Both the position numbers and the translations under genes were made by a program. From the NCBI RefSeq assembly GCF_000374085.1, contig NZ_KB893500.1:1-64000 (forward strand): a stretch of DNA of 64,000 bases, given 5' to 3'. Each line of letters starts with the position of its first letter. Positions within the stretch are counted from its first letter, which is position 1. The DNA comes from Spirosoma spitsbergense DSM 19989. Its GTDB lineage: Bacteria > Bacteroidota > Bacteroidia > Cytophagales > Spirosomataceae. Positions 1 through 64,000 of the stretch are shown piece by piece. The notes below the pieces were generated by a model. The model saw nothing but the letters and a program-made list of their open reading frames with translations, searched no databases and was not told the DNA's origin.

Positions 1-176
1 TTGGAGGCTAACTTGACTTTGTCGTTCAGATGTTGTGCAATCTCACAAAATTGTGTATTTCTGCTTTTTATGAGCCCAATAATAAACTGAGCGACGAACT
101 TTTTACGGGCTAAATTGGCTACAATTGGTGCTTTATGCAGGAGTGTTGTAATTTGGTCAATGAAGTTCTGCTTCAT
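1..176 (-). CDS. IS4-family transposase, N-terminal part (cut by window edge)
   Basis: The minus strand reads from an ATG at 176 through 58 open codons to the window edge. The protein begins MKQNFIDQITTLLHKAP and continues with GLIKSRNTQFCEIAQHLND. That pattern is typical of the N-terminus of Bacteroidota IS4-type DDE transposases. The catalytic DDE residues lie outside the window, so it cannot be said whether the gene is intact. It points away from the serine hydrolase that starts at 275. Family assignment is by recognition of the N-terminal motif only. Confidence 0.7.
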   Translation of the reverse strand, partial: MKQNFIDQITTLLHKAPIVANLARKKFVAQFIIGLIKSRNTQFCEIAQHLNDKVKLAS

Positions 177-262
177 GGGAAAGGGGGATATTTGGAGCTT
201 GAGAACTACAAAAATCCAACTTTCCCTTTTTCATCCCAATTTTAGCAGGGTACAGTAGGCTA
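1..262 (-). mobile_element. End of an IS4-type insertion sequence (boundary approximate)
   Basis: The transposase start at 176 is followed outward by about 85 bp of non-coding sequence before the next gene, which is a normal 5' end length for an IS of this type. The sequence near 240-262 (minus-strand reading TGTACCCTGCTAAAATTGGG) is a plausible terminal region. The partner terminus and target-site duplication are outside the window, so the boundary is inferred. Confidence 0.4.
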
Positions 263-274
263 CTCCTTATCTAA

Positions 275-2011
275 ATGAAAAAGATAGTTTACTCCCAATC
301 GTTTGCCCTGATGGCACTCTTCCTCTGGCTCACTCTTTCCATGAGTTTTGCTCAGAATAAAGTCGCTAAAATTGACGCCCTCGTGCAGCAGTACGTGGCC
401 AATAAACAGTTTAACGGCTCGGTGCTGGTGGCAGAAAAAGGGCAGGTCATTTTTAAGAAAGGGTACGGTATGGCCAACATGGAATGGAACATTCCTAATG
501 CGCCGGATACCAAATTTCGGCTCGGCTCCATTACCAAGCAGTTTACGGCCATGCTGGTTATGCAACTGGTCGAAAAAGGCAAGCTGAAACTGGCGGGACA
601 CGTCACGGATTATCTGCCTGATTACCCTAAAGCAACCGGCGATAAAATTACGATTCACCACTTGCTTACCCACACCTCCGGCATTCCGAACTATACCAGT
701 TTTCCCGGCTTTTTCCAAACCAAAAGCAGGGACCCTTACAAACCCGACGCCTTCCTGAAAACCTTCGCCGATATGCCCCTGGACTTTGAACCGGGCACGA
801 AGTTTTCGTACAGTAACTCGGGCTATTTTCTGCTGGGGGTACTCATCGAGAAAGTAACGGACAAACCGTATGCTGATGTGTTACAGGAAACTATTCTTGG
901 ACCCCTCCAACTCAAAGACACCGGCTACGATCTGTTCAGTCCAATACTGCCCAAACGCGCTGTGGGGTACGAAAAGCAGGGAGCAAGCTACGTAAACGCG
1001 CCCTACCTGGATATGTCGATTCCCTACGCAGCCGGTTCGCTCTATTCCACCGTCGAAGATTTGTATAAGTGGGACCAGGCGTTGTACACGGACAAACTCC
1101 TATCAGCGGCTTCAAAAACAACGATGTTTACCCCTTTTCTGGATTACTATGCATATGGCTGGAACGTGGGTAAAACGAAGGTTGGAAGCCAGAAAGACAG
1201 TCTGCAACTTATCGAACACGGTGGCGGCATCAATGGCTTCAACACGCTCATTAGCCGGCTGCCACAGGATAGGCAACTAATTGTTCTGCTGAACAATACC
1301 GGTGGTGCCCCCCTCAGCGACATGCGTCGGAATATTCTTCGTATCCTGTACGATCAACCGGTAGAAGCCCCTAAAAAGCCCATCACCGATTTGCTTCGTC
1401 AGTCGGTACGTACAGAACCAGTTGCCAGGACGCGGGAGCGGTTCAACGCCTGGAAAGCCGATAAAGCTTATAACCTGAACGAAAGCGAGATAAACGCGCT
1501 GGGCTATGAACTGATGGGCGAGGGTAAACTACCAGAGTCGATAAACGTGTTTACCCTCAATGCTGAAGCCTTTCCCAACTCATACAACGTGTACGATAGC
1601 CGGGGAGAAGCGTACATGAAAGCGGGGAATAAAGTAGCGGCCATCCAGGATTACAAAAAATCGCTGGAACTGAATCCGGGCAATACCAACGGAACGGCCA
1701 TGCTGAAGCAACTGGGCGAAACCGTAGAAACGCCTGCCGATGCCGTGGTTGATGCGGCTACCCTGCAATCCTACGTGGGTACGTACCAACTGGCCCCCAC
1801 CTTTTCTATTGCCATCACCCGTCAGGATAATAAACTCTTTGGGCAGGCTACCGGCCAACCCCCGTTTGAACTTTTTCCTACTTCGAATACCAAGTTTTAC
1901 CTCAAAGTGGTCGACGCGCAGGTAACGTTCGTTAAAAACGACAAAGGCGAAGTCGAGCAGCTGATTCTGCATCAGAATGGCCGGGATATGCCGGGTAAGC
2001 GTGTACAATAA
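275..2011 (+). CDS. Secreted serine hydrolase, beta-lactamase/class C fold with TPR and DUF3471-like tail
   Basis: 578 residues. A signal peptide (about residues 1-26, ending MSFAQ) precedes a beta-lactamase-type domain of penicillin-binding-protein/esterase type. It has the SxxK motif SITK (Ser85, Lys88), YSN (Tyr179-Asn181) and a third motif EHGGG. A short TPR region around residues 420-475 follows, then a C-terminal beta domain resembling DUF3471, starting near LQSYVGTY. The protein is probably periplasmic or exported and acts on a peptide or ester; the substrate cannot be read from sequence. It stands alone next to the IS4 fragment. A weak hairpin at 2048-2063 followed by T-rich sequence may end its transcript. 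Confidence 0.85.
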   Translation: MKKIVYSQSFALMALFLWLTLSMSFAQNKVAKIDALVQQYVANKQFNGSVLVAEKGQVIFKKGYGMANMEWNIPNAPDTKFRLGSITKQFTAMLVMQLVEKGKLKLAGHVTDYLPDYPKATGDKITIHHLLTHTSGIPNYTSFPGFFQTKSRDPYKPDAFLKTFADMPLDFEPGTKFSYSNSGYFLLGVLIEKVTDKPYADVLQETILGPLQLKDTGYDLFSPILPKRAVGYEKQGASYVNAPYLDMSIPYAAGSLYSTVEDLYKWDQALYTDKLLSAASKTTMFTPFLDYYAYGWNVGKTKVGSQKDSLQLIEHGGGINGFNTLISRLPQDRQLIVLLNNTGGAPLSDMRRNILRILYDQPVEAPKKPITDLLRQSVRTEPVARTRERFNAWKADKAYNLNESEINALGYELMGEGKLPESINVFTLNAEAFPNSYNVYDSRGEAYMKAGNKVAAIQDYKKSLELNPGNTNGTAMLKQLGETVETPADAVVDAATLQSYVGTYQLAPTFSIAITRQDNKLFGQATGQPPFELFPTSNTKFYLKVVDAQVTFVKNDKGEVEQLILHQNGRDMPGKRVQ

Positions 2012-2121
2012 CCGGTAGTTGCACCAACCAACTAATAAGTTATAACATTCCCAGAACGGGGAACAATTTTGTATTTTTTCTATTTTTCTGACCAAATAAA
2101 CTTCACCAAGTGGGGTTTATT

Positions 2122-2150
2122 GTGCGTTTTTCCAAGTTGGTAAAACGCAC
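2122..2150 (+). promoter_or_regulatory. Perfect 9-bp inverted repeat upstream of the MFS gene
   Basis: GTGCGTTTT at 2122-2130 is mirrored by AAAACGCAC at 2142-2150 with an 11-nt spacer, ending 28 bp before the likely ATG at 2179. It could be an operator or a leader hairpin. No regulator gene is adjacent, so its role is inferred. Confidence 0.4.
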
Positions 2151-2178
2151 GAGCTGTCAGAAAATAGAAAGCTGCAAC

Positions 2179-3354
2179 ATGAAAAAACAATTAGTACCCC
2201 TCGCCATAGGAGGCTTTGGTATCGGCATGACGGAATTCGTCATGATGGGTATTCTGCCCGATATCGCAAACACATTGAACATCACGATTCCGACTGCCGG
2301 TCACCTGATTTCAGCCTATGCACTTGGCGTTGTTTTGGGTGCTCCCCTGCTGGTTGGGATTGCCGGGAACTATCCACCCAAGAAAATTTTGCTCGGCCTG
2401 ATGGTTTTGTTCACCTTTTGCAATCTGCTTTCGTCCTTTGCGCCCAACTACGAAATCATGCTGATAACCCGCCTGCTATCGGGTTTGCCGCATGGTGCTT
2501 TTTTTGGTGTGGGTGCCGTAGTAGCCAGTCGGTTGGCGGGTAAAGGGAAAGAAGCGCAGGCCATTTCCATGATGTTTGCCGGACTCACGGTTGCCAACAT
2601 CATCGGCGTACCGTTAGGCACGTTCATCGGTCACACCCTGAGCTGGCGACTAACGTTTGTCATCATTTCCGCTGTTGGCCTGGTCACCCTGTTTTGCCTT
2701 CAGAAGCTACTGCCGGTGATGCCGGTGGTGAGTCAGTCCAACCTGCGGAAAGACCTGAAGTTATTTACGCATATAGAACCCTGGCTTATCCTGGGTATTA
2801 CGGCCATTGGCACCGGCGGGTTGTTTGCCTGGTTCAGTTATATAGCGCCCCTGCTAACCGAAGTGGCGCACTTTGACAGTAGTCAGATTACCTGGATTCT
2901 CGTGCTGGCGGGTTTTGGTATGGCCTTTGGCAACCTGATTTCCGGCCGTACCGCCGATAGTATTTCGCCCATCAAGGCCACCGCGTTGTTTCTTTTGTTG
3001 ATGAGCCTTTGCTTGGTCGTTGTGTATTACGCTTCGCCCTTTCAGATACCCCTTCTCGGTATGACATTTATTACAGGAGCCATTGCCTTCTCCCTGGGTG
3101 CACCGATTCAGATTTTGATGATTCGGGCGGCCAACGGGTCCGAAATGCTGGCTTCTTCGGTGACTCAAGCCGGGTTCAACATGGGTAATGCCCTGGGGGC
3201 TTATCTGGGAGGCCTACCAATCGCTGCCGGTCTGGGTTATGCCGCTCCCGAACTGGTGGGGGCCATGCTGGCGTTCACGGGTTTCCTGATGGCGATGATG
3301 ATGTATTTCAGGCAGAAAGAGGCTCCGGCTTACGAACTATCAACCGGACACTAA
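2179..3354 (+). CDS. MFS transporter, AraJ/DHA1-like exporter
   Basis: 391 residues from the ATG at 2179. The open frame extends to 2110, but MKKQLVPLAIGGFGIGMTEF is a normal MFS start and the extra 23 codons are basic and atypical. About twelve hydrophobic segments are visible. The family signatures include the region after TM4 (GAFFGVGAVVASRL) and the R-G-K-rich loop following it, as in AraJ, PbuE and sugar-efflux proteins. It is an inner-membrane, proton-driven exporter by family; the substrate is unknown. A strong terminator at 3393 ends the unit, so it is probably monocistronic. Confidence 0.85.
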   Translation: MKKQLVPLAIGGFGIGMTEFVMMGILPDIANTLNITIPTAGHLISAYALGVVLGAPLLVGIAGNYPPKKILLGLMVLFTFCNLLSSFAPNYEIMLITRLLSGLPHGAFFGVGAVVASRLAGKGKEAQAISMMFAGLTVANIIGVPLGTFIGHTLSWRLTFVIISAVGLVTLFCLQKLLPVMPVVSQSNLRKDLKLFTHIEPWLILGITAIGTGGLFAWFSYIAPLLTEVAHFDSSQITWILVLAGFGMAFGNLISGRTADSISPIKATALFLLLMSLCLVVVYYASPFQIPLLGMTFITGAIAFSLGAPIQILMIRAANGSEMLASSVTQAGFNMGNALGAYLGGLPIAAGLGYAAPELVGAMLAFTGFLMAMMMYFRQKEAPAYELSTGH

Positions 3355-3392
3355 ACAGAGACCGATTACATAGAATCCCATACACACTATCA

Positions 3393-3429
3393 ACGGATTC
3401 CGTACCTTAAAAGCGGAATCCGTTTTTTA
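3393..3429 (+). terminator. Rho-independent terminator after the MFS gene
   Basis: A 10-bp perfect stem, ACGGATTCCG (3393-3402) and CGGAATCCGT (3414-3423), with an 11-nt loop, is followed by a run of T residues to 3428. Confidence 0.85.
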
Positions 3430-3452
3430 TTTCCCTAAAACCATTTACGCCA

Positions 3453-4379
3453 ATGAATTTTGTACTTGTACTGTTCCTGTTAGTCATTATCATCATATAC
3501 CTGTCTGTCGTTATCGTGCAGCAGGGCACGGTGGCAGTCATTACCGTTTTCGGAAAATATTCCCGGGTCATGACGCCGGGTTTAAATTTCAAGATTCCCT
3601 TTATTGAGTTCATCTACCGGCGCATTTCGATTCAGAATCGCTCCGTCGAGTTGGCGTTTCAGGCCATCACGGCCGATCAGGCTAATGTCAACTTCAAGGC
3701 AATGCTGGTCTATTCAGTGCTGAATCAGGCGGAGGAAACGATTAAAAATGTAGCCTTCAAGTTCATCGACGAAGCGTCGTTTATGCAGGCCCTGATTCGA
3801 ACTATCGAAGGGTCCATCCGTAGTTTTGTGGCCACCAAACGGCAGGCCGAAATCCTGTCGCTCCGTTCCGAAATCATTGAACACGTTAAATCACAGCTCG
3901 ATGTGCTGCTCGAAACCTGGGGCTATCACCTCACCGATCTGCAACTGAATGATATTGCGTTCGATGAAGTGATTATGCGGTCGATGGCGCAGGTAGTGGC
4001 CTCCTCCAACCTGAAAGCAGCCGCCGAAAACGAAGGCCAGGCACTGCTCATTACTAAAACCAAGGCTGCCCAGGCCGACGGTAATGCCATTCAGATTTCG
4101 GCCGAAGCCGAGAAGACAGCTTCGCAGCTAAGAGGACAGGGGGTGGCCCTGTTCCGCGAAGAAGTGGCCAGGGGTATGGCCGAATCGGCCAAAGTGATGA
4201 ATGAAGCCAATCTGGATGCGTCCCTGATTTTATTCTCTATCTGGACCGAAGCCATCAAGCATTTTGCTGAAAACGGTAAGGGCAACGTCATTTTCCTGGA
4301 CGGTTCGACCGAAGGAATGCAGAAGACAATGAACCAACTGCTGGCGGTTGAAAAAATGAACCGTACCAGCGAGCAGTAA
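3453..4379 (+). CDS. SPFH/band 7 domain protein (slipin/stomatin-like)
   Basis: 308 residues. One N-terminal hydrophobic segment (about residues 2-22) is followed by an SPFH domain beginning QQGTVAVITVFGKYSRVMTP. It continues through the typical VNFKAMLVYSV and helical region rich in Ala, Glu and Gln (residues 180-260). The family forms oligomeric membrane scaffolds in the inner membrane and influences membrane microdomains and protease access. No NfeD-type partner gene is adjacent, which separates it from slipin/NfeD operons. The start is the first ATG, directly after the preceding terminator. Confidence 0.85.
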   Translation: MNFVLVLFLLVIIIIYLSVVIVQQGTVAVITVFGKYSRVMTPGLNFKIPFIEFIYRRISIQNRSVELAFQAITADQANVNFKAMLVYSVLNQAEETIKNVAFKFIDEASFMQALIRTIEGSIRSFVATKRQAEILSLRSEIIEHVKSQLDVLLETWGYHLTDLQLNDIAFDEVIMRSMAQVVASSNLKAAAENEGQALLITKTKAAQADGNAIQISAEAEKTASQLRGQGVALFREEVARGMAESAKVMNEANLDASLILFSIWTEAIKHFAENGKGNVIFLDGSTEGMQKTMNQLLAVEKMNRTSEQ

Positions 4380-4390
4380 ACATAGCCGAA

Positions 4391-4465
4391 CAGTTAGCAG
4401 TTATCAGAGAACGGTTATCAGCAACTCGTCACCTACTAAAACTGATAACTGCCAACTGATAACTG
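4391..4465. repeat. Intergenic palindromic element with extra partial copy (CAGTTAGCAGTTATCAG type)
   Basis: The arm CAGTTAGCAGTTATCAG (4391-4407) is mirrored by CTGATAACTGCCAACTG (4442-4458), 16 of 17 positions matching, with a 34-nt spacer. A further overlapping copy of CTGATAACTG follows at 4456-4465. It ends 9 bp before the next start codon at 4475. The layout is the same as in the unrelated repeat at 30014-30096. Confidence 0.7.
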
Positions 4466-4474
4466 TTCACTGAA

Positions 4475-5206
4475 ATGACTAATCTGCTGTTCCCTACCGA
4501 CTTTTCAACCAGTAATGCCGTGGCCCTGGACTGGGTGCGACTCTTTGCCCAGAAGACGGGGGCAACCATTACATTACTGCACGTTTTCCAACCTATGCTG
4601 CCCGACAGCACATTCCCCAGCATTAGCGATCCGGGAATAGGCATGATGGCTTCGCAGGAAGTTGAAGACATTAGCCGCCAGCGGCTGGGTCAACTAGCCA
4701 ATAAGCTGGAGGGCGAAGGGTTACAGATAGCGGTCGACTGGCGCATTGGTTCAGTAGAAGACGCTATTCTGGATGCCGCCCGCGACCATTCGGCCGATCT
4801 GATTGTGATGGGTCGCAGTGATCTGAGCACTTTTTTTGATCGGCTCGCGGGTAGTGCCGCAACCGACGTAGCCGACGAAGCCCGGTGTCCCGTGCTTATC
4901 GTGCCCGTTAATGACGAAGGGAAAGCAATCCGGCCAGCCCAGGTAAGCACCATTGCCTATGCTATGCAGACCGAAACGACGCAGGCGCAGGTAACCTTCC
5001 AGACCGAATCGCTCGTGGAAGCGTTCAAGGCCAGGCTCGAGGTGCTCACCGAAGAGCAGTTGGACAAGGCGCACCCCGACCTGATTGTGATGGAGTTACA
5101 CCCAAAATCCGGTTTCCTGGATGGCATTCTGCACCCCAATTACACCAATTCCCTGATTGGAAAATCGGACGTGCCCGTGTTGGTGTATCATAAGAAAGAG
5201 GATTGA
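4475..5206 (+). CDS. Universal stress protein, UspA family
   Basis: 243 residues. Residues 1-150 form a Usp domain: the N-terminal LLFPTDFSTSNAVALDWV, the middle ILDAARDHSADLIVMGRSD, and the end of the fold at CPVLIVPV. The second half (about residues 160-243) is a weaker Usp-like half that again ends in SDVPVLVYHK, so this is a degenerate tandem Usp. Such proteins are cytoplasmic and often bind ATP. The nucleotide loop here (GRSDLSTFFDRLAGSAA) is only partly canonical. It is separated from the slipin gene by the palindromic element. Confidence 0.85.
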   Translation: MTNLLFPTDFSTSNAVALDWVRLFAQKTGATITLLHVFQPMLPDSTFPSISDPGIGMMASQEVEDISRQRLGQLANKLEGEGLQIAVDWRIGSVEDAILDAARDHSADLIVMGRSDLSTFFDRLAGSAATDVADEARCPVLIVPVNDEGKAIRPAQVSTIAYAMQTETTQAQVTFQTESLVEAFKARLEVLTEEQLDKAHPDLIVMELHPKSGFLDGILHPNYTNSLIGKSDVPVLVYHKKED

Positions 5207-5258
5207 TTCCTTACAGCCATCGAACCCGGCAAGGGCCGGGATAGAAAGTTGTCTTTAG

Positions 5259-5289
5259 GCGGCCTGTATAGTACAGGCCGCTATTGTTT
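5259..5289 (+). terminator. Probable terminator after the Usp gene
   Basis: Perfect 10-bp stem GCGGCCTGTA (5259-5268) / TACAGGCCGC (5272-5281) with a 3-nt loop, followed by TATTGTTTG. The T tract is interrupted, so strength is uncertain. It could also stop the converging YihY transcript. Confidence 0.55.
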
Positions 5290-5353
5290 GTATGCATTGA
5301 CTGGCAGTTATCTGGAACCAACACTTCCACATAGATTATACGCGTTCACTCCT

Positions 5354-6316
5354 TTACTCCTCCCCAGAGTTCACTTCCCTGCTGCTTACATCATTGATTT
5401 CAAAGGCAGTGGCATTGGTCGAGGGTCTTGCTTCCTGATGAATCCACTGAGCGTATTGACGGGTGAAACTCGCGCCGTAGTAGAAGATCAGCGACGAGTA
5501 AAAGACAAACAGCAGGACCAGGATAATAGCCCCTGATGTGCCATACAGAGAACTTACCTCGCTATTGATTAGCAGGCGATCCAGAATCTTTTCTCCTGCC
5601 TCAATTAGCAGGGCCGTTACCAGCGCCCCTACCCAAATACCCTGCCACCGTATCCGAATGTCGGGCAGGTATTTAAAAACGACCGAAAACCAACTCGTCA
5701 ACAGGAGAATGGAAAGCAGATGCTTACCAACCGTTAGCAGCCAGTCGTACTGGATAGCATCGGGAAATATAGTCAGCAGAAACTGTTGAATAGCCAGCGA
5801 CATCGCCACCAGAACACCCGAAAAAATAATAATTCCCAGGGCGACCAGTCGCTCCAGTAAGGTATCCGTCCAGGGGCGGTGGGCAATCGACTTCACCATC
5901 CAGAGCTGATTGAGCGAACGCTTGATGATGGCGAACAGCGTAGTGGAAGCCAGCAATAGCAGAAAGATATTCAGTGCCGTAAACGCCAGACCCGATCGGC
6001 GCTGACTCATGTTGTGTGAAATATCCCGTAACTCGCGGGCCCCCTGATGCCCAAACAGTTGGGCCAGTTCATGAAAAAGTTGCCGGCTAACCTGCTTGTC
6101 CTGCACATTTAGTAAACCACTGAACAACTGACTCAGGATAATGACGATGGGCGGCAGGGCGAAAAAAGTAAAAAAAGCCGTGGCAGCCGCCATCTGAATC
6201 GGGGCGTTCGCTTTTAGATTATCGAACGCCTGACCAGCTAATCGAAAAACAGGAACGTCTTTTGTCACAATTGGAGGGCAGTAGGTGAACTTTGCTAACG
6301 CTCTGTCAGCCAACAT
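5354..6316 (-). CDS. YihY/BrkB family inner-membrane protein
   Basis: 320 residues with about six transmembrane helices. The family hallmark is visible in MAAATAFFTFFALPPIVIIL near the N-terminus, and in the polar-hydrophobic stretch GVLVAMSLAIQQFL. The conserved C-terminal helix region LYGTSGAIILVLLFVFYSSLIFYYGASF is also present. The family was once called RNase BN by mistake and has no settled function; inference is limited to an integral membrane protein. The next gene on the same strand starts upstream with a 31-bp gap, so the two may be co-transcribed. The first Met is used because no better internal one exists before the first helix. Confidence 0.85.
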   Translation of the reverse strand: MLADRALAKFTYCPPIVTKDVPVFRLAGQAFDNLKANAPIQMAAATAFFTFFALPPIVIILSQLFSGLLNVQDKQVSRQLFHELAQLFGHQGARELRDISHNMSQRRSGLAFTALNIFLLLLASTTLFAIIKRSLNQLWMVKSIAHRPWTDTLLERLVALGIIIFSGVLVAMSLAIQQFLLTIFPDAIQYDWLLTVGKHLLSILLLTSWFSVVFKYLPDIRIRWQGIWVGALVTALLIEAGEKILDRLLINSEVSSLYGTSGAIILVLLFVFYSSLIFYYGASFTRQYAQWIHQEARPSTNATAFEINDVSSREVNSGEE

Positions 6317-6347
6317 AGTTTAGCGGCTTATCTTTATACGGGCCACC

Positions 6348-6887
6348 TTATTTGACTTTAACCATCTCGCCGAAGTAATTCATAAAAACGGTATACGTCA
6401 TCGTCTTTTTAGTATCGGGCTGGAGCAGGCGCATGGTCAGAGTAACGTATCGCTGTCCGTTGAAAGTGGGTTTATACGTCACCTGTTGCAGAACGGCCTT
6501 TTCAATGTACGCATCATCGTTGGTGAACAACGCCAGGTCATCTTTCTGGAGGGTACGTTTGAAAACCTGACTACCCGATTTTTTGGCCGCCAGCACCGTA
6601 GCCTTGTTGTTGAAATAGCAATCACTGGCGGTGGGCGTTGTGCTGGCGTCCTGCTCCATCGTAATGGATACGCTGATGGATTTGGCCGACTCCTGATACA
6701 CATCGGCCTTTCCCAGTTTATCCGCGTTAATAACCGACTGGCAGTTTTTCGGCGCAGGTGGGGCGGCAGTCATGGCGGAGTCAGTGGACGTATCAGCCGT
6801 CTTCCCGGTCGTGTCCGACGTTTTTTCGGTACGCCCGCAGGCGAAGAACAGACTGGCTATAGAAAAGAGTAAGAGTTTGTTTTTCAT
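6348..6887 (-). CDS. Small lipoprotein of unknown function
   Basis: 179 residues. The N-terminus MKNKLLLFSIASLFFACG is a lipoprotein signal with the acylated Cys at residue 17. It is followed by a Thr/Ser/Ala/Asp-rich linker (about residues 20-50), as is usual before a soluble domain. The domain contains two Cys residues (CQSVINADKLG and DCYFNNKATV) that could pair. I do not recognise the domain. It lies 31 bp upstream of the YihY gene on the same strand and is divergent from the ABC exporter. Confidence 0.7.
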   Translation of the reverse strand: MKNKLLLFSIASLFFACGRTEKTSDTTGKTADTSTDSAMTAAPPAPKNCQSVINADKLGKADVYQESAKSISVSITMEQDASTTPTASDCYFNNKATVLAAKKSGSQVFKRTLQKDDLALFTNDDAYIEKAVLQQVTYKPTFNGQRYVTLTMRLLQPDTKKTMTYTVFMNYFGEMVKVK

Positions 6888-7036
6888 GCGGCAAATTTCG
6901 CATTTATCCAGTAGCAGAACACGCCAAACGTCGACCTAAATCGTTACTTTTTTTGTTAACTCCCCGAAATAACCGGCATTCGTTCAGGGGCTTCCTCCAA
7001 CAGGCACCCCCGCGCTGTTCTATCATTAACTCATTT

Positions 7037-8809
7037 ATGCAATTACTGTACAGTTATTTACGGCGTTACTGGGGCCTTCTGGCACTGGCGCTGTTACTAG
7101 CCACTATCAATCAGGTCTTCTCGCTGCTGGACCCCTACATTTTCCGAAAAATCATCGACCAATATGTGGTTAAACCGGGTGGCGCCCTGCGACCACTGGG
7201 TTTCTGGAGCTTCCTGCAAAACGGTGCCGGTATCCTGATTTTACAGGCACTGGGCGTAGCGATGGTGAGCCGGATTGCCAAGAACTTTCAGGACTACTAC
7301 GTCAATGTGATTACCCAGCGACTGGGTGCCAAACTTTATACAGACGGCCTGCGCCATTCGCTGGACCTCCCCTATCAGGTGTTTGAAGACCAGCGGTCGG
7401 GCGAAACGCTGGGTAAACTCCAGAAAGTTCGGGCCGATGTAGAAAAGTTGATTCAGTCGTTCGTGAACGTGCTGTTCACCTCGGTGGTGGGTATCGTCTT
7501 TGTGATGTGGTATGCCGCTACCGTGTACTGGCCCATTGCCCCGGCCTACTTTCTGACCATTCCGTTGCTGGGATTCGTGAGCTCGTTACTCAGCAAAAAA
7601 ATCAAGACTGTTCAGAAAACAATTGTGGCCGAAACCACCGCCCTGGCTGGTTCCACCACGGAGAGTCTGCGCAATATCGAACTGGTCAAAAGCCTCGGGC
7701 TGGCCAATCAGGAAACCGAACGACTGAACGCGACGACCGAGAAGATTCTGAAACTCGAACTCAAAAAAGTGCGGTACATCCGGTCGCTGTCGTTCGTACA
7801 GGGCACGTTTGTCAACCTGCTGCGCAACGCCATTATGCTGCTGATGCTATTTCTGGTGGTACAGGAGAAAATTACCGTTGGTGAGTTCTTCTCGCTGTTT
7901 ATCTATTCGTTTGCCATCTTCGGGCCATTACAGGAACTGGGCAACATAATCAACGTGTACCGTGAAACGGAAGCGTCGCTGGCTAATTTCCAGCAGATAC
8001 TGGATACGCCCCGCGATGTGCAACCCCTGCACCCGCAACCCGTCGAAGCCCTGAAAACGCTGGCCTTTGACGATGTTCATTTCAAACACCTCACCGCCGA
8101 CAAACCGGCACTGGATGGTATTTCGTTCAATGCCCGGGTGGGTGAAACAGTTGCCTTTGTCGGCCCCAGCGGTTCCGGGAAAACGACCCTGGTAAAGTTA
8201 CTGGTGGGTTTATACAAGCCCTTGAGCGGGCAGATTCGGTACAACGACATTCCCGGCTCAGATGTTAATCTGGACGAGCTTCGGGAACAAATTGGCTTTG
8301 TAACGCAGGATACGCAACTTTTTGCGGGTACCATTCGCGAAAACCTACTCTTTGTGGCACCCCACGCCACTGATGCGGAATGCCTGATGGCCTTGCATCA
8401 GGCAGCCGCCGACACGCTGTTGTCCCGCGCCCCGCAGGGCCTCGACACCGTTATCGGCGAAGGCGGAGTGAAAGTATCGGGTGGGGAAAAGCAGCGACTG
8501 AGTATTGCCCGTGCCCTGTTGCGCAAACCCGCGCTGCTGGTGTTCGATGAGGCCACCTCTGCCCTGGATTCATTGACCGAAGAAGAAATTGGCCGCACCG
8601 TGCGCGACTTGTCCGGTTCGCGTCAGCACATTACCATCCTGATTGCCCACCGCCTGAGCACCATCCTCCACGCCGACCGGATTTTTGTGCTTGAACAGGG
8701 CCATGTCGTCGAAGAAGGCCGTCATGAGGAATTAGTAGAGCGGAAAGGGCTGTATTACGCCATGTGGCGTCAGCAAATCGGGGAACGCAAAGAACTGGTG
8801 TCAGTATAG
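7037..8809 (+). CDS. ABC exporter, fused permease and ATPase (ABCB/MsbA-like)
   Basis: About 590 residues from the ATG at 7037. The frame opens at 6953, but MQLLYSYLRRYWGLLALALL is a typical start and the earlier 28 residues are not. The N-terminal half has six membrane helices. The C-terminal half is an ATPase with Walker A GPSGSGKTTL, Q-loop, signature VSGGEKQRLSIARAL, Walker B LLVFDEATSAL and H-loop HRLSTI. It works as a dimer in the inner membrane. The family exports lipids, drugs or peptides, and the substrate here is not evident. It converges on the helicase gene with an 18-bp gap. Confidence 0.88.
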   Translation: MQLLYSYLRRYWGLLALALLLATINQVFSLLDPYIFRKIIDQYVVKPGGALRPLGFWSFLQNGAGILILQALGVAMVSRIAKNFQDYYVNVITQRLGAKLYTDGLRHSLDLPYQVFEDQRSGETLGKLQKVRADVEKLIQSFVNVLFTSVVGIVFVMWYAATVYWPIAPAYFLTIPLLGFVSSLLSKKIKTVQKTIVAETTALAGSTTESLRNIELVKSLGLANQETERLNATTEKILKLELKKVRYIRSLSFVQGTFVNLLRNAIMLLMLFLVVQEKITVGEFFSLFIYSFAIFGPLQELGNIINVYRETEASLANFQQILDTPRDVQPLHPQPVEALKTLAFDDVHFKHLTADKPALDGISFNARVGETVAFVGPSGSGKTTLVKLLVGLYKPLSGQIRYNDIPGSDVNLDELREQIGFVTQDTQLFAGTIRENLLFVAPHATDAECLMALHQAAADTLLSRAPQGLDTVIGEGGVKVSGGEKQRLSIARALLRKPALLVFDEATSALDSLTEEEIGRTVRDLSGSRQHITILIAHRLSTILHADRIFVLEQGHVVEEGRHEELVERKGLYYAMWRQQIGERKELVSV

Positions 8810-8827
8810 TCCGAGAATTTTATCCGG

Positions 8828-11257
8828 CTACTCCTGACTTGCACCCAACACCATCCGGATTTCATTGTACGTTACGCCCTGCCCAATGCCCTGTACGGCT
8901 TCGCTCAGGGTACCGGGCCTATTCGCGTCGAGGTAATTACGGATTAAGGCAATTCGGCCGGGCGTAAGAATCGCTTCAACGGCCAGCTCCCCCTTACCTA
9001 TGCACTGGGTCAGGTGACTTTCGACGGTGGAAACGGACAGACCGCGTTCGGCAGCTACCTCGGCAACGGTTTTACCCATCTGAAACAGGGCCAGCGTTAG
9101 GGTTGTTGAGGGAATCTTGGACTCTTTTATCGGTTTTTCTTTGGCCGTCGTACTCCGGCTGCCTGCTTTCGGCCGGTCGCCGTACGCCTGGATAATGGCC
9201 AGTACTTCAGCGCCAATCTGCTTTACTTTTGTTTTACCGAACCCTTTGATGGCCAATAGTTCATCCGCAGTGGTCGGTTTGAGTCGTGCCAGTTCAACGA
9301 TGGCCTTTTGCGGTAAAATCAGGTAGGTAGAGGTATCCTTTTCGCCCGCCAGGTCATTCCGCCATTTCATCAGGGCGCCGTACAGACCACCCCGCGCCGA
9401 CCCTTCTTCGGTTTTTGCTGATTGCCGCTCGTGTTTTTTGCGTTCGGGCAGAAAGTCCAGTTCGGCACGATTACGCGCCTGTAAATAAGTCAGCGCTCCA
9501 AAACCCTCCCGGCAGCTTTCAAAGCTACGCAGCTTGCTAAACAGCTCTTTCTCCAGCTCGTCCGTTGCTTCCAGCAGCAACTCGCGCACCTGCTTATTGT
9601 CGCAGTCGGTTGGGAGGGTGTGCAGCAGGGGGAGTAGCTCCTGGCCCAGCACGGTCTGAAAGTAGGCAGCCCCTTTCCGCACGCGCTCCTGCAGTTGGCT
9701 GTTATCTTCGGGTAAGTGCTCCTGCGTAAAGTACGCCGGTAGCTGCTGCAAAAAACGCTGGGTTACATCGCGCACCTTATCGCGCAGGAGGTCGGTAAGC
9801 TGCTGGGTTATGAGCACACAGGCCGGGGCCAGGCTACTAGTGTGCTCGTTCACTACCCGGCGACATCGGTACAGCAGGGAATTGGCCCGTTCAAACGAAA
9901 ACATGTCCTGAAGCAGGGTTTGCTGGTTGGTTCGCTTCGACTCGTGTAGCTGTTGCTGGGTAGGGATATGCTGCTGCACTTCTTCGTGGAAATCCTCCAG
10001 CGTCTGCTCCGTTTTGATGCTGCGCGACGGGATAGGCGCGCGCAGAACCAGCCCATTCAGGGTTTTGCAGCGGCTGAGGGCCACGTACACCTGCCCGTGC
10101 GCAAACGCTCCCGACGCATCAATAATGGCTTTCTCGAACGTTAGTCCCTGGCTTTTATGAATCGTAATGGCCCAAGCCAGCTTAAGCGGAAACTGCCGGA
10201 AAGTACCAATGGGCTCTGCTTTGATTTCTTTCGTAGACGGGTCGAGGCTATACCGGATGTTGCTCCAGTCAGCCGGATACACCTCAATATCCTCACCGCC
10301 ACTATCGACGACAATAACGTCATCGTCAATGTCCGTTATCCGGCCTATTTTACCGTTGTAATACCGTTTGTCGCGCGATATATCGTTTTTAATAAACATT
10401 ACCTGAGCCCCCACTTTTAGCTCAAGACGCTCTTCGGTAGGGTAGGCGTGGGCGGGAAAATCGCCTTCAACGGTGGCCGTAAAGGTGCGGGGTTTCGCTT
10501 TCAGAGCCGCTAACTTCTGACTGTTAATCTGCTGGGCCGTATGGTTATGCGTGGAGAGGGTAATGTAGCCTTCCGTGTCGCTGGGCGAGAAATCAGGAAT
10601 GTAACGCTTGTTTAAATCAGCCAACTGGTCGGGAGTGATGGTCTTCTCCCGGATGCTGTTGAGCAGGTTAATGAACCGCTGGTCGGACTGGCGGTAAATA
10701 TGGGTTAACTCAATGGACACGTAAGGGGTTTGCCGCAGGGCTTTGCTGCCGAAGAAGTAACCCGTCTGGTAGTACGGTCGCAGCAAAGCCCACTCCTCAT
10801 CCCGAATAACGGGCGGCAGCTGCTGCATATCGCCGATGAGCAGCAGCTGAACGCCCCCAAACGGCTGCCCGCTGTTCCGATACTGGCGGAGTATCTCATC
10901 AATACCGTCGAGGACATCGGCCCGCACCATACTGATTTCGTCAATCACCAGCAGGTCGAGAGTGCGGAGAAGGTTTATTTTCTCCCGGTTGAACTTCCGC
11001 CCCTCCCGCTGGGTAGCGCCCGGCACCAGCGGCCCGAACGGTAGCTGAAACAGGGAGTGAATGGTAACGCCCCCGGCATTGATAGCTGCCACGCCCGTGG
11101 GTGCCACCACGGCCAGCCGCTTGCCACTTAGCTGCTTAACCTGGTGCAGAAACGTCGTTTTACCCGTTCCGGCTTTGCCCGTCAGGAAAATGTTTCGGTT
11201 CGTATGCAGAACAAAATTGTGGGCGAGTTCCAGTTTCTCGTTTACGGGAGTGGACAT
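8828..11257 (-). CDS. PIF1/RecD-like DNA helicase with HRDC and C-terminal HTH domains
   Basis: 809 residues. The N-terminal P-loop GKAGTGKTT (residues 27-35), Walker B LLVIDEISMV and the helicase motif region WAITIHKSQGLTFEKAIID mark a superfamily 1B PIF1-type helicase, the latter near residues 355-385. The middle (about 440-620) is helical. An HRDC-like domain follows (LMKWRNDLAGE to FGKTKVKQIGAEVLAII). At the C-terminus is a helix-turn-helix domain of the HTH_40 type seen in RecQ-like proteins (GKTVAEVAAERGLSVSTVESHL). This order of domains recurs in Bacteroidota. It probably acts in DNA repair or replication restart. The gene is divergent from the ethanolamine permease. Confidence 0.88.
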   Translation of the reverse strand: MSTPVNEKLELAHNFVLHTNRNIFLTGKAGTGKTTFLHQVKQLSGKRLAVVAPTGVAAINAGGVTIHSLFQLPFGPLVPGATQREGRKFNREKINLLRTLDLLVIDEISMVRADVLDGIDEILRQYRNSGQPFGGVQLLLIGDMQQLPPVIRDEEWALLRPYYQTGYFFGSKALRQTPYVSIELTHIYRQSDQRFINLLNSIREKTITPDQLADLNKRYIPDFSPSDTEGYITLSTHNHTAQQINSQKLAALKAKPRTFTATVEGDFPAHAYPTEERLELKVGAQVMFIKNDISRDKRYYNGKIGRITDIDDDVIVVDSGGEDIEVYPADWSNIRYSLDPSTKEIKAEPIGTFRQFPLKLAWAITIHKSQGLTFEKAIIDASGAFAHGQVYVALSRCKTLNGLVLRAPIPSRSIKTEQTLEDFHEEVQQHIPTQQQLHESKRTNQQTLLQDMFSFERANSLLYRCRRVVNEHTSSLAPACVLITQQLTDLLRDKVRDVTQRFLQQLPAYFTQEHLPEDNSQLQERVRKGAAYFQTVLGQELLPLLHTLPTDCDNKQVRELLLEATDELEKELFSKLRSFESCREGFGALTYLQARNRAELDFLPERKKHERQSAKTEEGSARGGLYGALMKWRNDLAGEKDTSTYLILPQKAIVELARLKPTTADELLAIKGFGKTKVKQIGAEVLAIIQAYGDRPKAGSRSTTAKEKPIKESKIPSTTLTLALFQMGKTVAEVAAERGLSVSTVESHLTQCIGKGELAVEAILTPGRIALIRNYLDANRPGTLSEAVQGIGQGVTYNEIRMVLGASQE

Positions 11258-11438
11258 GAGCTAAAGCTACGATGAATTCACAAAGGTAACAGTTCTGCAA
11301 AGATGGTTTTACGTTTGCACGCTGCCCGGACAAATGAAAGCGAAACGAGAGCTGTGTTTGCACGGGTTAAGTTCGTATGTTGCAGTACTATCAGGTTCAG
11401 CCACCTTTCTGTTCTTCTGCCCGTAGTCTGTCTTAACC

Positions 11439-12767
11439 ATGCCTGACCAATCCGCTCCGGTTCTCAAAAAAGTATTGACACCCGTTCACTTGTGGGCTAT
11501 TGGCGTCGGCCTGGTAATTTCGGGCGAGTATTTCGGCTGGAACTACGGCTGGGGCGTGGCCGGCACGGTGGGGTTGCTGATCGCCACGCTCTTCATCATT
11601 ATCCTGTACATCACCTTTATTTTCAGTTTTACCGAACTCACCACGGCCATCCCGAATGCGGGCGGGCCGTTTTCATATGCGTTGCAGGCATTTGGGCCAT
11701 TCGGCGCTTTAATGGCCGGATACGCAACCCTGATTGAGTTTCTGTTCGCTACCCCTGCCATTGCGCTGGCGCTGGGTAGTTACGTGCATTTTCTGTACCC
11801 GGCGGTACCCGTGGTGTGGTGTTCGGCGGGGTCGTTTGTGGTATTTACCGCCATAAATCTGCTGGGCATCAAAGAAGCGGCCTGGTTTTCACTGATTATC
11901 ACCCTTATCGCCATTGCCGAACTGCTGGTTTTTATAGGCGTTGTGTATCCCTACACCCGTTTCGACACCTTTATGCATAATCCCATGCCATTCGGCTGGT
12001 CGGGGGTGTTTGCGGCACTGCCATTTGCCATCTGGCTGTTCGTTTGTCTGGAAGGTATCGCCATGGTAGCGGAGGAAGTGAAAGAAGGAAAAAATGCCAT
12101 TGCCAAGGGCTATATCTCGGCGGTGCTGACGCTGGCTTTTCTGGCCCTGACCGTCATGATCAGCGTGGGCGGTGTCACCAACTGGGAAAACCTCGACCAC
12201 CTCGACTACCCCATGCCCGAAGCTATTGCTATTGTACTCGGTCGGCAAAATCCACTCACCAAATTCTTCACCAGTGTAGGGCTTTTCGGACTGATTGCTT
12301 CGTTTCACGGGATTATTATTAGTTATTCCCGACAAATTTTTGCGCTGGCCCGTGCCGGTTATCTGCCCTACGGCCTATCGACCGTAAGTCCGAAGCGTCA
12401 GGTACCGTACCGGGCGTTACTGGCAGGAGCCATCTTTGGCACACTAGCCCTCATAAGTCTGGATACCAGCAAATTAGTTATCCTGTCGACCATTGGCGCG
12501 GTGGTAGTGTATATTGTCAGTATGCTATCATTATTCCGTCTCCGGCAAACCCAGCCTGACCTACCCCGGTCGTTTAAAGCGCCCTTTTATCCCGTATTTC
12601 CAGCCATTGCGCTGGGCATGGCGATTGTGACGATGGTGGCAATGGGTTATTTTTATACTAAATTAAGCGGGCTGTTTTTCGCTGGCTTCGGCGCGATTGC
12701 CGGTCTGTTTTATGCCTCTGTCCGCTACCGGAAACACCGGCAGGGGCAGGATACCAACGTAGTATAG
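11439..12767 (+). CDS. eat: Ethanolamine permease, APC superfamily
   Basis: 442 residues with about twelve membrane helices. The N-terminus LTPVHLWAIGVGLVISGEYFGWNYGW is characteristic of the Eat/ethanolamine permease branch of amino acid-polyamine-organocation transporters. The GWNYGW motif and LEGIAMVAEEVKEGKNAIAKGY loop both fit. The gene sits 11 bp before eutB, and that context is the main reason for naming ethanolamine as the substrate. No cobalamin riboswitch-like sequence is visible in the 180 bp upstream. The symbol follows usage for the Rhodococcus and Pseudomonas permease. Confidence 0.85.
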   Translation: MPDQSAPVLKKVLTPVHLWAIGVGLVISGEYFGWNYGWGVAGTVGLLIATLFIIILYITFIFSFTELTTAIPNAGGPFSYALQAFGPFGALMAGYATLIEFLFATPAIALALGSYVHFLYPAVPVVWCSAGSFVVFTAINLLGIKEAAWFSLIITLIAIAELLVFIGVVYPYTRFDTFMHNPMPFGWSGVFAALPFAIWLFVCLEGIAMVAEEVKEGKNAIAKGYISAVLTLAFLALTVMISVGGVTNWENLDHLDYPMPEAIAIVLGRQNPLTKFFTSVGLFGLIASFHGIIISYSRQIFALARAGYLPYGLSTVSPKRQVPYRALLAGAIFGTLALISLDTSKLVILSTIGAVVVYIVSMLSLFRLRQTQPDLPRSFKAPFYPVFPAIALGMAIVTMVAMGYFYTKLSGLFFAGFGAIAGLFYASVRYRKHRQGQDTNVV

Positions 12768-12778
12768 ACGCGTAGAAA

Positions 12779-14161
12779 ATGGGGTATTCCTGTACCATCG
12801 GCCACTTTACGTACCGCTTTGCCGACCTTAAAACGATTTTGGCAAAGGCCAGTCCGCTGCGGTCGGGTGATGGCCTGGCGGGGCTGGTGGCAGATAGCTA
12901 CGAAGAACGCGTGGCGGCACAAATAGCCCTGGCCGATGTACCGCTCACCCAGTTTCTGAACGAAACTGTCATTCCCTACGAGACCGACGACGTTACCCGC
13001 CTGATCATTGATACGCACGATGCCGCTGCGCTGGCTACCATCAGCCACTTCACCGTGGGCGACCTGCGCGACTGGCTGCTGAGTGATGACGCTGATACCG
13101 CTGCACTACGGGCACTATCACCCGGACTGACGCCCGAAATGGTGTCCGCCGTGTCAAAACTGATGCGAAATCAGGAGCTGATTCTGGTCGCAAAAAAGAT
13201 ACAGGTAGTGACCCGGTTTCGCAATACGATAGGTTTACCCGGGCATTTATCCGTTCGGTTACAGCCGAATCACCCCACCGACGATGCTAAGGGAATTGCG
13301 GCCAGCATCATCGACGGATTACTGTACGGCAGTGGCGACGCCATGATTGGCATTAACCCCGCCACCGATAGCCCGGCCACGACCGCGCGTCTGCTGCACA
13401 TGCTGGATGATGTGCGGGAACGCTTTGCTATCCCGACCCAAAACTGTGTGCTCAGCCACATCACTACTACGCTGGAACTCATCAACCAGCAGGTACCGGT
13501 CGATCTGATTTTTCAGTCCATCGCGGGTACCCAACAGGCCAATGCCAGCTTTGGTGTAACGCTTCCCTTATTGCAGGAAGCCTACGAAGCGGGTCTTTCG
13601 CTCAAACGGGGTACGCTGGGTAACAACCTGATGTATTTCGAGACGGGTCAGGGAAGTGCGCTGTCGTCTGGTGGGCATCACGGCGTTGACCAGCAAACCT
13701 GCGAGGTACGGGCCTACGCCGTTACCCGGCACTACAATCCCTTTTTGGTGAACTCGGTGGTTGGGTTTATCGGCCCCGAATACCTGTTCGATGGGAAGCA
13801 GATTATCCGGGCGGGGCTGGAAGACCATTTCTGCGGCAAACTGATGGGACTGCCAATGGGTATGGACATTTGCTATACCAACCACGCCCAGGCCGACCAG
13901 GACGACATGGATACGCTGTTGACGCTATTGGGCGTGGCCGGTGTCAATTTCATTATGGGGGTTCCCGGTGCCGACGATATTATGCTGCACTACCAGTCCA
14001 CGTCGTTCCACGATGCGCTCTATCTGCGCCGGGTACTGGGCCTGCGTCCGGCTCCCGAATTTGAGGAGTGGCTGCTGCGACAGGGAATTATCGATAATCA
14101 GGGAAATCGACTCTCCGGTGGCCTTCAGAAACAGCTTTACGCAGCCCTCCTTCCGGCATGA
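12779..14161 (+). CDS. eutB: Ethanolamine ammonia-lyase, large subunit
   Basis: 460 residues, the usual EutB length. The start MGYSCTIGHFTYRFADLKTILAKASPLRSGD and internal regions such as FNETVIPYETDDVTRLI-like sequence and the barrel strands up to GVPGADDIMLHYQSTSFHD are diagnostic. EutB carries the active site, where adenosylcobalamin-dependent radical chemistry turns ethanolamine into acetaldehyde and ammonia in the cytoplasm. Its stop overlaps the eutC start (ATGA at 14158-14161), showing translational coupling. No EutA reactivase, shell proteins or acetaldehyde dehydrogenase occur nearby. Confidence 0.93.
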   Translation: MGYSCTIGHFTYRFADLKTILAKASPLRSGDGLAGLVADSYEERVAAQIALADVPLTQFLNETVIPYETDDVTRLIIDTHDAAALATISHFTVGDLRDWLLSDDADTAALRALSPGLTPEMVSAVSKLMRNQELILVAKKIQVVTRFRNTIGLPGHLSVRLQPNHPTDDAKGIAASIIDGLLYGSGDAMIGINPATDSPATTARLLHMLDDVRERFAIPTQNCVLSHITTTLELINQQVPVDLIFQSIAGTQQANASFGVTLPLLQEAYEAGLSLKRGTLGNNLMYFETGQGSALSSGGHHGVDQQTCEVRAYAVTRHYNPFLVNSVVGFIGPEYLFDGKQIIRAGLEDHFCGKLMGLPMGMDICYTNHAQADQDDMDTLLTLLGVAGVNFIMGVPGADDIMLHYQSTSFHDALYLRRVLGLRPAPEFEEWLLRQGIIDNQGNRLSGGLQKQLYAALLPA

Positions 14162-14943
14162 ACAAGCAAAAAAAGACAGGGCTGGAATCTGATGAGTGGG
14201 ACGCGCTGAAGGCCTATACCGACGCCCGTATTGCGTTGGGAAAAACGGGCGTTTCCATTCCACTTAGGGAGTCATTGCGGTTCCGGCTGGCCCACGCCCA
14301 CGCGAAGGATGCTGTTTACTCCCGGCTGAATATAGCCAGTCTGGAGGATGATCTGGCTCCAACGGGCCTGCCGATTTGTGCCGTTCATAGTCAGGCCGAA
14401 AATCGGGATACGTACCTGCAACGCCCTGATTTAGGTCGACTGCTGGATGAGCCTTCCGCGAAACGGTTACAGGGACTCAACAGCACACCCGCAGACATTA
14501 GCCTTATCGTGGCCGATGGCCTGTCGGCTACGGCCATCCATAAAAACGCGGTTCTGGTGGTTAATTTACTGGTTGAGCAGGTCCGAAGAGCGGGGTATTC
14601 ACTGGCTCCTGTTGTACTGGTCGAGCAGGGCCGGGTAGCTATCACCGATGCCATCGGCGCATTGTTGCAGCCCCGGCTGGCTATCCTGCTGGTTGGCGAA
14701 CGGCCGGGCCTAAGTTCCTTCGACAGCATGGGCGCCTACATTACCTACGCCCCCCAACCCGGCCTGACCGATGAACGCCGAAATTGTCTCTCTAACATTC
14801 GGGAACAGGGATTAACGCCCATCATGGCCGTCAACAAACTTATGTATATTATCGAAACAGCCTTCCGGTTAAAACTTACGGGAGTGGAATTGAAAGATAA
14901 CGGTGGACTGGCGGCTGGTGAAGTGCCTAAGGAACTTGAGTAA
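14158..14943 (+). CDS. eutC: Ethanolamine ammonia-lyase, small subunit
   Basis: 261 residues. Conserved EutC features include the N-terminal DARIALGKTGVSIPLRESLRFRLAHAHAKDAV, the strand VADGLSATAIHKNA and the GERPGLSSFDSMGAYITYAP segment near the cobalamin. EutC completes the B12-binding site of the EutBC enzyme. It overlaps eutB by 4 bp and is the last gene of the eat-eutB-eutC unit, followed by a bidirectional terminator at 14976. The lysine-rich N-terminus MNKQKKTGLESDEWDAL replaces the longer N-terminal arm of some enterobacterial EutC proteins. Confidence 0.93.
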   Translation: MNKQKKTGLESDEWDALKAYTDARIALGKTGVSIPLRESLRFRLAHAHAKDAVYSRLNIASLEDDLAPTGLPICAVHSQAENRDTYLQRPDLGRLLDEPSAKRLQGLNSTPADISLIVADGLSATAIHKNAVLVVNLLVEQVRRAGYSLAPVVLVEQGRVAITDAIGALLQPRLAILLVGERPGLSSFDSMGAYITYAPQPGLTDERRNCLSNIREQGLTPIMAVNKLMYIIETAFRLKLTGVELKDNGGLAAGEVPKELE

Positions 14944-14975
14944 GAAACATTAGCTGATTTAACCTTCTATTGGTA

Positions 14976-15015
14976 TTTTTCTGTCATTCCTCCTGACGTC
15001 GGAATGACAGAAAAA
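14976..15015. terminator. Bidirectional terminator between eutC and ygiQ
   Basis: TTTTTCTGTCATTCC (14976-14990) and GGAATGACAGAAAAA (15001-15015) form a perfect 15-bp stem with T runs on both strands. It lies between two convergent genes. Confidence 0.85.
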
Positions 15016-15023
15016 CGTTGATT

Positions 15024-16922
15024 TCATGACCGCTTCTTCCGGTCGGAATAATGCCTTGATTTATTCGGCTTATCGGTATTTTCTGATTTTGGAGCACCCA
15101 GCAATCGCTCGGCCAAATCAGGACGATTGAGTTTGGCCAGCCGGTTCCGAATCCAGTTTTTGTATTCGGGTTTGTACCAGAAGAAGTAGTTGTTCTGGGT
15201 CTGCTTTTCTTCCCGCGTTTTGGCCGTTTTAACTGGCTTCAGCGTATACGGATGAACGCCGGAATAGTAGATAACCTCGGCCACCGTCATGGGCGTGGGC
15301 GTAAAGTCCTGCACCTGCTCCAGTTCGAAACCCAAATCCTTGGTTTCGGCGGCCAGATTGGCCATATCCTGCTCCTCGCAGCCGGGATGCGACGAAATGA
15401 AGTACGGAATCAGCGGTTGCTTCAGGTTGTGCTTCTCTTGAATGGTATCGTACTTTTTCTTGAATAGCTTAAAATATTTGAACGAGGGCTTCCGCATCAC
15501 CCGAAGGGTATCATCCGACGTATGTTCAGGAGCTACTTTCAAGCGACCCGATACGTGGCGCGTAACGAGTTGCTCCATGTATTCATCGTGGTTGCCATCG
15601 GCATTGTTCTTGTTAAAATCGTCCACCAGCAGATCGTAGCGAACGCCGGAGCCAACGAATGCTTTTTTGATGGCGGGGTTAGCATCGACCTTTTTGTATA
15701 ACTCCGTCATCGGTTTGTGCGAGGTGTCGAGATTGGAGCAGATGACCGGGTGAATACAGCTCGGACTCTGGCAGCGGGCACAGATCGACTCGTCTTTACC
15801 CTTCATCTTGTACATATTGGCCGACGGGCCACCCAGGTCCGAAATATACCCTTTAAACTCCGGGTGTTTTGTAATCTCGTCCACTTCCTTCAGCACCGAT
15901 GCTTCGCTCCGAGAGGCCACGAATTTGCCCTGATGCGCCGAGATGGTGCAGAAACTACAGCCGCCAAAGCAGCCCCGGTGCATATTGACCGAGAACTTGA
16001 TCATGTCGTAGGCCGGAATGGGTCCCCGTTTTTTATACTTCGGGTGGGGCATGCGGGTGTAGGGCAGGTCGAACGACTTGTCAATTTCAGCCTCCTCCAT
16101 CGTCTTGAACGGCGGGTTGATCACCAGCACCTGGTCGCCCACTTTTTGTAGAATCCGGTTTGCCTGCCACTTATTCGACTCCACTTCAACGATCTTGAAA
16201 TTAGCCGCGTACCTTATTTTATCCTCCAGGCAAACCTCATGGCTCGCCAGTTCCACCGAATCCCAGTTGTTGTGGTCCCGCAGTGGCGTGCTGGCATCGT
16301 GCAAAAAAGCCACCTGATTGATATTCTGCATCGACGAAAAAGGCACTCCTTTCCGGGCCAGTTTCAGAATTTCGCGCAGGGGCTGCTCGCCCATACCGTA
16401 CACCAGCATATCGGCCCCGGCATCGACCAGAATGGACGGCATCAACCGGTCCTGCCAGTAATCATAATGCGTTACCCGGCGCAAGGAAGCTTCTATTCCG
16501 CCTAGCAGTACGGGTACATCGGGGTACAGTTCTTTCAGGATTTTGGTGTAGACGATGGTCGCGTAATCGGGCCGGAAACCAGCCTCGCCACCGGGCGTAT
16601 AGGAATCGTTGGAACGCAGCCGTTTGTTGGCCGTATAGTGATTCACCATCGAGTCCATACACCCCGCCGTGACGCCGAAAAAGTACTTTGGCTTGCCGAA
16701 TTTCTTGAAATCGCGCAGGTCATCTTTCCAGTTGGGCTGGGCAATGATGGCCACACGGAACCCCTCACTTTCCATGATGCGCCCAATGACAGCGGTACCA
16801 AAAGCAGGGTGGTCGACGTAGGCATCGCCCGAAACCAGCACGATATCTACTTCATCCCAACCTCGTTTCTCGACTTCTTTCATCGTGAGCGGCAACCAGT
16901 CGGTAAGGGGTCTTTCTAACAT
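15024..16922 (-). CDS. ygiQ: YgiQ family radical SAM protein
   Basis: 632 residues. The N-terminal domain begins PLTDWLPLTMKEVEKRGWDEVDIVLVSGDAYVDHP, typical of YgiQ/UPF0313. The radical-SAM cluster motif is Cys318-x3-Cys322-x2-Cys325 within HRGCFGGCSFCTIS. A further Cys-rich segment (CARCQSPSCIHPVIC) follows, as in the family. The C-terminal tail after residue 590 is basic and low in complexity. The reaction is not established for the family. The gene stands alone between the eutC terminator and the AraC-type regulator. Confidence 0.9.
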   Translation of the reverse strand: MLERPLTDWLPLTMKEVEKRGWDEVDIVLVSGDAYVDHPAFGTAVIGRIMESEGFRVAIIAQPNWKDDLRDFKKFGKPKYFFGVTAGCMDSMVNHYTANKRLRSNDSYTPGGEAGFRPDYATIVYTKILKELYPDVPVLLGGIEASLRRVTHYDYWQDRLMPSILVDAGADMLVYGMGEQPLREILKLARKGVPFSSMQNINQVAFLHDASTPLRDHNNWDSVELASHEVCLEDKIRYAANFKIVEVESNKWQANRILQKVGDQVLVINPPFKTMEEAEIDKSFDLPYTRMPHPKYKKRGPIPAYDMIKFSVNMHRGCFGGCSFCTISAHQGKFVASRSEASVLKEVDEITKHPEFKGYISDLGGPSANMYKMKGKDESICARCQSPSCIHPVICSNLDTSHKPMTELYKKVDANPAIKKAFVGSGVRYDLLVDDFNKNNADGNHDEYMEQLVTRHVSGRLKVAPEHTSDDTLRVMRKPSFKYFKLFKKKYDTIQEKHNLKQPLIPYFISSHPGCEEQDMANLAAETKDLGFELEQVQDFTPTPMTVAEVIYYSGVHPYTLKPVKTAKTREEKQTQNNYFFWYKPEYKNWIRNRLAKLNRPDLAERLLGAPKSENTDKPNKSRHYSDRKKRS

Positions 16923-16941
16923 GCGTACGTAAGGTTATATA

Positions 16942-16974
16942 CCAGAAAAACAGTGAATACGAAAAATGATTCAC
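16942..16974 (-). terminator. Possible terminator downstream of the AraC regulator
   Basis: Read on the minus strand, AGTGAAT (16968-16974) pairs with ATTCACT (16952-16958) and is followed by GTTTTTC. The 7-bp stem is short, and the site also lies just upstream of ygiQ, so it may instead belong to that gene's promoter region. Confidence 0.35.
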
Positions 16975-17144
16975 TAGCGGGTCATTTATCATGGGTTAAC
17001 TGTCCAATTAGGCCGACGACTATGCCGATAGCACATACACAGGCACCCCTGAATCTCCCGGAGGGAATTTAATTCAAGTTTGAACAAAGCCCGGCACCGG
17101 CTGCCTGGCCTTCTGCCCCCGTCTGTGAACTGGTATCCGTACAG

Positions 17145-18053
17145 TTACCCTGGATCCCGTTTCTTTGCTACCATCAACCGAGTGGCCTGTTCCCTGAACT
17201 GCCTGGGCGATACGCCCACCTGCTTTTTAAACAGGCGGGAAAAATAACTGATATCGTCGAAGTTCAGCAGGTACGAAATCTCGGAAATAGAATAGGACGA
17301 ATGGTGCAGATACCGCTGCGCTTCCAGCAAAATGGCCTCCTGAATGGTTTGCAACGTCGATTTACCCACAATCGACCGGCATACCCGGTTCAGGTGAACA
17401 GCGGTAATGCCCACCATGCGGGCATAGTCTGTAATGGTCAGTCGGTGCAGCAGGTTTTCTTTTACCAGTTGCTGAAACTGCCGGAAATACTGGAGACTCC
17501 GGTTGTCCACGGCCATCGCGTCAGCCGCTTGCCGGTGGACCAGCCGATACACATTGACCAGCAGTAAACTTAAGCAGGCTTGCAGGGAAACCATACGCTC
17601 GGGTAGATTGGCGTATAATTCCCGGTGTACCTGCCAGGCCAGGGCGGCTAGTTGCCGAAACGTCTCCTGATCCTGACCAGCCCGAATCAACTGCATTCGG
17701 CCCAGTTCCAGCAGCACGGACGGTGAGTTGCGAAACAGGCTTTCCGGGTAGGAATCCGCCAGCGAAATAACCACTCCTGTAACGTCCGGACTAAACACGT
17801 ACCCGTGCAGAACATCCACCGGCATGGTAATCAGGCAGGGTTCTTTCAGCGAGATGGTTTGCGAACCCGCCGTAAACTCAGCCGCTCCGGATTCAATCAG
17901 CACAATCTGAAACAAATTGGTGTGTCTGTGCGGACTAATAACCCAGCCATATTGCTTGCATCGGGTTTCGTGTAGTTCACTATGCACAAAATCCGGCAGG
18001 CGGGGCTCGTATTTCTCGCCGTATAGGCCGTAAGTGGCTAATGTAGTATTCAT
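17145..18053 (-). CDS. AraC-family regulator, PobR-type, of the 4-hydroxybenzoate/protocatechuate cluster
   Basis: About 302 residues from the ATG at 18053 (the frame opens at 18077). MNTTLATYGLYGE followed by PDFVHSEL and SPHRHTNLFQI resembles the start of PobR-type AraC proteins. Residues 20-110 are a cupin ligand-binding domain. Residues 190-300 are the double HTH, with ITDYARMVGITAVHLNRVCRSIVGKSTLQTI and SISEISYLLNFDDISYFSRLFKKQVGVSPRQF. It is divergent from pcaH, and pobA lies in the facing operon, so a role in sensing 4-hydroxybenzoate or protocatechuate is inferred. Candidate operator repeats lie at 18085 and 18279. Confidence 0.82.
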   Translation of the reverse strand: MNTTLATYGLYGEKYEPRLPDFVHSELHETRCKQYGWVISPHRHTNLFQIVLIESGAAEFTAGSQTISLKEPCLITMPVDVLHGYVFSPDVTGVVISLADSYPESLFRNSPSVLLELGRMQLIRAGQDQETFRQLAALAWQVHRELYANLPERMVSLQACLSLLLVNVYRLVHRQAADAMAVDNRSLQYFRQFQQLVKENLLHRLTITDYARMVGITAVHLNRVCRSIVGKSTLQTIQEAILLEAQRYLHHSSYSISEISYLLNFDDISYFSRLFKKQVGVSPRQFREQATRLMVAKKRDPG

Positions 18054-18084
18054 AACAGCGGGTAAATTACCAATCATTTCCCTG

Positions 18085-18102
18085 TTTTTGTCCGTTTCGC
18101 CA
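18085..18102 (+). promoter_or_regulatory. Candidate AraC-type operator, copy 1
   Basis: TTTTTGTCCGTTTCGCCA lies 31 bp upstream of the regulator's likely ATG. It matches the copy at 18279-18296 at 16 of 18 positions, in the same orientation. A nearby inverted partial copy (GACAAAAAA, 18114-18122) follows. An 18-bp direct repeat in a divergent promoter is what an AraC-type activator would use; binding is inferred. Confidence 0.5.
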
Positions 18103-18278
18103 TGTTTGGATTAGACAAAAAAGGCTCTGGTCGGGTCCTGACAACGGGTTTACTAACCGGAATCCTTTACTGAAATCACCTGTCAATCATCCCTTTAGAG
18201 AATAAAAATCCATGATCTTGCCTGATTCCCCAATAAGTAAATTTTATCTATTTTTAATTATGTTTGTTTTGTGCTGGT

Positions 18279-18296
18279 TTTTTGTCCGATTTGCCA
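18279..18296 (+). promoter_or_regulatory. Candidate AraC-type operator, copy 2, upstream of pcaH
   Basis: TTTTTGTCCGATTTGCCA is the second copy of the 18-bp motif, 110 bp before the pcaH start. It lies just upstream of TACTTTTA (18319-18326), a near match to the Bacteroidota -7 element, which is where an activator site would be expected. Another TAnnTTTG match, TATGTTTG, is at 18259-18266. Which promoter is used cannot be decided from sequence. Confidence 0.5.
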
Positions 18297-18406
18297 AATG
18301 ATAGCACACCCGAACCGTTACTTTTACAAGACATAAGCAGGCGATTGTCTTTCGAATAGCTACGTTGACCTGCTGAACCTTACGTTTCGGAGACAGCATC
18401 ACCCGT

Positions 18407-19132
18407 ATGGAAGCATTGCACGAAAAAAACCTGCCTCAGTCAGCCGCACCGGCCTCCGGTACCGACGTTCATCCACCTCATTTGTCGCCCGCCTACAAAT
18501 CAACCATTCTGCGTAGCCCGACCCAGGCCCTTATGCCGGTACGGGAGTTGATTCGCGATTTGAGTATGCCGGTTTTTGGTCAGTCGGTGCTGCGCGAATT
18601 TGATAACGACCTGACCAGGAACGCCCGCATCAATGGCGAACCAATCGGTGAGCGTATCAAAGTAGCGGGGAAGGTACTGGACGACGGGGGAAAGCCATTG
18701 TCCAACGTACTCATCGAAATATGGCAGGCCAATTCGGCGGGTCGGTACATTCACAAAGCCGAAATTCACGACGCTCCCCTGGATCCTAATTTCCTGGGCG
18801 GAGGCCGTGTGTTAACCGACAGGGACGGCAACTACTCATTTTATACCATCAAACCCGGTGCCTATCCGTGGGGAAATCATTACAACGCCTGGCGACCGAA
18901 TCACATCCACTTTTCCGTGATTGGTCATCAGTTTGAGCAGCGGCTGGTAACCCAGATGTACTTTCCCGGCGACCCGCTGTTCGACTACGACCCCATCTTT
19001 CAGTCCGTTCCGCAGCACGCCCGCGAGCTGCTGATTGCCAAATTCCGAATGGACTGGACCGAGGCCGAGTTTGCCCTGGCTTACCAGTTTGATATTGTCC
19101 TGAACGGTCGCCACAAGACTCCTTTCGAATAA
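18407..19132 (+). CDS. pcaH: Protocatechuate 3,4-dioxygenase, beta subunit
   Basis: 241 residues. The iron-binding region FYTIKPGAYPWGNHYNAWRPNHIHFSVIG carries the Tyr and His-x-His ligands of the catalytic beta subunit. The earlier core IEIWQANSAGRYIHKAE is the conserved intradiol dioxygenase strand. With PcaG it opens the ring of protocatechuate between the hydroxyls to give 3-carboxy-cis,cis-muconate, using non-heme Fe(III) in the cytoplasm. Its stop codon shares one base with the pcaG start (TAATG at 19130-19134). It is the first gene of the operon. Confidence 0.93.
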   Translation: MEALHEKNLPQSAAPASGTDVHPPHLSPAYKSTILRSPTQALMPVRELIRDLSMPVFGQSVLREFDNDLTRNARINGEPIGERIKVAGKVLDDGGKPLSNVLIEIWQANSAGRYIHKAEIHDAPLDPNFLGGGRVLTDRDGNYSFYTIKPGAYPWGNHYNAWRPNHIHFSVIGHQFEQRLVTQMYFPGDPLFDYDPIFQSVPQHARELLIAKFRMDWTEAEFALAYQFDIVLNGRHKTPFE

Positions 19133-19737
19133 TGGAACAGCTACAACAAACACCTTCCCAAACAGTCGGTCCTTTCTTTGCTTATGCCCTGACCGCCGAG
19201 CAGTACGGCTATCCCTACGATAGCCTGATGAATCACACGCTGGTTAGCCCCGATACCCCCGGCCAGCGGATTATGGTTAGTGGCCGTATCTGGGATGGCG
19301 CGGGGGCCACCATTTCCGATACCGTGGTTGAGTTCTGGCAGGCCGACGCGAAGGGGCAGTACCGCACGGCACCCATTGAGCAGAACACCGCGACCCATAC
19401 CGACCGGGGCTTTCTGGGGTTTGGCCGGGTGGGAACGGGCACACTACCCGGTCATCAGTTCCAGTTTACCACCATCAAACCCGGTGCTATAAGTACAGGT
19501 GCGGCCCCTCACATCAACGTTATGCTGGTGATGCGCGGCTCACTACGGAATCTGTACACCCGCCTGTACTTTGCTGACGAACCGGTAGCCAACGCCCAGG
19601 ATGCCTTGCTGAACGCCGTTCCGGCCGAACGACGGGCCACCCTGCTGGCTCATCGGACAGAGGTGAACAATGAGATTCGATACGTCTTTGATATCCACAT
19701 GCAGGGGCCGAAGGAAACCGTATTTTTCGACCTCTAA
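19132..19737 (+). CDS. pcaG: Protocatechuate 3,4-dioxygenase, alpha subunit
   Basis: 201 residues. The N-terminus LQQTPSQTVGPFFAYALT is the alpha-subunit signature. The region matching the iron site reads GAAPHINVMLVMRG, so the second ligand His is replaced by Asn. This is expected because the alpha subunit has no iron and only shapes the active site formed by PcaH. It overlaps pcaH by one base, so the two are made in equal amounts. Confidence 0.93.
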   Translation: MEQLQQTPSQTVGPFFAYALTAEQYGYPYDSLMNHTLVSPDTPGQRIMVSGRIWDGAGATISDTVVEFWQADAKGQYRTAPIEQNTATHTDRGFLGFGRVGTGTLPGHQFQFTTIKPGAISTGAAPHINVMLVMRGSLRNLYTRLYFADEPVANAQDALLNAVPAERRATLLAHRTEVNNEIRYVFDIHMQGPKETVFFDL

Positions 19738-19780
19738 CCGGCGTTGATTAGTACCTTGCCCTTCACTTAGTAGTAAAACG

Positions 19781-20863
19781 ATGCTTGCTGACCTTATTTT
19801 TACCACCCCGCCGATGGAGACTATTTTCTCGGACGAAACGGAGCTACGGCTTATGCTGGCGTTCGAGTCGGCACTGGTCACAGCGCAGGCTGCGGCTGGG
19901 GCAATTCCAGCAGAAGCGGCAGCAACTATCACCGATGTTTGTCGGCAAACCAACTGGGATACAGAATCCATCCGCCAGCAGACGTTGCTGGCGGGTAATC
20001 CAGCAATACCGTTCGTTTCGATGCTGAAAGAGCGGGTACATCAGAAAGATGTTGAAGCCGTTCGATATGTTCATCAGGGAGCTACCAGTCAGGATGTTAT
20101 CGACACGGTGCTGATGATGCAGTTGAAACAGGGATTGGCCCAATGTCAGACCGACTTGAATCAGCTCAATACGCAACTTACACAACTGGCTCAAACGCAC
20201 CGCGATACACCCATGATGGGGAGAACACTGCTCCAGCAGGCCTTGCCCATCACCTTTGGCGATAAAGTAAAGGGCTGGCTGGACGGATTACTACGGGCGG
20301 CTGAACGAGTAGACCAGGTAGTTGAAAAAGACATCGTGATTCAGTTGGGTGGTCCCGTGGGCAACAGCGTTTCACTCGGCGACCATGCGGAAGCTATTCG
20401 GGCGCGGATGGCCGAACTACTGGGATTAGGCAATACACCCCACGCCTGGCATACCCAACGCGACCGGCTGGCCAATATAGCCGCAACGCTCGGCATCCTG
20501 AACGGGTCGCTGGGGAAGCTGGGGAATGACATTATCCTGCTCATGCAAACCGAAGTGGGCGAAGTGCGGGAGGGTGCCGCCGATGGTAAAGGCGGTTCGT
20601 CGTCCATGCCGCACAAACGCAATCCGGTCAGCAGCACGTTTATGGTGGCCATTGCGCACCACACCCCTGCCCTGGTGGCCAGTATGCTGGCCGCTATGAT
20701 ACAGCCGCACGAACGGGCCGCTGGTGCCTGGCACAGTGAGTGGCCCGTTATGCGCGACCTGATTCGACTGACCGCGGCTAACCTGTACCATGCCAACGAA
20801 TTAATCCGTACCCTTGAGGTTGATACGGAACGAATGAAGCAAAACAGCAACGTACCTGACTGA
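19781..20863 (+). CDS. pcaB: 3-carboxy-cis,cis-muconate cycloisomerase, short form
   Basis: 360 residues of the fumarase/aspartase superfamily. The signature GSSSMPHKRNPVSS is present, as is GATSQDVIDTVLMMQ near residue 98. It converts 3-carboxymuconate to 4-carboxymuconolactone. The protein ends at VDTERMKQNSNVPD, right where longer homologues enter their C-terminal adenylosuccinate-lyase-like domain. The next gene starts 3 bp later, leaving no room for that domain. Short PcaB proteins of about 350 residues are known in alphaproteobacteria, so I take this as a natural short form rather than a truncation. Confidence 0.9.
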   Translation: MLADLIFTTPPMETIFSDETELRLMLAFESALVTAQAAAGAIPAEAAATITDVCRQTNWDTESIRQQTLLAGNPAIPFVSMLKERVHQKDVEAVRYVHQGATSQDVIDTVLMMQLKQGLAQCQTDLNQLNTQLTQLAQTHRDTPMMGRTLLQQALPITFGDKVKGWLDGLLRAAERVDQVVEKDIVIQLGGPVGNSVSLGDHAEAIRARMAELLGLGNTPHAWHTQRDRLANIAATLGILNGSLGKLGNDIILLMQTEVGEVREGAADGKGGSSSMPHKRNPVSSTFMVAIAHHTPALVASMLAAMIQPHERAAGAWHSEWPVMRDLIRLTAANLYHANELIRTLEVDTERMKQNSNVPD

Positions 20864-20866
20864 CTT

Positions 20867-22033
20867 ATGCCTGAAAAAAAAATCAATGGCAACCGGATGC
20901 ATTACCAGCTCGACGGCCCTGAAGAGGGCATGGTGGTGCTATTTTCCAATTCGCTGGGTGCCGACCTGACCATGTGGGATGCCGTTGTGAACGAGTTAAC
21001 TCCTTCGCTCCGGGTACTGCGGTATGATACAAGGGGTCACGGGCAAACCCCGGCTTTGCCCCCCCCCGTTACCATAGCCGATCTGGGCGAGGATGTAATC
21101 GCCCTGCTGAACGAACTAGCCATTCCGAAAGTGCATTTTTGTGGTTTATCGATGGGAGGGTTAATCGGCCAATGGTTGGCCATTCACCACCCCGAACGCA
21201 TCGATAAGCTTATTCTGAGCAACACAGCCGCTAAAATTGGCACCAATGTCAGCTGGAACGAACGCATTGACACGGTACGCCGGTATGGCTTGTCGGACGT
21301 TGCTAATGCCGCCCTCGACCGCTGGCTGACCCCCGAATTTCGGGAGCAGCACCCGGCAGTACGCGACCATTGGGTAAACCGGTTCCGGGAAACAGACGAC
21401 CAGGGATACGCGGCCTGCTGCATGGCCATCCGCAACGCCGATTTCCGGGAAGATTTGCACCAAATCAAGGCACCCACGCTCATCATTGCCGGAACGCACG
21501 ACCCGGTAACCACCGTAACCGATGGGCAATTCATGCAACAGGCTATCCCCGATGCCCAACTGGTTGAGTTACCAGCTGCCCACCTGTCGGCGGTTGAATC
21601 AGCCGATGCTTTCGCCCGTACCCTGAACACGTTTTTAGCCGAACCAGAACTCTCCCCCAATCAGCCTACGTACGAAGCCGGTATGGCCGCGCGCCGTGCC
21701 GTGCTGGGCGATGCCCACGTTGACCGGGCCAATGCGGGCACAACAGACTTTACTACTGATTTTCAGGACTTCATTACCCGCTACGCCTGGGGTGAAATCT
21801 GGACCCGGCCAGGTCTATCCCGCCATGCGCGAAGCCTGATTACGCTGGGAATGCTCATTGCGCTGAACCGCGAAACCGAGTTCAAGATGCACGTTCGTGC
21901 CGCCCTTAACAATGGCGTTACAATGGACGAGATAAAAGAGGTAATTATGCACTCGGCTCTATACTGTGGCTTACCAGCCGCCAACGCAGCTTTTCACGCG
22001 GCCAGCGAAGTCCTTAACAATCCGGAAAAATGA
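20867..22033 (+). CDS. pcaL: Fused 3-oxoadipate enol-lactonase / 4-carboxymuconolactone decarboxylase
   Basis: 388 residues. Residues 1-258 are an alpha/beta hydrolase (PcaD part) with nucleophile Ser95 in GLSMGG, Asp212 in AGTHDP and His239 in AAHLS. Residues about 265-388 are a carboxymuconolactone decarboxylase (PcaC part), with the conserved ETEFKMHVRAALNNGVTMDEIKEVIMH and YCGLPAANAAF. One protein therefore covers two consecutive steps to 3-oxoadipate. The arrangement is like PcaL of Rhodococcus and Streptomyces. The stop overlaps the pobA start (ATGA). A run of nine C residues around 21059-21067 lies within the hydrolase part. Confidence 0.92.
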   Translation: MPEKKINGNRMHYQLDGPEEGMVVLFSNSLGADLTMWDAVVNELTPSLRVLRYDTRGHGQTPALPPPVTIADLGEDVIALLNELAIPKVHFCGLSMGGLIGQWLAIHHPERIDKLILSNTAAKIGTNVSWNERIDTVRRYGLSDVANAALDRWLTPEFREQHPAVRDHWVNRFRETDDQGYAACCMAIRNADFREDLHQIKAPTLIIAGTHDPVTTVTDGQFMQQAIPDAQLVELPAAHLSAVESADAFARTLNTFLAEPELSPNQPTYEAGMAARRAVLGDAHVDRANAGTTDFTTDFQDFITRYAWGEIWTRPGLSRHARSLITLGMLIALNRETEFKMHVRAALNNGVTMDEIKEVIMHSALYCGLPAANAAFHAASEVLNNPEK

Positions 22034-23262
22034 ACCATCACACGCAGGTAGGCATCATCGGAGCCGGGCCGTCGGGGTTGCTGCTCGCGCAACTGCTACA
22101 TACGCAGGGCATCAACTCGGTGGTGCTGGAAAATAGACCCCGCCAGCGGGTCGAAAGCCGGCAACGGGCGGGGTTACTCGAACAAAACACCGTCGACCGG
22201 CTCCGGCAGGCGGGTGCCACCGACCGGCTCGACCGCGAAGGGCTTGTTCACGATGGCGTTATACTAAGCTACAATGGACACCGGCACCGCATCGACCTGG
22301 CGCACCTGACCGGCGGCTCCCGTGTGACGATTTATGCCCAGACGGAAGTAGTAAAAGACCTGATACATCTGCGGCTGGATGAGGACGACCAGTCTATTTT
22401 GTTTGAAGCCAAAGCCACGTCCATCGACGGGTTGGACGGGTACGCACCGGCCATCCATTACACGCATCAGGGCGGTAACCATACCCTCACCTGCGATTTT
22501 ATAGCGGGCTGCGATGGCTTTCACGGCATTGCCCGGCAGGCTATCCCAGCGCACCTGACTACCACCTACGATAAAGTTTACCCCTACTGCTGGCTGGGCA
22601 TTCTGGCTAAAGTCCCGCCCTCCACCGACGAGTTGATCTACGCTTATCACGACCGGGGATTTGCTCTGCACAGCATGCGTTCGCCCGAAATTTCGCGGCT
22701 CTACGTGCAATGCGACGTAACCGACACGCTGGACGACTGGCCCGACGAACGCATTTGGGCCGAACTCCAGATTCGGCTGGGGGCTACCGGATGGACTTTA
22801 GCGGAAGGCCCGATTCTGGAGAAAACCATCACGCCCATGCGCAGCTTCGTGAGCGAGCCCATGCAATTCGGGCGGTTGTTTCTGGCGGGTGATTCGGCCC
22901 ATATTGTCCCCCCAACGGGTGCCAAAGGGCTAAACATGGCCATTGCCGATACGGGTCATTTGTTCGATGCCCTCATGCGCTGGTATGAGGTCGGCATTTC
23001 GTCGGAGCTGGATGCCTACACCGCGGGTTGCATGCGTCGGGTGTGGCGGGTGCAGGAGTTCTCGAACTTCATGACTGAAATGCTGCACCGTGATCCCAAT
23101 AAATCAACCTTCGATGCTCATTTGCAGGCATCCCGATTCAATCAATTAGTCAATAGTCAGGCAGCCTCAACGGTTATAGCCGAAAACTACGTGGGTCTCG
23201 CGGCCAAAAGGGCGTCAGAGGCAACGGGTAGTAAGCTCTGGCAATCAACTCTTCACGCATGA
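22030..23262 (+). CDS. pobA: 4-hydroxybenzoate 3-monooxygenase
   Basis: 410 residues, near the usual 390-395. FAD-binding motifs are all visible: [13 protein letters not shown] at the N-terminus, the DG motif in GCDGFHG, and [22 protein letters not shown]. The C-terminal half aligns by eye with PobA. The enzyme hydroxylates 4-hydroxybenzoate to protocatechuate using NAD(P)H and O2, feeding PcaHG. It overlaps pcaL by 4 bp and the next gene by 4 bp. Its place inside the pca operon means 4-hydroxybenzoate is a likely natural substrate of the cluster. Confidence 0.93.
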
Positions 23263-24614
23263 AAACAGTACCCATACTAACGCTGGAGCAGGCAGCCGCG
23301 CTGGTAAAAGACGGCGACACACTCCTACAGGGCGGATTTGGGATGACAGGCAACCCGGTTCACCTGATGCACGCACTGGCAGAAACCGGCACGGGAAACC
23401 TCACGTTCGTTGGTAACAATGTAGGCGAAGTGGGCATGGGGGGCGGGCGTTTACTGCAGAACGGGCAGATACGCCGGATGATTGGGTCGTTTTTCACCTC
23501 CAATCATGATGCGGTCAAAGCCGCCCAGAGTGGTGAGGTGGCGTACGAACTATTACCCCAGGGAACGCTGGCCGAAGCCATCCGGGCAGGGGGAGCGGGT
23601 ATCGGCGGATTTTACACGCCCACCTCGGCGGGGACGCCACTGGCCGACGGTCGCGAAACAAAAATTATCGACGGGGTAGAGCAGGTTTTCGTCAAAAGTA
23701 TCCGGGCTAACGTCGCCTTTATCCGGGCCTGGCGGGCCGATACGGCGGGGAATCTACACTACCGCATGACCGAAAATAACTTCAACAAGGCGATGGCAAC
23801 GGCCGCCGATACCGTTATCGTTGAAGTGGAGGAAATTGTTCCCGTTGGGCAGATAGCGCCGGAAGAGGTACACACGCCCGGCTGCTTTGTCGACTATCTG
23901 GTACAGGCAACCCTGACGCTGGCTGATTTAGGCAGTTCGGCTTCAGTATCGTCGTCCAAAAAGGTGGACGAATCCCGAATGAACATGGCCCGGCGGGCAC
24001 TGGCCGAACTCAAAAAAGGCGACGTGGTCAATCTGGGCATCGGTATTCCAACCCTGGTGGCCGACCTGATTACGGACGAACACGGCATTTTGCTGCACAC
24101 CGAAAACGGGATGCTGGGCGTGGGACCCGTCCCTGCCGATGGTGGAGGGGCCATGAATTACCCGGTGAACGCCGGGAAAATTCCCGTGACGGCCTTAAAA
24201 GGAAGCAGCTATTTCGACAGCGCCGATTCCTTCGCCATGATTCGGGGTGGGCACATTGATGTCGCAATCATGGGCGGACTGGAAGTGGACGAAGCCGCTA
24301 ATCTGGCCAACTGGGCCGTACCGGGTAAACCCCTGCTGGGCGTGGGCGGGGCAATGGACCTGGCCAGAGGAGCCAAACGACTCATCATCACCATGACGCA
24401 TACCAACCCCGACGGGTCGTCCAAGCTAGTGCCGCAATGCACGCTGCCACTCACGGCAATGGGCGTGGTGAGCCTGATTATTACCGATTTAGCCGTATTT
24501 GCCTATCCGGATGGCAAACTAACCCTGCTGGAACTAATGCCTGGTGCCACGCTCGACGGCGTAAAAGCCAAAACAATTGCAAACTTTAAAACAAGCAAAA
24601 GAGTGAAAGAGTGA
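23259..24614 (+). CDS. pcaIJ: Fused 3-oxoadipate CoA-transferase (alpha and beta subunits in one chain)
   Basis: 451 residues. Residues 1-220 match the CoA-transferase A subunit ([33 protein letters not shown]). Residues 240-451 match the B subunit ([25 protein letters not shown]), with catalytic Glu282 in TENGMLGVG. The join is a Ser-rich linker around residue 230. It transfers CoA from succinyl-CoA to 3-oxoadipate. By family alone it could be an acetoacetate or other 3-oxoacid transferase; the context decides for 3-oxoadipate. The start overlaps pobA by 4 bp. Confidence 0.88.
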
Positions 24615-24656
24615 AAAAACCGCCGACTGGTTTTCACTCTTTCGCTCGTTCATCCT

Positions 24657-25865
24657 ATGACTGAAGCCTATATAATTGACGCCATCCGTACCCCAATCGG
24701 GAGTTTTGGCGGGAGCCTGTCGACCGTTCGGGCCGATGACCTCGCGGCTATGCCACTGAAGGAGTTACTCAGCCGAAACCCCACGTTGCCACCCGATGTG
24801 ATTGAGGATGTCATTCTGGGATGCCACAATCAGGCAGGGGAGGATAACCGCAACGTAGCCCGCATGGCACTGTTGCTGGCTGGACTACCGTACACCGTTC
24901 CCGGCGAAACCGTCAATCGGCTGTGCTCGTCGGGGATGTCGGCGGTGGTTCATGCCAACCGGGCTATCCGGGCGGGCGACGGCGACGTGTTCATTACCGG
25001 GGGCATGGAGCATATGACCCGTGGACCGTGGGTAATGTCCAAATCATCGAAACCCTTTGGCAACGACGCGCAACTCTTCGATTCCAGTTTTGGCTGGCGG
25101 TTCATCAACCCCAAAATGCAGGAGATGTACGGGACCGACGCGATGGGCGTAACCGCCGAAAATCTGGTCGACCTTTTCCACATCAGTCGTGAAGACCAGG
25201 ATCTGTTCGCCTACAATTCCCAGCAGAAAGCCGCGCGCGCCCGGCAGTCGGGCCGACTGGCGATGGAAATCATGCCGGTTGAGATTGCGGCCCGCAAAGG
25301 GCCACCAACGCTGTTTGAGCAGGATGAGTTTGTAAAACCAAATACGAGTCTGGATGTATTGGCCACTCTGAAACCAGCTTTCAAAAAGAACGGGAGCGTG
25401 ACGGCGGGGAACGCGGCCGGCCTGAATGACGGGGCCGCAGCCATGCTGATTGCTACGCAGGATGCCGCCAACCGGTATCAGCTAACGCCGAAAGCCCGGA
25501 TTATTACCTCGGCGGTGGTAGGTGTGGAGCCGCGCATCATGGGCATCGGCCCGGTTTCGGCCACGCAGAAAGCCCTGAAAAAAGCGGGATTACGGCTGGA
25601 TGAGATGGACGTTATCGAACTCAACGAAGCCTTTGCCGCCCAGTCGCTGGCCTGCACCCGGGCACTAGGACTGGCCGACAACGACCCGCGCCTTAATCCG
25701 AACGGCGGGGCTATTGCATTGGGCCACCCCCTGGGCATGTCGGGCACGCGGTTGATTCAAACAGCTATGCTCGAACTGCAGCAACAGCAAAAGCGGTATG
25801 CGCTGGCTACCATGTGCGTCGGCGTAGGTATGGGCTACGCAGTCATCATCGAGCGGGTGAATTAG
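24657..25865 (+). CDS. pcaF: 3-oxoadipyl-CoA thiolase
   Basis: 402 residues. Thiolase active-site residues are in place: Cys90 in NRLCSSGMS, the His in IALGHPLGMSG and Cys387 in CVGVGMGYA. The NEAFAAQ motif is also present. It cleaves 3-oxoadipyl-CoA to succinyl-CoA and acetyl-CoA, ending the pathway. The 42-bp gap from pcaIJ is the widest after pcaG-pcaB but still suggests one transcript. It converges on the MetE-like gene with a 3-bp gap. Confidence 0.9.
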   Translation: MTEAYIIDAIRTPIGSFGGSLSTVRADDLAAMPLKELLSRNPTLPPDVIEDVILGCHNQAGEDNRNVARMALLLAGLPYTVPGETVNRLCSSGMSAVVHANRAIRAGDGDVFITGGMEHMTRGPWVMSKSSKPFGNDAQLFDSSFGWRFINPKMQEMYGTDAMGVTAENLVDLFHISREDQDLFAYNSQQKAARARQSGRLAMEIMPVEIAARKGPPTLFEQDEFVKPNTSLDVLATLKPAFKKNGSVTAGNAAGLNDGAAAMLIATQDAANRYQLTPKARIITSAVVGVEPRIMGIGPVSATQKALKKAGLRLDEMDVIELNEAFAAQSLACTRALGLADNDPRLNPNGGAIALGHPLGMSGTRLIQTAMLELQQQQKRYALATMCVGVGMGYAVIIERVN

Positions 25866-25868
25866 TAC

Positions 25869-26978
25869 TCAATCACCCCATACGATTCGGGCGGTGTCGA
25901 CCACGAGTTCGAGCTTGCGCCACTGGTCATCCATCGTCATGGCGTTGCCGTGGTGCGTGCTCGAGAAACCACACTGCGGACTAACGCCCATGTTGGCCAG
26001 CGGCATGTACTGCGCGGCCTCTTCAATGCGCGTAATCAGGTCGGCCTGCTTCTCCAGCGTCGGCACTTTAGACGATACGATGCCCAGAATCACCATTTTG
26101 TTATCCGGCACAAAGCGCAGCGGAGCAAAATCACCCGACCGTTCGTCGTCGTATTCCAGGAAATAGGCATCCACATTGATGGAACTGAACAAGACTTCGG
26201 CCACGGGTTCGTAGCCTCCTTCGGCAAACCACGTGCTCCGGTAATTGCCCCGGCAGAGGTGAATTCCCACAGTAAGGTCGTCGGGCCGACCGTCGATGAC
26301 CGAATTAATCAGCGCAGCGTACGTTTTGGGCAACTCATTCGGGTCTTCGCCCCGCTCCACGGCAGCCGCCCTCATTTTGGGGTCGCAGAGATAGGCCAGA
26401 TTCGTATCGTCCAGTTGCAGGTAACGCAAACCAGCTTTGTACAGATGGTCTATTTCCTGTCGATAGACTGCGGCTAAATCATGAAAAAATTCATCCATGT
26501 CCGGGTAAGCCTCAATGTCGATGGATTTGCGGCCACCCCGGAAATGCACCATCGTGGGCGACGGAATACTCACCTTCGGGGTTTGGGTGGTGACCGATTC
26601 GAGATACGCATAATCGGCCACCTGAATGTCGCGGGCGTGGCGGAGTTTACCCGTTACGGATAGCTGGGGCGGGGTAAATCCATCGTCGGCAACTTTAGCG
26701 TTTGGGTTGGCCCCGATGCCGCCCGTTACGGTGACGCCATCCAGTTGCTTCAGGAAATCGAGGTGAAAATAATCCCGGCGAAATTCGCCATCGGTGATGG
26801 ATTTCATCCCCAGCGACTCCACTTTTTTGACGGTATCGGCAATGGCAGCATCCTCAACGGCACGAAGTTCTTCGGCGGAGATTTCGCCTTTCTTCCAGCG
26901 AAGCCGGTTTTCCCGAACGGCATCAGGGCGTAGTAAACTGCCGACGTGGTCGGCGCGGAAAGCGGGGTTCAGTTTCAT
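25869..26978 (-). CDS. MetE C-terminal-domain-like methyltransferase (YxjG/YxjH type)
   Basis: 369 residues, half the length of MetE. It matches only the catalytic barrel: start MKLNPAFRADHVGSLLRPD, then KSITDGEFRRDYFHLDFL, LQLDDTNLAYLCD and VGIHLCRGNYRSTWFAEGGYE. The C-terminal GFSSTHHGN holds a further part of the metal site. Related short proteins move methyl groups to homocysteine or act on unknown thiols; the substrate is not known. It lies convergent to and 3 bp from pcaF, and is not part of that operon. Confidence 0.8.
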   Translation of the reverse strand: MKLNPAFRADHVGSLLRPDAVRENRLRWKKGEISAEELRAVEDAAIADTVKKVESLGMKSITDGEFRRDYFHLDFLKQLDGVTVTGGIGANPNAKVADDGFTPPQLSVTGKLRHARDIQVADYAYLESVTTQTPKVSIPSPTMVHFRGGRKSIDIEAYPDMDEFFHDLAAVYRQEIDHLYKAGLRYLQLDDTNLAYLCDPKMRAAAVERGEDPNELPKTYAALINSVIDGRPDDLTVGIHLCRGNYRSTWFAEGGYEPVAEVLFSSINVDAYFLEYDDERSGDFAPLRFVPDNKMVILGIVSSKVPTLEKQADLITRIEEAAQYMPLANMGVSPQCGFSSTHHGNAMTMDDQWRKLELVVDTARIVWGD

Positions 26979-27271
26979 AAAAAGCGAAAGAATAAAAGAG
27001 GTAATGGGTGAACGATCGAAGGCAGTACCTATCTGATCAAACTTGCCATGGCACTGCCCTGTCGCGGAACACGTTTTCGTTGAGAAAACAGTGAGAAAGA
27101 AAGGTCGTCCAGTTCGAGGTCGAAGCCTTTGGCGAAGGCAACAGTCAGCCGTGAATCTTTAGCGAAAAATAACCTTTGTCAGTAAGCACCTGCTCAGCTA
27201 CCAGTTCGATCCACCAAATCAACTGGTTCGGGCACTGGCCAGGTTACTAATGAGCCTATAAGGCCAGCCAC
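26979..27271. other. Intergenic region with one small inverted repeat
   Basis: 293 bp without a gene. ACCAGTT (27200-27206) and AACTGGT (27221-27227) form a 7-bp stem with a 14-nt loop. I see no other recognisable element or gene remnant. Confidence 0.4.
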
Positions 27272-28270
27272 TTACCTAGCCTTTTTGCGTCGTTCCAGCA
27301 ACTCCTTCCAGTTTGTAACGATAATTCCCTCTTTTTCGATAAACGCCTTCAGGGCGGGATCCATCATGGCGAGCATATCCCCTTTGCGCGACTGACCGGA
27401 GGTACTGATCTGATCGAAGGTGGGCGTGGAGGCTGTGCAGTGCATGATGATGTAGGTCAGGCCCGGCTTTGCCGAGTTGAGGAGTTCGATGTACTTCCTG
27501 GTTTTGTATTGCTGTAAATTCGCATCGGTCACGGGCATTCCGGCGGGGAGGTTCCAGCCGTAACTGGTGCCATCGATGTCATCAAAAACGGGTAGTCCGG
27601 ACTCCCACAGTTGCTGACCCACCTGATGCGCCAGTTGCCGCATCGGAGCCGGTACACTGCTGGCTTTGAAAATCAGCGTGGCATGTCCGCCCGGAAACAG
27701 AATCGGGATGTGCTGGTCCATGCCTACCTTCGCATACCGCATGATAAATTTCGGGTCGAAGAGCGTACCCATGTGCGAATCGAGGTGCGTGGGTTCCATG
27801 CCAAAGGCCCGGTATCGCGCCAGCTGCGCCCGGATTTCGGCTTCTACTTCATCAGCCGATGCGTGTTCGACCACCTGCGCCACTGAATGCCACAAGGCCC
27901 CCTGACTGTCGCATAGGCCCGGTGCGTTTTTGCAGCCTACTAGTGGACCCCAGCGGTAGTTATCCCATTCGGACGTAAGAGCGAGGTGAATGCCCGCATC
28001 GGTATCCGGCTTTTTTTTGAGGTAGTCGAAAAACTGGGGTACCCAACCGCAGGGCATCATGACGCTGGCCGAATTGGCAATGCCTTTGTCCAGCGCGTTC
28101 ATCATGCCCGCATTCGATTCATAGCTCATCCCCACATCATCGACGTGCAGAATGATTACTTTTTTACCTTTCGGGAAGCCCAGTTTCTCGGCGTAGGTTT
28201 CTGTGGGTTGCGCCGTAGCAACGGTGCAGGTAATTGTGGCCAGTAGCAGAATGCTCAGGAATTGTTTCAT
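27272..28270 (-). CDS. Secreted YdjC/ChbG-type carbohydrate deacetylase
   Basis: 332 residues with a signal peptide (residues 1-20, ending TVATA). The YdjC/ChbG fold shows the Asp pair in HVDDVGMS (Asp44, Asp45) and conserved GIHLALTSEW. The metal-binding HxxxH-like motif is in THLDSHMGT. The ChbG family removes acetyl groups from N-acetylated sugars. Export suggests action on a periplasmic or extracellular saccharide. It starts 6 bp after the fmt stop on the same strand, so the two are probably co-transcribed despite unrelated roles. Confidence 0.85.
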   Translation of the reverse strand: MKQFLSILLLATITCTVATAQPTETYAEKLGFPKGKKVIILHVDDVGMSYESNAGMMNALDKGIANSASVMMPCGWVPQFFDYLKKKPDTDAGIHLALTSEWDNYRWGPLVGCKNAPGLCDSQGALWHSVAQVVEHASADEVEAEIRAQLARYRAFGMEPTHLDSHMGTLFDPKFIMRYAKVGMDQHIPILFPGGHATLIFKASSVPAPMRQLAHQVGQQLWESGLPVFDDIDGTSYGWNLPAGMPVTDANLQQYKTRKYIELLNSAKPGLTYIIMHCTASTPTFDQISTSGQSRKGDMLAMMDPALKAFIEKEGIIVTNWKELLERRKKAR

Positions 28271-28276
28271 ACCTCT

Positions 28277-29215
28277 CTAAAGCTTATTCCCCCGCAAAAA
28301 CTCCTCAGTGCTCATGCGTCGTTTACCCTCGGCCTGAAGTGAATCGAGTTGCAGCCAGCCATCCGCAGCCCGGACCAGAATTGTTTTTTTGTTGTCGGTG
28401 TGCGTGTCGGCGATGGCCGACCAGCCAGGTTCGGCGGCAAAAGGAGAGAAATTAGCGATTGAGACTTCGTAAATCTTGAACACCTTTCCGTTCATCAGCG
28501 TCCAGGCGGTTGGGTAAGGCGACAGGCCCCGTACGAAATTACGGATAGTAAGGGCAGGCTGATTCCAGTTGATCTCGGTGGTTTCGCGGCTGAGTTTCGG
28601 TGCGGGTTTCATTTCCTCCGCAGTGGGCTGGGGTGTGCGGGGATAATCACCCGCTTCGATGGCCTGTACCGTTTTTACTACTAGGTTGGCTCCCCGTTCC
28701 ATCAGGCGGTCATGGAGCATTCCGGCGGTATCGTCAGGGTAGATGGGTTCGGTATCCTGGAAAATCATCTGACCCGTATCAATCTCTTTTTCGATAAAAA
28801 AAGTAGTGACCCCCGTTTCGGTTTCGCCGTTGATAATGGCCCAGTTGATGGGCGCGGCTCCCCGGTACTGCGGTAGTAATGACCCGTGCAGATTGAAGGT
28901 GCCAATGGTAGGCATCGACCATACCACTTCGGGCAGCATCCGAAACGCAACCACCACCTGTAAATCGGCCCGGAAGCTGGCCAGATGTTCCAGGAAAGCC
29001 GGATCGCGCAGTTTTTCAGGTTGCAACACGGGTAAATTAGCGGCTTCGGCCGCTTTTTTTACCGATGATGGGGTGAGCTGTAATCCCCGACCGGATGGCC
29101 GGTCAGGAGCGGTTACGACGGCCACGACCTGGCAGCCTGCACCCAGCAACCGCTGCAAACTGGCAACGGCAAAATCGGGCGTACCCATGAATATGATGCG
29201 AAGTGGAGTTGACAT
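28277..29215 (-). CDS. fmt: Methionyl-tRNA formyltransferase
   Basis: 312 residues, standard Fmt length. The N-terminal formyltransferase domain starts LRIIFMGTPDFAVASL. It holds the catalytic Asn and His in FNLHGSLLPQYRGAAPINWAI and the Asp in EKEIDTGQMI. The C-terminal domain (from about residue 205) begins AEEMKPAPKLSRE. It formylates initiator Met-tRNA using 10-formyltetrahydrofolate. It is divergent from greA, with about 320 bp between them containing a leader RNA candidate. Confidence 0.95.
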   Translation of the reverse strand: MSTPLRIIFMGTPDFAVASLQRLLGAGCQVVAVVTAPDRPSGRGLQLTPSSVKKAAEAANLPVLQPEKLRDPAFLEHLASFRADLQVVVAFRMLPEVVWSMPTIGTFNLHGSLLPQYRGAAPINWAIINGETETGVTTFFIEKEIDTGQMIFQDTEPIYPDDTAGMLHDRLMERGANLVVKTVQAIEAGDYPRTPQPTAEEMKPAPKLSRETTEINWNQPALTIRNFVRGLSPYPTAWTLMNGKVFKIYEVSIANFSPFAAEPGWSAIADTHTDNKKTILVRAADGWLQLDSLQAEGKRRMSTEEFLRGNKL

Positions 29216-29256
29216 GAATCGTTTAATCAGTTTTTACCCGGCCAGCCGACTTTGTA

Positions 29257-29287
29257 TTGATATAGCCGGGAAGTATATCTATTTTTG
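29257..29287 (+). promoter_or_regulatory. Promoter for the greA leader
   Basis: TTG at 29257-29259, a 20-bp spacer and a perfect -7 element TATTTTTG at 29280-29287 fit the Bacteroidota vegetative promoter pattern. Transcription would start near 29294. Confidence 0.55.
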
Positions 29288-29293
29288 TATCCA

Positions 29294-29480
29294 CGATGCG
29301 CTGCTGTTACAGGCAGCACATCCTGCTATTGTTAATCAGTAATCAGCGTACCTAATGCAACAATCTTTTTTCTGTACACCAAAACCGCTCGCTTCGGGAA
29401 GTCAATGGTATCCCTGACGCGTCTGCAAAGAAAACCAATTTGGTTGCAGAACGGTCGGTGTACCGTTCTTTTTGTTTTTT
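29294..29480 (+). ncRNA. Candidate greA leader RNA ending in an intrinsic terminator
   Basis: No plus-strand gene lies upstream, yet a terminator stands 52 bp before greA. GAACGGT (29449-29455) pairs with ACCGTTC (29462-29468), followed by TTTTTGTTTTTT. Just before it is a second hairpin (TCTGC 29422-29426 with GCAGA 29446-29450, inner AACC/GGTT), and an early hairpin is near 29300-29320. With the promoter at 29257 this predicts an RNA of about 185 nt. It could be a premature greA leader transcript, as GraL in E. coli, or an independent small RNA. The fold is read by eye. Confidence 0.45.
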
Positions 29481-29532
29481 AGCCCTACACCAATACTAGT
29501 AAGAATTTAGAATAACGAGTAAGCATACGATT

Positions 29533-30006
29533 ATGGGAAAGATTTCATATTACACCGAAGAAGGACTCAACCGGCTAAAAGCGGAGTTGAATGAGTTGAA
29601 AACGAAAGGCCGGACGGCAATTGCCCACCAGATTGCCGAAGCCCGCGACAAAGGCGACTTAAGCGAAAATGCCGAATACGATGCGGCTAAAGATGCACAG
29701 GGGCTTCATGAACTGAAGATATCGAAGCTGGAAGAGGTTCTGTCTACAGCCCGGATTCTGGACGAATCAACGATTGATGCCTCACAGGTATCGGTGCTGT
29801 CGAAAGTAACGATCAAGAACAGGAAGAACGGTGCTCAGATGACCTACATGCTGGTGTCGGAAGAAGAAGCCGACCTAAAATCGGGCCGCATCTCGGTGAA
29901 CTCCCCCATCGGCAAGGGTTTGCTGGGCAAACATGTAGGCGACACCGCTGAGATTAAGGTACCCGCCGGGGTTCTTGAATTCGACGTACTTGACATAAGC
30001 CGGTAA
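29533..30006 (+). CDS. greA: Transcription elongation factor GreA
   Basis: 157 residues. The N-terminal coiled coil (residues 1-75) includes LNRLKAELNELKTKGR and the hallmark tip region GDLSENAEYDAAKDAQG with acidic residues. The C-terminal FKBP-like domain ends SPIGKGLLGKHVGDTAEIKVPAG. GreA stimulates RNA cleavage in backtracked RNA polymerase. It is preceded by the terminated leader described separately, so its expression may depend on read-through or on an unseen second promoter between 29480 and 29533. Confidence 0.95.
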   Translation: MGKISYYTEEGLNRLKAELNELKTKGRTAIAHQIAEARDKGDLSENAEYDAAKDAQGLHELKISKLEEVLSTARILDESTIDASQVSVLSKVTIKNRKNGAQMTYMLVSEEEADLKSGRISVNSPIGKGLLGKHVGDTAEIKVPAGVLEFDVLDISR

Positions 30007-30013
30007 TTGAATG

Positions 30014-30096
30014 AATGGATAATGTACGATGTAAAATGAATAATGAGTACCCACGCTTCTTTTACATCGTACATTATCCATTGTACATTATCCATT
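30014..30096. repeat. Intergenic palindromic element with extra partial copy (AATGGATAATGTAC type)
   Basis: A perfect 23-bp inverted repeat has arms at 30014-30036 and 30060-30082 with a 23-nt spacer; the arm core is AATGGATAATGTACGATG. A third partial copy (TGTACATTATCCATT) follows at 30082-30096. The element fills the whole greA-hit gap and ends 4 bp before the next ATG. Confidence 0.8.
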
Positions 30097-30100
30097 AACT

Positions 30101-30490
30101 ATGCCTTCCATCTTCTCCCGCATTGTGGCCGGTGACATACCCGCCCACAAAATCGCCGAAACCGACGACTATCTGGCTTTTCTGGACGTGATGCCCACGG
30201 CCACCGGTCATACGCTGGTAATCCCGAAAAAAGAAGTCGATTATCTCTTCGACCTGGACGATGACCTGTATCTGGGCCTGATGGCGTTTGCCAAAAAGAT
30301 AGCCCCCGCCATCGAAAAAGCCATTCCCTGCCAGCGCATCGGCATGGCCGTAGTGGGGCTGGAAGTACCCCACGCGCACATCCACCTGATTCCACTCAAT
30401 TCGATGGCCGACATGGATTTCAGCCATAAGCTGAAGCCAACGCCCGAAGAACTGGCGCAAACGGCGGAGAAAATCCGGTCGTTTCTGTAA
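30101..30490 (+). CDS. HIT family protein (histidine triad nucleotide-binding)
   Basis: 129 residues. The triad motif is HAHIHL in VGLEVPHAHIHLIPLN, near residue 90. The N-terminus IFSRIVAGDIPAHKIAETDDYLAFLDVMP is typical of bacterial HinT/Hit proteins. These hydrolyse nucleoside phosphoramidates or similar adenylated compounds in the cytoplasm. It follows greA on the same strand, with the palindromic element between them. A 19-bp perfect palindrome lies 21 bp after its stop. Confidence 0.9.
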   Translation: MPSIFSRIVAGDIPAHKIAETDDYLAFLDVMPTATGHTLVIPKKEVDYLFDLDDDLYLGLMAFAKKIAPAIEKAIPCQRIGMAVVGLEVPHAHIHLIPLNSMADMDFSHKLKPTPEELAQTAEKIRSFL

Positions 30491-30511
30491 GAAGTATTTA
30501 GAAAAAGGCTG

Positions 30512-30561
30512 TAGCGCATTCGGCCCGTTCATCAATTTTGACGAACGGGCCGAATGCGCTA
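30512..30561 (+). terminator. 19-bp perfect inverted repeat after hit, possible terminator
   Basis: The arm TAGCGCATTCGGCCCGTTC (30512-30530) is exactly mirrored at 30543-30561 with a 12-nt loop. The stem is strong, but the sequence after it (ATTAGCTGTAC) has no T run, so either factor-dependent termination or transcript end stabilisation is possible. Confidence 0.5.
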
Positions 30562-30856
30562 ATTAGCTGTACTAGCTAGCTGATTCACTCAAGGGAAATA
30601 CACTATACTTACCATCTTTGGTAAATCGTACGATGATTACGCCACCACCGTCAGGCATTATTCGTCTACTACCTTCACTACCTTCACTACGTTCTCAGTT
30701 AACGTAAGGAATAACATCACTTGTCCACCGCGCTGGTCATTGAAAAAGTCATTTTCCCGTGCTGAGGATAAAAAGTGTGTTGACCAAAGGAGAAAAGTTG
30801 TAATTTCCATCGCTGCGTTGTTCACGCAGCGAGCCAATCACTCAATCAACTAACTT
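30562..30856. other. Intergenic region with possible gene debris
   Basis: 295 bp. On the minus strand, short blocks read like protein in more than one frame, such as DGGGVIIVRFTKDGKYSVFP (about 30590-30660) and FYPQHGKMTF with NDQRGGQVMLF further upstream, separated by stops and frame changes. This suggests a decayed gene, but I cannot name the family. A small hairpin GCTGCG/CGCAGC (30812-30830) precedes the next gene. Confidence 0.25.
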
Positions 30857-31918
30857 ATGTACAAGCTGTATCTTGCTACGTTCCTATTTTTCTTTATTTC
30901 CGGTACACTATTTGCCCAAACCCCTCCCGCCAGTCCAACGACATCCACCCCACCCATTGATTTGAATGAACGTGTTCGACTGCTGGAGGAAAACCTCCGC
31001 TTTGCCGATCAGAGTCTGGCCAAAAGTGTTGACGATTTGCTCTGGTACCAGAAACTGGGCGATGTAGCCATTATCGATAAGGTTCGGTATGACAGTAAGC
31101 CGCCCCACGTCATCAAGAACCCCACTGGGCAGGGGGCCAATAATCCGGTAGTGATTCCAGCCTACACGTTTGTGTCGAAGAAGTTTGCGTCGGCTAAAAA
31201 GCTGCCCCTGCTTGTTTTCGTTCACGACGGTATCCACGGTGATTTCAGTACGTTGTATGCCCATGTTGTGCGGGAATTGCTGGACCAGGGATACCTCATT
31301 TTTGCGCCCGAATACCGGGGCAGCGTGGGCTACGGCGGGGCTTTCTACAACCAGATTGACTACGGCGACTACGAAAATGACGATGTGCTGGCCGGCAAGC
31401 GCTGGGCGGTCGAGAATATGCCGCAGGTAGATGCCAGTCGGGTGGGCATTATTGGCTGGAGTCACGGGGGCATGATTTCGCTGATGAACGTGTTCGATCA
31501 CCCCGAAGACTACAAAGTGGCCTATGCCGGTGTGCCCGTGTCCGACATTATTGCGCGGCTGGGCTACAAACCGCAGAGCTACCGAACCATCTTTTCGGCG
31601 GCTACGCACATTGGAAAAGATCCTTCTGACAACGTAGCAGAATACCGCCGACGGTCGCCGGTCTGGAATGCACAGAAACTGAAAACGCCCCTGCTCATCC
31701 ATACGAACACGAATGATGAGGACGTGAACGTGCTGGAAGTCGAATCGCTGATTAATGCCCTGAAAGCCCACGAGAAAAAGTTCGAGTACAAAATTTATCA
31801 GGATGCCCCCGGTGGGCACAGCTTCAACCGGCTCGATACTAAATTAGCCCGCGATTCGCGGGAGGAAATTTATAAATTCCTGGCCCGGTATCTGAGTCCA
31901 CCGGCGCCCGTTAGGTAA
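30857..31918 (+). CDS. Secreted alpha/beta hydrolase, prolyl oligopeptidase-like
   Basis: 353 residues with a signal peptide (residues 1-20, ending GTLFA). A Pro/Thr-rich linker and a short helix precede the hydrolase domain. The nucleophile is in GWSHGGM, the Asp is likely in NTNDEDVNVLE, and the His is in GGHSFNRLD. The layout LLVFVHDGIHGD and EYRGSVGYGGAFY resembles S9 family peptidases and dienelactone hydrolases. Peptidase or esterase activity is inferred; the substrate is unknown. The histidine kinase begins 28 bp downstream. Confidence 0.82.
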   Translation: MYKLYLATFLFFFISGTLFAQTPPASPTTSTPPIDLNERVRLLEENLRFADQSLAKSVDDLLWYQKLGDVAIIDKVRYDSKPPHVIKNPTGQGANNPVVIPAYTFVSKKFASAKKLPLLVFVHDGIHGDFSTLYAHVVRELLDQGYLIFAPEYRGSVGYGGAFYNQIDYGDYENDDVLAGKRWAVENMPQVDASRVGIIGWSHGGMISLMNVFDHPEDYKVAYAGVPVSDIIARLGYKPQSYRTIFSAATHIGKDPSDNVAEYRRRSPVWNAQKLKTPLLIHTNTNDEDVNVLEVESLINALKAHEKKFEYKIYQDAPGGHSFNRLDTKLARDSREEIYKFLARYLSPPAPVR

Positions 31919-31945
31919 CCAATAAACCAGGTAATACCTGTGTAC

Positions 31946-34126
31946 ATGATGCGTTTTTTTCACCAGTTTGTTGGTTTGTTGCTGCTCTTCAGTACACTGA
32001 ATGTAACGGCTCAGGTCGGGGATTCCTTAGCCACTAATTATGCCCTGACGGATAACGCCTGGCACTTCAGAGCGGGCGATAGTACAGGCTGGAATAACCC
32101 GCGTTACGATGCTCGTCTCTGGACCACAATTAATCCCGAAACAGACCTTAATGAGAATCTGGACCTGTGGAAAAAAGGCCGGGGTTGGTTTATAAAGAGA
32201 TTCAGGTTCAGGGATTTACGGAACCAGGATGCTGCTATTACTATCCAGCAGTTTGGCCGGTCGGAAGTGTATCTGGACGGTCGACGAATCGCTGTGCTGA
32301 AGCCCGATGGGTATGACTCAGGTGGTTCGCAGCGTATAACAACGCTGGTGCCGATCCGTATAGCAGATAGTAATTGGCACACACTGGCCGTACGCTACGC
32401 CTTCCGGGCCGACCCACAGCTCAGTGCAGTCGTCGACAAGGCGCCTTTCCAGACTGAGTTTGGCTTGATGCAGAAGGCAATGCCCCGATTGATTGACCGG
32501 CAGCGGACGTCGAGTGGTATGGGGTATCTGATAACCGGATTATTCGGGTTATTGGGACTATTGCATTGGCTGTTTTACCGGGCTAATCCGGCCCAGCGGG
32601 TGAACCGGGTTCTGGCGGCTACCATGCTGACTTTTTCGGTGGGATTCCTGTTCAACGAAACCAATGACAGCACCGGCACTCTGACGCTCGATTCGCTGTG
32701 TGGGGCTTTGAGCCGGGCGGGCATTAGTATAGGCACCGTTTTATTACTGCTTTCGGTCAATACCTACGTAGGCCAACGCCCCGGCTGGACATTTTGGAGC
32801 CTGGCCGGACTGTCAATCGTGGCCATGCTGTACAGTATTGGAATTGGCCCTCTGCCACATGATTTGTACTGGGTCCCCGCCTGTCTGATGATGGTCGAAT
32901 ACGTTCGCGTCAGCTGGCTGGCAAAACGCCGAAATCCCGATGCCGATGCCCGGCTACCCTGGAATTCGTTGAAGATAACGCTGTACGCGCTATTCGCCAT
33001 GCTACTGTTAGGGGTAGCGGTGGGTATCTCATTGAGCGTTTTCTCCCTGAATTACGACGTGCTGGAATGGATTGAAATCCCCTTAAAAATCCTGGTGTTG
33101 GTGGCCATGTTCAGTGTTCCGTTGGGCCTGTCGCTTTCGCTCGTACGCGATTACGCCCGAACCTACCAGTCGCTGCGCCAGAAGTACGACGAAGTCGAAC
33201 AATTGTCGGCTCAAACGCTGCGGCAGGAACAGGAAAAACAACAACTGCTGGCCAGCCAGAACGAGCGGCTCGAACAGCAGGTTGCCGACCGAACCGCTGA
33301 GTTGGAGCAATCGCTGGCCGACCTGCATGAAACGCAGAATCAGCTTATTCAGCGGGAAAAACTGGCCAGCCTGGGCGAGCTGATGGCGGGTATTGCCCAC
33401 GAAATTCAGAACCCGCTCAACTTCGTTAATAACTTCTCCGAAGTGAGTACGGAACTGGTTACTGAAATTGAAGAAGAACAGCAGAGACCCGACCGGGATG
33501 AAGCACTGGAAACCGAACTATTGGGTGATTTGAAACAGAATCTTCAGAAAATTACCCACCACGGACATCGGGCATCCTCCATTGTTAAAGGGATGCTGGA
33601 GCATTCCCGAAAAAGTACGGGTACAAAAGAACCCACGAACCTTAACGCCCTCTGCGACGAGTATTTTCGTCTGGCGTACCATGGTTTTCGGGCGCAGGAA
33701 AAGCACGGGTCGACGGGTCGATTTAACTGCGAACTGAAAATGAATTTAGATCCGACTATAGGTGAGGTAAACTTAATTCAGCAGGACATGAGCCGGGTGC
33801 TGTTAAACCTGATTAACAACGGGTTTTATGCCGTTCAGCAACGACAAAAAACGGATAAAACAGGGTACCAGCCCTTTGTAAGCATCACGACGAAAAGGCT
33901 GGATGACCGTGTCGAAATCCGTATTAGTGATAATGGCACGGGCATTCCCGATTCGCTGAAGCAAAAAATCTTCCAGCCTTTCTTCACCACCAAACCAACG
34001 GGCGAGGGCACGGGTCTGGGTCTATCACTAAGCTACGATATTGTTACCAAAGGGCACGGGGGCGAGATGATGGTGGAAAGTACGGAAGGAGAAGGCACCG
34101 AGTTTATCATCCGGTTACCCCGCTAA
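31946..34126 (+). CDS. Sensor histidine kinase with extracytoplasmic sensor and seven-helix membrane region
   Basis: About 726 residues from the ATG at 31946. A signal sequence is followed by an extracytoplasmic beta-rich domain (about 25-185, WHFRAGDSTGWNNPRYDARLW), similar to a galactose-binding or DISM sensor. About seven membrane helices lie between residues 190 and 410. A coiled coil (410-475) leads to the HisKA domain with phospho-acceptor His in GIAHEIQNPLNFVNN. The ATPase domain has the N box (NLINNGFYAV), DNGTGIP and GEGTGLGLSLSYDIV. The partner response regulator is not in the window, so it is an orphan kinase here. Confidence 0.88.
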   Translation: MMRFFHQFVGLLLLFSTLNVTAQVGDSLATNYALTDNAWHFRAGDSTGWNNPRYDARLWTTINPETDLNENLDLWKKGRGWFIKRFRFRDLRNQDAAITIQQFGRSEVYLDGRRIAVLKPDGYDSGGSQRITTLVPIRIADSNWHTLAVRYAFRADPQLSAVVDKAPFQTEFGLMQKAMPRLIDRQRTSSGMGYLITGLFGLLGLLHWLFYRANPAQRVNRVLAATMLTFSVGFLFNETNDSTGTLTLDSLCGALSRAGISIGTVLLLLSVNTYVGQRPGWTFWSLAGLSIVAMLYSIGIGPLPHDLYWVPACLMMVEYVRVSWLAKRRNPDADARLPWNSLKITLYALFAMLLLGVAVGISLSVFSLNYDVLEWIEIPLKILVLVAMFSVPLGLSLSLVRDYARTYQSLRQKYDEVEQLSAQTLRQEQEKQQLLASQNERLEQQVADRTAELEQSLADLHETQNQLIQREKLASLGELMAGIAHEIQNPLNFVNNFSEVSTELVTEIEEEQQRPDRDEALETELLGDLKQNLQKITHHGHRASSIVKGMLEHSRKSTGTKEPTNLNALCDEYFRLAYHGFRAQEKHGSTGRFNCELKMNLDPTIGEVNLIQQDMSRVLLNLINNGFYAVQQRQKTDKTGYQPFVSITTKRLDDRVEIRISDNGTGIPDSLKQKIFQPFFTTKPTGEGTGLGLSLSYDIVTKGHGGEMMVESTEGEGTEFIIRLPR

Positions 34127-34741
34127 ATTCACCAAAACAGTACAACCCCGTAGCCCCTTTGCTTTTACGTTGCCTCTGCACCTTCACCCGCTCAACCGGG
34201 CCTATATATTCCTGCCGATAATTTTCCGGGAGAGGGATTCCCTACCGTTGCCCATTCTGTGCATGAACTCCTCTAACGAAGCAGCAGATTACTGACTGCC
34301 TTCGCTAACGCTTCACCGATCTGGTTTTCCGGGCGAACTCCCTGTGCTGCGTCATCCGGACCCACTCCCGAAATATGCCTTTCAGACAGGCGACGTGTAG
34401 CGGTATCCGAACGAATTCAGAATAAAAAGTTCATTCCGCAAAATCACTAAATCTATTTTCTGGGCCTGAGAGTATATACGGTTACTTTTCAACAACCAAT
34501 TCTGGCCCTGAAAGTAGATCCGCAACAATTCATCTGAAAATTTCGCAGTGTCTGGTGTCTATTATGGGGATAAATGGGTCACAAAAAGCTATCTCTGCTC
34601 ATCAAATAGTCACATTCAGGTGCTTTTACTATATCCGCAATATTAAATTCTTCATGCAGCAATAACTTATTCATTGTCAGTGCAGTTAATTCTTTTACGT
34701 TTATTTGGGTACAATTTTTTCACGTTTAATTTAAATTTGAT
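34127..34741. other. Long intergenic region upstream of the DUF4331 genes
   Basis: 615 bp with no convincing gene. It contains a pair of 20-bp direct repeats (34458-34477 and 34500-34519, 17 of 20 matching) spaced 42 bp apart. A candidate promoter is also present: TTG at 34674-34676, a 19-bp spacer and TACGTTTA at 34696-34703, one mismatch from TAnnTTTG. Transcription would begin near 34710, about 32 bp before the start codon. Nothing else is recognisable. Confidence 0.45.
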
Positions 34742-36499
34742 ATGCAAAAATTTCCTTTACTATTAGGCAGACTGAGGATAGTATGTCTTAGTTTCGCTAT
34801 GCTGGGACTGGCATTTGGCAGTTATGCCTCCAGCCACCGCGAAGCCCCGCTGATCTCCAACGATCCGCTGGCCGACAACACCGATGTATACGCGTTCAAA
34901 AGCCCGGACGATCCGAACACCATTACGATTCTTGCTAACTACATCCCATTTGAGTCGCCCGAAGGCGGCCCAAACTACTACAATTTTGGTGAGCGGATCC
35001 GGTACGAGATTCACATCAAAAACAAAGCCACTACGGGGGGAGACGATATCACGTATCGGTTCACATTTACCAAAACAAACGAAGACCCGAGCACATTTTT
35101 CAACATCCGGCTGGGCAAGCAAAACTTAAAGACGAGCTACGTCTGTGAGAAAAGCGTAAATGGTGGTCCCTTCACGGCAATCGTTCAAAACGGTATCGTA
35201 CCAGCCTACAACATCGGGCCACGGTCTATCGATACACCGGGTCTGGGACTGGGCAAATCGTATGACATGCTCATTGCAGAGGCCATCGCCACGGCAACGT
35301 CGGGCGAGAAGGTTTTCTGTGGTCCTGCCGATGATCCTTTCTTTGTTGATCTGGCGGGCGCTTTCGACGTAGGTAACTTCCGTCCCGAAGGCAATAGCGT
35401 AAACAAGCCGAAAGATGGACTGGCCCGGTACAACGTGCACACCATTGCCCTGAAGATTCCGGTTAACATGCTGCAGAAAGACGGAAAATCCGTTGGACAG
35501 GCAGCTAACATTCTGGATGGTGATTTCGTAATCGGGGTATGGGCTTCGGCTAGTCGGCAAAAAATCACGACCCTATACAACGGGGGCGACGTAGGGTTCG
35601 ACGGTGAGTGGGTACAGGTATCCCGTCTGGGCATGCCCCTGACCAACGAAGCTGTTATCCCAATCGGTATGAAAGACCGCTGGAACGCAGTGACGCCTTA
35701 TAATGGCAATGACCTTCAGTTCGCCAAGTATTTCACCAACCCTGAACTCGCCCTGTACATGGACGATTCCCAGTTTGGCGGTGCGGTCCCCTCGCTGAAA
35801 GCCCTGCGTATTCAATCGAAGTCGCTGGGTTCGTTTGACTTCCGTAATGGCAAGCCTGGCCTGTTTGGTCTGAAAGGCAATGCCGCCCTGGATGGTACGG
35901 CACTGGCCGAAGCTGCTTTCGGGGGTGTATTACTGCCTGATAACGCCAGCCCACGGGCCGTTGATTTGCTGCCTATCTTCTACACGGGTGTGCCTAACCT
36001 GAAGCCTTACCAACTGGCAACGGGCAAAGCAGGTAATCCCCTGGCTGCTGGTAAGCCCTTCATTAACAACTTCCTGCCCACCCTGGGTGACATGCTGCGG
36101 CTGAATATGGCCGTTCCCGCTACGCCCCGCAATGACCCTAATTTCTCTTCATTGGGACTGGTGGGAGCAGCGGTGCTGGGGTTGACCAACTCGACCTACA
36201 CCAACATCAACATGCAGTTCATTCCCAACATGGATGGTTTCCCCAACGGACGCCGGCTGGAGGATGACGTGACAACGATTGAGTTGCAGGCCGTGGGTGG
36301 TGTAGTACTGGCAGCCATTGGTCTGTGGTACGACGACTATACGCCGAACGTTAGCCCAAGTCCGGTAACACCGATGCTGGGCAATGTATTGGGTTTCACC
36401 GCCGGTGTAACGAAAAACGATACGACCCTGAAGGCTTCGTTCCCTTACGTGCAAACACCCTGGCGTGGTTTCAATTACTCGAAAGCGGTTAAGTTTTAA
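34742..36499 (+). CDS. Secreted DUF4331 protein, copy 1
   Basis: 585 residues. A signal peptide (about residues 1-29) is followed by the DUF4331 core, SSHREAPLISNDPLADNTDVYAFKSP, with EYIPFE-like and FNIRLGKQN segments. The function of DUF4331 is not established. The protein ends at FNYSKAVKF without the C-terminal sorting-type domain present in copy 2. The 3' part (35611-36433) is almost identical in DNA to copy 2, whereas the 5' part is clearly diverged. The 28-bp gap to copy 2 suggests one transcript. Confidence 0.85.
   Translation: MQKFPLLLGRLRIVCLSFAMLGLAFGSYASSHREAPLISNDPLADNTDVYAFKSPDDPNTITILANYIPFESPEGGPNYYNFGERIRYEIHIKNKATTGGDDITYRFTFTKTNEDPSTFFNIRLGKQNLKTSYVCEKSVNGGPFTAIVQNGIVPAYNIGPRSIDTPGLGLGKSYDMLIAEAIATATSGEKVFCGPADDPFFVDLAGAFDVGNFRPEGNSVNKPKDGLARYNVHTIALKIPVNMLQKDGKSVGQAANILDGDFVIGVWASASRQKITTLYNGGDVGFDGEWVQVSRLGMPLTNEAVIPIGMKDRWNAVTPYNGNDLQFAKYFTNPELALYMDDSQFGGAVPSLKALRIQSKSLGSFDFRNGKPGLFGLKGNAALDGTALAEAAFGGVLLPDNASPRAVDLLPIFYTGVPNLKPYQLATGKAGNPLAAGKPFINNFLPTLGDMLRLNMAVPATPRNDPNFSSLGLVGAAVLGLTNSTYTNINMQFIPNMDGFPNGRRLEDDVTTIELQAVGGVVLAAIGLWYDDYTPNVSPSPVTPMLGNVLGFTAGVTKNDTTLKASFPYVQTPWRGFNYSKAVKF
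35611..36433 (+). repeat. Near-identical 0.8-kb block shared by the two DUF4331 genes, copy 1
   Basis: The block corresponds to 37372-38194 at a constant offset of 1761 bp, with few mismatches, and none from about 36222 to 36433. The DNA on both sides is much more diverged. Confidence 0.9.
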
Positions 36500-36526
36500 G
36501 CCACCTCATTCTTCTTTGGAAAAACA

Positions 36527-38821
36527 ATGAAAAAAATACTATCAATAGCTTTGATGGCGGTACTGATGTACCTGCCCTATAGCCAGGTGAGGGCTTCTTC
36601 GCACCGCGAAGCCCCGCTGATCTCCAATGATCCACTGGCCGATAATACCGACGTGTATGCGTTCAAGAGTCCAACCGACGCGGAGAAAATCATCCTGATT
36701 GCCAACTATATTCCGTTTGAAGACCCGGCGGGTGGACCAAACTGGTACACGTTCGGTGAGAACATCCGGTATGAAGTTCACGTCAAGAACAATGCCTCTA
36801 CGGCTGGTGATGACATCACTTACCGGTTTACCTTCAAAATAGTAAACGAAGACCCAACCACGTTTTTCAACATCCGGTTGGGTAAGCAGAACCAGAAGGC
36901 GACCTACACCTGCGAACGCAGCATCAACGGTGGTCAAACCTGGATGACCATTATCAGCAATGGCGTAGTGCCACCGGCTAATATTGGACCCCGTTCCATT
37001 GAGAACAAAACGGTTGGTTTAGGCGCAGGTAGCTACAACGAACTGGCTACCAAAGCCATCACAACGGCATCGACAGGAGAGCGGATTTTCTGCGGACCGA
37101 TCGACGATCCCTTCTTCGTTGACCTGGGTGGCATATTCGACGTGGGCAACTTCCGCACCGGAGCGCAGGCCCGCGATGCCGTTGCCAAGTTTAACTGTCA
37201 TACCATTGCCATTGAAGTGCCCGTTTCGACGTTGCAAAAGAGTGGCAAAACAGTAGCGCAGGCAGCTAACATTCTGGATGGCGATTATGTCATCGGTGTA
37301 TGGGCGTCGAGTAGCCGTAAAATGATCAAGACGCTGTACGCGGCTGGTGATGTAGGCTATGATGGCAAGTGGGTACAGGTGTCCCGTCTGGGCATGCCCC
37401 TGACCAACGAAGCTGTTATCCCAATCGGACAAAAAGACCGCTGGAACTCGGTTACGCCTTACGCTGGTAATGACCTTCAGTTCGCCAAGTATTTCACCAA
37501 CCCTGAACTCGCCCTGTACATGGACGATTCCCAGTTTGGTAGTGCGGTTCCAGGTTTGAAAGCCCTGCGTATTCAGTCAAAATCACTGGGTTCGTTTGAC
37601 TTCCGTAATGGCAAGCCCGGCCTGTTCGGTCTGAAAGGCAATGCAGCCCTGGATGGTACGGCCCTGGCCGAAGCTGCTTTCGGGGGTGTATTACTGCCTG
37701 ATAACGCCAGCCCACGGGCAGTGGATTTGCTGCCTATCTTCTACACGGGGGTGCCTAACCTGAAGCCTTACCAACTGGCTACCGGCAAAGCAGGCAATCC
37801 TCTGGCTGCTGGCAAGCCCTTCATTAACAACTTCCTGCCCACCCTGGGTGACATGCTGCGGCTGAATATGGCCGTTCCCGCTACCCCGCGCAATGACCCT
37901 AACTTCTCTTCATTGGGACTGGTGGGAGCAGCGGTGCTGGGGTTGACCAACTCGACCTACACCAACATCAACCTACAGTTTATTCCCAACATGGATGGTT
38001 TCCCCAACGGACGCCGGCTGGAGGATGACGTGACAACGATTGAGTTGCAGGCCGTGGGTGGTGTAGTACTGGCAGCCATTGGTCTGTGGTACGACGACTA
38101 TACGCCGAACGTTAGCCCAAGTCCGGTAACACCGATGCTGGGCAATGTATTGGGTTTCACCGCCGGTGTAACGAAAAACGATACGACCCTGAAAGCTGCC
38201 TTCCCATTTGTACAGGACCCATGGAGAGGGTTTATCGGCAATCAGTACATGGGCCCTCAAACGCCGGTTACAAGTCCCCTGTCGGCAACGGTAGTAGCCT
38301 ATAACTGTAGTACAGGTGCTATTACCTACGGTCGTGTTGGTGGAGACCCTGCCCGCACAGTTGAGTATCTGGCTCCTGGTACGGTGAACGGGATGTGGAG
38401 CACTAACGTAAACCAGCAAATTGAGGCTCCCTTGCGGATGGATGCGAACAGCAGCCGTATACTCATGATACGGGCTCGTTATGTGGGTGACCCAGCGTCA
38501 ATGGTTACCTACAATTTCGACTTCCGTACCCCCTGTGGGCAGGCTCGTGTAGCGGCTGAAAATGTAGCTCCGCTATCGATGCGTCTGCTGGGTAACCCGA
38601 CCACCAATAGCGACGTAACGTTTGAGGTAAACGGAGCCGTTGGTCAGACGCTGAAACTGGGCGTTACCAACAGTCGCGGTCAGTTTATCAATCAGAAAAC
38701 AATCTCTGAAGCGGGGACGGTCGAGCGTCATACGCTGCCATTGGGCGAACAGCCAGGCACCTACTTCCTGCAGGCAGTAACGCCAACGGGTAGCCAGACG
38801 ATCAAAGTAATTCGTCACTAA
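36527..38821 (+). CDS. Secreted DUF4331 protein, copy 2, with C-terminal sorting-type domain
   Basis: 764 residues. A signal peptide (about 1-23) is followed by the same DUF4331 core, SSHREAPLISNDPLADNTDVYAFKSP. After residue 565 it gains about 200 residues. The last 75 (from SMRLLGNPTTNSDVTFEVNG to PGTYFLQAVTPTGSQTIKVIRH) look like a type IX secretion (por) sorting domain, which would direct it to the cell surface. Copy 1 lacks this tail. A strong terminator follows at 38834. Confidence 0.85.
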   Translation: MKKILSIALMAVLMYLPYSQVRASSHREAPLISNDPLADNTDVYAFKSPTDAEKIILIANYIPFEDPAGGPNWYTFGENIRYEVHVKNNASTAGDDITYRFTFKIVNEDPTTFFNIRLGKQNQKATYTCERSINGGQTWMTIISNGVVPPANIGPRSIENKTVGLGAGSYNELATKAITTASTGERIFCGPIDDPFFVDLGGIFDVGNFRTGAQARDAVAKFNCHTIAIEVPVSTLQKSGKTVAQAANILDGDYVIGVWASSSRKMIKTLYAAGDVGYDGKWVQVSRLGMPLTNEAVIPIGQKDRWNSVTPYAGNDLQFAKYFTNPELALYMDDSQFGSAVPGLKALRIQSKSLGSFDFRNGKPGLFGLKGNAALDGTALAEAAFGGVLLPDNASPRAVDLLPIFYTGVPNLKPYQLATGKAGNPLAAGKPFINNFLPTLGDMLRLNMAVPATPRNDPNFSSLGLVGAAVLGLTNSTYTNINLQFIPNMDGFPNGRRLEDDVTTIELQAVGGVVLAAIGLWYDDYTPNVSPSPVTPMLGNVLGFTAGVTKNDTTLKAAFPFVQDPWRGFIGNQYMGPQTPVTSPLSATVVAYNCSTGAITYGRVGGDPARTVEYLAPGTVNGMWSTNVNQQIEAPLRMDANSSRILMIRARYVGDPASMVTYNFDFRTPCGQARVAAENVAPLSMRLLGNPTTNSDVTFEVNGAVGQTLKLGVTNSRGQFINQKTISEAGTVERHTLPLGEQPGTYFLQAVTPTGSQTIKVIRH
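37372..38194 (+). repeat. Near-identical 0.8-kb block shared by the two DUF4331 genes, copy 2
   Basis: Partner of 35611-36433. Both edges drop abruptly in similarity: at the 3' edge the two genes go from identical to different codons within 10 bp of 38194. Confidence 0.9.
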
Positions 38822-38833
38822 ATAAAATCCGGT

Positions 38834-38876
38834 AAGCCGACTGCGTACATTTACGCGCAGTCGGCTTATTTTTTGT
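38834..38876 (+). terminator. Rho-independent terminator after the DUF4331 pair
   Basis: AAGCCGACTGCG (38834-38845) and CGCAGTCGGCTT (38856-38867) form a perfect 12-bp stem with a 10-nt loop, followed by ATTTTTTG. Confidence 0.88.
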
Positions 38877-38901
38877 TAATACGTCTTCATTCTCTCTCTA
38901 T

Positions 38902-40218
38902 ATGAACGCATTTATTACTTCTGGCAAAAAAGTCTTTTTACTAGGCCTTCCGGCGTTTCTTTTTCTGTTATTGCTGGCACAAACCGGTTGTACCAGCAAA
39001 CAGAAAACAGAAACCGCGAGCACATCCATTATGGACATTCCGCCCCTTTTTGAACGGCGGGGTGAGTTAGCTACGGCTGTGGAGTGGCAGCGCACAAAAG
39101 AAAAGGTGGCTGAACTGAACGACAAAATCAGAAAGGAGCCAAATGATGTAAAGCCCCGGCTTCAGATTGCCATGATCTATCTGGCCGAAGCCCGGATTAC
39201 CGGTGAGCACCCTTATTACTATCCGGCAATTTTGAAAGTGCTGGACGGCGTGCTGGCAATGGAACCAAAAAACTTTGAGGCAACTACCTTTAAGGCATCC
39301 GTCAAAATGTCGCAGCACCAGTTTGCCGAAGCCCGCGACCTGGCCGAAAAAGCCCGTCAGATCAACCCGAACAATGCCTATGTATACGGTGTACTGGTCG
39401 ATGCCAATGTAGAGTTAGGGAATTACGAGGAAGCTGTAACCATGTCCGACAAGATGCAGGCACTCAAGCCCTCGCTGGAAGCCTACTCACGGGCCTCGTA
39501 CCTGCGCGAAATTTATGGCAGTTACCCTAGTTCTATCGAAGCGATGAAACTGGCCGTGCAGGCTGGTTTACCCGGTTCTGAACCCCAGTGCTGGAGCAAA
39601 AACACCCTGGGTCATTTGTACGAAACAACCGGTCAACTGGATAAAGCCGAAAATCAGTACGATGGCATTTTGGTTCTTCGGCCCAGCTATGCATTTGCGA
39701 TGGCCGGAAAAGCCCGGATTCAGAAGGCCCGCAAGCAATATGATCAGGCGCTGGCCACGCTGGATAAAGCGGCTAAAATAATGCCTGAATTTTCGTTCCA
39801 CGAGCAAATGGCCGACATATATGCCTTGCAGGGAAATAAGGACAAAGCCACCAAAAAATACGCTGAAGTGGTTAAAATGCTGGATGACGATGCCCGTTCG
39901 GGCCACGCGGTCGATCTGGAATTATGTAAGCTTTATACCAAAACGGGTCAACTGGATTCGGCACTGGTGTATGGACTGAATGAGTATAAAAAACGGCCTA
40001 ACAATATTGATGTCAACCATGCGCTGGCCTGGGTGTATTTCAATAAGCATGACTTGAAAAATGCTCAAAAACACATGCAGGTTGCTATGCGTACCGGCAG
40101 TAAAGACCCCGAATTATTACAGGAAGCAGGAGCCATTGAACTGGCCCTGGGCAATGCGGCCGAACACCAGAAATTAGTGGCAGCTGCCCGCAAAACAAAC
40201 CCAAATTACACGCTGTAG
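38902..40218 (+). CDS. TPR-repeat lipoprotein
   Basis: 438 residues. A hydrophobic N-terminus ends in LAQTGC, a likely lipoprotein site with Cys near residue 31. The rest is tetratricopeptide repeats, clear in EARDLAEKARQINPNNAYVYGVLV, KAENQYDGILVLRPSYAFAMAGKARI and QALATLDKAAKIMPEFSFHEQMADIYA. It is a likely periplasmic or surface scaffold. It follows the DUF4331 pair after the terminator and precedes the small secreted protein and TonB receptor, so it may belong with them; the link is contextual only. Confidence 0.85.
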   Translation: MNAFITSGKKVFLLGLPAFLFLLLLAQTGCTSKQKTETASTSIMDIPPLFERRGELATAVEWQRTKEKVAELNDKIRKEPNDVKPRLQIAMIYLAEARITGEHPYYYPAILKVLDGVLAMEPKNFEATTFKASVKMSQHQFAEARDLAEKARQINPNNAYVYGVLVDANVELGNYEEAVTMSDKMQALKPSLEAYSRASYLREIYGSYPSSIEAMKLAVQAGLPGSEPQCWSKNTLGHLYETTGQLDKAENQYDGILVLRPSYAFAMAGKARIQKARKQYDQALATLDKAAKIMPEFSFHEQMADIYALQGNKDKATKKYAEVVKMLDDDARSGHAVDLELCKLYTKTGQLDSALVYGLNEYKKRPNNIDVNHALAWVYFNKHDLKNAQKHMQVAMRTGSKDPELLQEAGAIELALGNAAEHQKLVAAARKTNPNYTL

Positions 40219-40249
40219 TTTTTTTACACACATAGTTCTCTTTATTCCA

Positions 40250-40645
40250 ATGCTCCGCTGTTCTCTCGCCCTTCTGCTGCTAATCAACTACCTGCTGGTG
40301 GTTGGCCTGGGTTGCATTAGCCGCCCGGAAGATCAGCAGGAGTTTTTGCTGGTACAAGCCAGTGAGGCCGGTAAGCAGTATCAGGAATGCCGGTACATGC
40401 GCATGGATGGGCTGGAAAATTTCCTGCTGGAATCATTGGCCAGCCGGTATCAGAAAGCGACCGACACGCCTAAGCATAATCTAATTTCGATTGTTAGTGG
40501 TGTGGATTCCCATTGCCTGCCGGGCATGCAGTGGCCGATGCAGGAACCCATCTACGCCGATGCAATCAAGCCCTTGATTGTTGGTCAGTATGCCATCCCG
40601 CCCGGGTACGGCCATATTATACCCATACCTCCCAGGCTGGCCTAG
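40250..40645 (+). CDS. Small secreted protein of unknown function
   Basis: 131 residues. A signal sequence with GLGC (Cys22) makes it a possible lipoprotein. The body has Cys residues at CRYMRMDG and SHCLPG and ends IPIPPRLA. I do not recognise a family. It lies 31 bp after the TPR gene and about 240 bp before the TonB receptor start, all on one strand. Confidence 0.6.
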   Translation: MLRCSLALLLLINYLLVVGLGCISRPEDQQEFLLVQASEAGKQYQECRYMRMDGLENFLLESLASRYQKATDTPKHNLISIVSGVDSHCLPGMQWPMQEPIYADAIKPLIVGQYAIPPGYGHIIPIPPRLA

Positions 40646-40882
40646 TCCCCGCCGATTCAACACCGTCAGGCTATTCCGTGGGGTACGGAGCTATCTTCCA
40701 GCCATACGTGGCTGTTTACGTTCTTCTTCCTGAGCGGCCTTACGGCTATCTCCTGCCATTGCACTGAGATAATTGTATTACGCCCGACTCCTGCACAACT
40801 GTCCTTACAGCTTGTGAGGTTATCCCTTATACTGCATAGAACGACTGGAAAAACGGGTGTTGAATCACCCCATTTTGCATTA

Positions 40883-43189
40883 ATGATGAAATTTCTATAC
40901 GCTGTCCTGATTGTAGGGTTGGTTAGTGTACAATCGTATGCCCACCTTGGTCATGCGTCCGGTAAGGTATACGATCAGGCAACCAACCTGCCCCTGGCGG
41001 GCGTAACGGTGCAACTGGTGGGACTGGGTAAAGCCACCCTAACGAATGAACTGGGCCAGTACCGCTTCGACGGGCTGGTAGCGGCCCCCTACAAAATTGA
41101 ACTGTCGCACGTGGGGTTTAAGGCACAACTAATCGATGTAGTCGTGCATGATGACCAGACTACGTTTGTTAGTACCATCCTGTCGGCTACATCGGTTTAC
41201 TTGAGCGAGGTGGTTGTCTCCTCGCAGCGGGCGCACGATCAGCAGCTGATCGGCAGTATGGACATCAAACTACGCCCAATCACCAATTCGCAGGAGATTT
41301 TGCGGCTGGTGCCGGGTCTGTTCATTGGTCAGCACGCGGGCGGAGGGAAGGCCGAACAGATTTTCCTGCGTGGCTTTGACCTCGACCACGGTACCGATAT
41401 TCGCCTGACGGTAGACGGTATGCCGGTCAACATGGTGTCGCACGCGCACGGGCAGGGGTATGCCGACCTGCATTTTGTTATTCCCGAACTGGTAGAAGGC
41501 GTCGATTTCAAAAAAGGACCGTATCGCGCCGACAAAGGGAACCTGACCACCGCCGGCTGGGTCGATTTCAGAACCCGCACCGCCCTCGACCGGTCCTTCG
41601 TGAAACTCGAAACCGGTCAGTATGGTACCTACCGCGCCGTGGCTGGGTTAGATTTATTGAATACGTTCCGGCGGTCCGGCGGTCCGGCGATCCGGAAAGA
41701 ACGGGATAAAAATCAATCGGCCTATCTGGCATCGGAATATTCGTTTACCAATTCGTATTTCGATAATCCGCAGCACTTTAAACGGCTAAACGTAGTCGGT
41801 AAATACCACGGACATCTGGCACCAAATACTAACCTGACCCTGACTGGCTCCACGTTCTGGAGCAAATGGAACCACTCCGGTCAGATTCCCGAACGGGCAG
41901 TAGCCTCGGGCCTGACCGACTTTTTTGGGTCCATCGACCCAACCGAAGGGGGCGAAACCAGCCGGACAAATTTCAACGCCCAACTCGTAACGGTAACGCC
42001 CCGAAACCACGTGATCAAAAATCAGTTTTTTTACAGCAACTACAATTTTGAACTGTATTCCAACTTCACTTTTTTCAGGGAGGACACCATCAATGGCGAT
42101 CAGATTCGACAAAAAGAACACCGGAATCTGTTTGGCTACAACGGCAGCTACGCCGTTGAAACACGCGTTGGCCGTAGCCACTGGAACACCACTATAGGAG
42201 CGCAATACCGGCAGGACTTAACCCACCACACCGAACTGTCGCACACGAAGGACCGGGTCATTACCCTTGAACAGAAGAACTTTGGCAACATCAACGAACT
42301 GAACGCGGCCGTATATGCCGATGAATTGATTGAGGTGTCGGATCGGTTTACGATCAATGCAGGGGTGCGGGTCGACTATTTCCGGAGTCAGTACGAGGAT
42401 TTGCTGGCCCAACCCGTAACCACAAAGCACGCGACGGATGCCATCGTTTCGCCCAAACTGAATTTTTATTACACCATCAATCCACGGGTGCAGCTTTACC
42501 TGAATTCGGGCAAAGGGTTTCATTCCAACGATGCACGGGTGGTAGTGCCACAGGGCGGCAAGGGTATACTGCCACCGGCCTACGGTTCCGATCTGGGGCT
42601 GATTGTCAAGCCATTTCCCCGGCTGCTCATCAATGCCGCAGCTTGGTATCTGTGGCTGGCGCAGGAGTTCATTTTCGTGGGCGACGAAAACGTAGTGGAA
42701 CCCAGTGGCCGGTCGCGCCGGTATGGTGTCGATGTATCGGCCCGGTATCAGATCACCAACCGGACGGACGGAGCCAACCTGTACGCCGACGTAGACCTGA
42801 ACACGGCTACTCCCCGCGCCATCGATTCAGAAACGGGCCAGAATTACCTACCATTGGCACCCCTGTTTACCTCAACGGGCGGACTGTCGCTGAAAAGCAA
42901 TAGCGGCTTCGGTGGTTCCATCCGCTACCGGTATATCGCCGACCGGCCCGCTACCGACGATTATTCGATTGTCGCAACCGGTTATTTCGTCAATGATTTG
43001 CAGGCCAATTACAGTCATCGAAATTATACCCTTGGCTTATCGGTACAAAACCTGTTCAACGTACGCTGGAAAGAAACGCAGTTTGCCACCGAAAGCCACC
43101 TGCGTGGTGAACCAGCACCCATTACCGACATTTGTTTCACCCCCGGAACCCCATTTTTCGCCCGGCTCAGTCTGACATATTTTTGGTAG
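40883..43189 (+). CDS. TonB-dependent receptor with carboxypeptidase-regulatory N-terminal domain
   Basis: About 768 residues from the ATG pair at 40883/40886; the frame opens at 40814, but the signal peptide starts at MMKFLYAVLIVGL. A CarboxypepD-reg-like domain (ASGKVYDQATNLPLAGVTVQL, residues 25-100) precedes the plug (residues 115-230: QEILRLVPGLFIGQHAGGGKAEQIFLRGFDLDHG). The beta-barrel ends in Trp (SLTYFW). It imports an unknown ligand across the outer membrane. The plug is His-rich near VNMVSHAHGQGYADLH, which hints at metal or metal complex but does not prove it. An 8-bp tandem repeat lies at 41668. Confidence 0.88.
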   Translation: MMKFLYAVLIVGLVSVQSYAHLGHASGKVYDQATNLPLAGVTVQLVGLGKATLTNELGQYRFDGLVAAPYKIELSHVGFKAQLIDVVVHDDQTTFVSTILSATSVYLSEVVVSSQRAHDQQLIGSMDIKLRPITNSQEILRLVPGLFIGQHAGGGKAEQIFLRGFDLDHGTDIRLTVDGMPVNMVSHAHGQGYADLHFVIPELVEGVDFKKGPYRADKGNLTTAGWVDFRTRTALDRSFVKLETGQYGTYRAVAGLDLLNTFRRSGGPAIRKERDKNQSAYLASEYSFTNSYFDNPQHFKRLNVVGKYHGHLAPNTNLTLTGSTFWSKWNHSGQIPERAVASGLTDFFGSIDPTEGGETSRTNFNAQLVTVTPRNHVIKNQFFYSNYNFELYSNFTFFREDTINGDQIRQKEHRNLFGYNGSYAVETRVGRSHWNTTIGAQYRQDLTHHTELSHTKDRVITLEQKNFGNINELNAAVYADELIEVSDRFTINAGVRVDYFRSQYEDLLAQPVTTKHATDAIVSPKLNFYYTINPRVQLYLNSGKGFHSNDARVVVPQGGKGILPPAYGSDLGLIVKPFPRLLINAAAWYLWLAQEFIFVGDENVVEPSGRSRRYGVDVSARYQITNRTDGANLYADVDLNTATPRAIDSETGQNYLPLAPLFTSTGGLSLKSNSGFGGSIRYRYIADRPATDDYSIVATGYFVNDLQANYSHRNYTLGLSVQNLFNVRWKETQFATESHLRGEPAPITDICFTPGTPFFARLSLTYFW
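41668..41695 (+). repeat. 8-bp tandem repeat inside the TonB receptor gene
   Basis: The unit CCGGCGGT occurs at 41668 and 41676, then as CCGGCGAT at 41684 and a final CCGG. It encodes part of FRRSGGPAI. The unit is not a multiple of three. Confidence 0.7.
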
Positions 43190-43273
43190 AGAATCCATAA
43201 AAAAACATTGAGATTCGGTCATACCTAGTAGGATAAACAGTCGTTGAACTTTACTGGCTAAACCGCTCACTCT

Positions 43274-44749
43274 ATGTTACATCTGGTTCGGCAGGCGCAG
43301 GCTCATCCGAAAAATACCGCCATCATCTCCGATGGACAGTCGTACACCTATAACCAGTTGCTGGAGCAGTCTGACCATTTTGCGCAACGGTTGCTGAATG
43401 GTCAGGCCGACCTGGCCGAAGCGCGAGTTGCTTTTATGGTTATGCCCGGTTTCGATTACGTTCGGGTGCAGTGGGGTATCTGGCGGGCGGGTGGCATGGC
43501 AGTACCGCTTTGCCTGACCTATCCGCCCGCTTCACTCGACTACGTATTATCTGACACGGGGGCCGATATTGTCGTGGCTTCGGCTCGTTATACAACCATC
43601 ATCAAACCCCTGGTCGAAGCGCGGCAGCTTCGGTTTATTGAACTGGAGCAGTTGGATGAATACGACGCCATAATTCTGCCCGACCTGATGCCGGAGCGGA
43701 AGGCAATGATCCTGTACACAAGCGGCACGACGAGTTTACCCAAAGGCGTGGTAACGACCCACGCTAACCTTGATGCCCAGATAACTTCACTCGTAACGGC
43801 CTGGGAATGGCAACCCACCGACCATATTCTGTGTGTACTGCCACTCCACCACGTGCATGGTATCATAAACGTGATTGGATGTGCCCTGTGGGCGGGTGCC
43901 TGCTGTGAGTTTTTACCTGAATTTTCGGCGGCCGATGTATTTGCTGCTTTTCAGCGGGGAACGATCAACCTTTTCATGGCCGTACCGACTATTTATTTTA
44001 AGCTAATTACCTACTGGGAGCGTTTGCACACACCGGATCAGGAAGCCCTGACCGCCGTGATGCGCCCCTTCCGGCTGATGGTTTCCGGCTCGGCCGCGTT
44101 GCCCGTTACGGTGATGGAAAAATGGGAACGGGTAAGCGGACAGATTTTGCTCGAACGATACGGCATGACCGAAATCGGGATGGCTATCAGCAATCCCTAC
44201 CGGGGTAAACGCGTTCCCGGCCACATCGGCCAACCGCTGGCGGGTGTGGGTATTCGCCTGGTCGATGACTACGACCAACCCGTTGCCGATAGCCAGCCGG
44301 GAGAGATTCAGGTGCAGGGGCCAACCGTGTTTCTGGACTACTGGCAACGCCCGCAGGCCACGGCCGACGCCTTTACCGATGACGGCTGGTTCCGTACCGG
44401 CGACGTGGCCGTGGTAGATGACGGAAGTTATAAAATTCTGGGCCGCAGTTCTATCGACATCATCAAGTCGGGCGGGTACAAACTATCGGCACTGGAAATT
44501 GAAGAGGTGCTGCGTACCCACCCGGCCATTGACGACTGCGGAGTGATTGCCCTGCCCGATGAGGAATGGGGCGAAACGGTAGCCGCCGTGCTGGTAGCCC
44601 TGCACCCCATTGACCTGGCCGAACTGAATCAATGGATACGGACGCAGTTGCCGCCGTATAAAGTGCCCCGGCAGTACCGGGTAGTGGCCGAATTGCCCCG
44701 GAACGCAATGGGCAAAGTGACAAAAAACGACCTCAAACAACTTTTCTGA
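43274..44749 (+). CDS. Acyl-CoA synthetase, AMP-forming (malonyl-CoA synthetase-like)
   Basis: 491 residues of the ANL superfamily. The phosphate loop is ILYTSGTTSLPKGVVTTHANL. Further motifs are LLERYGMTEIGMAISNPYRG, TGDVAVVDDGSYKILGRSSIDIIKSGGYKLSALEIEE and the C-terminal catalytic Lys in PRNAMGKVTKNDL. The RYGMTEIGM motif and overall length resemble malonyl-CoA synthetase MatB. The substrate is a carboxylic acid, not otherwise determined. Its stop lies 3 bp before a 41-residue membrane protein and that gene overlaps the symporter, so uptake and activation of the same carboxylate is plausible. Confidence 0.82.
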   Translation: MLHLVRQAQAHPKNTAIISDGQSYTYNQLLEQSDHFAQRLLNGQADLAEARVAFMVMPGFDYVRVQWGIWRAGGMAVPLCLTYPPASLDYVLSDTGADIVVASARYTTIIKPLVEARQLRFIELEQLDEYDAIILPDLMPERKAMILYTSGTTSLPKGVVTTHANLDAQITSLVTAWEWQPTDHILCVLPLHHVHGIINVIGCALWAGACCEFLPEFSAADVFAAFQRGTINLFMAVPTIYFKLITYWERLHTPDQEALTAVMRPFRLMVSGSAALPVTVMEKWERVSGQILLERYGMTEIGMAISNPYRGKRVPGHIGQPLAGVGIRLVDDYDQPVADSQPGEIQVQGPTVFLDYWQRPQATADAFTDDGWFRTGDVAVVDDGSYKILGRSSIDIIKSGGYKLSALEIEEVLRTHPAIDDCGVIALPDEEWGETVAAVLVALHPIDLAELNQWIRTQLPPYKVPRQYRVVAELPRNAMGKVTKNDLKQLF

Positions 44750-44752
44750 CCG

Positions 44753-44878
44753 ATGGATTTCCTAACCGCCTTCCCGTACTGGGCCATTCTGGTCATCATG
44801 ATTGTCAATGCCATTGCTGTACAGTTTATGAAAATAGACGTGCAGGATGACGAAAAGGAAAAAGAACCCACCAAATGA
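44753..44878 (+). CDS. 41-residue membrane protein, likely symporter accessory subunit
   Basis: An ATG at 44753 opens 41 codons ending in TGA at 44876-44878. The stop overlaps the symporter ATG at 44875. The peptide starts MDFLTAFPYWAILVIMIVNA, has one membrane helix (about residues 8-27) and ends in an acidic and lysine-rich tail (VQDDEKEKEPTK). The position and shape match the small accessory proteins that precede some sodium:solute symporters. It is too short for ordinary gene thresholds. The reading is supported by the 3-bp gap before it and the 4-bp overlap after it. Confidence 0.75.
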   Translation: MDFLTAFPYWAILVIMIVNAIAVQFMKIDVQDDEKEKEPTK

Positions 44879-46422
44879 ACTACCTCACTAACCACGCCAC
44901 CGTGTTACTATGCATGGTGGTTTATCTGGGCCTGATTATCACGCTCGGCTGGTACCTGCAACGCCAGTCGGCCAAAACCGTTGGCGAATATTACGTGGCC
45001 AACCGCCGGATACCGGGCTGGGTGGTTTCGCTGGCTTTCTTCTCGACGTTTATCAGCACCAACACCTACATCGGGCAGGCGGGTGAATCGTTTCGGTACG
45101 GCCTGTCGTGGACGTGGGTGGGGCTATTCTGGGCCATTTTCTGCGTTGTGTCGTGGATGATTCTTGGTCCCCGGATGCGGAATCAGAGTATCCGGCTCAA
45201 GTCGTTTACGGTGCCGGACTATTTTCAGCTTCGCTACCAGAGTCCGCTTTCCCGGAGTATCCGGGTGCTGTCGGCCTTCATTATCCTGTTTGCTACTGTC
45301 TGGTACATGACCGGTATTGCCAAGGGAATCGCGCATCTGCTGCAATCGGTTCTCGACATACCGTACATGTATGGTGCGGGTTTTATGCTGTTTTTCACCT
45401 GCTTCTATACCATTTCGGGGGGTATGTACGGCATTATGTGGACGGATGCAGTACAGGGCATTCTGATGTTTGCGGTGGCGATTCTAATGCTGGCCCTGCC
45501 CTTTGTGTACGTGGGCGGGTACGATGTGCTGATGGCCAAAATTGCTTACGTCGATCATGTGTCTAAAAAAGGAACGCCCATTGGCAGTGGGTTAGTTAGT
45601 TTCGGACAGTTGACCTCGTTTCTGTACATTGCCGGGATTGGGCTGTCGGTGGGCATGAAACAGATTTCAGAACCCAAGCTCCTCATTCGGTTCTATACCG
45701 TGAAGGACCGGAAAGGCATGAAGTTCGCTATGACCTGGACCCCCATTTTTATGGGCGTATCGCTGGTGTGCGTCATGGGGCTGGGTGCGCTGGTACATGG
45801 TATGGTTTCGACGGAAGAAGCCGCCTATCTGGTCAACAATACCGACGAGGTAGTGGGCTTCATGCTGAATAAGTTCAATAGTCCGCTCATCAGTGGTATC
45901 TGCCTGATGGGACTTTTTGCGGCTGGTATGGCGGCTCTGGCGTCGGTGACACTTGTAGTGGGTACCACACTGGTTAAGGATATCTGGAACGTGTGGCGAC
46001 CCATGCCCGTTGAGCGCATCATTCCCCGAACCAAGCTGGTCATGCTGCTGTACTGCGTTCTCGTATATTACTTCACGTTATTTCCGCCGGCGGGCGTGGT
46101 AGAGCTGTCGGCCTTTGCGGGTTCAGTGTACGTAGCCAGTTTTCTGCCCACTATTTTCGGAGGGCTGTATTTTCGCTGGGGTACGGATTTAGGGTCGGTG
46201 GCGTCGATGATAACGGGTATTGTGGTCAACATCATCTGGCGGTTTGGCGTGCGACCCAATTATGAATCAATGGCCGATGTACACGAGGTTTTCCCCGCGT
46301 TTATCGCTTCGTTTGTGGTCTACGTTTTTGCCAGCCTGCTTACGGCCAACCGCAAACCCAGTCCTGACCATCTGCACGTTGTGTTCGGTACGGAGCCAGT
46401 TACTATTTTATCAAGTAGCTGA
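44875..46422 (+). CDS. Sodium:solute symporter (SSS family)
   Basis: 515 residues with about 13 membrane helices. The family start LGWYLQRQSAKTVGEYYVANRRIPGW and the motif FFSTFISTNTYIGQAGESFRYGLSW are visible, as is the later FAAGMAALASVTLVVGTTLVKDIW. It brings in a solute with sodium. The gene is coupled by a 4-bp overlap to the small membrane protein, itself next to an acyl-CoA synthetase. A carboxylate substrate is inferred. Confidence 0.88.
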   Translation: MNYLTNHATVLLCMVVYLGLIITLGWYLQRQSAKTVGEYYVANRRIPGWVVSLAFFSTFISTNTYIGQAGESFRYGLSWTWVGLFWAIFCVVSWMILGPRMRNQSIRLKSFTVPDYFQLRYQSPLSRSIRVLSAFIILFATVWYMTGIAKGIAHLLQSVLDIPYMYGAGFMLFFTCFYTISGGMYGIMWTDAVQGILMFAVAILMLALPFVYVGGYDVLMAKIAYVDHVSKKGTPIGSGLVSFGQLTSFLYIAGIGLSVGMKQISEPKLLIRFYTVKDRKGMKFAMTWTPIFMGVSLVCVMGLGALVHGMVSTEEAAYLVNNTDEVVGFMLNKFNSPLISGICLMGLFAAGMAALASVTLVVGTTLVKDIWNVWRPMPVERIIPRTKLVMLLYCVLVYYFTLFPPAGVVELSAFAGSVYVASFLPTIFGGLYFRWGTDLGSVASMITGIVVNIIWRFGVRPNYESMADVHEVFPAFIASFVVYVFASLLTANRKPSPDHLHVVFGTEPVTILSSS

Positions 46423-46479
46423 AATACAGGACCAATACGTCTGTTCAGGCAATTTCCCGTTGAAATAAGGGAAGGAAAA

Positions 46480-47001
46480 ATGCTGATAAAAGATTTTATT
46501 ATCGGTTTCGTTATAGGCATATCATGCACCATAACGACCTATCCAATGCGCCCCCCACTCTCATTTCTGTGTTTCTTTTATGGCTGGGTTTCCCTATCGG
46601 CAATTCCAGCCATATCGCAAAGCCAGCCTTCCAGCCGGGAGCCGACTTACAAGGTGTTGGTGTATGAGGACGGAGTACCCATCAATCCTGAACGAGGTGC
46701 ATCGGTTTTGTCTAAGCTAGTTAAATTAAGGGTAGTACTTACGGATGAAAGTCTCGAAAAATACCCCTATCTAAAGCCTGCTGTGATCGTAAAAAATACG
46801 TATGAATACCTGATTCGAAATGGCAGACGGATAATGATATATCCAGGTGGGGCGTCGTTGTATTTTTCACTTCTCAACGCTCAGGCCGGCGACCAGATTT
46901 TGATTGAGTCAGCTGATTTACGTGTAGAGACCAGGGATGGCATGACCCGTAAATTGACCCGTAAAATGGTTTGCGTACTTCCAATCTATGAGGAAAAATA
47001 G
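46480..47001 (+). CDS. Secreted or membrane-anchored protein of unknown function
   Basis: 173 residues if started at the ATG at 46480, which has a good ribosome binding site (AAGGGAAGGAAAA). An internal ATG at 46546 (MRPPLSFLCFFYGWVSLSA) would give a simpler signal peptide ending near AIPAISQ. The remaining 120 residues contain VLVYEDGVPINPERGASVLSKLV and a basic C-terminal part, RDGMTRKLTRKMV. I do not recognise a family. It lies between the symporter and the DMT transporter on the same strand. Confidence 0.55.
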   Translation: MLIKDFIIGFVIGISCTITTYPMRPPLSFLCFFYGWVSLSAIPAISQSQPSSREPTYKVLVYEDGVPINPERGASVLSKLVKLRVVLTDESLEKYPYLKPAVIVKNTYEYLIRNGRRIMIYPGGASLYFSLLNAQAGDQILIESADLRVETRDGMTRKLTRKMVCVLPIYEEK

Positions 47002-47106
47002 CGCTAAACAGATCTATGTTTGCAAAGAGTAGACGTGTCTCAGCATGCATACTGCCCTTATGAGGGTACTTTATGTGTAATTTACCGGGTACAAACCATC
47101 AATCAG

Positions 47107-47994
47107 TTGATAGAGGCCTTTCTCCTTTCTGGTGCCGTTTTGTTGAGAATCCTTTCCAATGCTACCGGAAACGTTTTTCAGAAACAGCTCACGGTCAGCG
47201 GAAACCACCCTCTGTTGGTCAATTTCTTTACGTACCTGCTTTTATCGATAGTCTGCTTTCCTGTTGCGATTAGCATAAACTGGCGGGCACTGCCAGATTC
47301 ATTCTGGTATTACTCGGTTCTCGGCGGCCTGATAGGCGCGTTGGGAAACGGTTTTCTAGTAAAGGCGCTCCAGAAAGGTGACCTGTCGGTACTGGCGCCC
47401 ATTAATTCGTATAAGTCGGTTGTCAGTATTATCATCGGCGTTTTTCTGCTGGGAGAAATACCCAATGGATGGGGTGTACTGGGTATTGTGCTGATTATTT
47501 ACGGCAGCTACTTCGTGCTCGATACCACAGAAGAACGATTTTCCTGGACATTGCTGAAGAAGCCCGAAATCCGGTTTCGCCTGTGGGCTATGGTTCTGAC
47601 GGCGGTGGAAGCGGTATTTGTCAAAAAAGTGGTACTGGCCTCGTCAACAACCATTGCTTTCGTTAGCTGGTGCTTGTTCGGGGCTGTTTTCTCCGGGCTT
47701 CTTCTGTTTGTTTATCGGCTGGATATAAAAAGTGAACTGAGCAAAATAAGTCAAACAAACCGTACTCAATACGCCTTTCTCGTTGCCTGTGTCGGTACCA
47801 TGCAGTTTACAACCAACTACGTTTTTGACCACATGCCCGTTGGCTATGCGTTGTCATTATTCCAGCTTTCGGCCATTGTCAGCGTATTTTTTGGACACCG
47901 GCTGTTCAACGAGCAGGCCATCCGTCAGAAGCTGATTGGTTCGGCTATTATGATAACCGGCTCCATCGTGATTATCCTGCTGAAAGACTACTAG
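47107..47994 (+). CDS. DMT/EamA family transporter
   Basis: About 295 residues with ten predicted membrane helices and two EamA halves; the first ends near IYGSYFVLD and the second includes FSLFQLSAIVSVFFGHRLFNEQ-like sequence. The frame is open from 47020, but the first 29 residues are unlike a membrane protein. No ATG is available, so a TTG at 47107 before the first helix (IEAFLLSGAVLL) is my choice; an upstream TTG at 47020 is possible. The substrate is unknown. Confidence 0.72.
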   Translation: MIEAFLLSGAVLLRILSNATGNVFQKQLTVSGNHPLLVNFFTYLLLSIVCFPVAISINWRALPDSFWYYSVLGGLIGALGNGFLVKALQKGDLSVLAPINSYKSVVSIIIGVFLLGEIPNGWGVLGIVLIIYGSYFVLDTTEERFSWTLLKKPEIRFRLWAMVLTAVEAVFVKKVVLASSTTIAFVSWCLFGAVFSGLLLFVYRLDIKSELSKISQTNRTQYAFLVACVGTMQFTTNYVFDHMPVGYALSLFQLSAIVSVFFGHRLFNEQAIRQKLIGSAIMITGSIVIILLKDY

Positions 47995-48058
47995 ACAGAA
48001 ACAACGCGCTACAAGATTTCTTTCGGTCAGCACTTTCCGAAAAGAAAGTAAACAATAC

Positions 48059-48087
48059 TTGATTTGGCTCAGTTTTCCCTAATTTTG
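48059..48087 (+). promoter_or_regulatory. Promoter of the GAF histidine kinase
   Basis: TTG (48059-48061), 18-bp spacer and a perfect -7 element TAATTTTG (48080-48087). Transcription would start near 48094, giving a leader of about 38 nt before the ATG at 48132. Confidence 0.55.
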
Positions 48088-48131
48088 AAACTGGCTGATT
48101 TTTTCTGCGCCCCCTGTTTCACTAGTAGCCT

Positions 48132-49472
48132 ATGAAGACTCATCTACCTTATACAGTGGAAAGTAACCGAATCGATGCGTTAAAAAAGTATGATATCCTG
48201 GACTCACTGCCCGAACAGGACTACGACGATATCACCAAACTCGCTTCCGAAATCTGTCAGACGCCTATCTCCCTCATAAGCCTTATCGATGAAACAAGGC
48301 AGTGGTTCAAATCCAACCATGGCCTGCCCATTCGGGAAACATCCCGTGAACTTGCTTTTTGTGCGCATGCCATCCTCAACCCAAGCGAAATGATGGTGGT
48401 TACGGATTCGAGAGAAGATGAGCGATTTGCCCGGAATCCGCTGGTGACGGGTGATCCAAACATTGTTTTCTATGCGGGTGTGCCACTGGTGGATTCGGAT
48501 GGCTTCGCCCTGGGTTCCCTCTGCGTTATCGATCAGACCGCCCGCCAGTTGTCCCAAAATCAGTTGGCGGCACTAAAAACCCTGGCCAGGCAGGTTGTGC
48601 ATATGCTGGAACTAAGAAAAACCAATGCAGCCCTGAAAGAAAGTGAAGAACGTTACCGAATACTATCGGTTGAACTGGAGCAGCAGGTACAACAGCGGAC
48701 GAAGGAATTGCTCACGGTCAACGAAGACTTAGTAGAAGCCAACGATTTACTGATACGGTCGAACGATAACCTCCAGAAGTTTGCGTACGTAGCCTCGCAC
48801 GATTTGCAGGAGCCGTTACGCAAAATTCAGGCGTTTGGCGACCTATTGAAAAAAGAGTTCGCATCAACCTCCAGCGAAGGACTGGATTATCTGGATCGTA
48901 TGCAGAGTGCCGCCGGTCGCATGTCGACCCTGATTCGGGACCTGCTCAACTATTCGCGCCTATCCATCCGGCGTGATACGAGTAAATTGGTGGTACTCAA
49001 TGATCTGATGCAATCGGTAGTAACTGATTTAGACCTGACCATTGCAGAAACCAGAGCCATCGTGAATGTCGGTGTATTACCAACCATAATCGGTGAAGCT
49101 TCTCAGTTGAATCAGCTCTTCCAGAATCTGCTTAGCAACGCCCTGAAATTTCGCCGGGCGGATACCGTTCCCCACATTCAAATCACCGCCCGAACGGTAA
49201 AAGCGGCTGATTTATCCAATACGGTGAAACCGGCAAAAGCTACCGACATGTACCACCAGATCGATGTAATTGATAACGGCATTGGCTTTGATGAAAGGTA
49301 CCTGACACGCATTTTTGACGTTTTCCAGCGACTCCATAATCGGAGTACCTTTGCGGGTACGGGCATTGGCCTGGCCATCTGCGAAAAAGTCGTTACTAAT
49401 TACGGCGGGGCTATTACGGCTGCGAGCCAACCCGATCAGGGGTCAGTCTTTAGTGTATTTTTTCCCATATAG
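48132..49472 (+). CDS. GAF-domain sensor histidine kinase, cytoplasmic
   Basis: 446 residues, no membrane segment. Residues 20-165 form a GAF domain ([53 protein letters not shown]). A coiled coil (170-215) leads to HisKA with His in [21 protein letters not shown]. The HATPase part includes [31 protein letters not shown] and [13 protein letters not shown]. The bacteriophytochrome-like kinase core is joined to a small GAF sensor. No response regulator is adjacent. Confidence 0.88.
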
Positions 49473-49540
49473 ACGGCTTTGTGCGGCTGATATGCCCCAG
49501 TCCCTGCCCCAATAGTTCGAATTAATCGTTAATTACTGGT

Positions 49541-49567
49541 AAAACTGTCTGCATCCGAACAGTTTTT
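49541..49567. terminator. Bidirectional terminator between the GAF kinase and the SIS gene
   Basis: AAAACTGT (49541-49548) and ACAGTTTT (49559-49566) form an 8-bp stem between two convergent genes, with A/T flanks on both sides. Confidence 0.55.
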
Positions 49568-49578
49568 GAGGAGCAGTG

Positions 49579-50397
49579 TCAGGGAACTACCGGTTTTTGC
49601 GGTTCACTGACGTACGAGGGAATACCCACGCGTTCGTAAAGTTTAGCCAGCCGGTGAGCATGCTCGTCATACGCGCTTTCAAACAACGACACGGCCCGCT
49701 CCGCTCCCACTACATTAGCAGCCGATAGCACCCTGGGCGGATAACCAGCCTGCGTGAGCAACCCGGCGACTTCGGCCTTGATGCAGTTGACCAGCACGGC
49801 CCCGCCCACCGTTGACCCCGGTGCTACCGGCGTATCCAGGCCCGGAACGTTTACCATGGCATCGCCTGCGGGTGCCCCGGTATCCAGAATCAAATCCGCA
49901 AAGTCACTCAGCTTCTTCCCATCCGGGCGCTTGCTGGCACTTTTTTCAGCGTGTTGTTTCGTAATCAGCGCCACCACTTTGATACCCCGCTCTTGAAACA
50001 GTTCGGCCATTTCGACAGGAACGACGTTGCAGCCACTGGACGAAATGACCAGCGCCGAATCCTGCTCCGAAAGATCATAGTTACGTAAAATCCGCTGGGC
50101 CAGGCCCGGCACATTTTCCAGAAACATGGCCTGCCGCTGTCCGTTGGCGCCTACCACCAGATTATGAAACGAAAGGGATAACTCCACAATAGGATTGAAA
50201 CCCGCAAACGAGCCGTAGCGGGGCCACATCTCCTCCACCATAATCCGGCTGTGCCCACTACCGAATAAATGGACCATCCGACCCGCCAGAATCGTCTGGC
50301 TAAACCATTGGGCCGCCTGTTGAATGGCATCGGCCTGTTGCTCAGCCGTATCCAGAATCGCCCTGGCTTTTTGTAGGTACTGGTTCGTTAAGGACAT
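49579..50397 (-). CDS. SIS-domain sugar phosphate-binding protein
   Basis: 272 residues from the ATG at 50397; the frame opens at 50454, but MSLTNQYLQKARAILD fits the family start. The SIS fold shows GRMVHLFGSGHSRIMVEEMW, ALVISSSGCNVVPVEMAELF and VVALITKQHAEKS. These proteins bind or isomerise phosphosugars, for instance in amino sugar metabolism. The exact reaction is not known for this uncharacterised subfamily. It is not in an obvious operon. Confidence 0.82.
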   Translation of the reverse strand: MSLTNQYLQKARAILDTAEQQADAIQQAAQWFSQTILAGRMVHLFGSGHSRIMVEEMWPRYGSFAGFNPIVELSLSFHNLVVGANGQRQAMFLENVPGLAQRILRNYDLSEQDSALVISSSGCNVVPVEMAELFQERGIKVVALITKQHAEKSASKRPDGKKLSDFADLILDTGAPAGDAMVNVPGLDTPVAPGSTVGGAVLVNCIKAEVAGLLTQAGYPPRVLSAANVVGAERAVSLFESAYDEHAHRLAKLYERVGIPSYVSEPQKPVVP

Positions 50398-50481
50398 AAT
50401 CAGGTAATTTGGGGTAATGGCAGGAATAAGAAAATGATTAGCCCAAAAATACACATCCTCCCTTATTTAACACCAACGACG

Positions 50482-51882
50482 CTACGCCTTTACCACGTCC
50501 GCCGGTTCATACGCCTGGTACCAGTCGATGTGGCGGGTCAGGTACATGATTATGCCCAGCATGAGGAGTAAGCCAAAACTACCCAGCAGCAGGGAATAAT
50601 CTTCCAGTTGCAGCAGCGAGTAGAAAAACCCGTACAGCAACGCCAGCACGGTACTGAATAAAACCGTCAGGCGTACATTTCGAAAAACATAGCGGACGTA
50701 GCCGGTGATTAGTACCAGGATAATAACGCTCCCGATCAGGTACGCCCAGTCGAACGGCATGTGTTCAGAGATGGATAGCAGCAGCAGATAAAACAGGCAG
50801 ATGGCAAAACCAACCAGCAGATATTGAATGGGATGGATACGCCGACGGTCGAGGATTTCGACGAAGAAAAAAGCAACGAACGTCAGCATGACGAACATGA
50901 TACCGTACTTGGCCGAGCGCATCGTCTTCTGATACTCATCCACCGGTAGTAAAAGTTTAACCCCAAACGACGGTAGTTCACTGGGCTGCTGACCGGGACT
51001 GACTACCTCTCCCCTCCCCGACCTGGTTAAAAAATTGCCGATACCCTGCTGCGGAAAATTCCGGTTGAACTGCAATACCTTCCAGTTTGCCTCAAAACCA
51101 CTGGCCGTGATGCGTCGCTGGTCGGGCAGGAAGGAACCGGTAAAACTGGGCGTAGACCAGGGCGATTGCAGCCGCACCCGCGTTTCTTTACCCAGTGGCA
51201 AAAAACTCAACTGCGTGCTCCCATTCAGGTTGAGGGTAGTTTCGAACGCGTACGTGTCGGCATTCAGTGCCAGGGGAATACTGACGCCCGATGGCAGAAT
51301 ATCCCCCCCCGCAATGCCGGGTTCGGCTTCGACCAGCCGGTCATTTAACCGAAACTTTATGGCTTCCCGAATACCTTTTACATCACTGATGCCAAGCGAC
51401 AAAAAGGCCTTGTCCCATCGCATCGCACTGGCCGACAACCCCAGAGAGGCTACCAAAGGTTTCTTAAACGTTCCTTTGATGTTGAGCCGGGTATTGTAAA
51501 GCATAACGGTAAAAATACCCCGGCTGCGCTTCTCCGGCCGAATACTCCCATCAAACTGCAACTCGTCGGGTAAAAAATGAGCGTACTCCGTCTGACGCTG
51601 AACCTGTCCGTTCGCATCGTTCACCGTCGTTTCGTACGGTACAGATAGTACCGGCCCACCGATGACCTGCTCCGCTCCCCACTTTGAACTCACCTCGGCC
51701 ACGGCCATGTTACGCGTCGACTCCCGTTCCGAAATCAATGATTGCAGCATGGCCGTTGGAATCAGCAGGACCAGCACCAGTATACCGATAACGGCCAGTT
51801 TTAGCATGGTAGAGGTACGAACCCAGCGGTTTATACGGTCAAACATGGACATTGATTGCTCGGAGGGAAATGAAGGTTCCAT
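50482..51882 (-). CDS. creD: Inner-membrane protein CreD
   Basis: About 466 residues from the ATG at 51882; the frame opens at 51915. One N-terminal helix (ILVLVLLIPTAMLQSLI) is followed by a long periplasmic region (ERESTRNMAVAEVSSKWG, the CreD hallmark). A block of about six C-terminal helices carries LLFVEILDRRRIHPIQYLLVGFAICLFYLLLLSISEH-like sequence. The function is poorly known; it belongs to CreBC-type envelope response regulons in enterobacteria, and no CreBC is nearby here. A palindromic operator lies just upstream at 51901. Confidence 0.88.
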   Translation of the reverse strand: MEPSFPSEQSMSMFDRINRWVRTSTMLKLAVIGILVLVLLIPTAMLQSLISERESTRNMAVAEVSSKWGAEQVIGGPVLSVPYETTVNDANGQVQRQTEYAHFLPDELQFDGSIRPEKRSRGIFTVMLYNTRLNIKGTFKKPLVASLGLSASAMRWDKAFLSLGISDVKGIREAIKFRLNDRLVEAEPGIAGGDILPSGVSIPLALNADTYAFETTLNLNGSTQLSFLPLGKETRVRLQSPWSTPSFTGSFLPDQRRITASGFEANWKVLQFNRNFPQQGIGNFLTRSGRGEVVSPGQQPSELPSFGVKLLLPVDEYQKTMRSAKYGIMFVMLTFVAFFFVEILDRRRIHPIQYLLVGFAICLFYLLLLSISEHMPFDWAYLIGSVIILVLITGYVRYVFRNVRLTVLFSTVLALLYGFFYSLLQLEDYSLLLGSFGLLLMLGIIMYLTRHIDWYQAYEPADVVKA

Positions 51883-51900
51883 ATAGTTTATAACTAAAAG

Positions 51901-51919
51901 TACTTTGTGATACAAAGTA
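51901..51919 (-). promoter_or_regulatory. Palindromic operator upstream of creD
   Basis: TACTTTGT (51901-51908) and ACAAAGTA (51912-51919) form a perfect 8-bp palindrome with a 3-nt centre, 18 bp upstream of the creD ATG. The shape suits a small dimeric winged-helix repressor, but no such gene is adjacent. Confidence 0.5.
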
Positions 51920-51994
51920 AACTATATGCTTTCTGGTTTTGCAAATTCTGGGGTAAGTTTTTTTTTGCAGCGCATCATCAATCGCTGAATCGGC

Positions 51995-52002
51995 TACTTT
52001 TG
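51995..52002 (+). promoter_or_regulatory. -7 element of the beta-phosphoglucomutase promoter
   Basis: TACTTTTG is a perfect TAnnTTTG match. It predicts a start near 52008 and a leader of about 17 nt. The nearest upstream TTTG (51964-51967) is 27 bp away, longer than usual. Confidence 0.4.
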
Positions 52003-52024
52003 CCATTCGCCAACCTGAAAAATT

Positions 52025-52681
52025 ATGTCCATTAATGCCTTCTTATTCGACCTCGATGGGGTCATTGTCGATACCGCTATCTATCATTATCAAGCCTGGA
52101 AACGGCTGGCCAACGAACTTGGCTTCGATATTTCGGAGGAATTCAACGAAGGGTTGAAAGGCGTTAGCCGAATGGATTCGCTGGATTTGATTCTGGCCCA
52201 CGGTGGCCTTACGTTACCCGATGAGCGAAAAACCGAACTGGCTACCCAAAAAAATGAATGGTATCTGGAACTGGTTAGCCGAATGACCTCCAATGATATT
52301 CTACCGGGGGTACCCGCTTTTTTCGCGCAGGTTCGGCAGGCCGGTCTGAAAACCGCGCTTGGCTCCGTCAGCAAAAATGCCCCAATGATTCTGGCACGGA
52401 TTGGCATGACCGATGCCTTCGATGCTATCATTGACGGGAACAAAATCAGCAAAGGCAAACCAGACCCGGAAGTGTTCACCAAAGGAGCGGAAGAACTGGG
52501 CCTCAGCGCGGCCGAATGTGTGGTGTTTGAAGATGCCGTTGCGGGGGTAGAAGCGGGCAAACGGGCGGGCATGTTCGTAGTTGGCATCGGAACGCCCGAT
52601 GTGCTTACGAAAGCAGATATGGTTGCACCCTCGCTGGAAGCGTTGACGGTGGAGGAGATACTGAAACAGGCTTCCGCTTAG
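52025..52681 (+). CDS. pgmB: Beta-phosphoglucomutase
   Basis: 218 residues of the HAD superfamily. Nucleophile Asp9 and Asp11 are in FLFDLDGVIVDTA. Motif 2 is GSVSKNAP, motif 3 is KISKGKPDPEVF and motif 4 is VVFEDAVAGVEAG. The cap sequence GLKGVSRMDSLDLIL is typical of beta-PGM rather than other HAD phosphatases. It interconverts beta-glucose 1-phosphate and glucose 6-phosphate, usually after maltose or trehalose phosphorolysis. No phosphorylase is nearby. A 29-bp-stem terminator separates it from the convergent kdsA. Confidence 0.88.
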   Translation: MSINAFLFDLDGVIVDTAIYHYQAWKRLANELGFDISEEFNEGLKGVSRMDSLDLILAHGGLTLPDERKTELATQKNEWYLELVSRMTSNDILPGVPAFFAQVRQAGLKTALGSVSKNAPMILARIGMTDAFDAIIDGNKISKGKPDPEVFTKGAEELGLSAAECVVFEDAVAGVEAGKRAGMFVVGIGTPDVLTKADMVAPSLEALTVEEILKQASA

Positions 52682-52693
52682 GGAGTTACCCAC

Positions 52694-52755
52694 AAAAGGA
52701 GACCGGGCCGTGGGGTCAGTTACTCATAACTGACCCCACGGCCCGGTCTCCTTTT
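52694..52755. terminator. Very strong bidirectional terminator between pgmB and kdsA
   Basis: A perfect 29-bp inverted repeat has arms at 52694-52722 and 52727-52755 with a 4-nt loop. The outer ends are A- and T-rich (AAAAGGAGACC and GGTCTCCTTTTT), giving a T run on either strand. It stands between convergent genes. Confidence 0.92.
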
Positions 52756-52775
52756 TGCCACAGGATAAAAGTTAT

Positions 52776-53627
52776 TTAAGTCAGTTCGGGCAGGGTGTTC
52801 CGGTATTTTACTTCCACCGCGTGTAGTTCAATAAGCGGTTTCAGGAATTCCTCCAGAAAACGAATATCCAGTTGACTGGCCGCGTCGCAAAGAGCTTCTG
52901 AGGGGCACGTGTGCGTTTCTACGAAAAGACCATCCACACCCGCAGCCACGCCGGCACGGGCCAGCACGGGCAGGTATTCACGCGCCCCGCCTTTAGCATC
53001 GGCCGATGGGATACCATACTTACGGATAGCGTGCGTTACGTCGAACACAACCGGGTAGTTGGTGCGGGCCATGTGGTAAAAAGCCCGCGGGTCAACTACC
53101 AGGTCGTTGTAGCCAAAGGTGAAACCGCGCTCGGTCAGGATAATCTGGTCATTGCCCGAATCTTCAATCTTTTTGACCGGGTGCTTCATGTTCTCCGGGG
53201 CCAGAAACTGACCGTGCTTCACATTGACAACCTTGCCCGTTTTGGCAGCAGCCACCACCAGCATCGTTTGCATGCACAGGTACGCCGGAATCTGAAGCAC
53301 ATCAACGACTTCGGCAGCCGCAGCACACTGGTCAGGGTAGTGAACGTCCGTCAGCAGTGGGAAGCCGAACTGTTCCTTTACTTTGGCCAGAATCTTCATG
53401 CCTTTATCGAGACCGGGACCATTATAGTAATTCAGGCTGGACCGGTTATCCTTCTGGAACGATGACTTATAGATGATTTTGATGCCAACCCGCTCCTGGA
53501 TTTCGCGGAGCTGCTCGGCCACCGACATCATTATTTTTTCATCCTCAATAACACAGGGGCCGCTGATGAGAAACAACTCATCCGCTCCGCACTCGATGTC
53601 GCCAACGCGAACAATTTTCTGAGACAT
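52776..53627 (-). CDS. kdsA: 3-deoxy-8-phosphooctulonate (Kdo-8-phosphate) synthase
   Basis: 283 residues, standard length. Motifs include LISGPCVIEDEKI, KSSFQKDNRSSLNYYNGPGLDKGM, LLTDVHYPDQC and VFDVTHAIRKYGIPSADAKGG. It joins arabinose 5-phosphate and phosphoenolpyruvate to Kdo-8-phosphate in lipid A-core synthesis. It is the last gene of the seven-gene minus-strand unit and starts 5 bp after the stop of the DUF5615 gene. The strong terminator follows its stop. Confidence 0.95.
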   Translation of the reverse strand: MSQKIVRVGDIECGADELFLISGPCVIEDEKIMMSVAEQLREIQERVGIKIIYKSSFQKDNRSSLNYYNGPGLDKGMKILAKVKEQFGFPLLTDVHYPDQCAAAAEVVDVLQIPAYLCMQTMLVVAAAKTGKVVNVKHGQFLAPENMKHPVKKIEDSGNDQIILTERGFTFGYNDLVVDPRAFYHMARTNYPVVFDVTHAIRKYGIPSADAKGGAREYLPVLARAGVAAGVDGLFVETHTCPSEALCDAASQLDIRFLEEFLKPLIELHAVEVKYRNTLPELT

Positions 53628-53632
53628 ATTTT

Positions 53633-53989
53633 TTATTTGTTAAGCGTAATTCGCATTGCTTTTTCTGTGATAACAATAAAATGCTGCGGGGTAATTGGCT
53701 CAGAAAAACTAGCCAGAAAACGACTCAGTATGGCTATTTTATTTTCTATACGTTCATCGTCCAATCGCATCAGAACAATCCCACAATGCGACAAATGGAA
53801 TTTAAAAACTAATTCCCCAGAGTCTTTATCATTCGAAATAACTACCCTGTTTTCACTAACAGCATGCGCTAGCACCTGCCAGTCAGACCAGCCTGGAGAC
53901 TGTTCTCCAACAGAATAAACATCATATCCTTCGCTACGTAGCCATCGCCCCACCGACGGTCCTGTACACTCATCAACCAGCCACTTCAT
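53633..53989 (-). CDS. DUF5615 PIN-like protein, toxin-like partner
   Basis: 118 residues. The start MKWLVDECTGPSVGRWLRSEGYDVYSVGE and the later ISNDKDSGELVFKFHLSHCGIVLMRL match DUF5615, a small PIN-like fold related to Mut7-C. The acidic residues Asp6, Glu7 and the Asp pair in SNDKDSG could form the nuclease centre. Its ATG shares one base with the DUF433 stop (position 53989). DUF433/DUF5615 pairs are regarded as toxin-antitoxin-like on association; toxicity is not shown. It lies within the Kdo8N operon, 5 bp before kdsA. Confidence 0.82.
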   Translation of the reverse strand: MKWLVDECTGPSVGRWLRSEGYDVYSVGEQSPGWSDWQVLAHAVSENRVVISNDKDSGELVFKFHLSHCGIVLMRLDDERIENKIAILSRFLASFSEPITPQHFIVITEKAMRITLNK

Positions 53990-54219
53990 CAGGCTGCTAG
54001 TGGAACAAGCGTACTACTTTCAAGCATTTGACTGGCATAAGCCAAACAAGCCAGAATATCCTCTTCCATAATGTAAGGATACTCAGCCAGGATTTCCTGA
54101 TGTGTTACCCCCTTTGCCAGTAATCCTACAATAAAGGGAACAGACAAGCGTGTTCCGGCAATGACTGGCTTGCCAGTCAATACATCAGGGTTTGATACAA
54201 TTCGTTGTCTGGTTTCCAT
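53989..54219 (-). CDS. DUF433 protein, antitoxin-like partner
   Basis: 76 residues. The sequence IVSNPDVLTGKPVIAGTRLSVPFIVGLLAKGVTHQEILAEYP is a clear DUF433 match, with a small helix-turn-helix-like fold. It overlaps its DUF5615 partner by one base and begins 15 bp after kdnB. As an antitoxin it would normally control its own operon, so it could also influence the lipid genes around it; that is inference. Confidence 0.85.
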   Translation of the reverse strand: METRQRIVSNPDVLTGKPVIAGTRLSVPFIVGLLAKGVTHQEILAEYPYIMEEDILACLAYASQMLESSTLVPLAA

Positions 54220-54234
54220 ACTCGTTGTTTCGAT

Positions 54235-55314
54235 TTACAACCGGCGGAACAAATCTTTCAGCCCGTCAATCGTGATGACCTCCTTCCAGTTGTCGCCAAT
54301 GGCGTGCAGCCACATATGCGGCAGGCCGTACGATACATGCGCCATCTGGGTGAGGATGTCGTCGTTCCAGTCGTTCGACAACCCCTGCGGCAGATCAATC
54401 TGGTGATAGGCTACCATGTGTCTGAACTCGGCCACACCCTGCGGATAATAGTCTTCCAGATGATTCATGATAAGGCAGTTGGCGTAACAGTGACGCATGC
54501 CCAGAATCTTGGACAGCCCGTAGCTAAGCGCGTGGCAAACGCCTACTTCAGAATACGTCAGACTCAGCCCGCCCATCAGCGAAGCCACCATTAGCTTGTC
54601 GTCGTTTTCCGGCGTTTGCCCCGATTGCTCACCGAGGTAAATTTCCCGGCAGAGTTTCATGGACTGGTCGGCATAAGCGTGCGAATAGGCATTGTTCAGG
54701 TTTCCGTTTTCCGATTCGATGCAGTGAATATACGTATCCATACCCGTATAAAACCACCAGTTGCGCGGTACAGTAGCAATCAGTTCGGGGTCGAGGATAA
54801 CCTGGTTAAACACGGTCCATTCGCATTTAAGACCCAGTTTTTTCTCCGGGCCTGTCAACACCGCCGTCATCGACACTTCGGCACCGGTACCCGAAATGGT
54901 GGGAACGCCCACGTGGTAAATACCCGGCTTTTTGATCAGGTTCAGGCCCTGATACAGCGTCGAGGAGCCTTCGTTGGTGAGCATCAGCGAGAGTGCCTTG
55001 GCAATGTCCATGATGCTTCCCCCGCCAATACCAACCACACCGGATGGAAGACCCTTTTTGGCCAGAATCTCATCGCGAAGCTGGTCAATCTGACTGGTCG
55101 TCGGCTCGTGTTCTTCGACGCTGATGTAATAGGTCAGGTCTTCATCGTGGGCGGGCACCCGGCTTTCGAGGGGTTTTCCTTTGAAGTAGTTATCGACCAG
55201 AAAAACGAAATAGCCTTCGTTATCAGCCCGATGGGGAGCAATAATTTCGTCGAGCTGAGAAAAACTTCCCCGACCAAAAACGGTCTTCTCGATGCCTTTA
55301 AAATTTTTATGCAT
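54235..55314 (-). CDS. kdnB: 3-deoxy-alpha-D-manno-octulosonate 8-oxidase
   Basis: 359 residues from the ATG at 55314; the frame opens at 55386, but MHKNFKGIEKTVFGRGSFSQLDEII is the natural start. Iron-dependent alcohol dehydrogenase features are GIGGGSIMDIAKAL for cofactor binding, SGTGAEVS, and the metal-site stretch from DTYIHCIESENGN to VCHALSYGLSKILGMRH. The KdnB name is given because kdnA and kdsA lie in the same unit. KdnB oxidises the C8 hydroxyl of Kdo to an aldehyde for amination by KdnA. It could be another iron-dependent dehydrogenase if the context is ignored. Confidence 0.85.
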   Translation of the reverse strand: MHKNFKGIEKTVFGRGSFSQLDEIIAPHRADNEGYFVFLVDNYFKGKPLESRVPAHDEDLTYYISVEEHEPTTSQIDQLRDEILAKKGLPSGVVGIGGGSIMDIAKALSLMLTNEGSSTLYQGLNLIKKPGIYHVGVPTISGTGAEVSMTAVLTGPEKKLGLKCEWTVFNQVILDPELIATVPRNWWFYTGMDTYIHCIESENGNLNNAYSHAYADQSMKLCREIYLGEQSGQTPENDDKLMVASLMGGLSLTYSEVGVCHALSYGLSKILGMRHCYANCLIMNHLEDYYPQGVAEFRHMVAYHQIDLPQGLSNDWNDDILTQMAHVSYGLPHMWLHAIGDNWKEVITIDGLKDLFRRL

Positions 55315-55327
55315 GACAGATTTTATA

Positions 55328-55660
55328 CTATTTTTTATCGAAAGCTGGCGAATTGGGCTGTTGTAGTTTAACCGGATAGAGCACATTTTTCACCCCAATA
55401 ATTTCGTCCAGTTCATCCCAAAAAACATGATAAGCCGAATGAGTAAAGTTTTGCCGCTGTTCGGGCGTTGCTTTCGTCAGTAACTCCGACCACGACCACG
55501 GCCAGGCTATGATTCGACCATCTTCTAAATCAAAATAAACACGCTCCTCATCTACCCGGACGTTCGCCAGGATTGGCAGTTCGGCGATGGAAACAGAATC
55601 AGTTACTCCACCTTGTTTTGTAGTTGATTTGGATTTTATTTTTTGTGCAATAGTCTCCAT
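55328..55660 (-). CDS. DUF2442 protein, antitoxin-like partner
   Basis: 110 residues. The core VRVDEERVYFDLEDGRIIAWPWSWSELLTKATPEQRQN is a DUF2442 domain (residues 33-75). A charged, Lys/Ser-rich N-terminus precedes it. The start overlaps the end of the DUF4160 gene by 62 bp, and the stop is 13 bp from kdnB. DUF2442 proteins commonly pair with DUF4160 proteins in presumed toxin-antitoxin modules. Confidence 0.82.
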   Translation of the reverse strand: METIAQKIKSKSTTKQGGVTDSVSIAELPILANVRVDEERVYFDLEDGRIIAWPWSWSELLTKATPEQRQNFTHSAYHVFWDELDEIIGVKNVLYPVKLQQPNSPAFDKK

Positions 55661-55889
55661 AAGCTTCCTGAATTTGACTCATTCGGGTTTGTAAGGTAGT
55701 GTAAATGCCGTTCAGTTCACGCTGTTTAAAGCCTTTTGATTCAGCCAGTTCGATGCTACTATCGGCAAAAATCCAATATTTACATAGCTTTCTACCGCCA
55801 TCACCAACGTGCAAATGGAAAGGCTCATTCAACAAGTCGAACATAACAAAGAAGAAGCGTAAACTCCCCTCCGTGAACAGCGTTGGCAT
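55599..55889 (-). CDS. DUF4160 protein, toxin-like partner
   Basis: 96 residues from the ATG at 55889. The frame is open further upstream to 56108, but that part lies inside kdnA. MPTLFTEGSLRFFFVMFDLLNEPFHLHVGDGGRKLCKYWIF is a DUF4160 start. Its ATG shares one base with the kdnA stop (TGATG), and its 3' end overlaps DUF2442. Function is inferred only from the pairing. Confidence 0.82.
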   Translation of the reverse strand: MPTLFTEGSLRFFFVMFDLLNEPFHLHVGDGGRKLCKYWIFADSSIELAESKGFKQRELNGIYTTLQTRMSQIQEAYGDYCTKNKIQINYKTRWSN

Positions 55890-57094
55890 CAGGCTTCGAC
55901 CAGTACTACCTTTCGAACGGCGGCTTCTATATTCGACGCCAGGGCTGCTACTTCCTCCGGGGTCCAGGTAGCCCGGACACCGAACGAAATCAATCGACCA
56001 ATAACAGCCTGCGCATTGGGAATATCGAGATTCTTGTAGTCCTGCGGTGCTCCGAACTTCTCGATAGGCAGGGCCGAAGCCGTCCGCATCTCCTTGATAT
56101 GGTCCCACTGATTGATGAAGTGATACATGTTCGTAAACCAGTAGTTGAAACCACCCACACCCGCAGCATTAAGCTCGGTTACTACGCGTCCGGCCGTTTC
56201 GGTATCGGGTAGCAGCAGGTTCAGGAAGGTACCAGAATCGCCATCCGGGTCGGGTATACGCGCAAACGAAACACCCGGTACCTGACCCAGCGCATCCATC
56301 AACTGCTTTTTATGGCGGTTGTTACTGCCGATAATTTCAGGGACCCGGCGGGTTTGCACCAAACCAACAGCCGCGTGAAGTTCGCTAATACGGTAGTTGA
56401 AGCCCAAAATGGGGTGTTGCTCCATACCCCGGTTACTACCTATATGGTCGTGGCCGTGGTCGGAATAGGAGTCAGCGTGCTTATAAGCCGTTTCGTCGTT
56501 CGTCACCATGATTCCGCCTTCACCCGCCGTGGCAATCTTGAAAAAATCGAACGAATAAGCACCCGTTTTTCCCCAAAGGCCCGTTGAAATCCCTTTGTAG
56601 CTGGCCCCCATCGCCTGTCCGGCATCTTCAACCAGTACCAGGTTGTGCTCCTTAATGACCGCCATAATAGCGTCCATATCGGCCATTTGTCCACACATAT
56701 GTACCAGGCAAACACCTTTGGTACGGGGCGTAATGGCCTTACGAATACCTTCCGCACTGAGGCAGATGGTGTCGTCAATGTCCGCGAAAACGGGCAGAGC
56801 ACCAATCATCAGTACCGCTTCAATGGTAGCGATATACGTGAAAGGGGGTACGATAACTTCATCACCGGCCCCAATACCAGCGGCCGCCATAGCGCACAAA
56901 GCAGCCGTTGAGCCACTCGATACGGCGTGGGCGTATTTCGCCCCAACTAGTTTAGCTACTTCCGCTTCAAATTCACGGGCTTTGTAGACGTTATTGCGTT
57001 GTGCTTCGTGGTTGTACCGAAACAGGATACCGGTTTCCAGCACATCGTTGATTTCACTGCGCTCAGCGGCTCCAAAAAATTCCATTCCTGGCAT
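55889..57094 (-). CDS. kdnA: 8-amino-3,8-dideoxy-alpha-D-manno-octulosonate transaminase
   Basis: 401 residues of the DegT/DnrJ/EryC1 PLP-dependent family. The PLP-binding Lys186 is in FFKIATAGEGGIMVTND. Cofactor contacts include SSGSTAALCAMAAAG and VEDAGQAMGAS. In Shewanella, KdnA with KdnB converts Kdo to 8-amino-3,8-dideoxy-Kdo. The presence of kdsA and kdnB here supports that role. It is the first gene of the operon, with a -7 element at 57157-57164. The kdsB cytidylyltransferase is not in the window. Confidence 0.87.
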   Translation of the reverse strand: MPGMEFFGAAERSEINDVLETGILFRYNHEAQRNNVYKAREFEAEVAKLVGAKYAHAVSSGSTAALCAMAAAGIGAGDEVIVPPFTYIATIEAVLMIGALPVFADIDDTICLSAEGIRKAITPRTKGVCLVHMCGQMADMDAIMAVIKEHNLVLVEDAGQAMGASYKGISTGLWGKTGAYSFDFFKIATAGEGGIMVTNDETAYKHADSYSDHGHDHIGSNRGMEQHPILGFNYRISELHAAVGLVQTRRVPEIIGSNNRHKKQLMDALGQVPGVSFARIPDPDGDSGTFLNLLLPDTETAGRVVTELNAAGVGGFNYWFTNMYHFINQWDHIKEMRTASALPIEKFGAPQDYKNLDIPNAQAVIGRLISFGVRATWTPEEVAALASNIEAAVRKVVLVEA

Positions 57095-57156
57095 GACGTA
57101 ATCCGTTTATAGGGTTGCCTGAGAAACGTGGGTTTCTGTTGGCCATTATTTTTTTA

Positions 57157-57164
57157 CAAAAGTA
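57157..57164 (-). promoter_or_regulatory. -7 element of the Kdo8N operon promoter
   Basis: On the minus strand TACTTTTG is a perfect TAnnTTTG match, predicting a start near 57150 and a leader of about 55 nt before kdnA. No convincing -33 TTG is seen. A small hairpin AGAAAC/GTTTCT (57122-57137) lies in the leader. Confidence 0.45.
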
Positions 57165-57372
57165 CAGGATTTAGACGGAGAACGATACGCCCCTCTACGA
57201 CCGGATATACCCGTACTGCAACGAAAGATCTTTGTATCGCGTAAGTCAGATTAATAACGTCACCCGATATGTTGCGGTTCTGCCAGCCACAAACCAGCTT
57301 GATGGCGCGGCCCTTCGCGAAGGAGTGTCGTATAGGTACGGCAATCAGAGAAGTACTTTCTTACTGAAAACT

Positions 57373-58104
57373 ATGGAGCGCAAAGAATTTCTGAAACGGG
57401 GTTTTACCGGCTTATTGGGCATAGCTGCCATTACTCCGCTGGCAGGAGCATGCCAGACAAAAATTATGGATCCCGGTACTTCCTCAACGGGTTCTACAAA
57501 TGGCAGTTCGGCTACCAACTGCTCCGTTACACCCACGGAAACAGAAGGGCCTTTTCCCACAAAAGTACCAACCAATTTTGTTCGGAAAGATATCACCGAT
57601 GGGCGTACAGGCGTAACGCTGGCGGTTAATATCACCATCAAGAACGCCAATGCCGGTTGTGCCGCCCTGGCGGGTGCGCTTGTGGATGTCTGGCATTGCG
57701 ATAAGGACGGTTACTACTCCGAATACGGCGGGTCAGGGATGCAGAGCGTCAATCTGACTACGGTCGATTTTCTGCGCGGCCGCCAGACTACCGATGCTAC
57801 CGGGCTGGTTGGTTTTACATCTGTTTTTCCGGGCTGGTATTCAGGTCGGGCACCACATATTCACGTACACATTTACAACGCAGCCGGCAAATCCCTGCTG
57901 GTTACCCAGATTGCCTTTCCTTATGACGTAACGAATACAGTGTATACAACGGCTCAGGCCAAAGGCTATACAAAAGGAGCGCAGGATACGACCAACGAAA
58001 GGGATGGGGTCTTTTCGGATGGCTTCACGATGGAGTTAGGTACCCTATCGGGGAGTGTGGCAACAGGATATACGCTGACGCACACGATTGTCGTGAGTGC
58101 ATAA
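57373..58104 (+). CDS. Intradiol ring-cleavage dioxygenase-like lipoprotein
   Basis: About 243 residues from the ATG at 57373; the frame opens at 57232. The signal MERKEFLKRGFTGLLGIAAITPLAGAC has a twin-arginine-like start and a lipobox Cys at about residue 27. The domain begins CSVTPTETEGPFPTKVP and contains VDVWHCDKDGYYSEYGG and GRAPHIHVHIYNA with the His-x-His iron ligands. Unlike PcaH it is exported, so it probably acts on an extracellular aromatic or is a divergent family member of unknown substrate. It is far from the pca operon and carries its own terminator. Confidence 0.83.
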   Translation: MERKEFLKRGFTGLLGIAAITPLAGACQTKIMDPGTSSTGSTNGSSATNCSVTPTETEGPFPTKVPTNFVRKDITDGRTGVTLAVNITIKNANAGCAALAGALVDVWHCDKDGYYSEYGGSGMQSVNLTTVDFLRGRQTTDATGLVGFTSVFPGWYSGRAPHIHVHIYNAAGKSLLVTQIAFPYDVTNTVYTTAQAKGYTKGAQDTTNERDGVFSDGFTMELGTLSGSVATGYTLTHTIVVSA

Positions 58105-58146
58105 AAATCCCGGCGGTGGGTTCATTCACCGAATCGGGATTTTTTA
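58103..58146 (+). terminator. Rho-independent terminator after the dioxygenase-like gene
   Basis: AAAAATCCCG (58103-58112) pairs with CGGGATTTTT (58135-58144), followed by further T residues. A 22-nt loop contains a second small stem (CGGTG/CACCG). Confidence 0.8.
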
Positions 58147-58169
58147 TGCCTTGCTGTCAGCTTTCAGCG

Positions 58170-58460
58170 TTAGACGAACTGAATGACGCAACCGCCCCCT
58201 TTGGCTAGATGAACCGTTAGAGAGGTAGTGGCCGTTACCGTCTTTTTCCCCATCACATAGACCTCCGGGTTGGTTTGCCAGTCGGCAGTGGGGGCATCTT
58301 TATACAGGATGGCCTCATATATTTTTCCAGGTTCCAGGAAGTCCAGGTTTATAGGCAGGTCACGGCTGTTTTCGTCGGTAATCGCGCCCAGTTACCAGTT
58401 GTGTATTCCTTTCCCTTTTCGGGCAATAGACACGTAATCACCCACCCAGTAGCAGAAAAA
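58170..58460 (-). pseudogene. Remnant of a GH97 family glycosidase, C-terminal part
   Basis: The minus strand reads GDYVSIARKGKGIHNW, then an in-frame stop, then LGAITDENSRDLPINLDFLE and KTVTATTSLTVHLAKGGGC before a stop at 58170-58172. This is the C-terminal beta domain of GH97 alpha-glucosidases (SusB-like). The region upstream on that strand has no matching frame and the catalytic barrel is missing, so it is a decayed fragment. It lies just past the dioxygenase terminator. Confidence 0.7.
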
Positions 58461-58840
58461 AAAGTACGCGTTTTATCATAGGAGGATATCAGGAAAAAAG
58501 ATTCTAAATATGATAACTCCTGCTAATCTATCCAACCGGTGCATCGCCCAAAACCGGGCACTGATGCTTATCTTCTTATCGATTGCCAGTGTTACGTTCC
58601 CTATACGTTTGCTGTAAACAAGCGATAGCAAACGGGATTCTATTCTCCCGAAATACCGTAACACTCTCGTTATTTCAGAAAAAATCCGGGTTCGGCTTAT
58701 CAAAAAAAATCAGCTATACCATTGAATTTTAACAACTTACTGAGGAAATATTTCTGGCACAGCCCTTGCTGTTAGTTGGTCATCTTTCCGCAGCACTGCT
58801 GGTTCAGCGTTGCCTGACTCTGTCCATTGATAGGCCGACA
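58461..58840. other. Intergenic region upstream of the DUF5686 gene
   Basis: 380 bp without a supported gene. CGTTTGCT (58606-58613) and AGCAAACG (58627-58634) form an 8-bp inverted repeat with a 13-nt spacer. I find no clear promoter match and no further GH97 remnant. Confidence 0.4.
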
Positions 58841-61258
58841 ATGAACAAACTGCTACTTCTCGGACTCATTTTCTGGCTGATGCTGAATCCTGTATTTGGA
58901 CAGGTGAAGGTGCACGGGCAAGTTGTATCGGAACGAAGTGGTCAGGGTATTCCATTTGCCACCGTTGGTGTTGAGCAGACCACCAATGGCACGATGGCCG
59001 ACAGTAGCGGGCGATTTAGCCTGACCGTCCCGGCTAAAAATGATACACTGCTGGTACGGTCATTAGGCTACGAAACACGCCGGATTGCTACCACCGAAGC
59101 CAGCCGGATCACCCTGAAAGAAAGCCACCTGACACTAAATGAGGTTCGGATAAAGGCGGTTAACCCTGCCCACCGGATTATTGAACAGGCTACGCAAAAC
59201 CTCCCCCGCAACAATCCCGAAGCACTGGCTTCCTTTCAGTACGAAGGGTACCACGTATCCACCATCAGCCACACGAAAGCGGCTAAACCAGTCCATGATA
59301 CGCCCGTTACAAAACCGCTGTATGTGAATGAGTCTTACTCCATACGGCAGTTTCTGGCCCCTACGCTCAACCACGAAGAAATAATCGGTTCGCGCACGTC
59401 GGGTACGCAGGCTACGTTGTTCGCTAGTTTTCGCCCTATGTTTCAACCGTTTGGATTTCATAAGGAAACGATACTGATTCGATTGCCCCGCATGACCGAA
59501 CCCATTTCATTTTTGAATCCTCTCTCCCGCAACAGCGCGGCTGTCTACGATTTTTATCTGGCCGATACGCTGGTACATACTCCCGGCGACAGCACTTTTG
59601 TTATTGAATACGAACCAAAAAAGGGACGGGGAATTTCGGGGCTGAAAGGGGTCCTGCATATCCGGTCGGGCAGTTTTGCACCGACGTATGTTACTGCCGA
59701 ACCAGCCGACCCAAAAACCGTACTTCGGTTCCGATTCGAGCAGACCTACAAGCAAATAAAAAAACACTGGTTCCCGGTAGAGATTCGGTCTAACTGGATA
59801 ATAAGTCCGTCATCCGTTCTGAAAATGGGGGCTGTGGAGGTAGAAACCCGCAGTTTACTGACAAATATTCAGATAGATCTGCCCCTTCGTGCCGAAAATT
59901 TCAGCGAAATAGCCCTGTTGCTGGCCGATAATAGTACACGCCGGTCGGAGGAATTTTGGCAAACGCACCGGCTCGATTCACTCACCATTGCCGAAAAAGA
60001 CCTGTTTGCCAGGCAAGCTGCCTTGCGGGGCTGGGCACGGTTTAAAACAAAGATGCTCCCCACCCTGGCCGAATGGGGTACGGCGGGTGTTGTGCCGTTA
60101 GGTAAGTACCTGAACATGTCGAGCCAGACGTTTTTTGATGGCAACCGGTACGAAGGATTACGACTCACGCTCAACCCGATTACCAGCCCGGCTTTTTCCA
60201 AAACGCTGCGGCTGGATGCCAAACTATCCTACGGTTTTCGCGACCAGGCCGTTAAATACGAAGGCCGCGCCCGGCTACTGTTGAATCCGGCCCGGCGCAT
60301 GTATCTCACGGCGGCTTATCGGTTTGATGTCTCGGAGCCGGGAAATGTTCAGTTTTTCATCTGGGATTACCCGCAGATTCCATATGAACTGCTTCGCACG
60401 TTTCTATTCACGCGAGCCGACAGCCTGCAACAGTGGCGGGTAGAGTGGTCATTTCGGGCCGTTAAGCACACGACGGTAACGTTTTCGGTCGCGGACGAAA
60501 CCCGTACGCCTACCTATACGTACCTGTTTCGCCCCCCCGAATACGAACATATGCCCATGACCAGCTTCAGCACGACCGAACTGAGCGCGGGGTTTCGGTA
60601 CGCCTACAATGAGCAGTTTGCTCAGGTGGGGCAGGGCACTATTCTGGCACAGGCTCCTTCGCCGGTGTGGTCGGTGCAGGTTGTTCAGGGCGTGATGAAC
60701 CGTTTGCTGGGTGGGCACTACAATTACACGAAACTCAACACCCGTTACGAGCAACTGATTCGGCACCGACGGCTGGGCGAAACGTACCTGAACCTGACCG
60801 CGGGTATCCTGTGGGGTCAACTGCCCTATCCGTACCTGTACAACGCCCGCGGAGCGAAGAACGACTTTAGCCCAATCTGGGTAGCGAATCATTTCCAGAC
60901 GATGGACTTGTACGAATTTACCTCCGACCGGTACGCAACGCTGTTCGTGACGCACAACTTCAAAACGTTGCTCGGCAAACCCACCGTGAGATGGTTTCGA
61001 CCCGAACCGTCTGTCGTACAGGGCATTGCCTATGGAAGCCTGCGGTCGCCGGACTACCACGAAGGGATTCCAATAAAGACGCTGGAACGGGGGTTTTTCG
61101 AGAGCGGCCTGCTGGTGGATAACCTCTATCGGCAGAGGATAGCTAACGTGGCCTACGTGGGTGTTGGCATGGGGGTTTTTTACCGATGGGGTCCCAATGC
61201 GCTACCAATACCACAAGACAATCTAGCTTACCGACTGGTATGGAACATTGGCTTTTAA
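58841..61258 (+). CDS. Outer-membrane DUF5686 protein with carboxypeptidase-regulatory domain
   Basis: About 805 residues from the ATG at 58841, where MNKLLLLGLIFWLMLNPVFG forms a signal peptide. The frame opens at 58766. Residues 22-110 are a CarboxypepD-reg-like domain (VHGQVVSERSGQGIPFATVGVEQTTNGTMADSSGRFSL). The rest matches DUF5686, a large beta-rich outer-membrane protein typical of Bacteroidota and ending in a strand with a terminal Phe (WNIGF). The function is not established. It precedes the beta-barrel gene by 43 bp on the same strand. Confidence 0.85.
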   Translation: MNKLLLLGLIFWLMLNPVFGQVKVHGQVVSERSGQGIPFATVGVEQTTNGTMADSSGRFSLTVPAKNDTLLVRSLGYETRRIATTEASRITLKESHLTLNEVRIKAVNPAHRIIEQATQNLPRNNPEALASFQYEGYHVSTISHTKAAKPVHDTPVTKPLYVNESYSIRQFLAPTLNHEEIIGSRTSGTQATLFASFRPMFQPFGFHKETILIRLPRMTEPISFLNPLSRNSAAVYDFYLADTLVHTPGDSTFVIEYEPKKGRGISGLKGVLHIRSGSFAPTYVTAEPADPKTVLRFRFEQTYKQIKKHWFPVEIRSNWIISPSSVLKMGAVEVETRSLLTNIQIDLPLRAENFSEIALLLADNSTRRSEEFWQTHRLDSLTIAEKDLFARQAALRGWARFKTKMLPTLAEWGTAGVVPLGKYLNMSSQTFFDGNRYEGLRLTLNPITSPAFSKTLRLDAKLSYGFRDQAVKYEGRARLLLNPARRMYLTAAYRFDVSEPGNVQFFIWDYPQIPYELLRTFLFTRADSLQQWRVEWSFRAVKHTTVTFSVADETRTPTYTYLFRPPEYEHMPMTSFSTTELSAGFRYAYNEQFAQVGQGTILAQAPSPVWSVQVVQGVMNRLLGGHYNYTKLNTRYEQLIRHRRLGETYLNLTAGILWGQLPYPYLYNARGAKNDFSPIWVANHFQTMDLYEFTSDRYATLFVTHNFKTLLGKPTVRWFRPEPSVVQGIAYGSLRSPDYHEGIPIKTLERGFFESGLLVDNLYRQRIANVAYVGVGMGVFYRWGPNALPIPQDNLAYRLVWNIGF

Positions 61259-61301
61259 TCCAGTTAGCCGTTTCGTACATAAAACTAAGCCACCTTATCC
61301 A

Positions 61302-61976
61302 ATGAATTTTTCACGAATACTAGGTTTGTCGGTCCTCCTATCCAGTATCGGTTTGGCGGGATACGCCCAACGCTCTCCCTATGCAGAAGCGGGTGTGGGG
61401 TTCGGAGCAAGTACCATTTCGCCCGTGGTCGCTCTCCATAAAGATTGGTCGCTCGACAAAAAAAGCCGGTTTTTGATCGGATCAGGCGTACGGTTTACCG
61501 GCTTCTACGCCAACAATGTCACGCTCACGTCGGCACCGCCCAACCTCGCCCGCGACCCGGCTTCGGTCGATACGCTTTTTGCCCCCGCTCCCAACATAAA
61601 CGCCCTAAACTTACTGATAACGCTGGCAGTCAATGTCAGTCCAAAAATTCAGCTTGGCTTTAGCATTGACGCGCTGGGTTTTTCGTTTGGCCCAACCGGG
61701 AAGCCGGACTTTGTCGCATCGGGCAACCGGTCGACGGTTAGTGCATCGCCCACCCGGTTCAATGTCCTGCTCATCGACAATAACGACATCGGCTCGCTGG
61801 GGTCGTATATTTTCAGTCGCTATAGGTTCTCCAACAAGGTAGGCATAAAGCTGGCTTATCAGCACTTATTCAATGAGTTGACCACTACCACCACCGTCCA
61901 GACGATACCGGAAGCCAATGACCGGTTTCGGGTAAAATCGAATCTGGCATATCTAGGGATACAGTATCATTTCTAA
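61302..61976 (+). CDS. Outer-membrane beta-barrel-like protein of unknown function
   Basis: About 224 residues from the ATG at 61302; the frame opens at 61248. A signal peptide (residues 1-21, ending GYAQ) is followed by alternating beta strands such as SPYAEAGVGFGASTISPVV. The ending NLAYLGIQYHF has the terminal aromatic residue usual in outer-membrane proteins. The spacing to the DUF5686 gene suggests co-expression. I do not recognise a named family. Confidence 0.65.
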   Translation: MNFSRILGLSVLLSSIGLAGYAQRSPYAEAGVGFGASTISPVVALHKDWSLDKKSRFLIGSGVRFTGFYANNVTLTSAPPNLARDPASVDTLFAPAPNINALNLLITLAVNVSPKIQLGFSIDALGFSFGPTGKPDFVASGNRSTVSASPTRFNVLLIDNNDIGSLGSYIFSRYRFSNKVGIKLAYQHLFNELTTTTTVQTIPEANDRFRVKSNLAYLGIQYHF

Positions 61977-62101
61977 AATCCTGCGGGTGAAAAGGCAGGC
62001 GTTTGGGGGCGGCACAAATACGCTGGTCAGTCGTTAAACGTTTCGGGTGTTTAGGCATCTAACTTTTGAAACGTCTGAGACGTTGTCTAATAACACAGAC
62101 A

Positions 62102-63496
62102 ATGACTACCATCCTGAATAAACTAACTACAACCAGCCTGATCGCCCTATTTGCTTTCTGTCTGTTTTTCGCGCAGCCACTATCGGCCCAACCGGGCTAT
62201 AGTGTGCCCGTTGATGCTTTCTATAATGAACTGTCACCCTATGGGCAGTGGACCCAGTACCCGGGTTATGGCAATGCCTGGATTCCCAATGCCGGGCCTG
62301 ACTTTCAACCCTATGCAACGGGTGGTCACTGGGTACTAACGGAGTACGGCAATACGTGGGTATCGGATTACGACTGGGGCTGGGCACCGTTTCACTACGG
62401 CCGCTGGCTCTATGACCCTGCCTACGGCGGATGGCTCTGGCTACCCGATACGGAATGGGCACCAGCCTGGGTATCGTGGCGGTCGGGTGGCGGGTATTAT
62501 GGCTGGGCACCGCTTGGCCCCGGCGTGAACATCAACATCAATATTCCGGCCCCTTACTGGACTTTCGTACCGCAGGTGTACATCACCAGCCCTAATCTGT
62601 ACGGCTACTACGTGCCCCGTAATCGGGCGAACTATATCTACCAGAATACCAGCTATATCAACAACGTGTACCGGTACAATAACCGGTCGTTCAACTACGG
62701 CCCGCCCCGTGGCGACATTGAGCGTGTTACGCGCCGGAATGTTCAGGTTTACCGGATTGAGTCCATAAACCGTCCGGGGCATTCGGTGGTGGGGAACGGG
62801 TCCGTTGGGTTCTATCGTCCGGATAGTCGTAGCGCAACGAGTCGTGGAGCGAGTGCTTACGGGCAGGGCAATACGAACCGGAATAACCAGTACAACAATG
62901 GCGGCCGGACCGATTATAACCAAAATAACGGTTCGAACCGGGGAAATCGTGGCGACTATACTAACGGCTCAAACCGGGGATACGATGACAACCACGATGC
63001 TGCACCGAGAGGCAGTTATAATGGCAACACGGCTCCCGACCGAACTTACAACGGCGGTACCACACCGAGCCGGACGTATGACGGAGCCAATCGGGATTAC
63101 AACGCTGTCCCTGGCCGGACGTATGACGGGAATACAACTAACCGGGGTAGTTACAACGGCAATGCACCAGCCGACCAGCGTGGCAACTCCGGAATGACTC
63201 CCACACCGGACAACACACCGGCTGATCGTTTCGGACGCAGTCGCGGGACTTATTCGCCAGGTGCCGGTCCGTCCGCTCCAACACCATCGCCACAAACGGA
63301 CCGAACGTTCGACCGGTCTGAGCGGCAGGGTACTGTAAACGCGCCATCGTCACCGGGTGGGCGAAATGGTGGCGACCAGCCACAGCGAACACCGGACGTC
63401 CGGAGCGCACCCAATTCTCAGCCATCTCAGAATCAGCCCCAGCGGGGAGAAGGCGGATACAATGGGGGCGGAAGCCGTCAGCGGGGTCCCCGGTAA
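62102..63496 (+). CDS. DUF6600-type secreted protein with Asn/Gly/Arg-rich repetitive tail
   Basis: About 464 residues from the ATG at 62102. The signal peptide (1-29, ending PLSAQ) precedes a Trp- and Tyr-rich domain (residues 30-160): FYNELSPYGQW, GHWVLTEYGNTWVSDYDWGWAPFHYGRW, GWLWLPDTEWAPAWVSW. This is the DUF6600 pattern. The C-terminal 200 residues are low complexity with recurring YDG/YNG units (RTYNGG, RTYDGA, RTYDGN). The role is unknown; an extracellular or surface location is likely. A palindrome AACGTC/GACGTT at 62070-62084 lies just upstream, and a terminator follows at 63520. Confidence 0.78.
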   Translation: MTTILNKLTTTSLIALFAFCLFFAQPLSAQPGYSVPVDAFYNELSPYGQWTQYPGYGNAWIPNAGPDFQPYATGGHWVLTEYGNTWVSDYDWGWAPFHYGRWLYDPAYGGWLWLPDTEWAPAWVSWRSGGGYYGWAPLGPGVNININIPAPYWTFVPQVYITSPNLYGYYVPRNRANYIYQNTSYINNVYRYNNRSFNYGPPRGDIERVTRRNVQVYRIESINRPGHSVVGNGSVGFYRPDSRSATSRGASAYGQGNTNRNNQYNNGGRTDYNQNNGSNRGNRGDYTNGSNRGYDDNHDAAPRGSYNGNTAPDRTYNGGTTPSRTYDGANRDYNAVPGRTYDGNTTNRGSYNGNAPADQRGNSGMTPTPDNTPADRFGRSRGTYSPGAGPSAPTPSPQTDRTFDRSERQGTVNAPSSPGGRNGGDQPQRTPDVRSAPNSQPSQNQPQRGEGGYNGGGSRQRGPR

Positions 63497-63519
63497 ACTA
63501 TCGATTTTGTGATTAATAT

Positions 63520-63556
63520 GGCCCTTTCTCAAGCAAGAGAAAGGGCCTTTTGTTTT
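63520..63556 (+). terminator. Rho-independent terminator after the DUF6600 gene
   Basis: GGCCCTTTCTC (63520-63530) pairs with GAGAAAGGGCC (63537-63547), a perfect 11-bp stem with a 6-nt loop, followed by TTTTGTTTT. Confidence 0.88.
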
Positions 63557-63598
63557 GGATGTGACACGGGCAATACCCGGTAACTGCCGCCGAAGCCG

Positions 63599-63606
63599 TA
63601 CTTTTG
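63599..63606 (+). promoter_or_regulatory. -7 element close to the truA start
   Basis: TACTTTTG is a perfect TAnnTTTG match ending 7 bp before the ATG at 63613. Transcription would start at or beside the A of the start codon, suggesting a leaderless or nearly leaderless mRNA. No -33 element is evident. Confidence 0.4.
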
Positions 63607-63612
63607 CGGGCT

Positions 63613-64000
63613 ATGCGGTACTTTATCGAACTATCCTATCGGGGAACGGCCTATCACGGCTGGCAGACGCAGGCCAACGGGGTTAGTGTGCAAACGACAA
63701 TCGAAGCCGCCCTGACCCAGCGATTCGGAAAACCTATTTACGTGATGGGTAGTGGTCGCACGGATGCGGGTGTTCATGCCAGGCAGCAGTTTGCGCATTT
63801 CGAGGTCGATGAGCCAATAACGCTTACCGAATCGTTCCTTTATTCACTCAATTGCATCCTGCCCGACGACATTGCCATCCACGCCATTTTTCCGGTTGAC
63901 TCCAGCGACCACGCCCGATTTTCGGCTACGGCCCGCTATTATCAGTACCTGATTACCCGCCAGAAAGACGCATTTCAGAACGGCCTGACTTATCATTTCA
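63613..64000 (+). CDS. truA: tRNA pseudouridine synthase A, N-terminal part (cut by window edge)
   Basis: 129 codons are visible from the ATG at 63613. The start MRYFIELSYRGTAYHGWQTQ and the catalytic Asp51 in GSGRTDAGVHARQQFAHF are diagnostic. The following RFSATARYYQYLITR is also conserved. It makes pseudouridine at positions 38-40 of the tRNA anticodon stem. The remaining half lies beyond the window. Confidence 0.92.
   Translation, partial: MRYFIELSYRGTAYHGWQTQANGVSVQTTIEAALTQRFGKPIYVMGSGRTDAGVHARQQFAHFEVDEPITLTESFLYSLNCILPDDIAIHAIFPVDSSDHARFSATARYYQYLITRQKDAFQNGLTYHF

Follow-up and report, generated by a model that had tools for sequence, protein, structure and literature searches.

Small membrane proteins are encoded beside SSS transporters in the YjcH-ActP, YhdT-PanF and DUF4212 pairs, whose small partners are larger, two-helix proteins. 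The 33-position NCBIfam model NF045580 (symport_access), which we take to be the NCBI "symporter small accessory protein", describes a very short protein whose name points to an accessory role beside a symporter. A single-helix partner of an SSS-family transporter is MAP17, described as the auxiliary subunit of human SGLT2, with a helix that contacts TM13 of the transporter and a suggested role in localisation and folding (PMC10803289). Malonate import by a small membrane subunit together with a larger carrier is represented by the malonate/sodium symporter MadL/MadM (PF03817, PF03818), and MadLM, MdcF and MatC have each been tested with MatB in E. coli as malonate carriers (PMC12303837).

The locus described here lies in a 64,000-nucleotide stretch of the genome of Spirosoma spitsbergense DSM 19989 (contig NZ_KB893500.1; hereafter the window). 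On its + strand an acyl-CoA ligase of 491 residues, a probable malonyl-CoA synthetase (43274..44749), is followed by a 41-residue single-helix membrane protein that we propose to be a symporter micro-subunit (44753..44878) and by an SSS-family symporter of 515 residues, the probable malonate importer (44875..46422). From sequence comparison we consider it likely that this cassette joins a malonyl-CoA synthetase to an SSS malonate symporter with its own micro-subunit, and that the latter two replace the MadM and MadL of relatives. The symporter would import malonate and the ligase would trap it on entry as malonyl-CoA. The small protein would serve the symporter as a dedicated subunit: its helix, in which one Asn and one Val are invariant, would pack against the transporter within the membrane and help it to fold, stay stable or cycle. 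The SSS protein and its micro-subunit would do the job done by MadM and MadL in relatives. A more ambitious version, in which this is a new two-part malonate carrier with an obligate subunit of 30–44 residues, repeatedly swapped with MadLM and in Spirosoma perhaps moved from sodium to proton coupling with the loss of the sodium-site serines, is doubtful.

The cassette resembles MadL/MadM in having a small membrane subunit and a larger carrier, the same ligase neighbour and the proposed same substrate, but MadL has about 120 residues against 30–44 for the micro-subunit across its family, and the carrier in the window is an SSS protein. It follows the same ligase-plus-transporter logic as MatB with MatC, MadLM or MdcF, although here the transporter is an SSS protein with a micro-subunit, and the ligase differs at three residues of the MatB group. 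No YjcH, YhdT or DUF4212 family appeared among the Pfam and NCBIfam matches of the window and family proteins. NF045580 was matched by none of the 21 members of the window family at E ≤ 1 (cut-off 35 bits), and it had no match in the own genome in a search in which 1 of 14 control genomes was positive. MAP17 is eukaryotic and its resemblance to the window protein is one of role only; by this analogy, the helix of the small protein most probably lies against the symporter, much like that of MAP17 on SGLT2. Small SSS partners are thus already known, NF045580 by name and MAP17, and what is new here is the micro-subunit family together with a probable malonate importer. Among the literature matches listed, in a search that lay mostly outside subscription journals, no SSS malonate carrier and no such peptide was described as judged by title or the start of the abstract, and the same search, with the same reach, yielded no literature on a small membrane accessory partner of a solute sodium symporter of this sort.

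The small ORF had been picked out from the DNA letters between the ligase and the symporter, and it proved to lie where it had been placed, with an ATG at 44753, a TGA ending at 44878 and a product of 41 residues (MDFLTAFPYWAILVIMIVNAIAVQFMKIDVQDDEKEKEPTK). The ligase stop codon ends at 44749, leaving a 3-bp gap, and the symporter ATG at 44875 overlaps the end of the small ORF as ATGA. Tight coupling on both sides, as the original prediction had it, therefore holds in the window but is no general rule. The gap after the ligase is 2–3 bp in 8 of 9 Spirosoma, whereas the four-base overlap with the symporter is found in four of the nine, the remaining five having 70–117 bp between the two genes. 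Across all loci the spacing to the symporter runs from overlap up to 279 bp, and in one genome, G836, the two genes are unlinked. The single predicted membrane helix is borne out by the one hydrophobic stretch of the protein (19-residue Kyte-Doolittle maximum of 2.06) and by an AlphaFold2 model with one helix at residues 3–28 (mean pLDDT of 75.6, with 85 and 93 for residue blocks 1–10 and 11–20, and low values in the tail). Because Arg or Lys often follows the helix, the N terminus is predicted to face out and the C terminus in. The acidic tail that had also been proposed (44828..44878, + strand) is mostly acidic, the net charge beyond residue 25 lying between −7 and 0 at 17 of the 18 loci, but it is variable; in the exceptional locus, L024, the charge is +3 and the tail is almost absent.

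An alignment of 21 small-protein sequences (A2) places the conservation in the helix and not in the tail. Residues M1, P8, N19 and V23 do not vary in any of the 21, and F3, F7 and W10 hardly do. M1 and P8 belong to an N-terminal motif, MDFLTAFPYW (codons 44753..44782, + strand), and N19 and V23 to a motif within the helix, N19-A-I-A-V23 (44807..44821, + strand). Base differences between the small genes of nine Spirosoma, counted over the first 32 codons in all pairs of sequences, fall 510 times at third, 143 times at first and 48 times at second codon positions, the pairs not being independent. The small gene of the window differs from that of locus L012 by 11 base changes and no amino-acid change; when the same changes were placed at random in 5,000 runs, a mean of 6.0 amino-acid changes resulted and no run reached 0. 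Such tests covered six of the eight Spirosoma relatives, and each showed fewer amino-acid changes than random placement (P of 0.0052 or less). Taking the codon-position bias and the amino-acid conservation together, we conclude that the small ORF is a real gene that is translated and under purifying selection.

No Pfam or NCBIfam family fits the small protein among the family members searched, and PHROGs returned no family for the window protein. Scattered matches at E values of 0.02–0.65 were taken as chance, each family being matched by one member, with the exception of one NCBIfam model that was matched by two. A profile search of the order (341 genomes) found three Spirosoma, and one of the phylum (395 genomes) returned the own locus and three partial matches with E values of 0.002–0.006. 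These three, two of which contain an internal stop, were rejected as chance without reading their loci.

A contig scan gave 15 symporter loci in Spirosoma, Runella, Imperialibacter, Saprospiraceae, Flavilitoribacter, Lewinella and a Bacteroidia MAG. Of the loci that carry a name, that of Spirosoma luteum is nearest, with 95% symporter identity. In a whole-genome search of relatives, 9 of 59 genomes including the own had the symporter, all of them Spirosoma with 84–95% identity. The 18 distinct loci found through the symporter, at identities down to 62%, all have the small ORF between ligase and symporter (duplicates were counted once, L002, L003, L004, L006, L007 and L009 being the same as L010, L012, L011, L013, L022 and L014, respectively; the ligase of L020 is cut by the contig end). 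In all 24 symporter-bearing genomes the ligase gene is directly followed by the small gene. In 23 of them the symporter gene stands third in the row, and in one it lies elsewhere. The presence of the peptide in all 24 disposes of the objection, raised with the original prediction itself, that it might lack conservation in relatives.

As an independent test, the small-protein profile was run alone against 298 genomes, the order of one Saprospiraceae genome, and gave nine matches: two training loci, six new loci and one judged spurious. The ligase lies upstream in all six new loci and the symporter downstream in five of them, and each matched genome has one copy of the small protein only. The spurious match, in G855 (E of 3.7e-4, profile positions 13–34), contains one internal stop, and neither ligase nor symporter is found in the 4,000 bases fetched for this locus. 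Apart from this weak extra match, the small protein and the symporter (E ≤ 1e-90) occur in an identical 8 of the 298 genomes. The ligase at E ≤ 1e-130 occurs in 37, weaker ligase matches having been left out in 11 of 48 genomes. Among 36 Spirosoma genomes, four of which are 71–84% complete, the small protein is present in nine, the symporter in the same nine and the ligase in 17; this is a completeness count and not an independent test, since profile A1 was partly built from the loci counted. Fisher tests on the co-occurrence tables are extreme, although they ignore shared ancestry, for which the counts are likewise uncorrected. The presence of the small protein tracks the symporter and not the ligase, which supports the proposed role of the protein as an accessory subunit of the symporter.

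The genome with the displaced symporter, G836, keeps all three genes. The ligase and the small gene are on contig C39 (locus L042, small gene at 3416–3538), where the symporter is absent, and the symporter is on contig C50 (L053/L056). No small-protein motif was seen in the 400 bases upstream of this unlinked symporter. G836 is the only such case in the 24, and the small gene stayed with the ligase and not with the symporter.

Relatives without the symporter indicate what the cassette may carry. The 17 ligase-bearing genomes among the 36 Spirosoma divide into nine that have the symporter together with the small protein but lack MadM, and eight with MadL and MadM and neither symporter nor small protein; in all eight, the ligase, MadL and MadM stand in a row. 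The other 19, which lack the ligase, also lack the symporter, the small protein and MadM. No MadM was found in any of the 24 symporter genomes, the own included, and no window protein matched PF03817 or PF03818. Among the 298 genomes of the order, 29 combine the presence of the ligase (E ≤ 1e-130) with the absence of the symporter; MadM is present in 17 of these and absent in 12; it is close to the ligase in 15 of the 29 and away from it in two of the 17. Adding the eight Spirosoma brings the genomes with MadM near the ligase to 23 of the 37 that have the ligase but lack the symporter. MadL and MadM both adjoin the ligase or lie no more than about 2 kb from it in 14 of 20 order loci, a share that is overstated because only the 20 best-scoring of the 29 loci were fetched. 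Within these best-scoring 20 of 29, none contains the small-protein motif or an SSS symporter of the window type, L074 having a distant SSS protein with 18% identity to it. Pfam confirms MadL and MadM in four loci, three from the order and one from Spirosoma. On the best tree of 52 ligases, 46 of which carry a label, the transporter label (SSS or Mad) changes five times, and although several deep forks are weak, this suggests that the transporter beside the ligase has been exchanged more than once. The ligase-MadL-MadM arrangement is present in Spirosoma genome G035, and Spirosoma linguale is reported to grow with malonate as its only source of carbon (PMC3035282). Because the symporter and MadLM swap beside the same ligase, and because key ligase residues are kept (see below), the substrate of the cassette is probably malonate. 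The SSS symporter and its micro-subunit appear to stand in for the classical two-part importer MadLM, and the earlier, broader proposal that the trio imports and activates a carboxylate is thereby both supported and sharpened.

Some of the loci in this survey depart from either arrangement. Six of the 20 order loci (L058, L066, L067, L068, L075 and L076) have the ligase with neither MadLM nor this SSS symporter adjoining; two of these six genomes have MadM elsewhere, and other malonate carriers may be hidden at these loci. The ligase of L082 (G008) contains an in-frame TAG, and two frames are needed to read its MadM, as they are for the ligase of L085 (G016); these may be decaying cassettes or sequencing errors.

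The window ligase matches the AMP-binding family PF00501 (E of 3.7e-69), presumably resembles human ACSF3, and has as its best solved-structure matches the malonyl-CoA ligases 3nyq and 4fuq. We mapped MatB residues (R. palustris numbering) by counting on the alignment of ligases and structures. The equivalents of R299, S277 and M247 are kept in all 18 ligases, and that of H209 in all 17 with data. These four residues are described as group-specific to methylmalonyl-CoA synthetases, with R299, H209 and S277 at the substrate (PMC6122825). Three other residues of the MatB group are changed in all 18, R255 to Lys, F273 to Met and H285 to Met or Leu; R255, through its S. coelicolor counterpart, is said to contact a phosphate of the bound product (PMC6122825). 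The ligase does not reach the cut-off of the NCBIfam malonyl-CoA synthase model PRK07514 (359.1 versus 558 bits). By context and active site it is best called a probable malonyl-CoA synthetase, and not a strict MatB because the equivalents of R255, F273 and H285 are not kept. Malonyl-CoA decarboxylase (PF05292) was matched in 0 of 16 genomes in a search run without a positive control.

The symporter matches PF00474 with an E value of 2.6e-46 (158.7 bits against a gathering score of 22.8), but the cut-off was reached in none of nine NCBIfam SSS models (PutP, PanF, ActP, MctC and others), the best being PutP with 173 against 515.5 bits. A search of two genomes with the symporter gave distant SSS matches only. 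A serine pair at the Na2 site is common in the SSS family and is not required for membership. In SGLT2 this pair is S392 and S393 (PMC10803289). Mapped through an SGLT alignment that is weak in score but colinear, the corresponding pair is Ala-Ala in the window symporter, within LFAAGMAALAS (residues 347–357, 45913–45945; the pair at 45931–45936), and in all nine Spirosoma orthologues, whereas it is Ser-Ser in all 15 orthologues from other genera. This change suggests, as a lead from one split in the tree, that the Spirosoma symporters may use a coupling ion other than Na+.

Given that the ligase is directly followed by the small gene at all 24 loci, at 2–3 bp in 8 of 9 Spirosoma, and that in G836 the small gene sits by the ligase with the symporter on another contig, we wondered whether the small protein might be a membrane anchor or tether that keeps the ligase close to the symporter for activation of malonate on entry, and not a structural subunit of the symporter. 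The low-confidence tail of the model is also what a flexible tail would give. However, 29 of the 37 ligase genomes of the order (E ≤ 1e-130) and 8 of the 17 in Spirosoma have no small protein, the small-protein motif is found in none of the 28 ligase loci fetched from genomes without the small protein, and it is the helix and not the tail that is conserved, L024 being nearly tailless. We regard a tether as unlikely. A leader peptide, or mere translational coupling that sets symporter expression, would account for the tight spacing and the four-base overlap in the window, but it fits poorly with an amino-acid sequence that is kept while divergence gathers at third positions, and with a spacing to the symporter that varies from overlap to 279 bp and is abolished in G836; this explanation seems to us highly improbable.

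The assignment of malonate can be challenged separately, as the cassette might handle another small acid, methylmalonate or another dicarboxylate, with malonate not the main substrate. The ligase lacks three MatB group residues, MatB-type enzymes are also named methylmalonyl-CoA synthetases and accept fluoromalonate according to the sources cited (PMC6122825 and PMC9428585), and no SSS malonate carrier is among the literature matches listed. We nevertheless consider another acid quite unlikely, given that MadM, part of a carrier named for malonate, is near the same ligase in 23 of 37 symporter-less ligase genomes and that S. linguale is reported to grow on malonate (PMC3035282). With a dedicated SSS malonate symporter subunit as the preferred reading, a likely function is obtained for a family of micro-proteins that no Pfam or NCBIfam model describes, and a substrate is proposed for an SSS subfamily without an assigned role. 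The natural swap between MadLM and the SSS protein with its micro-subunit, seen beside one ligase and even inside a single genus, offers a direct way to test what single-helix SSS subunits do, by means of a simple malonyl-CoA assay in E. coli. If the proposal is true, it would add one more malonate importer to those employed for malonyl-CoA engineering.

The genes around the cassette are less constant: of the 15 contig loci, just two, L010 and L012, share proteins with the flanks of the cassette in the window. Upstream, between 34742 and 43189, lie two SSHREAPL-type proteins, which we take to be DUF4331-like, a TPR protein, a short ORF with a hydrophobic start and a TonB-dependent receptor. 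In L010 and L012, too, the TPR and receptor genes precede the ligase, which they do in none of the 13 further contig loci of the comparison. Downstream of the symporter is a 173-residue ORF (46480–47001) with no Pfam family. It appears to be fast-evolving because it is 60% identical to its counterpart in S. luteum (L010), as opposed to 87–95% for its neighbours.
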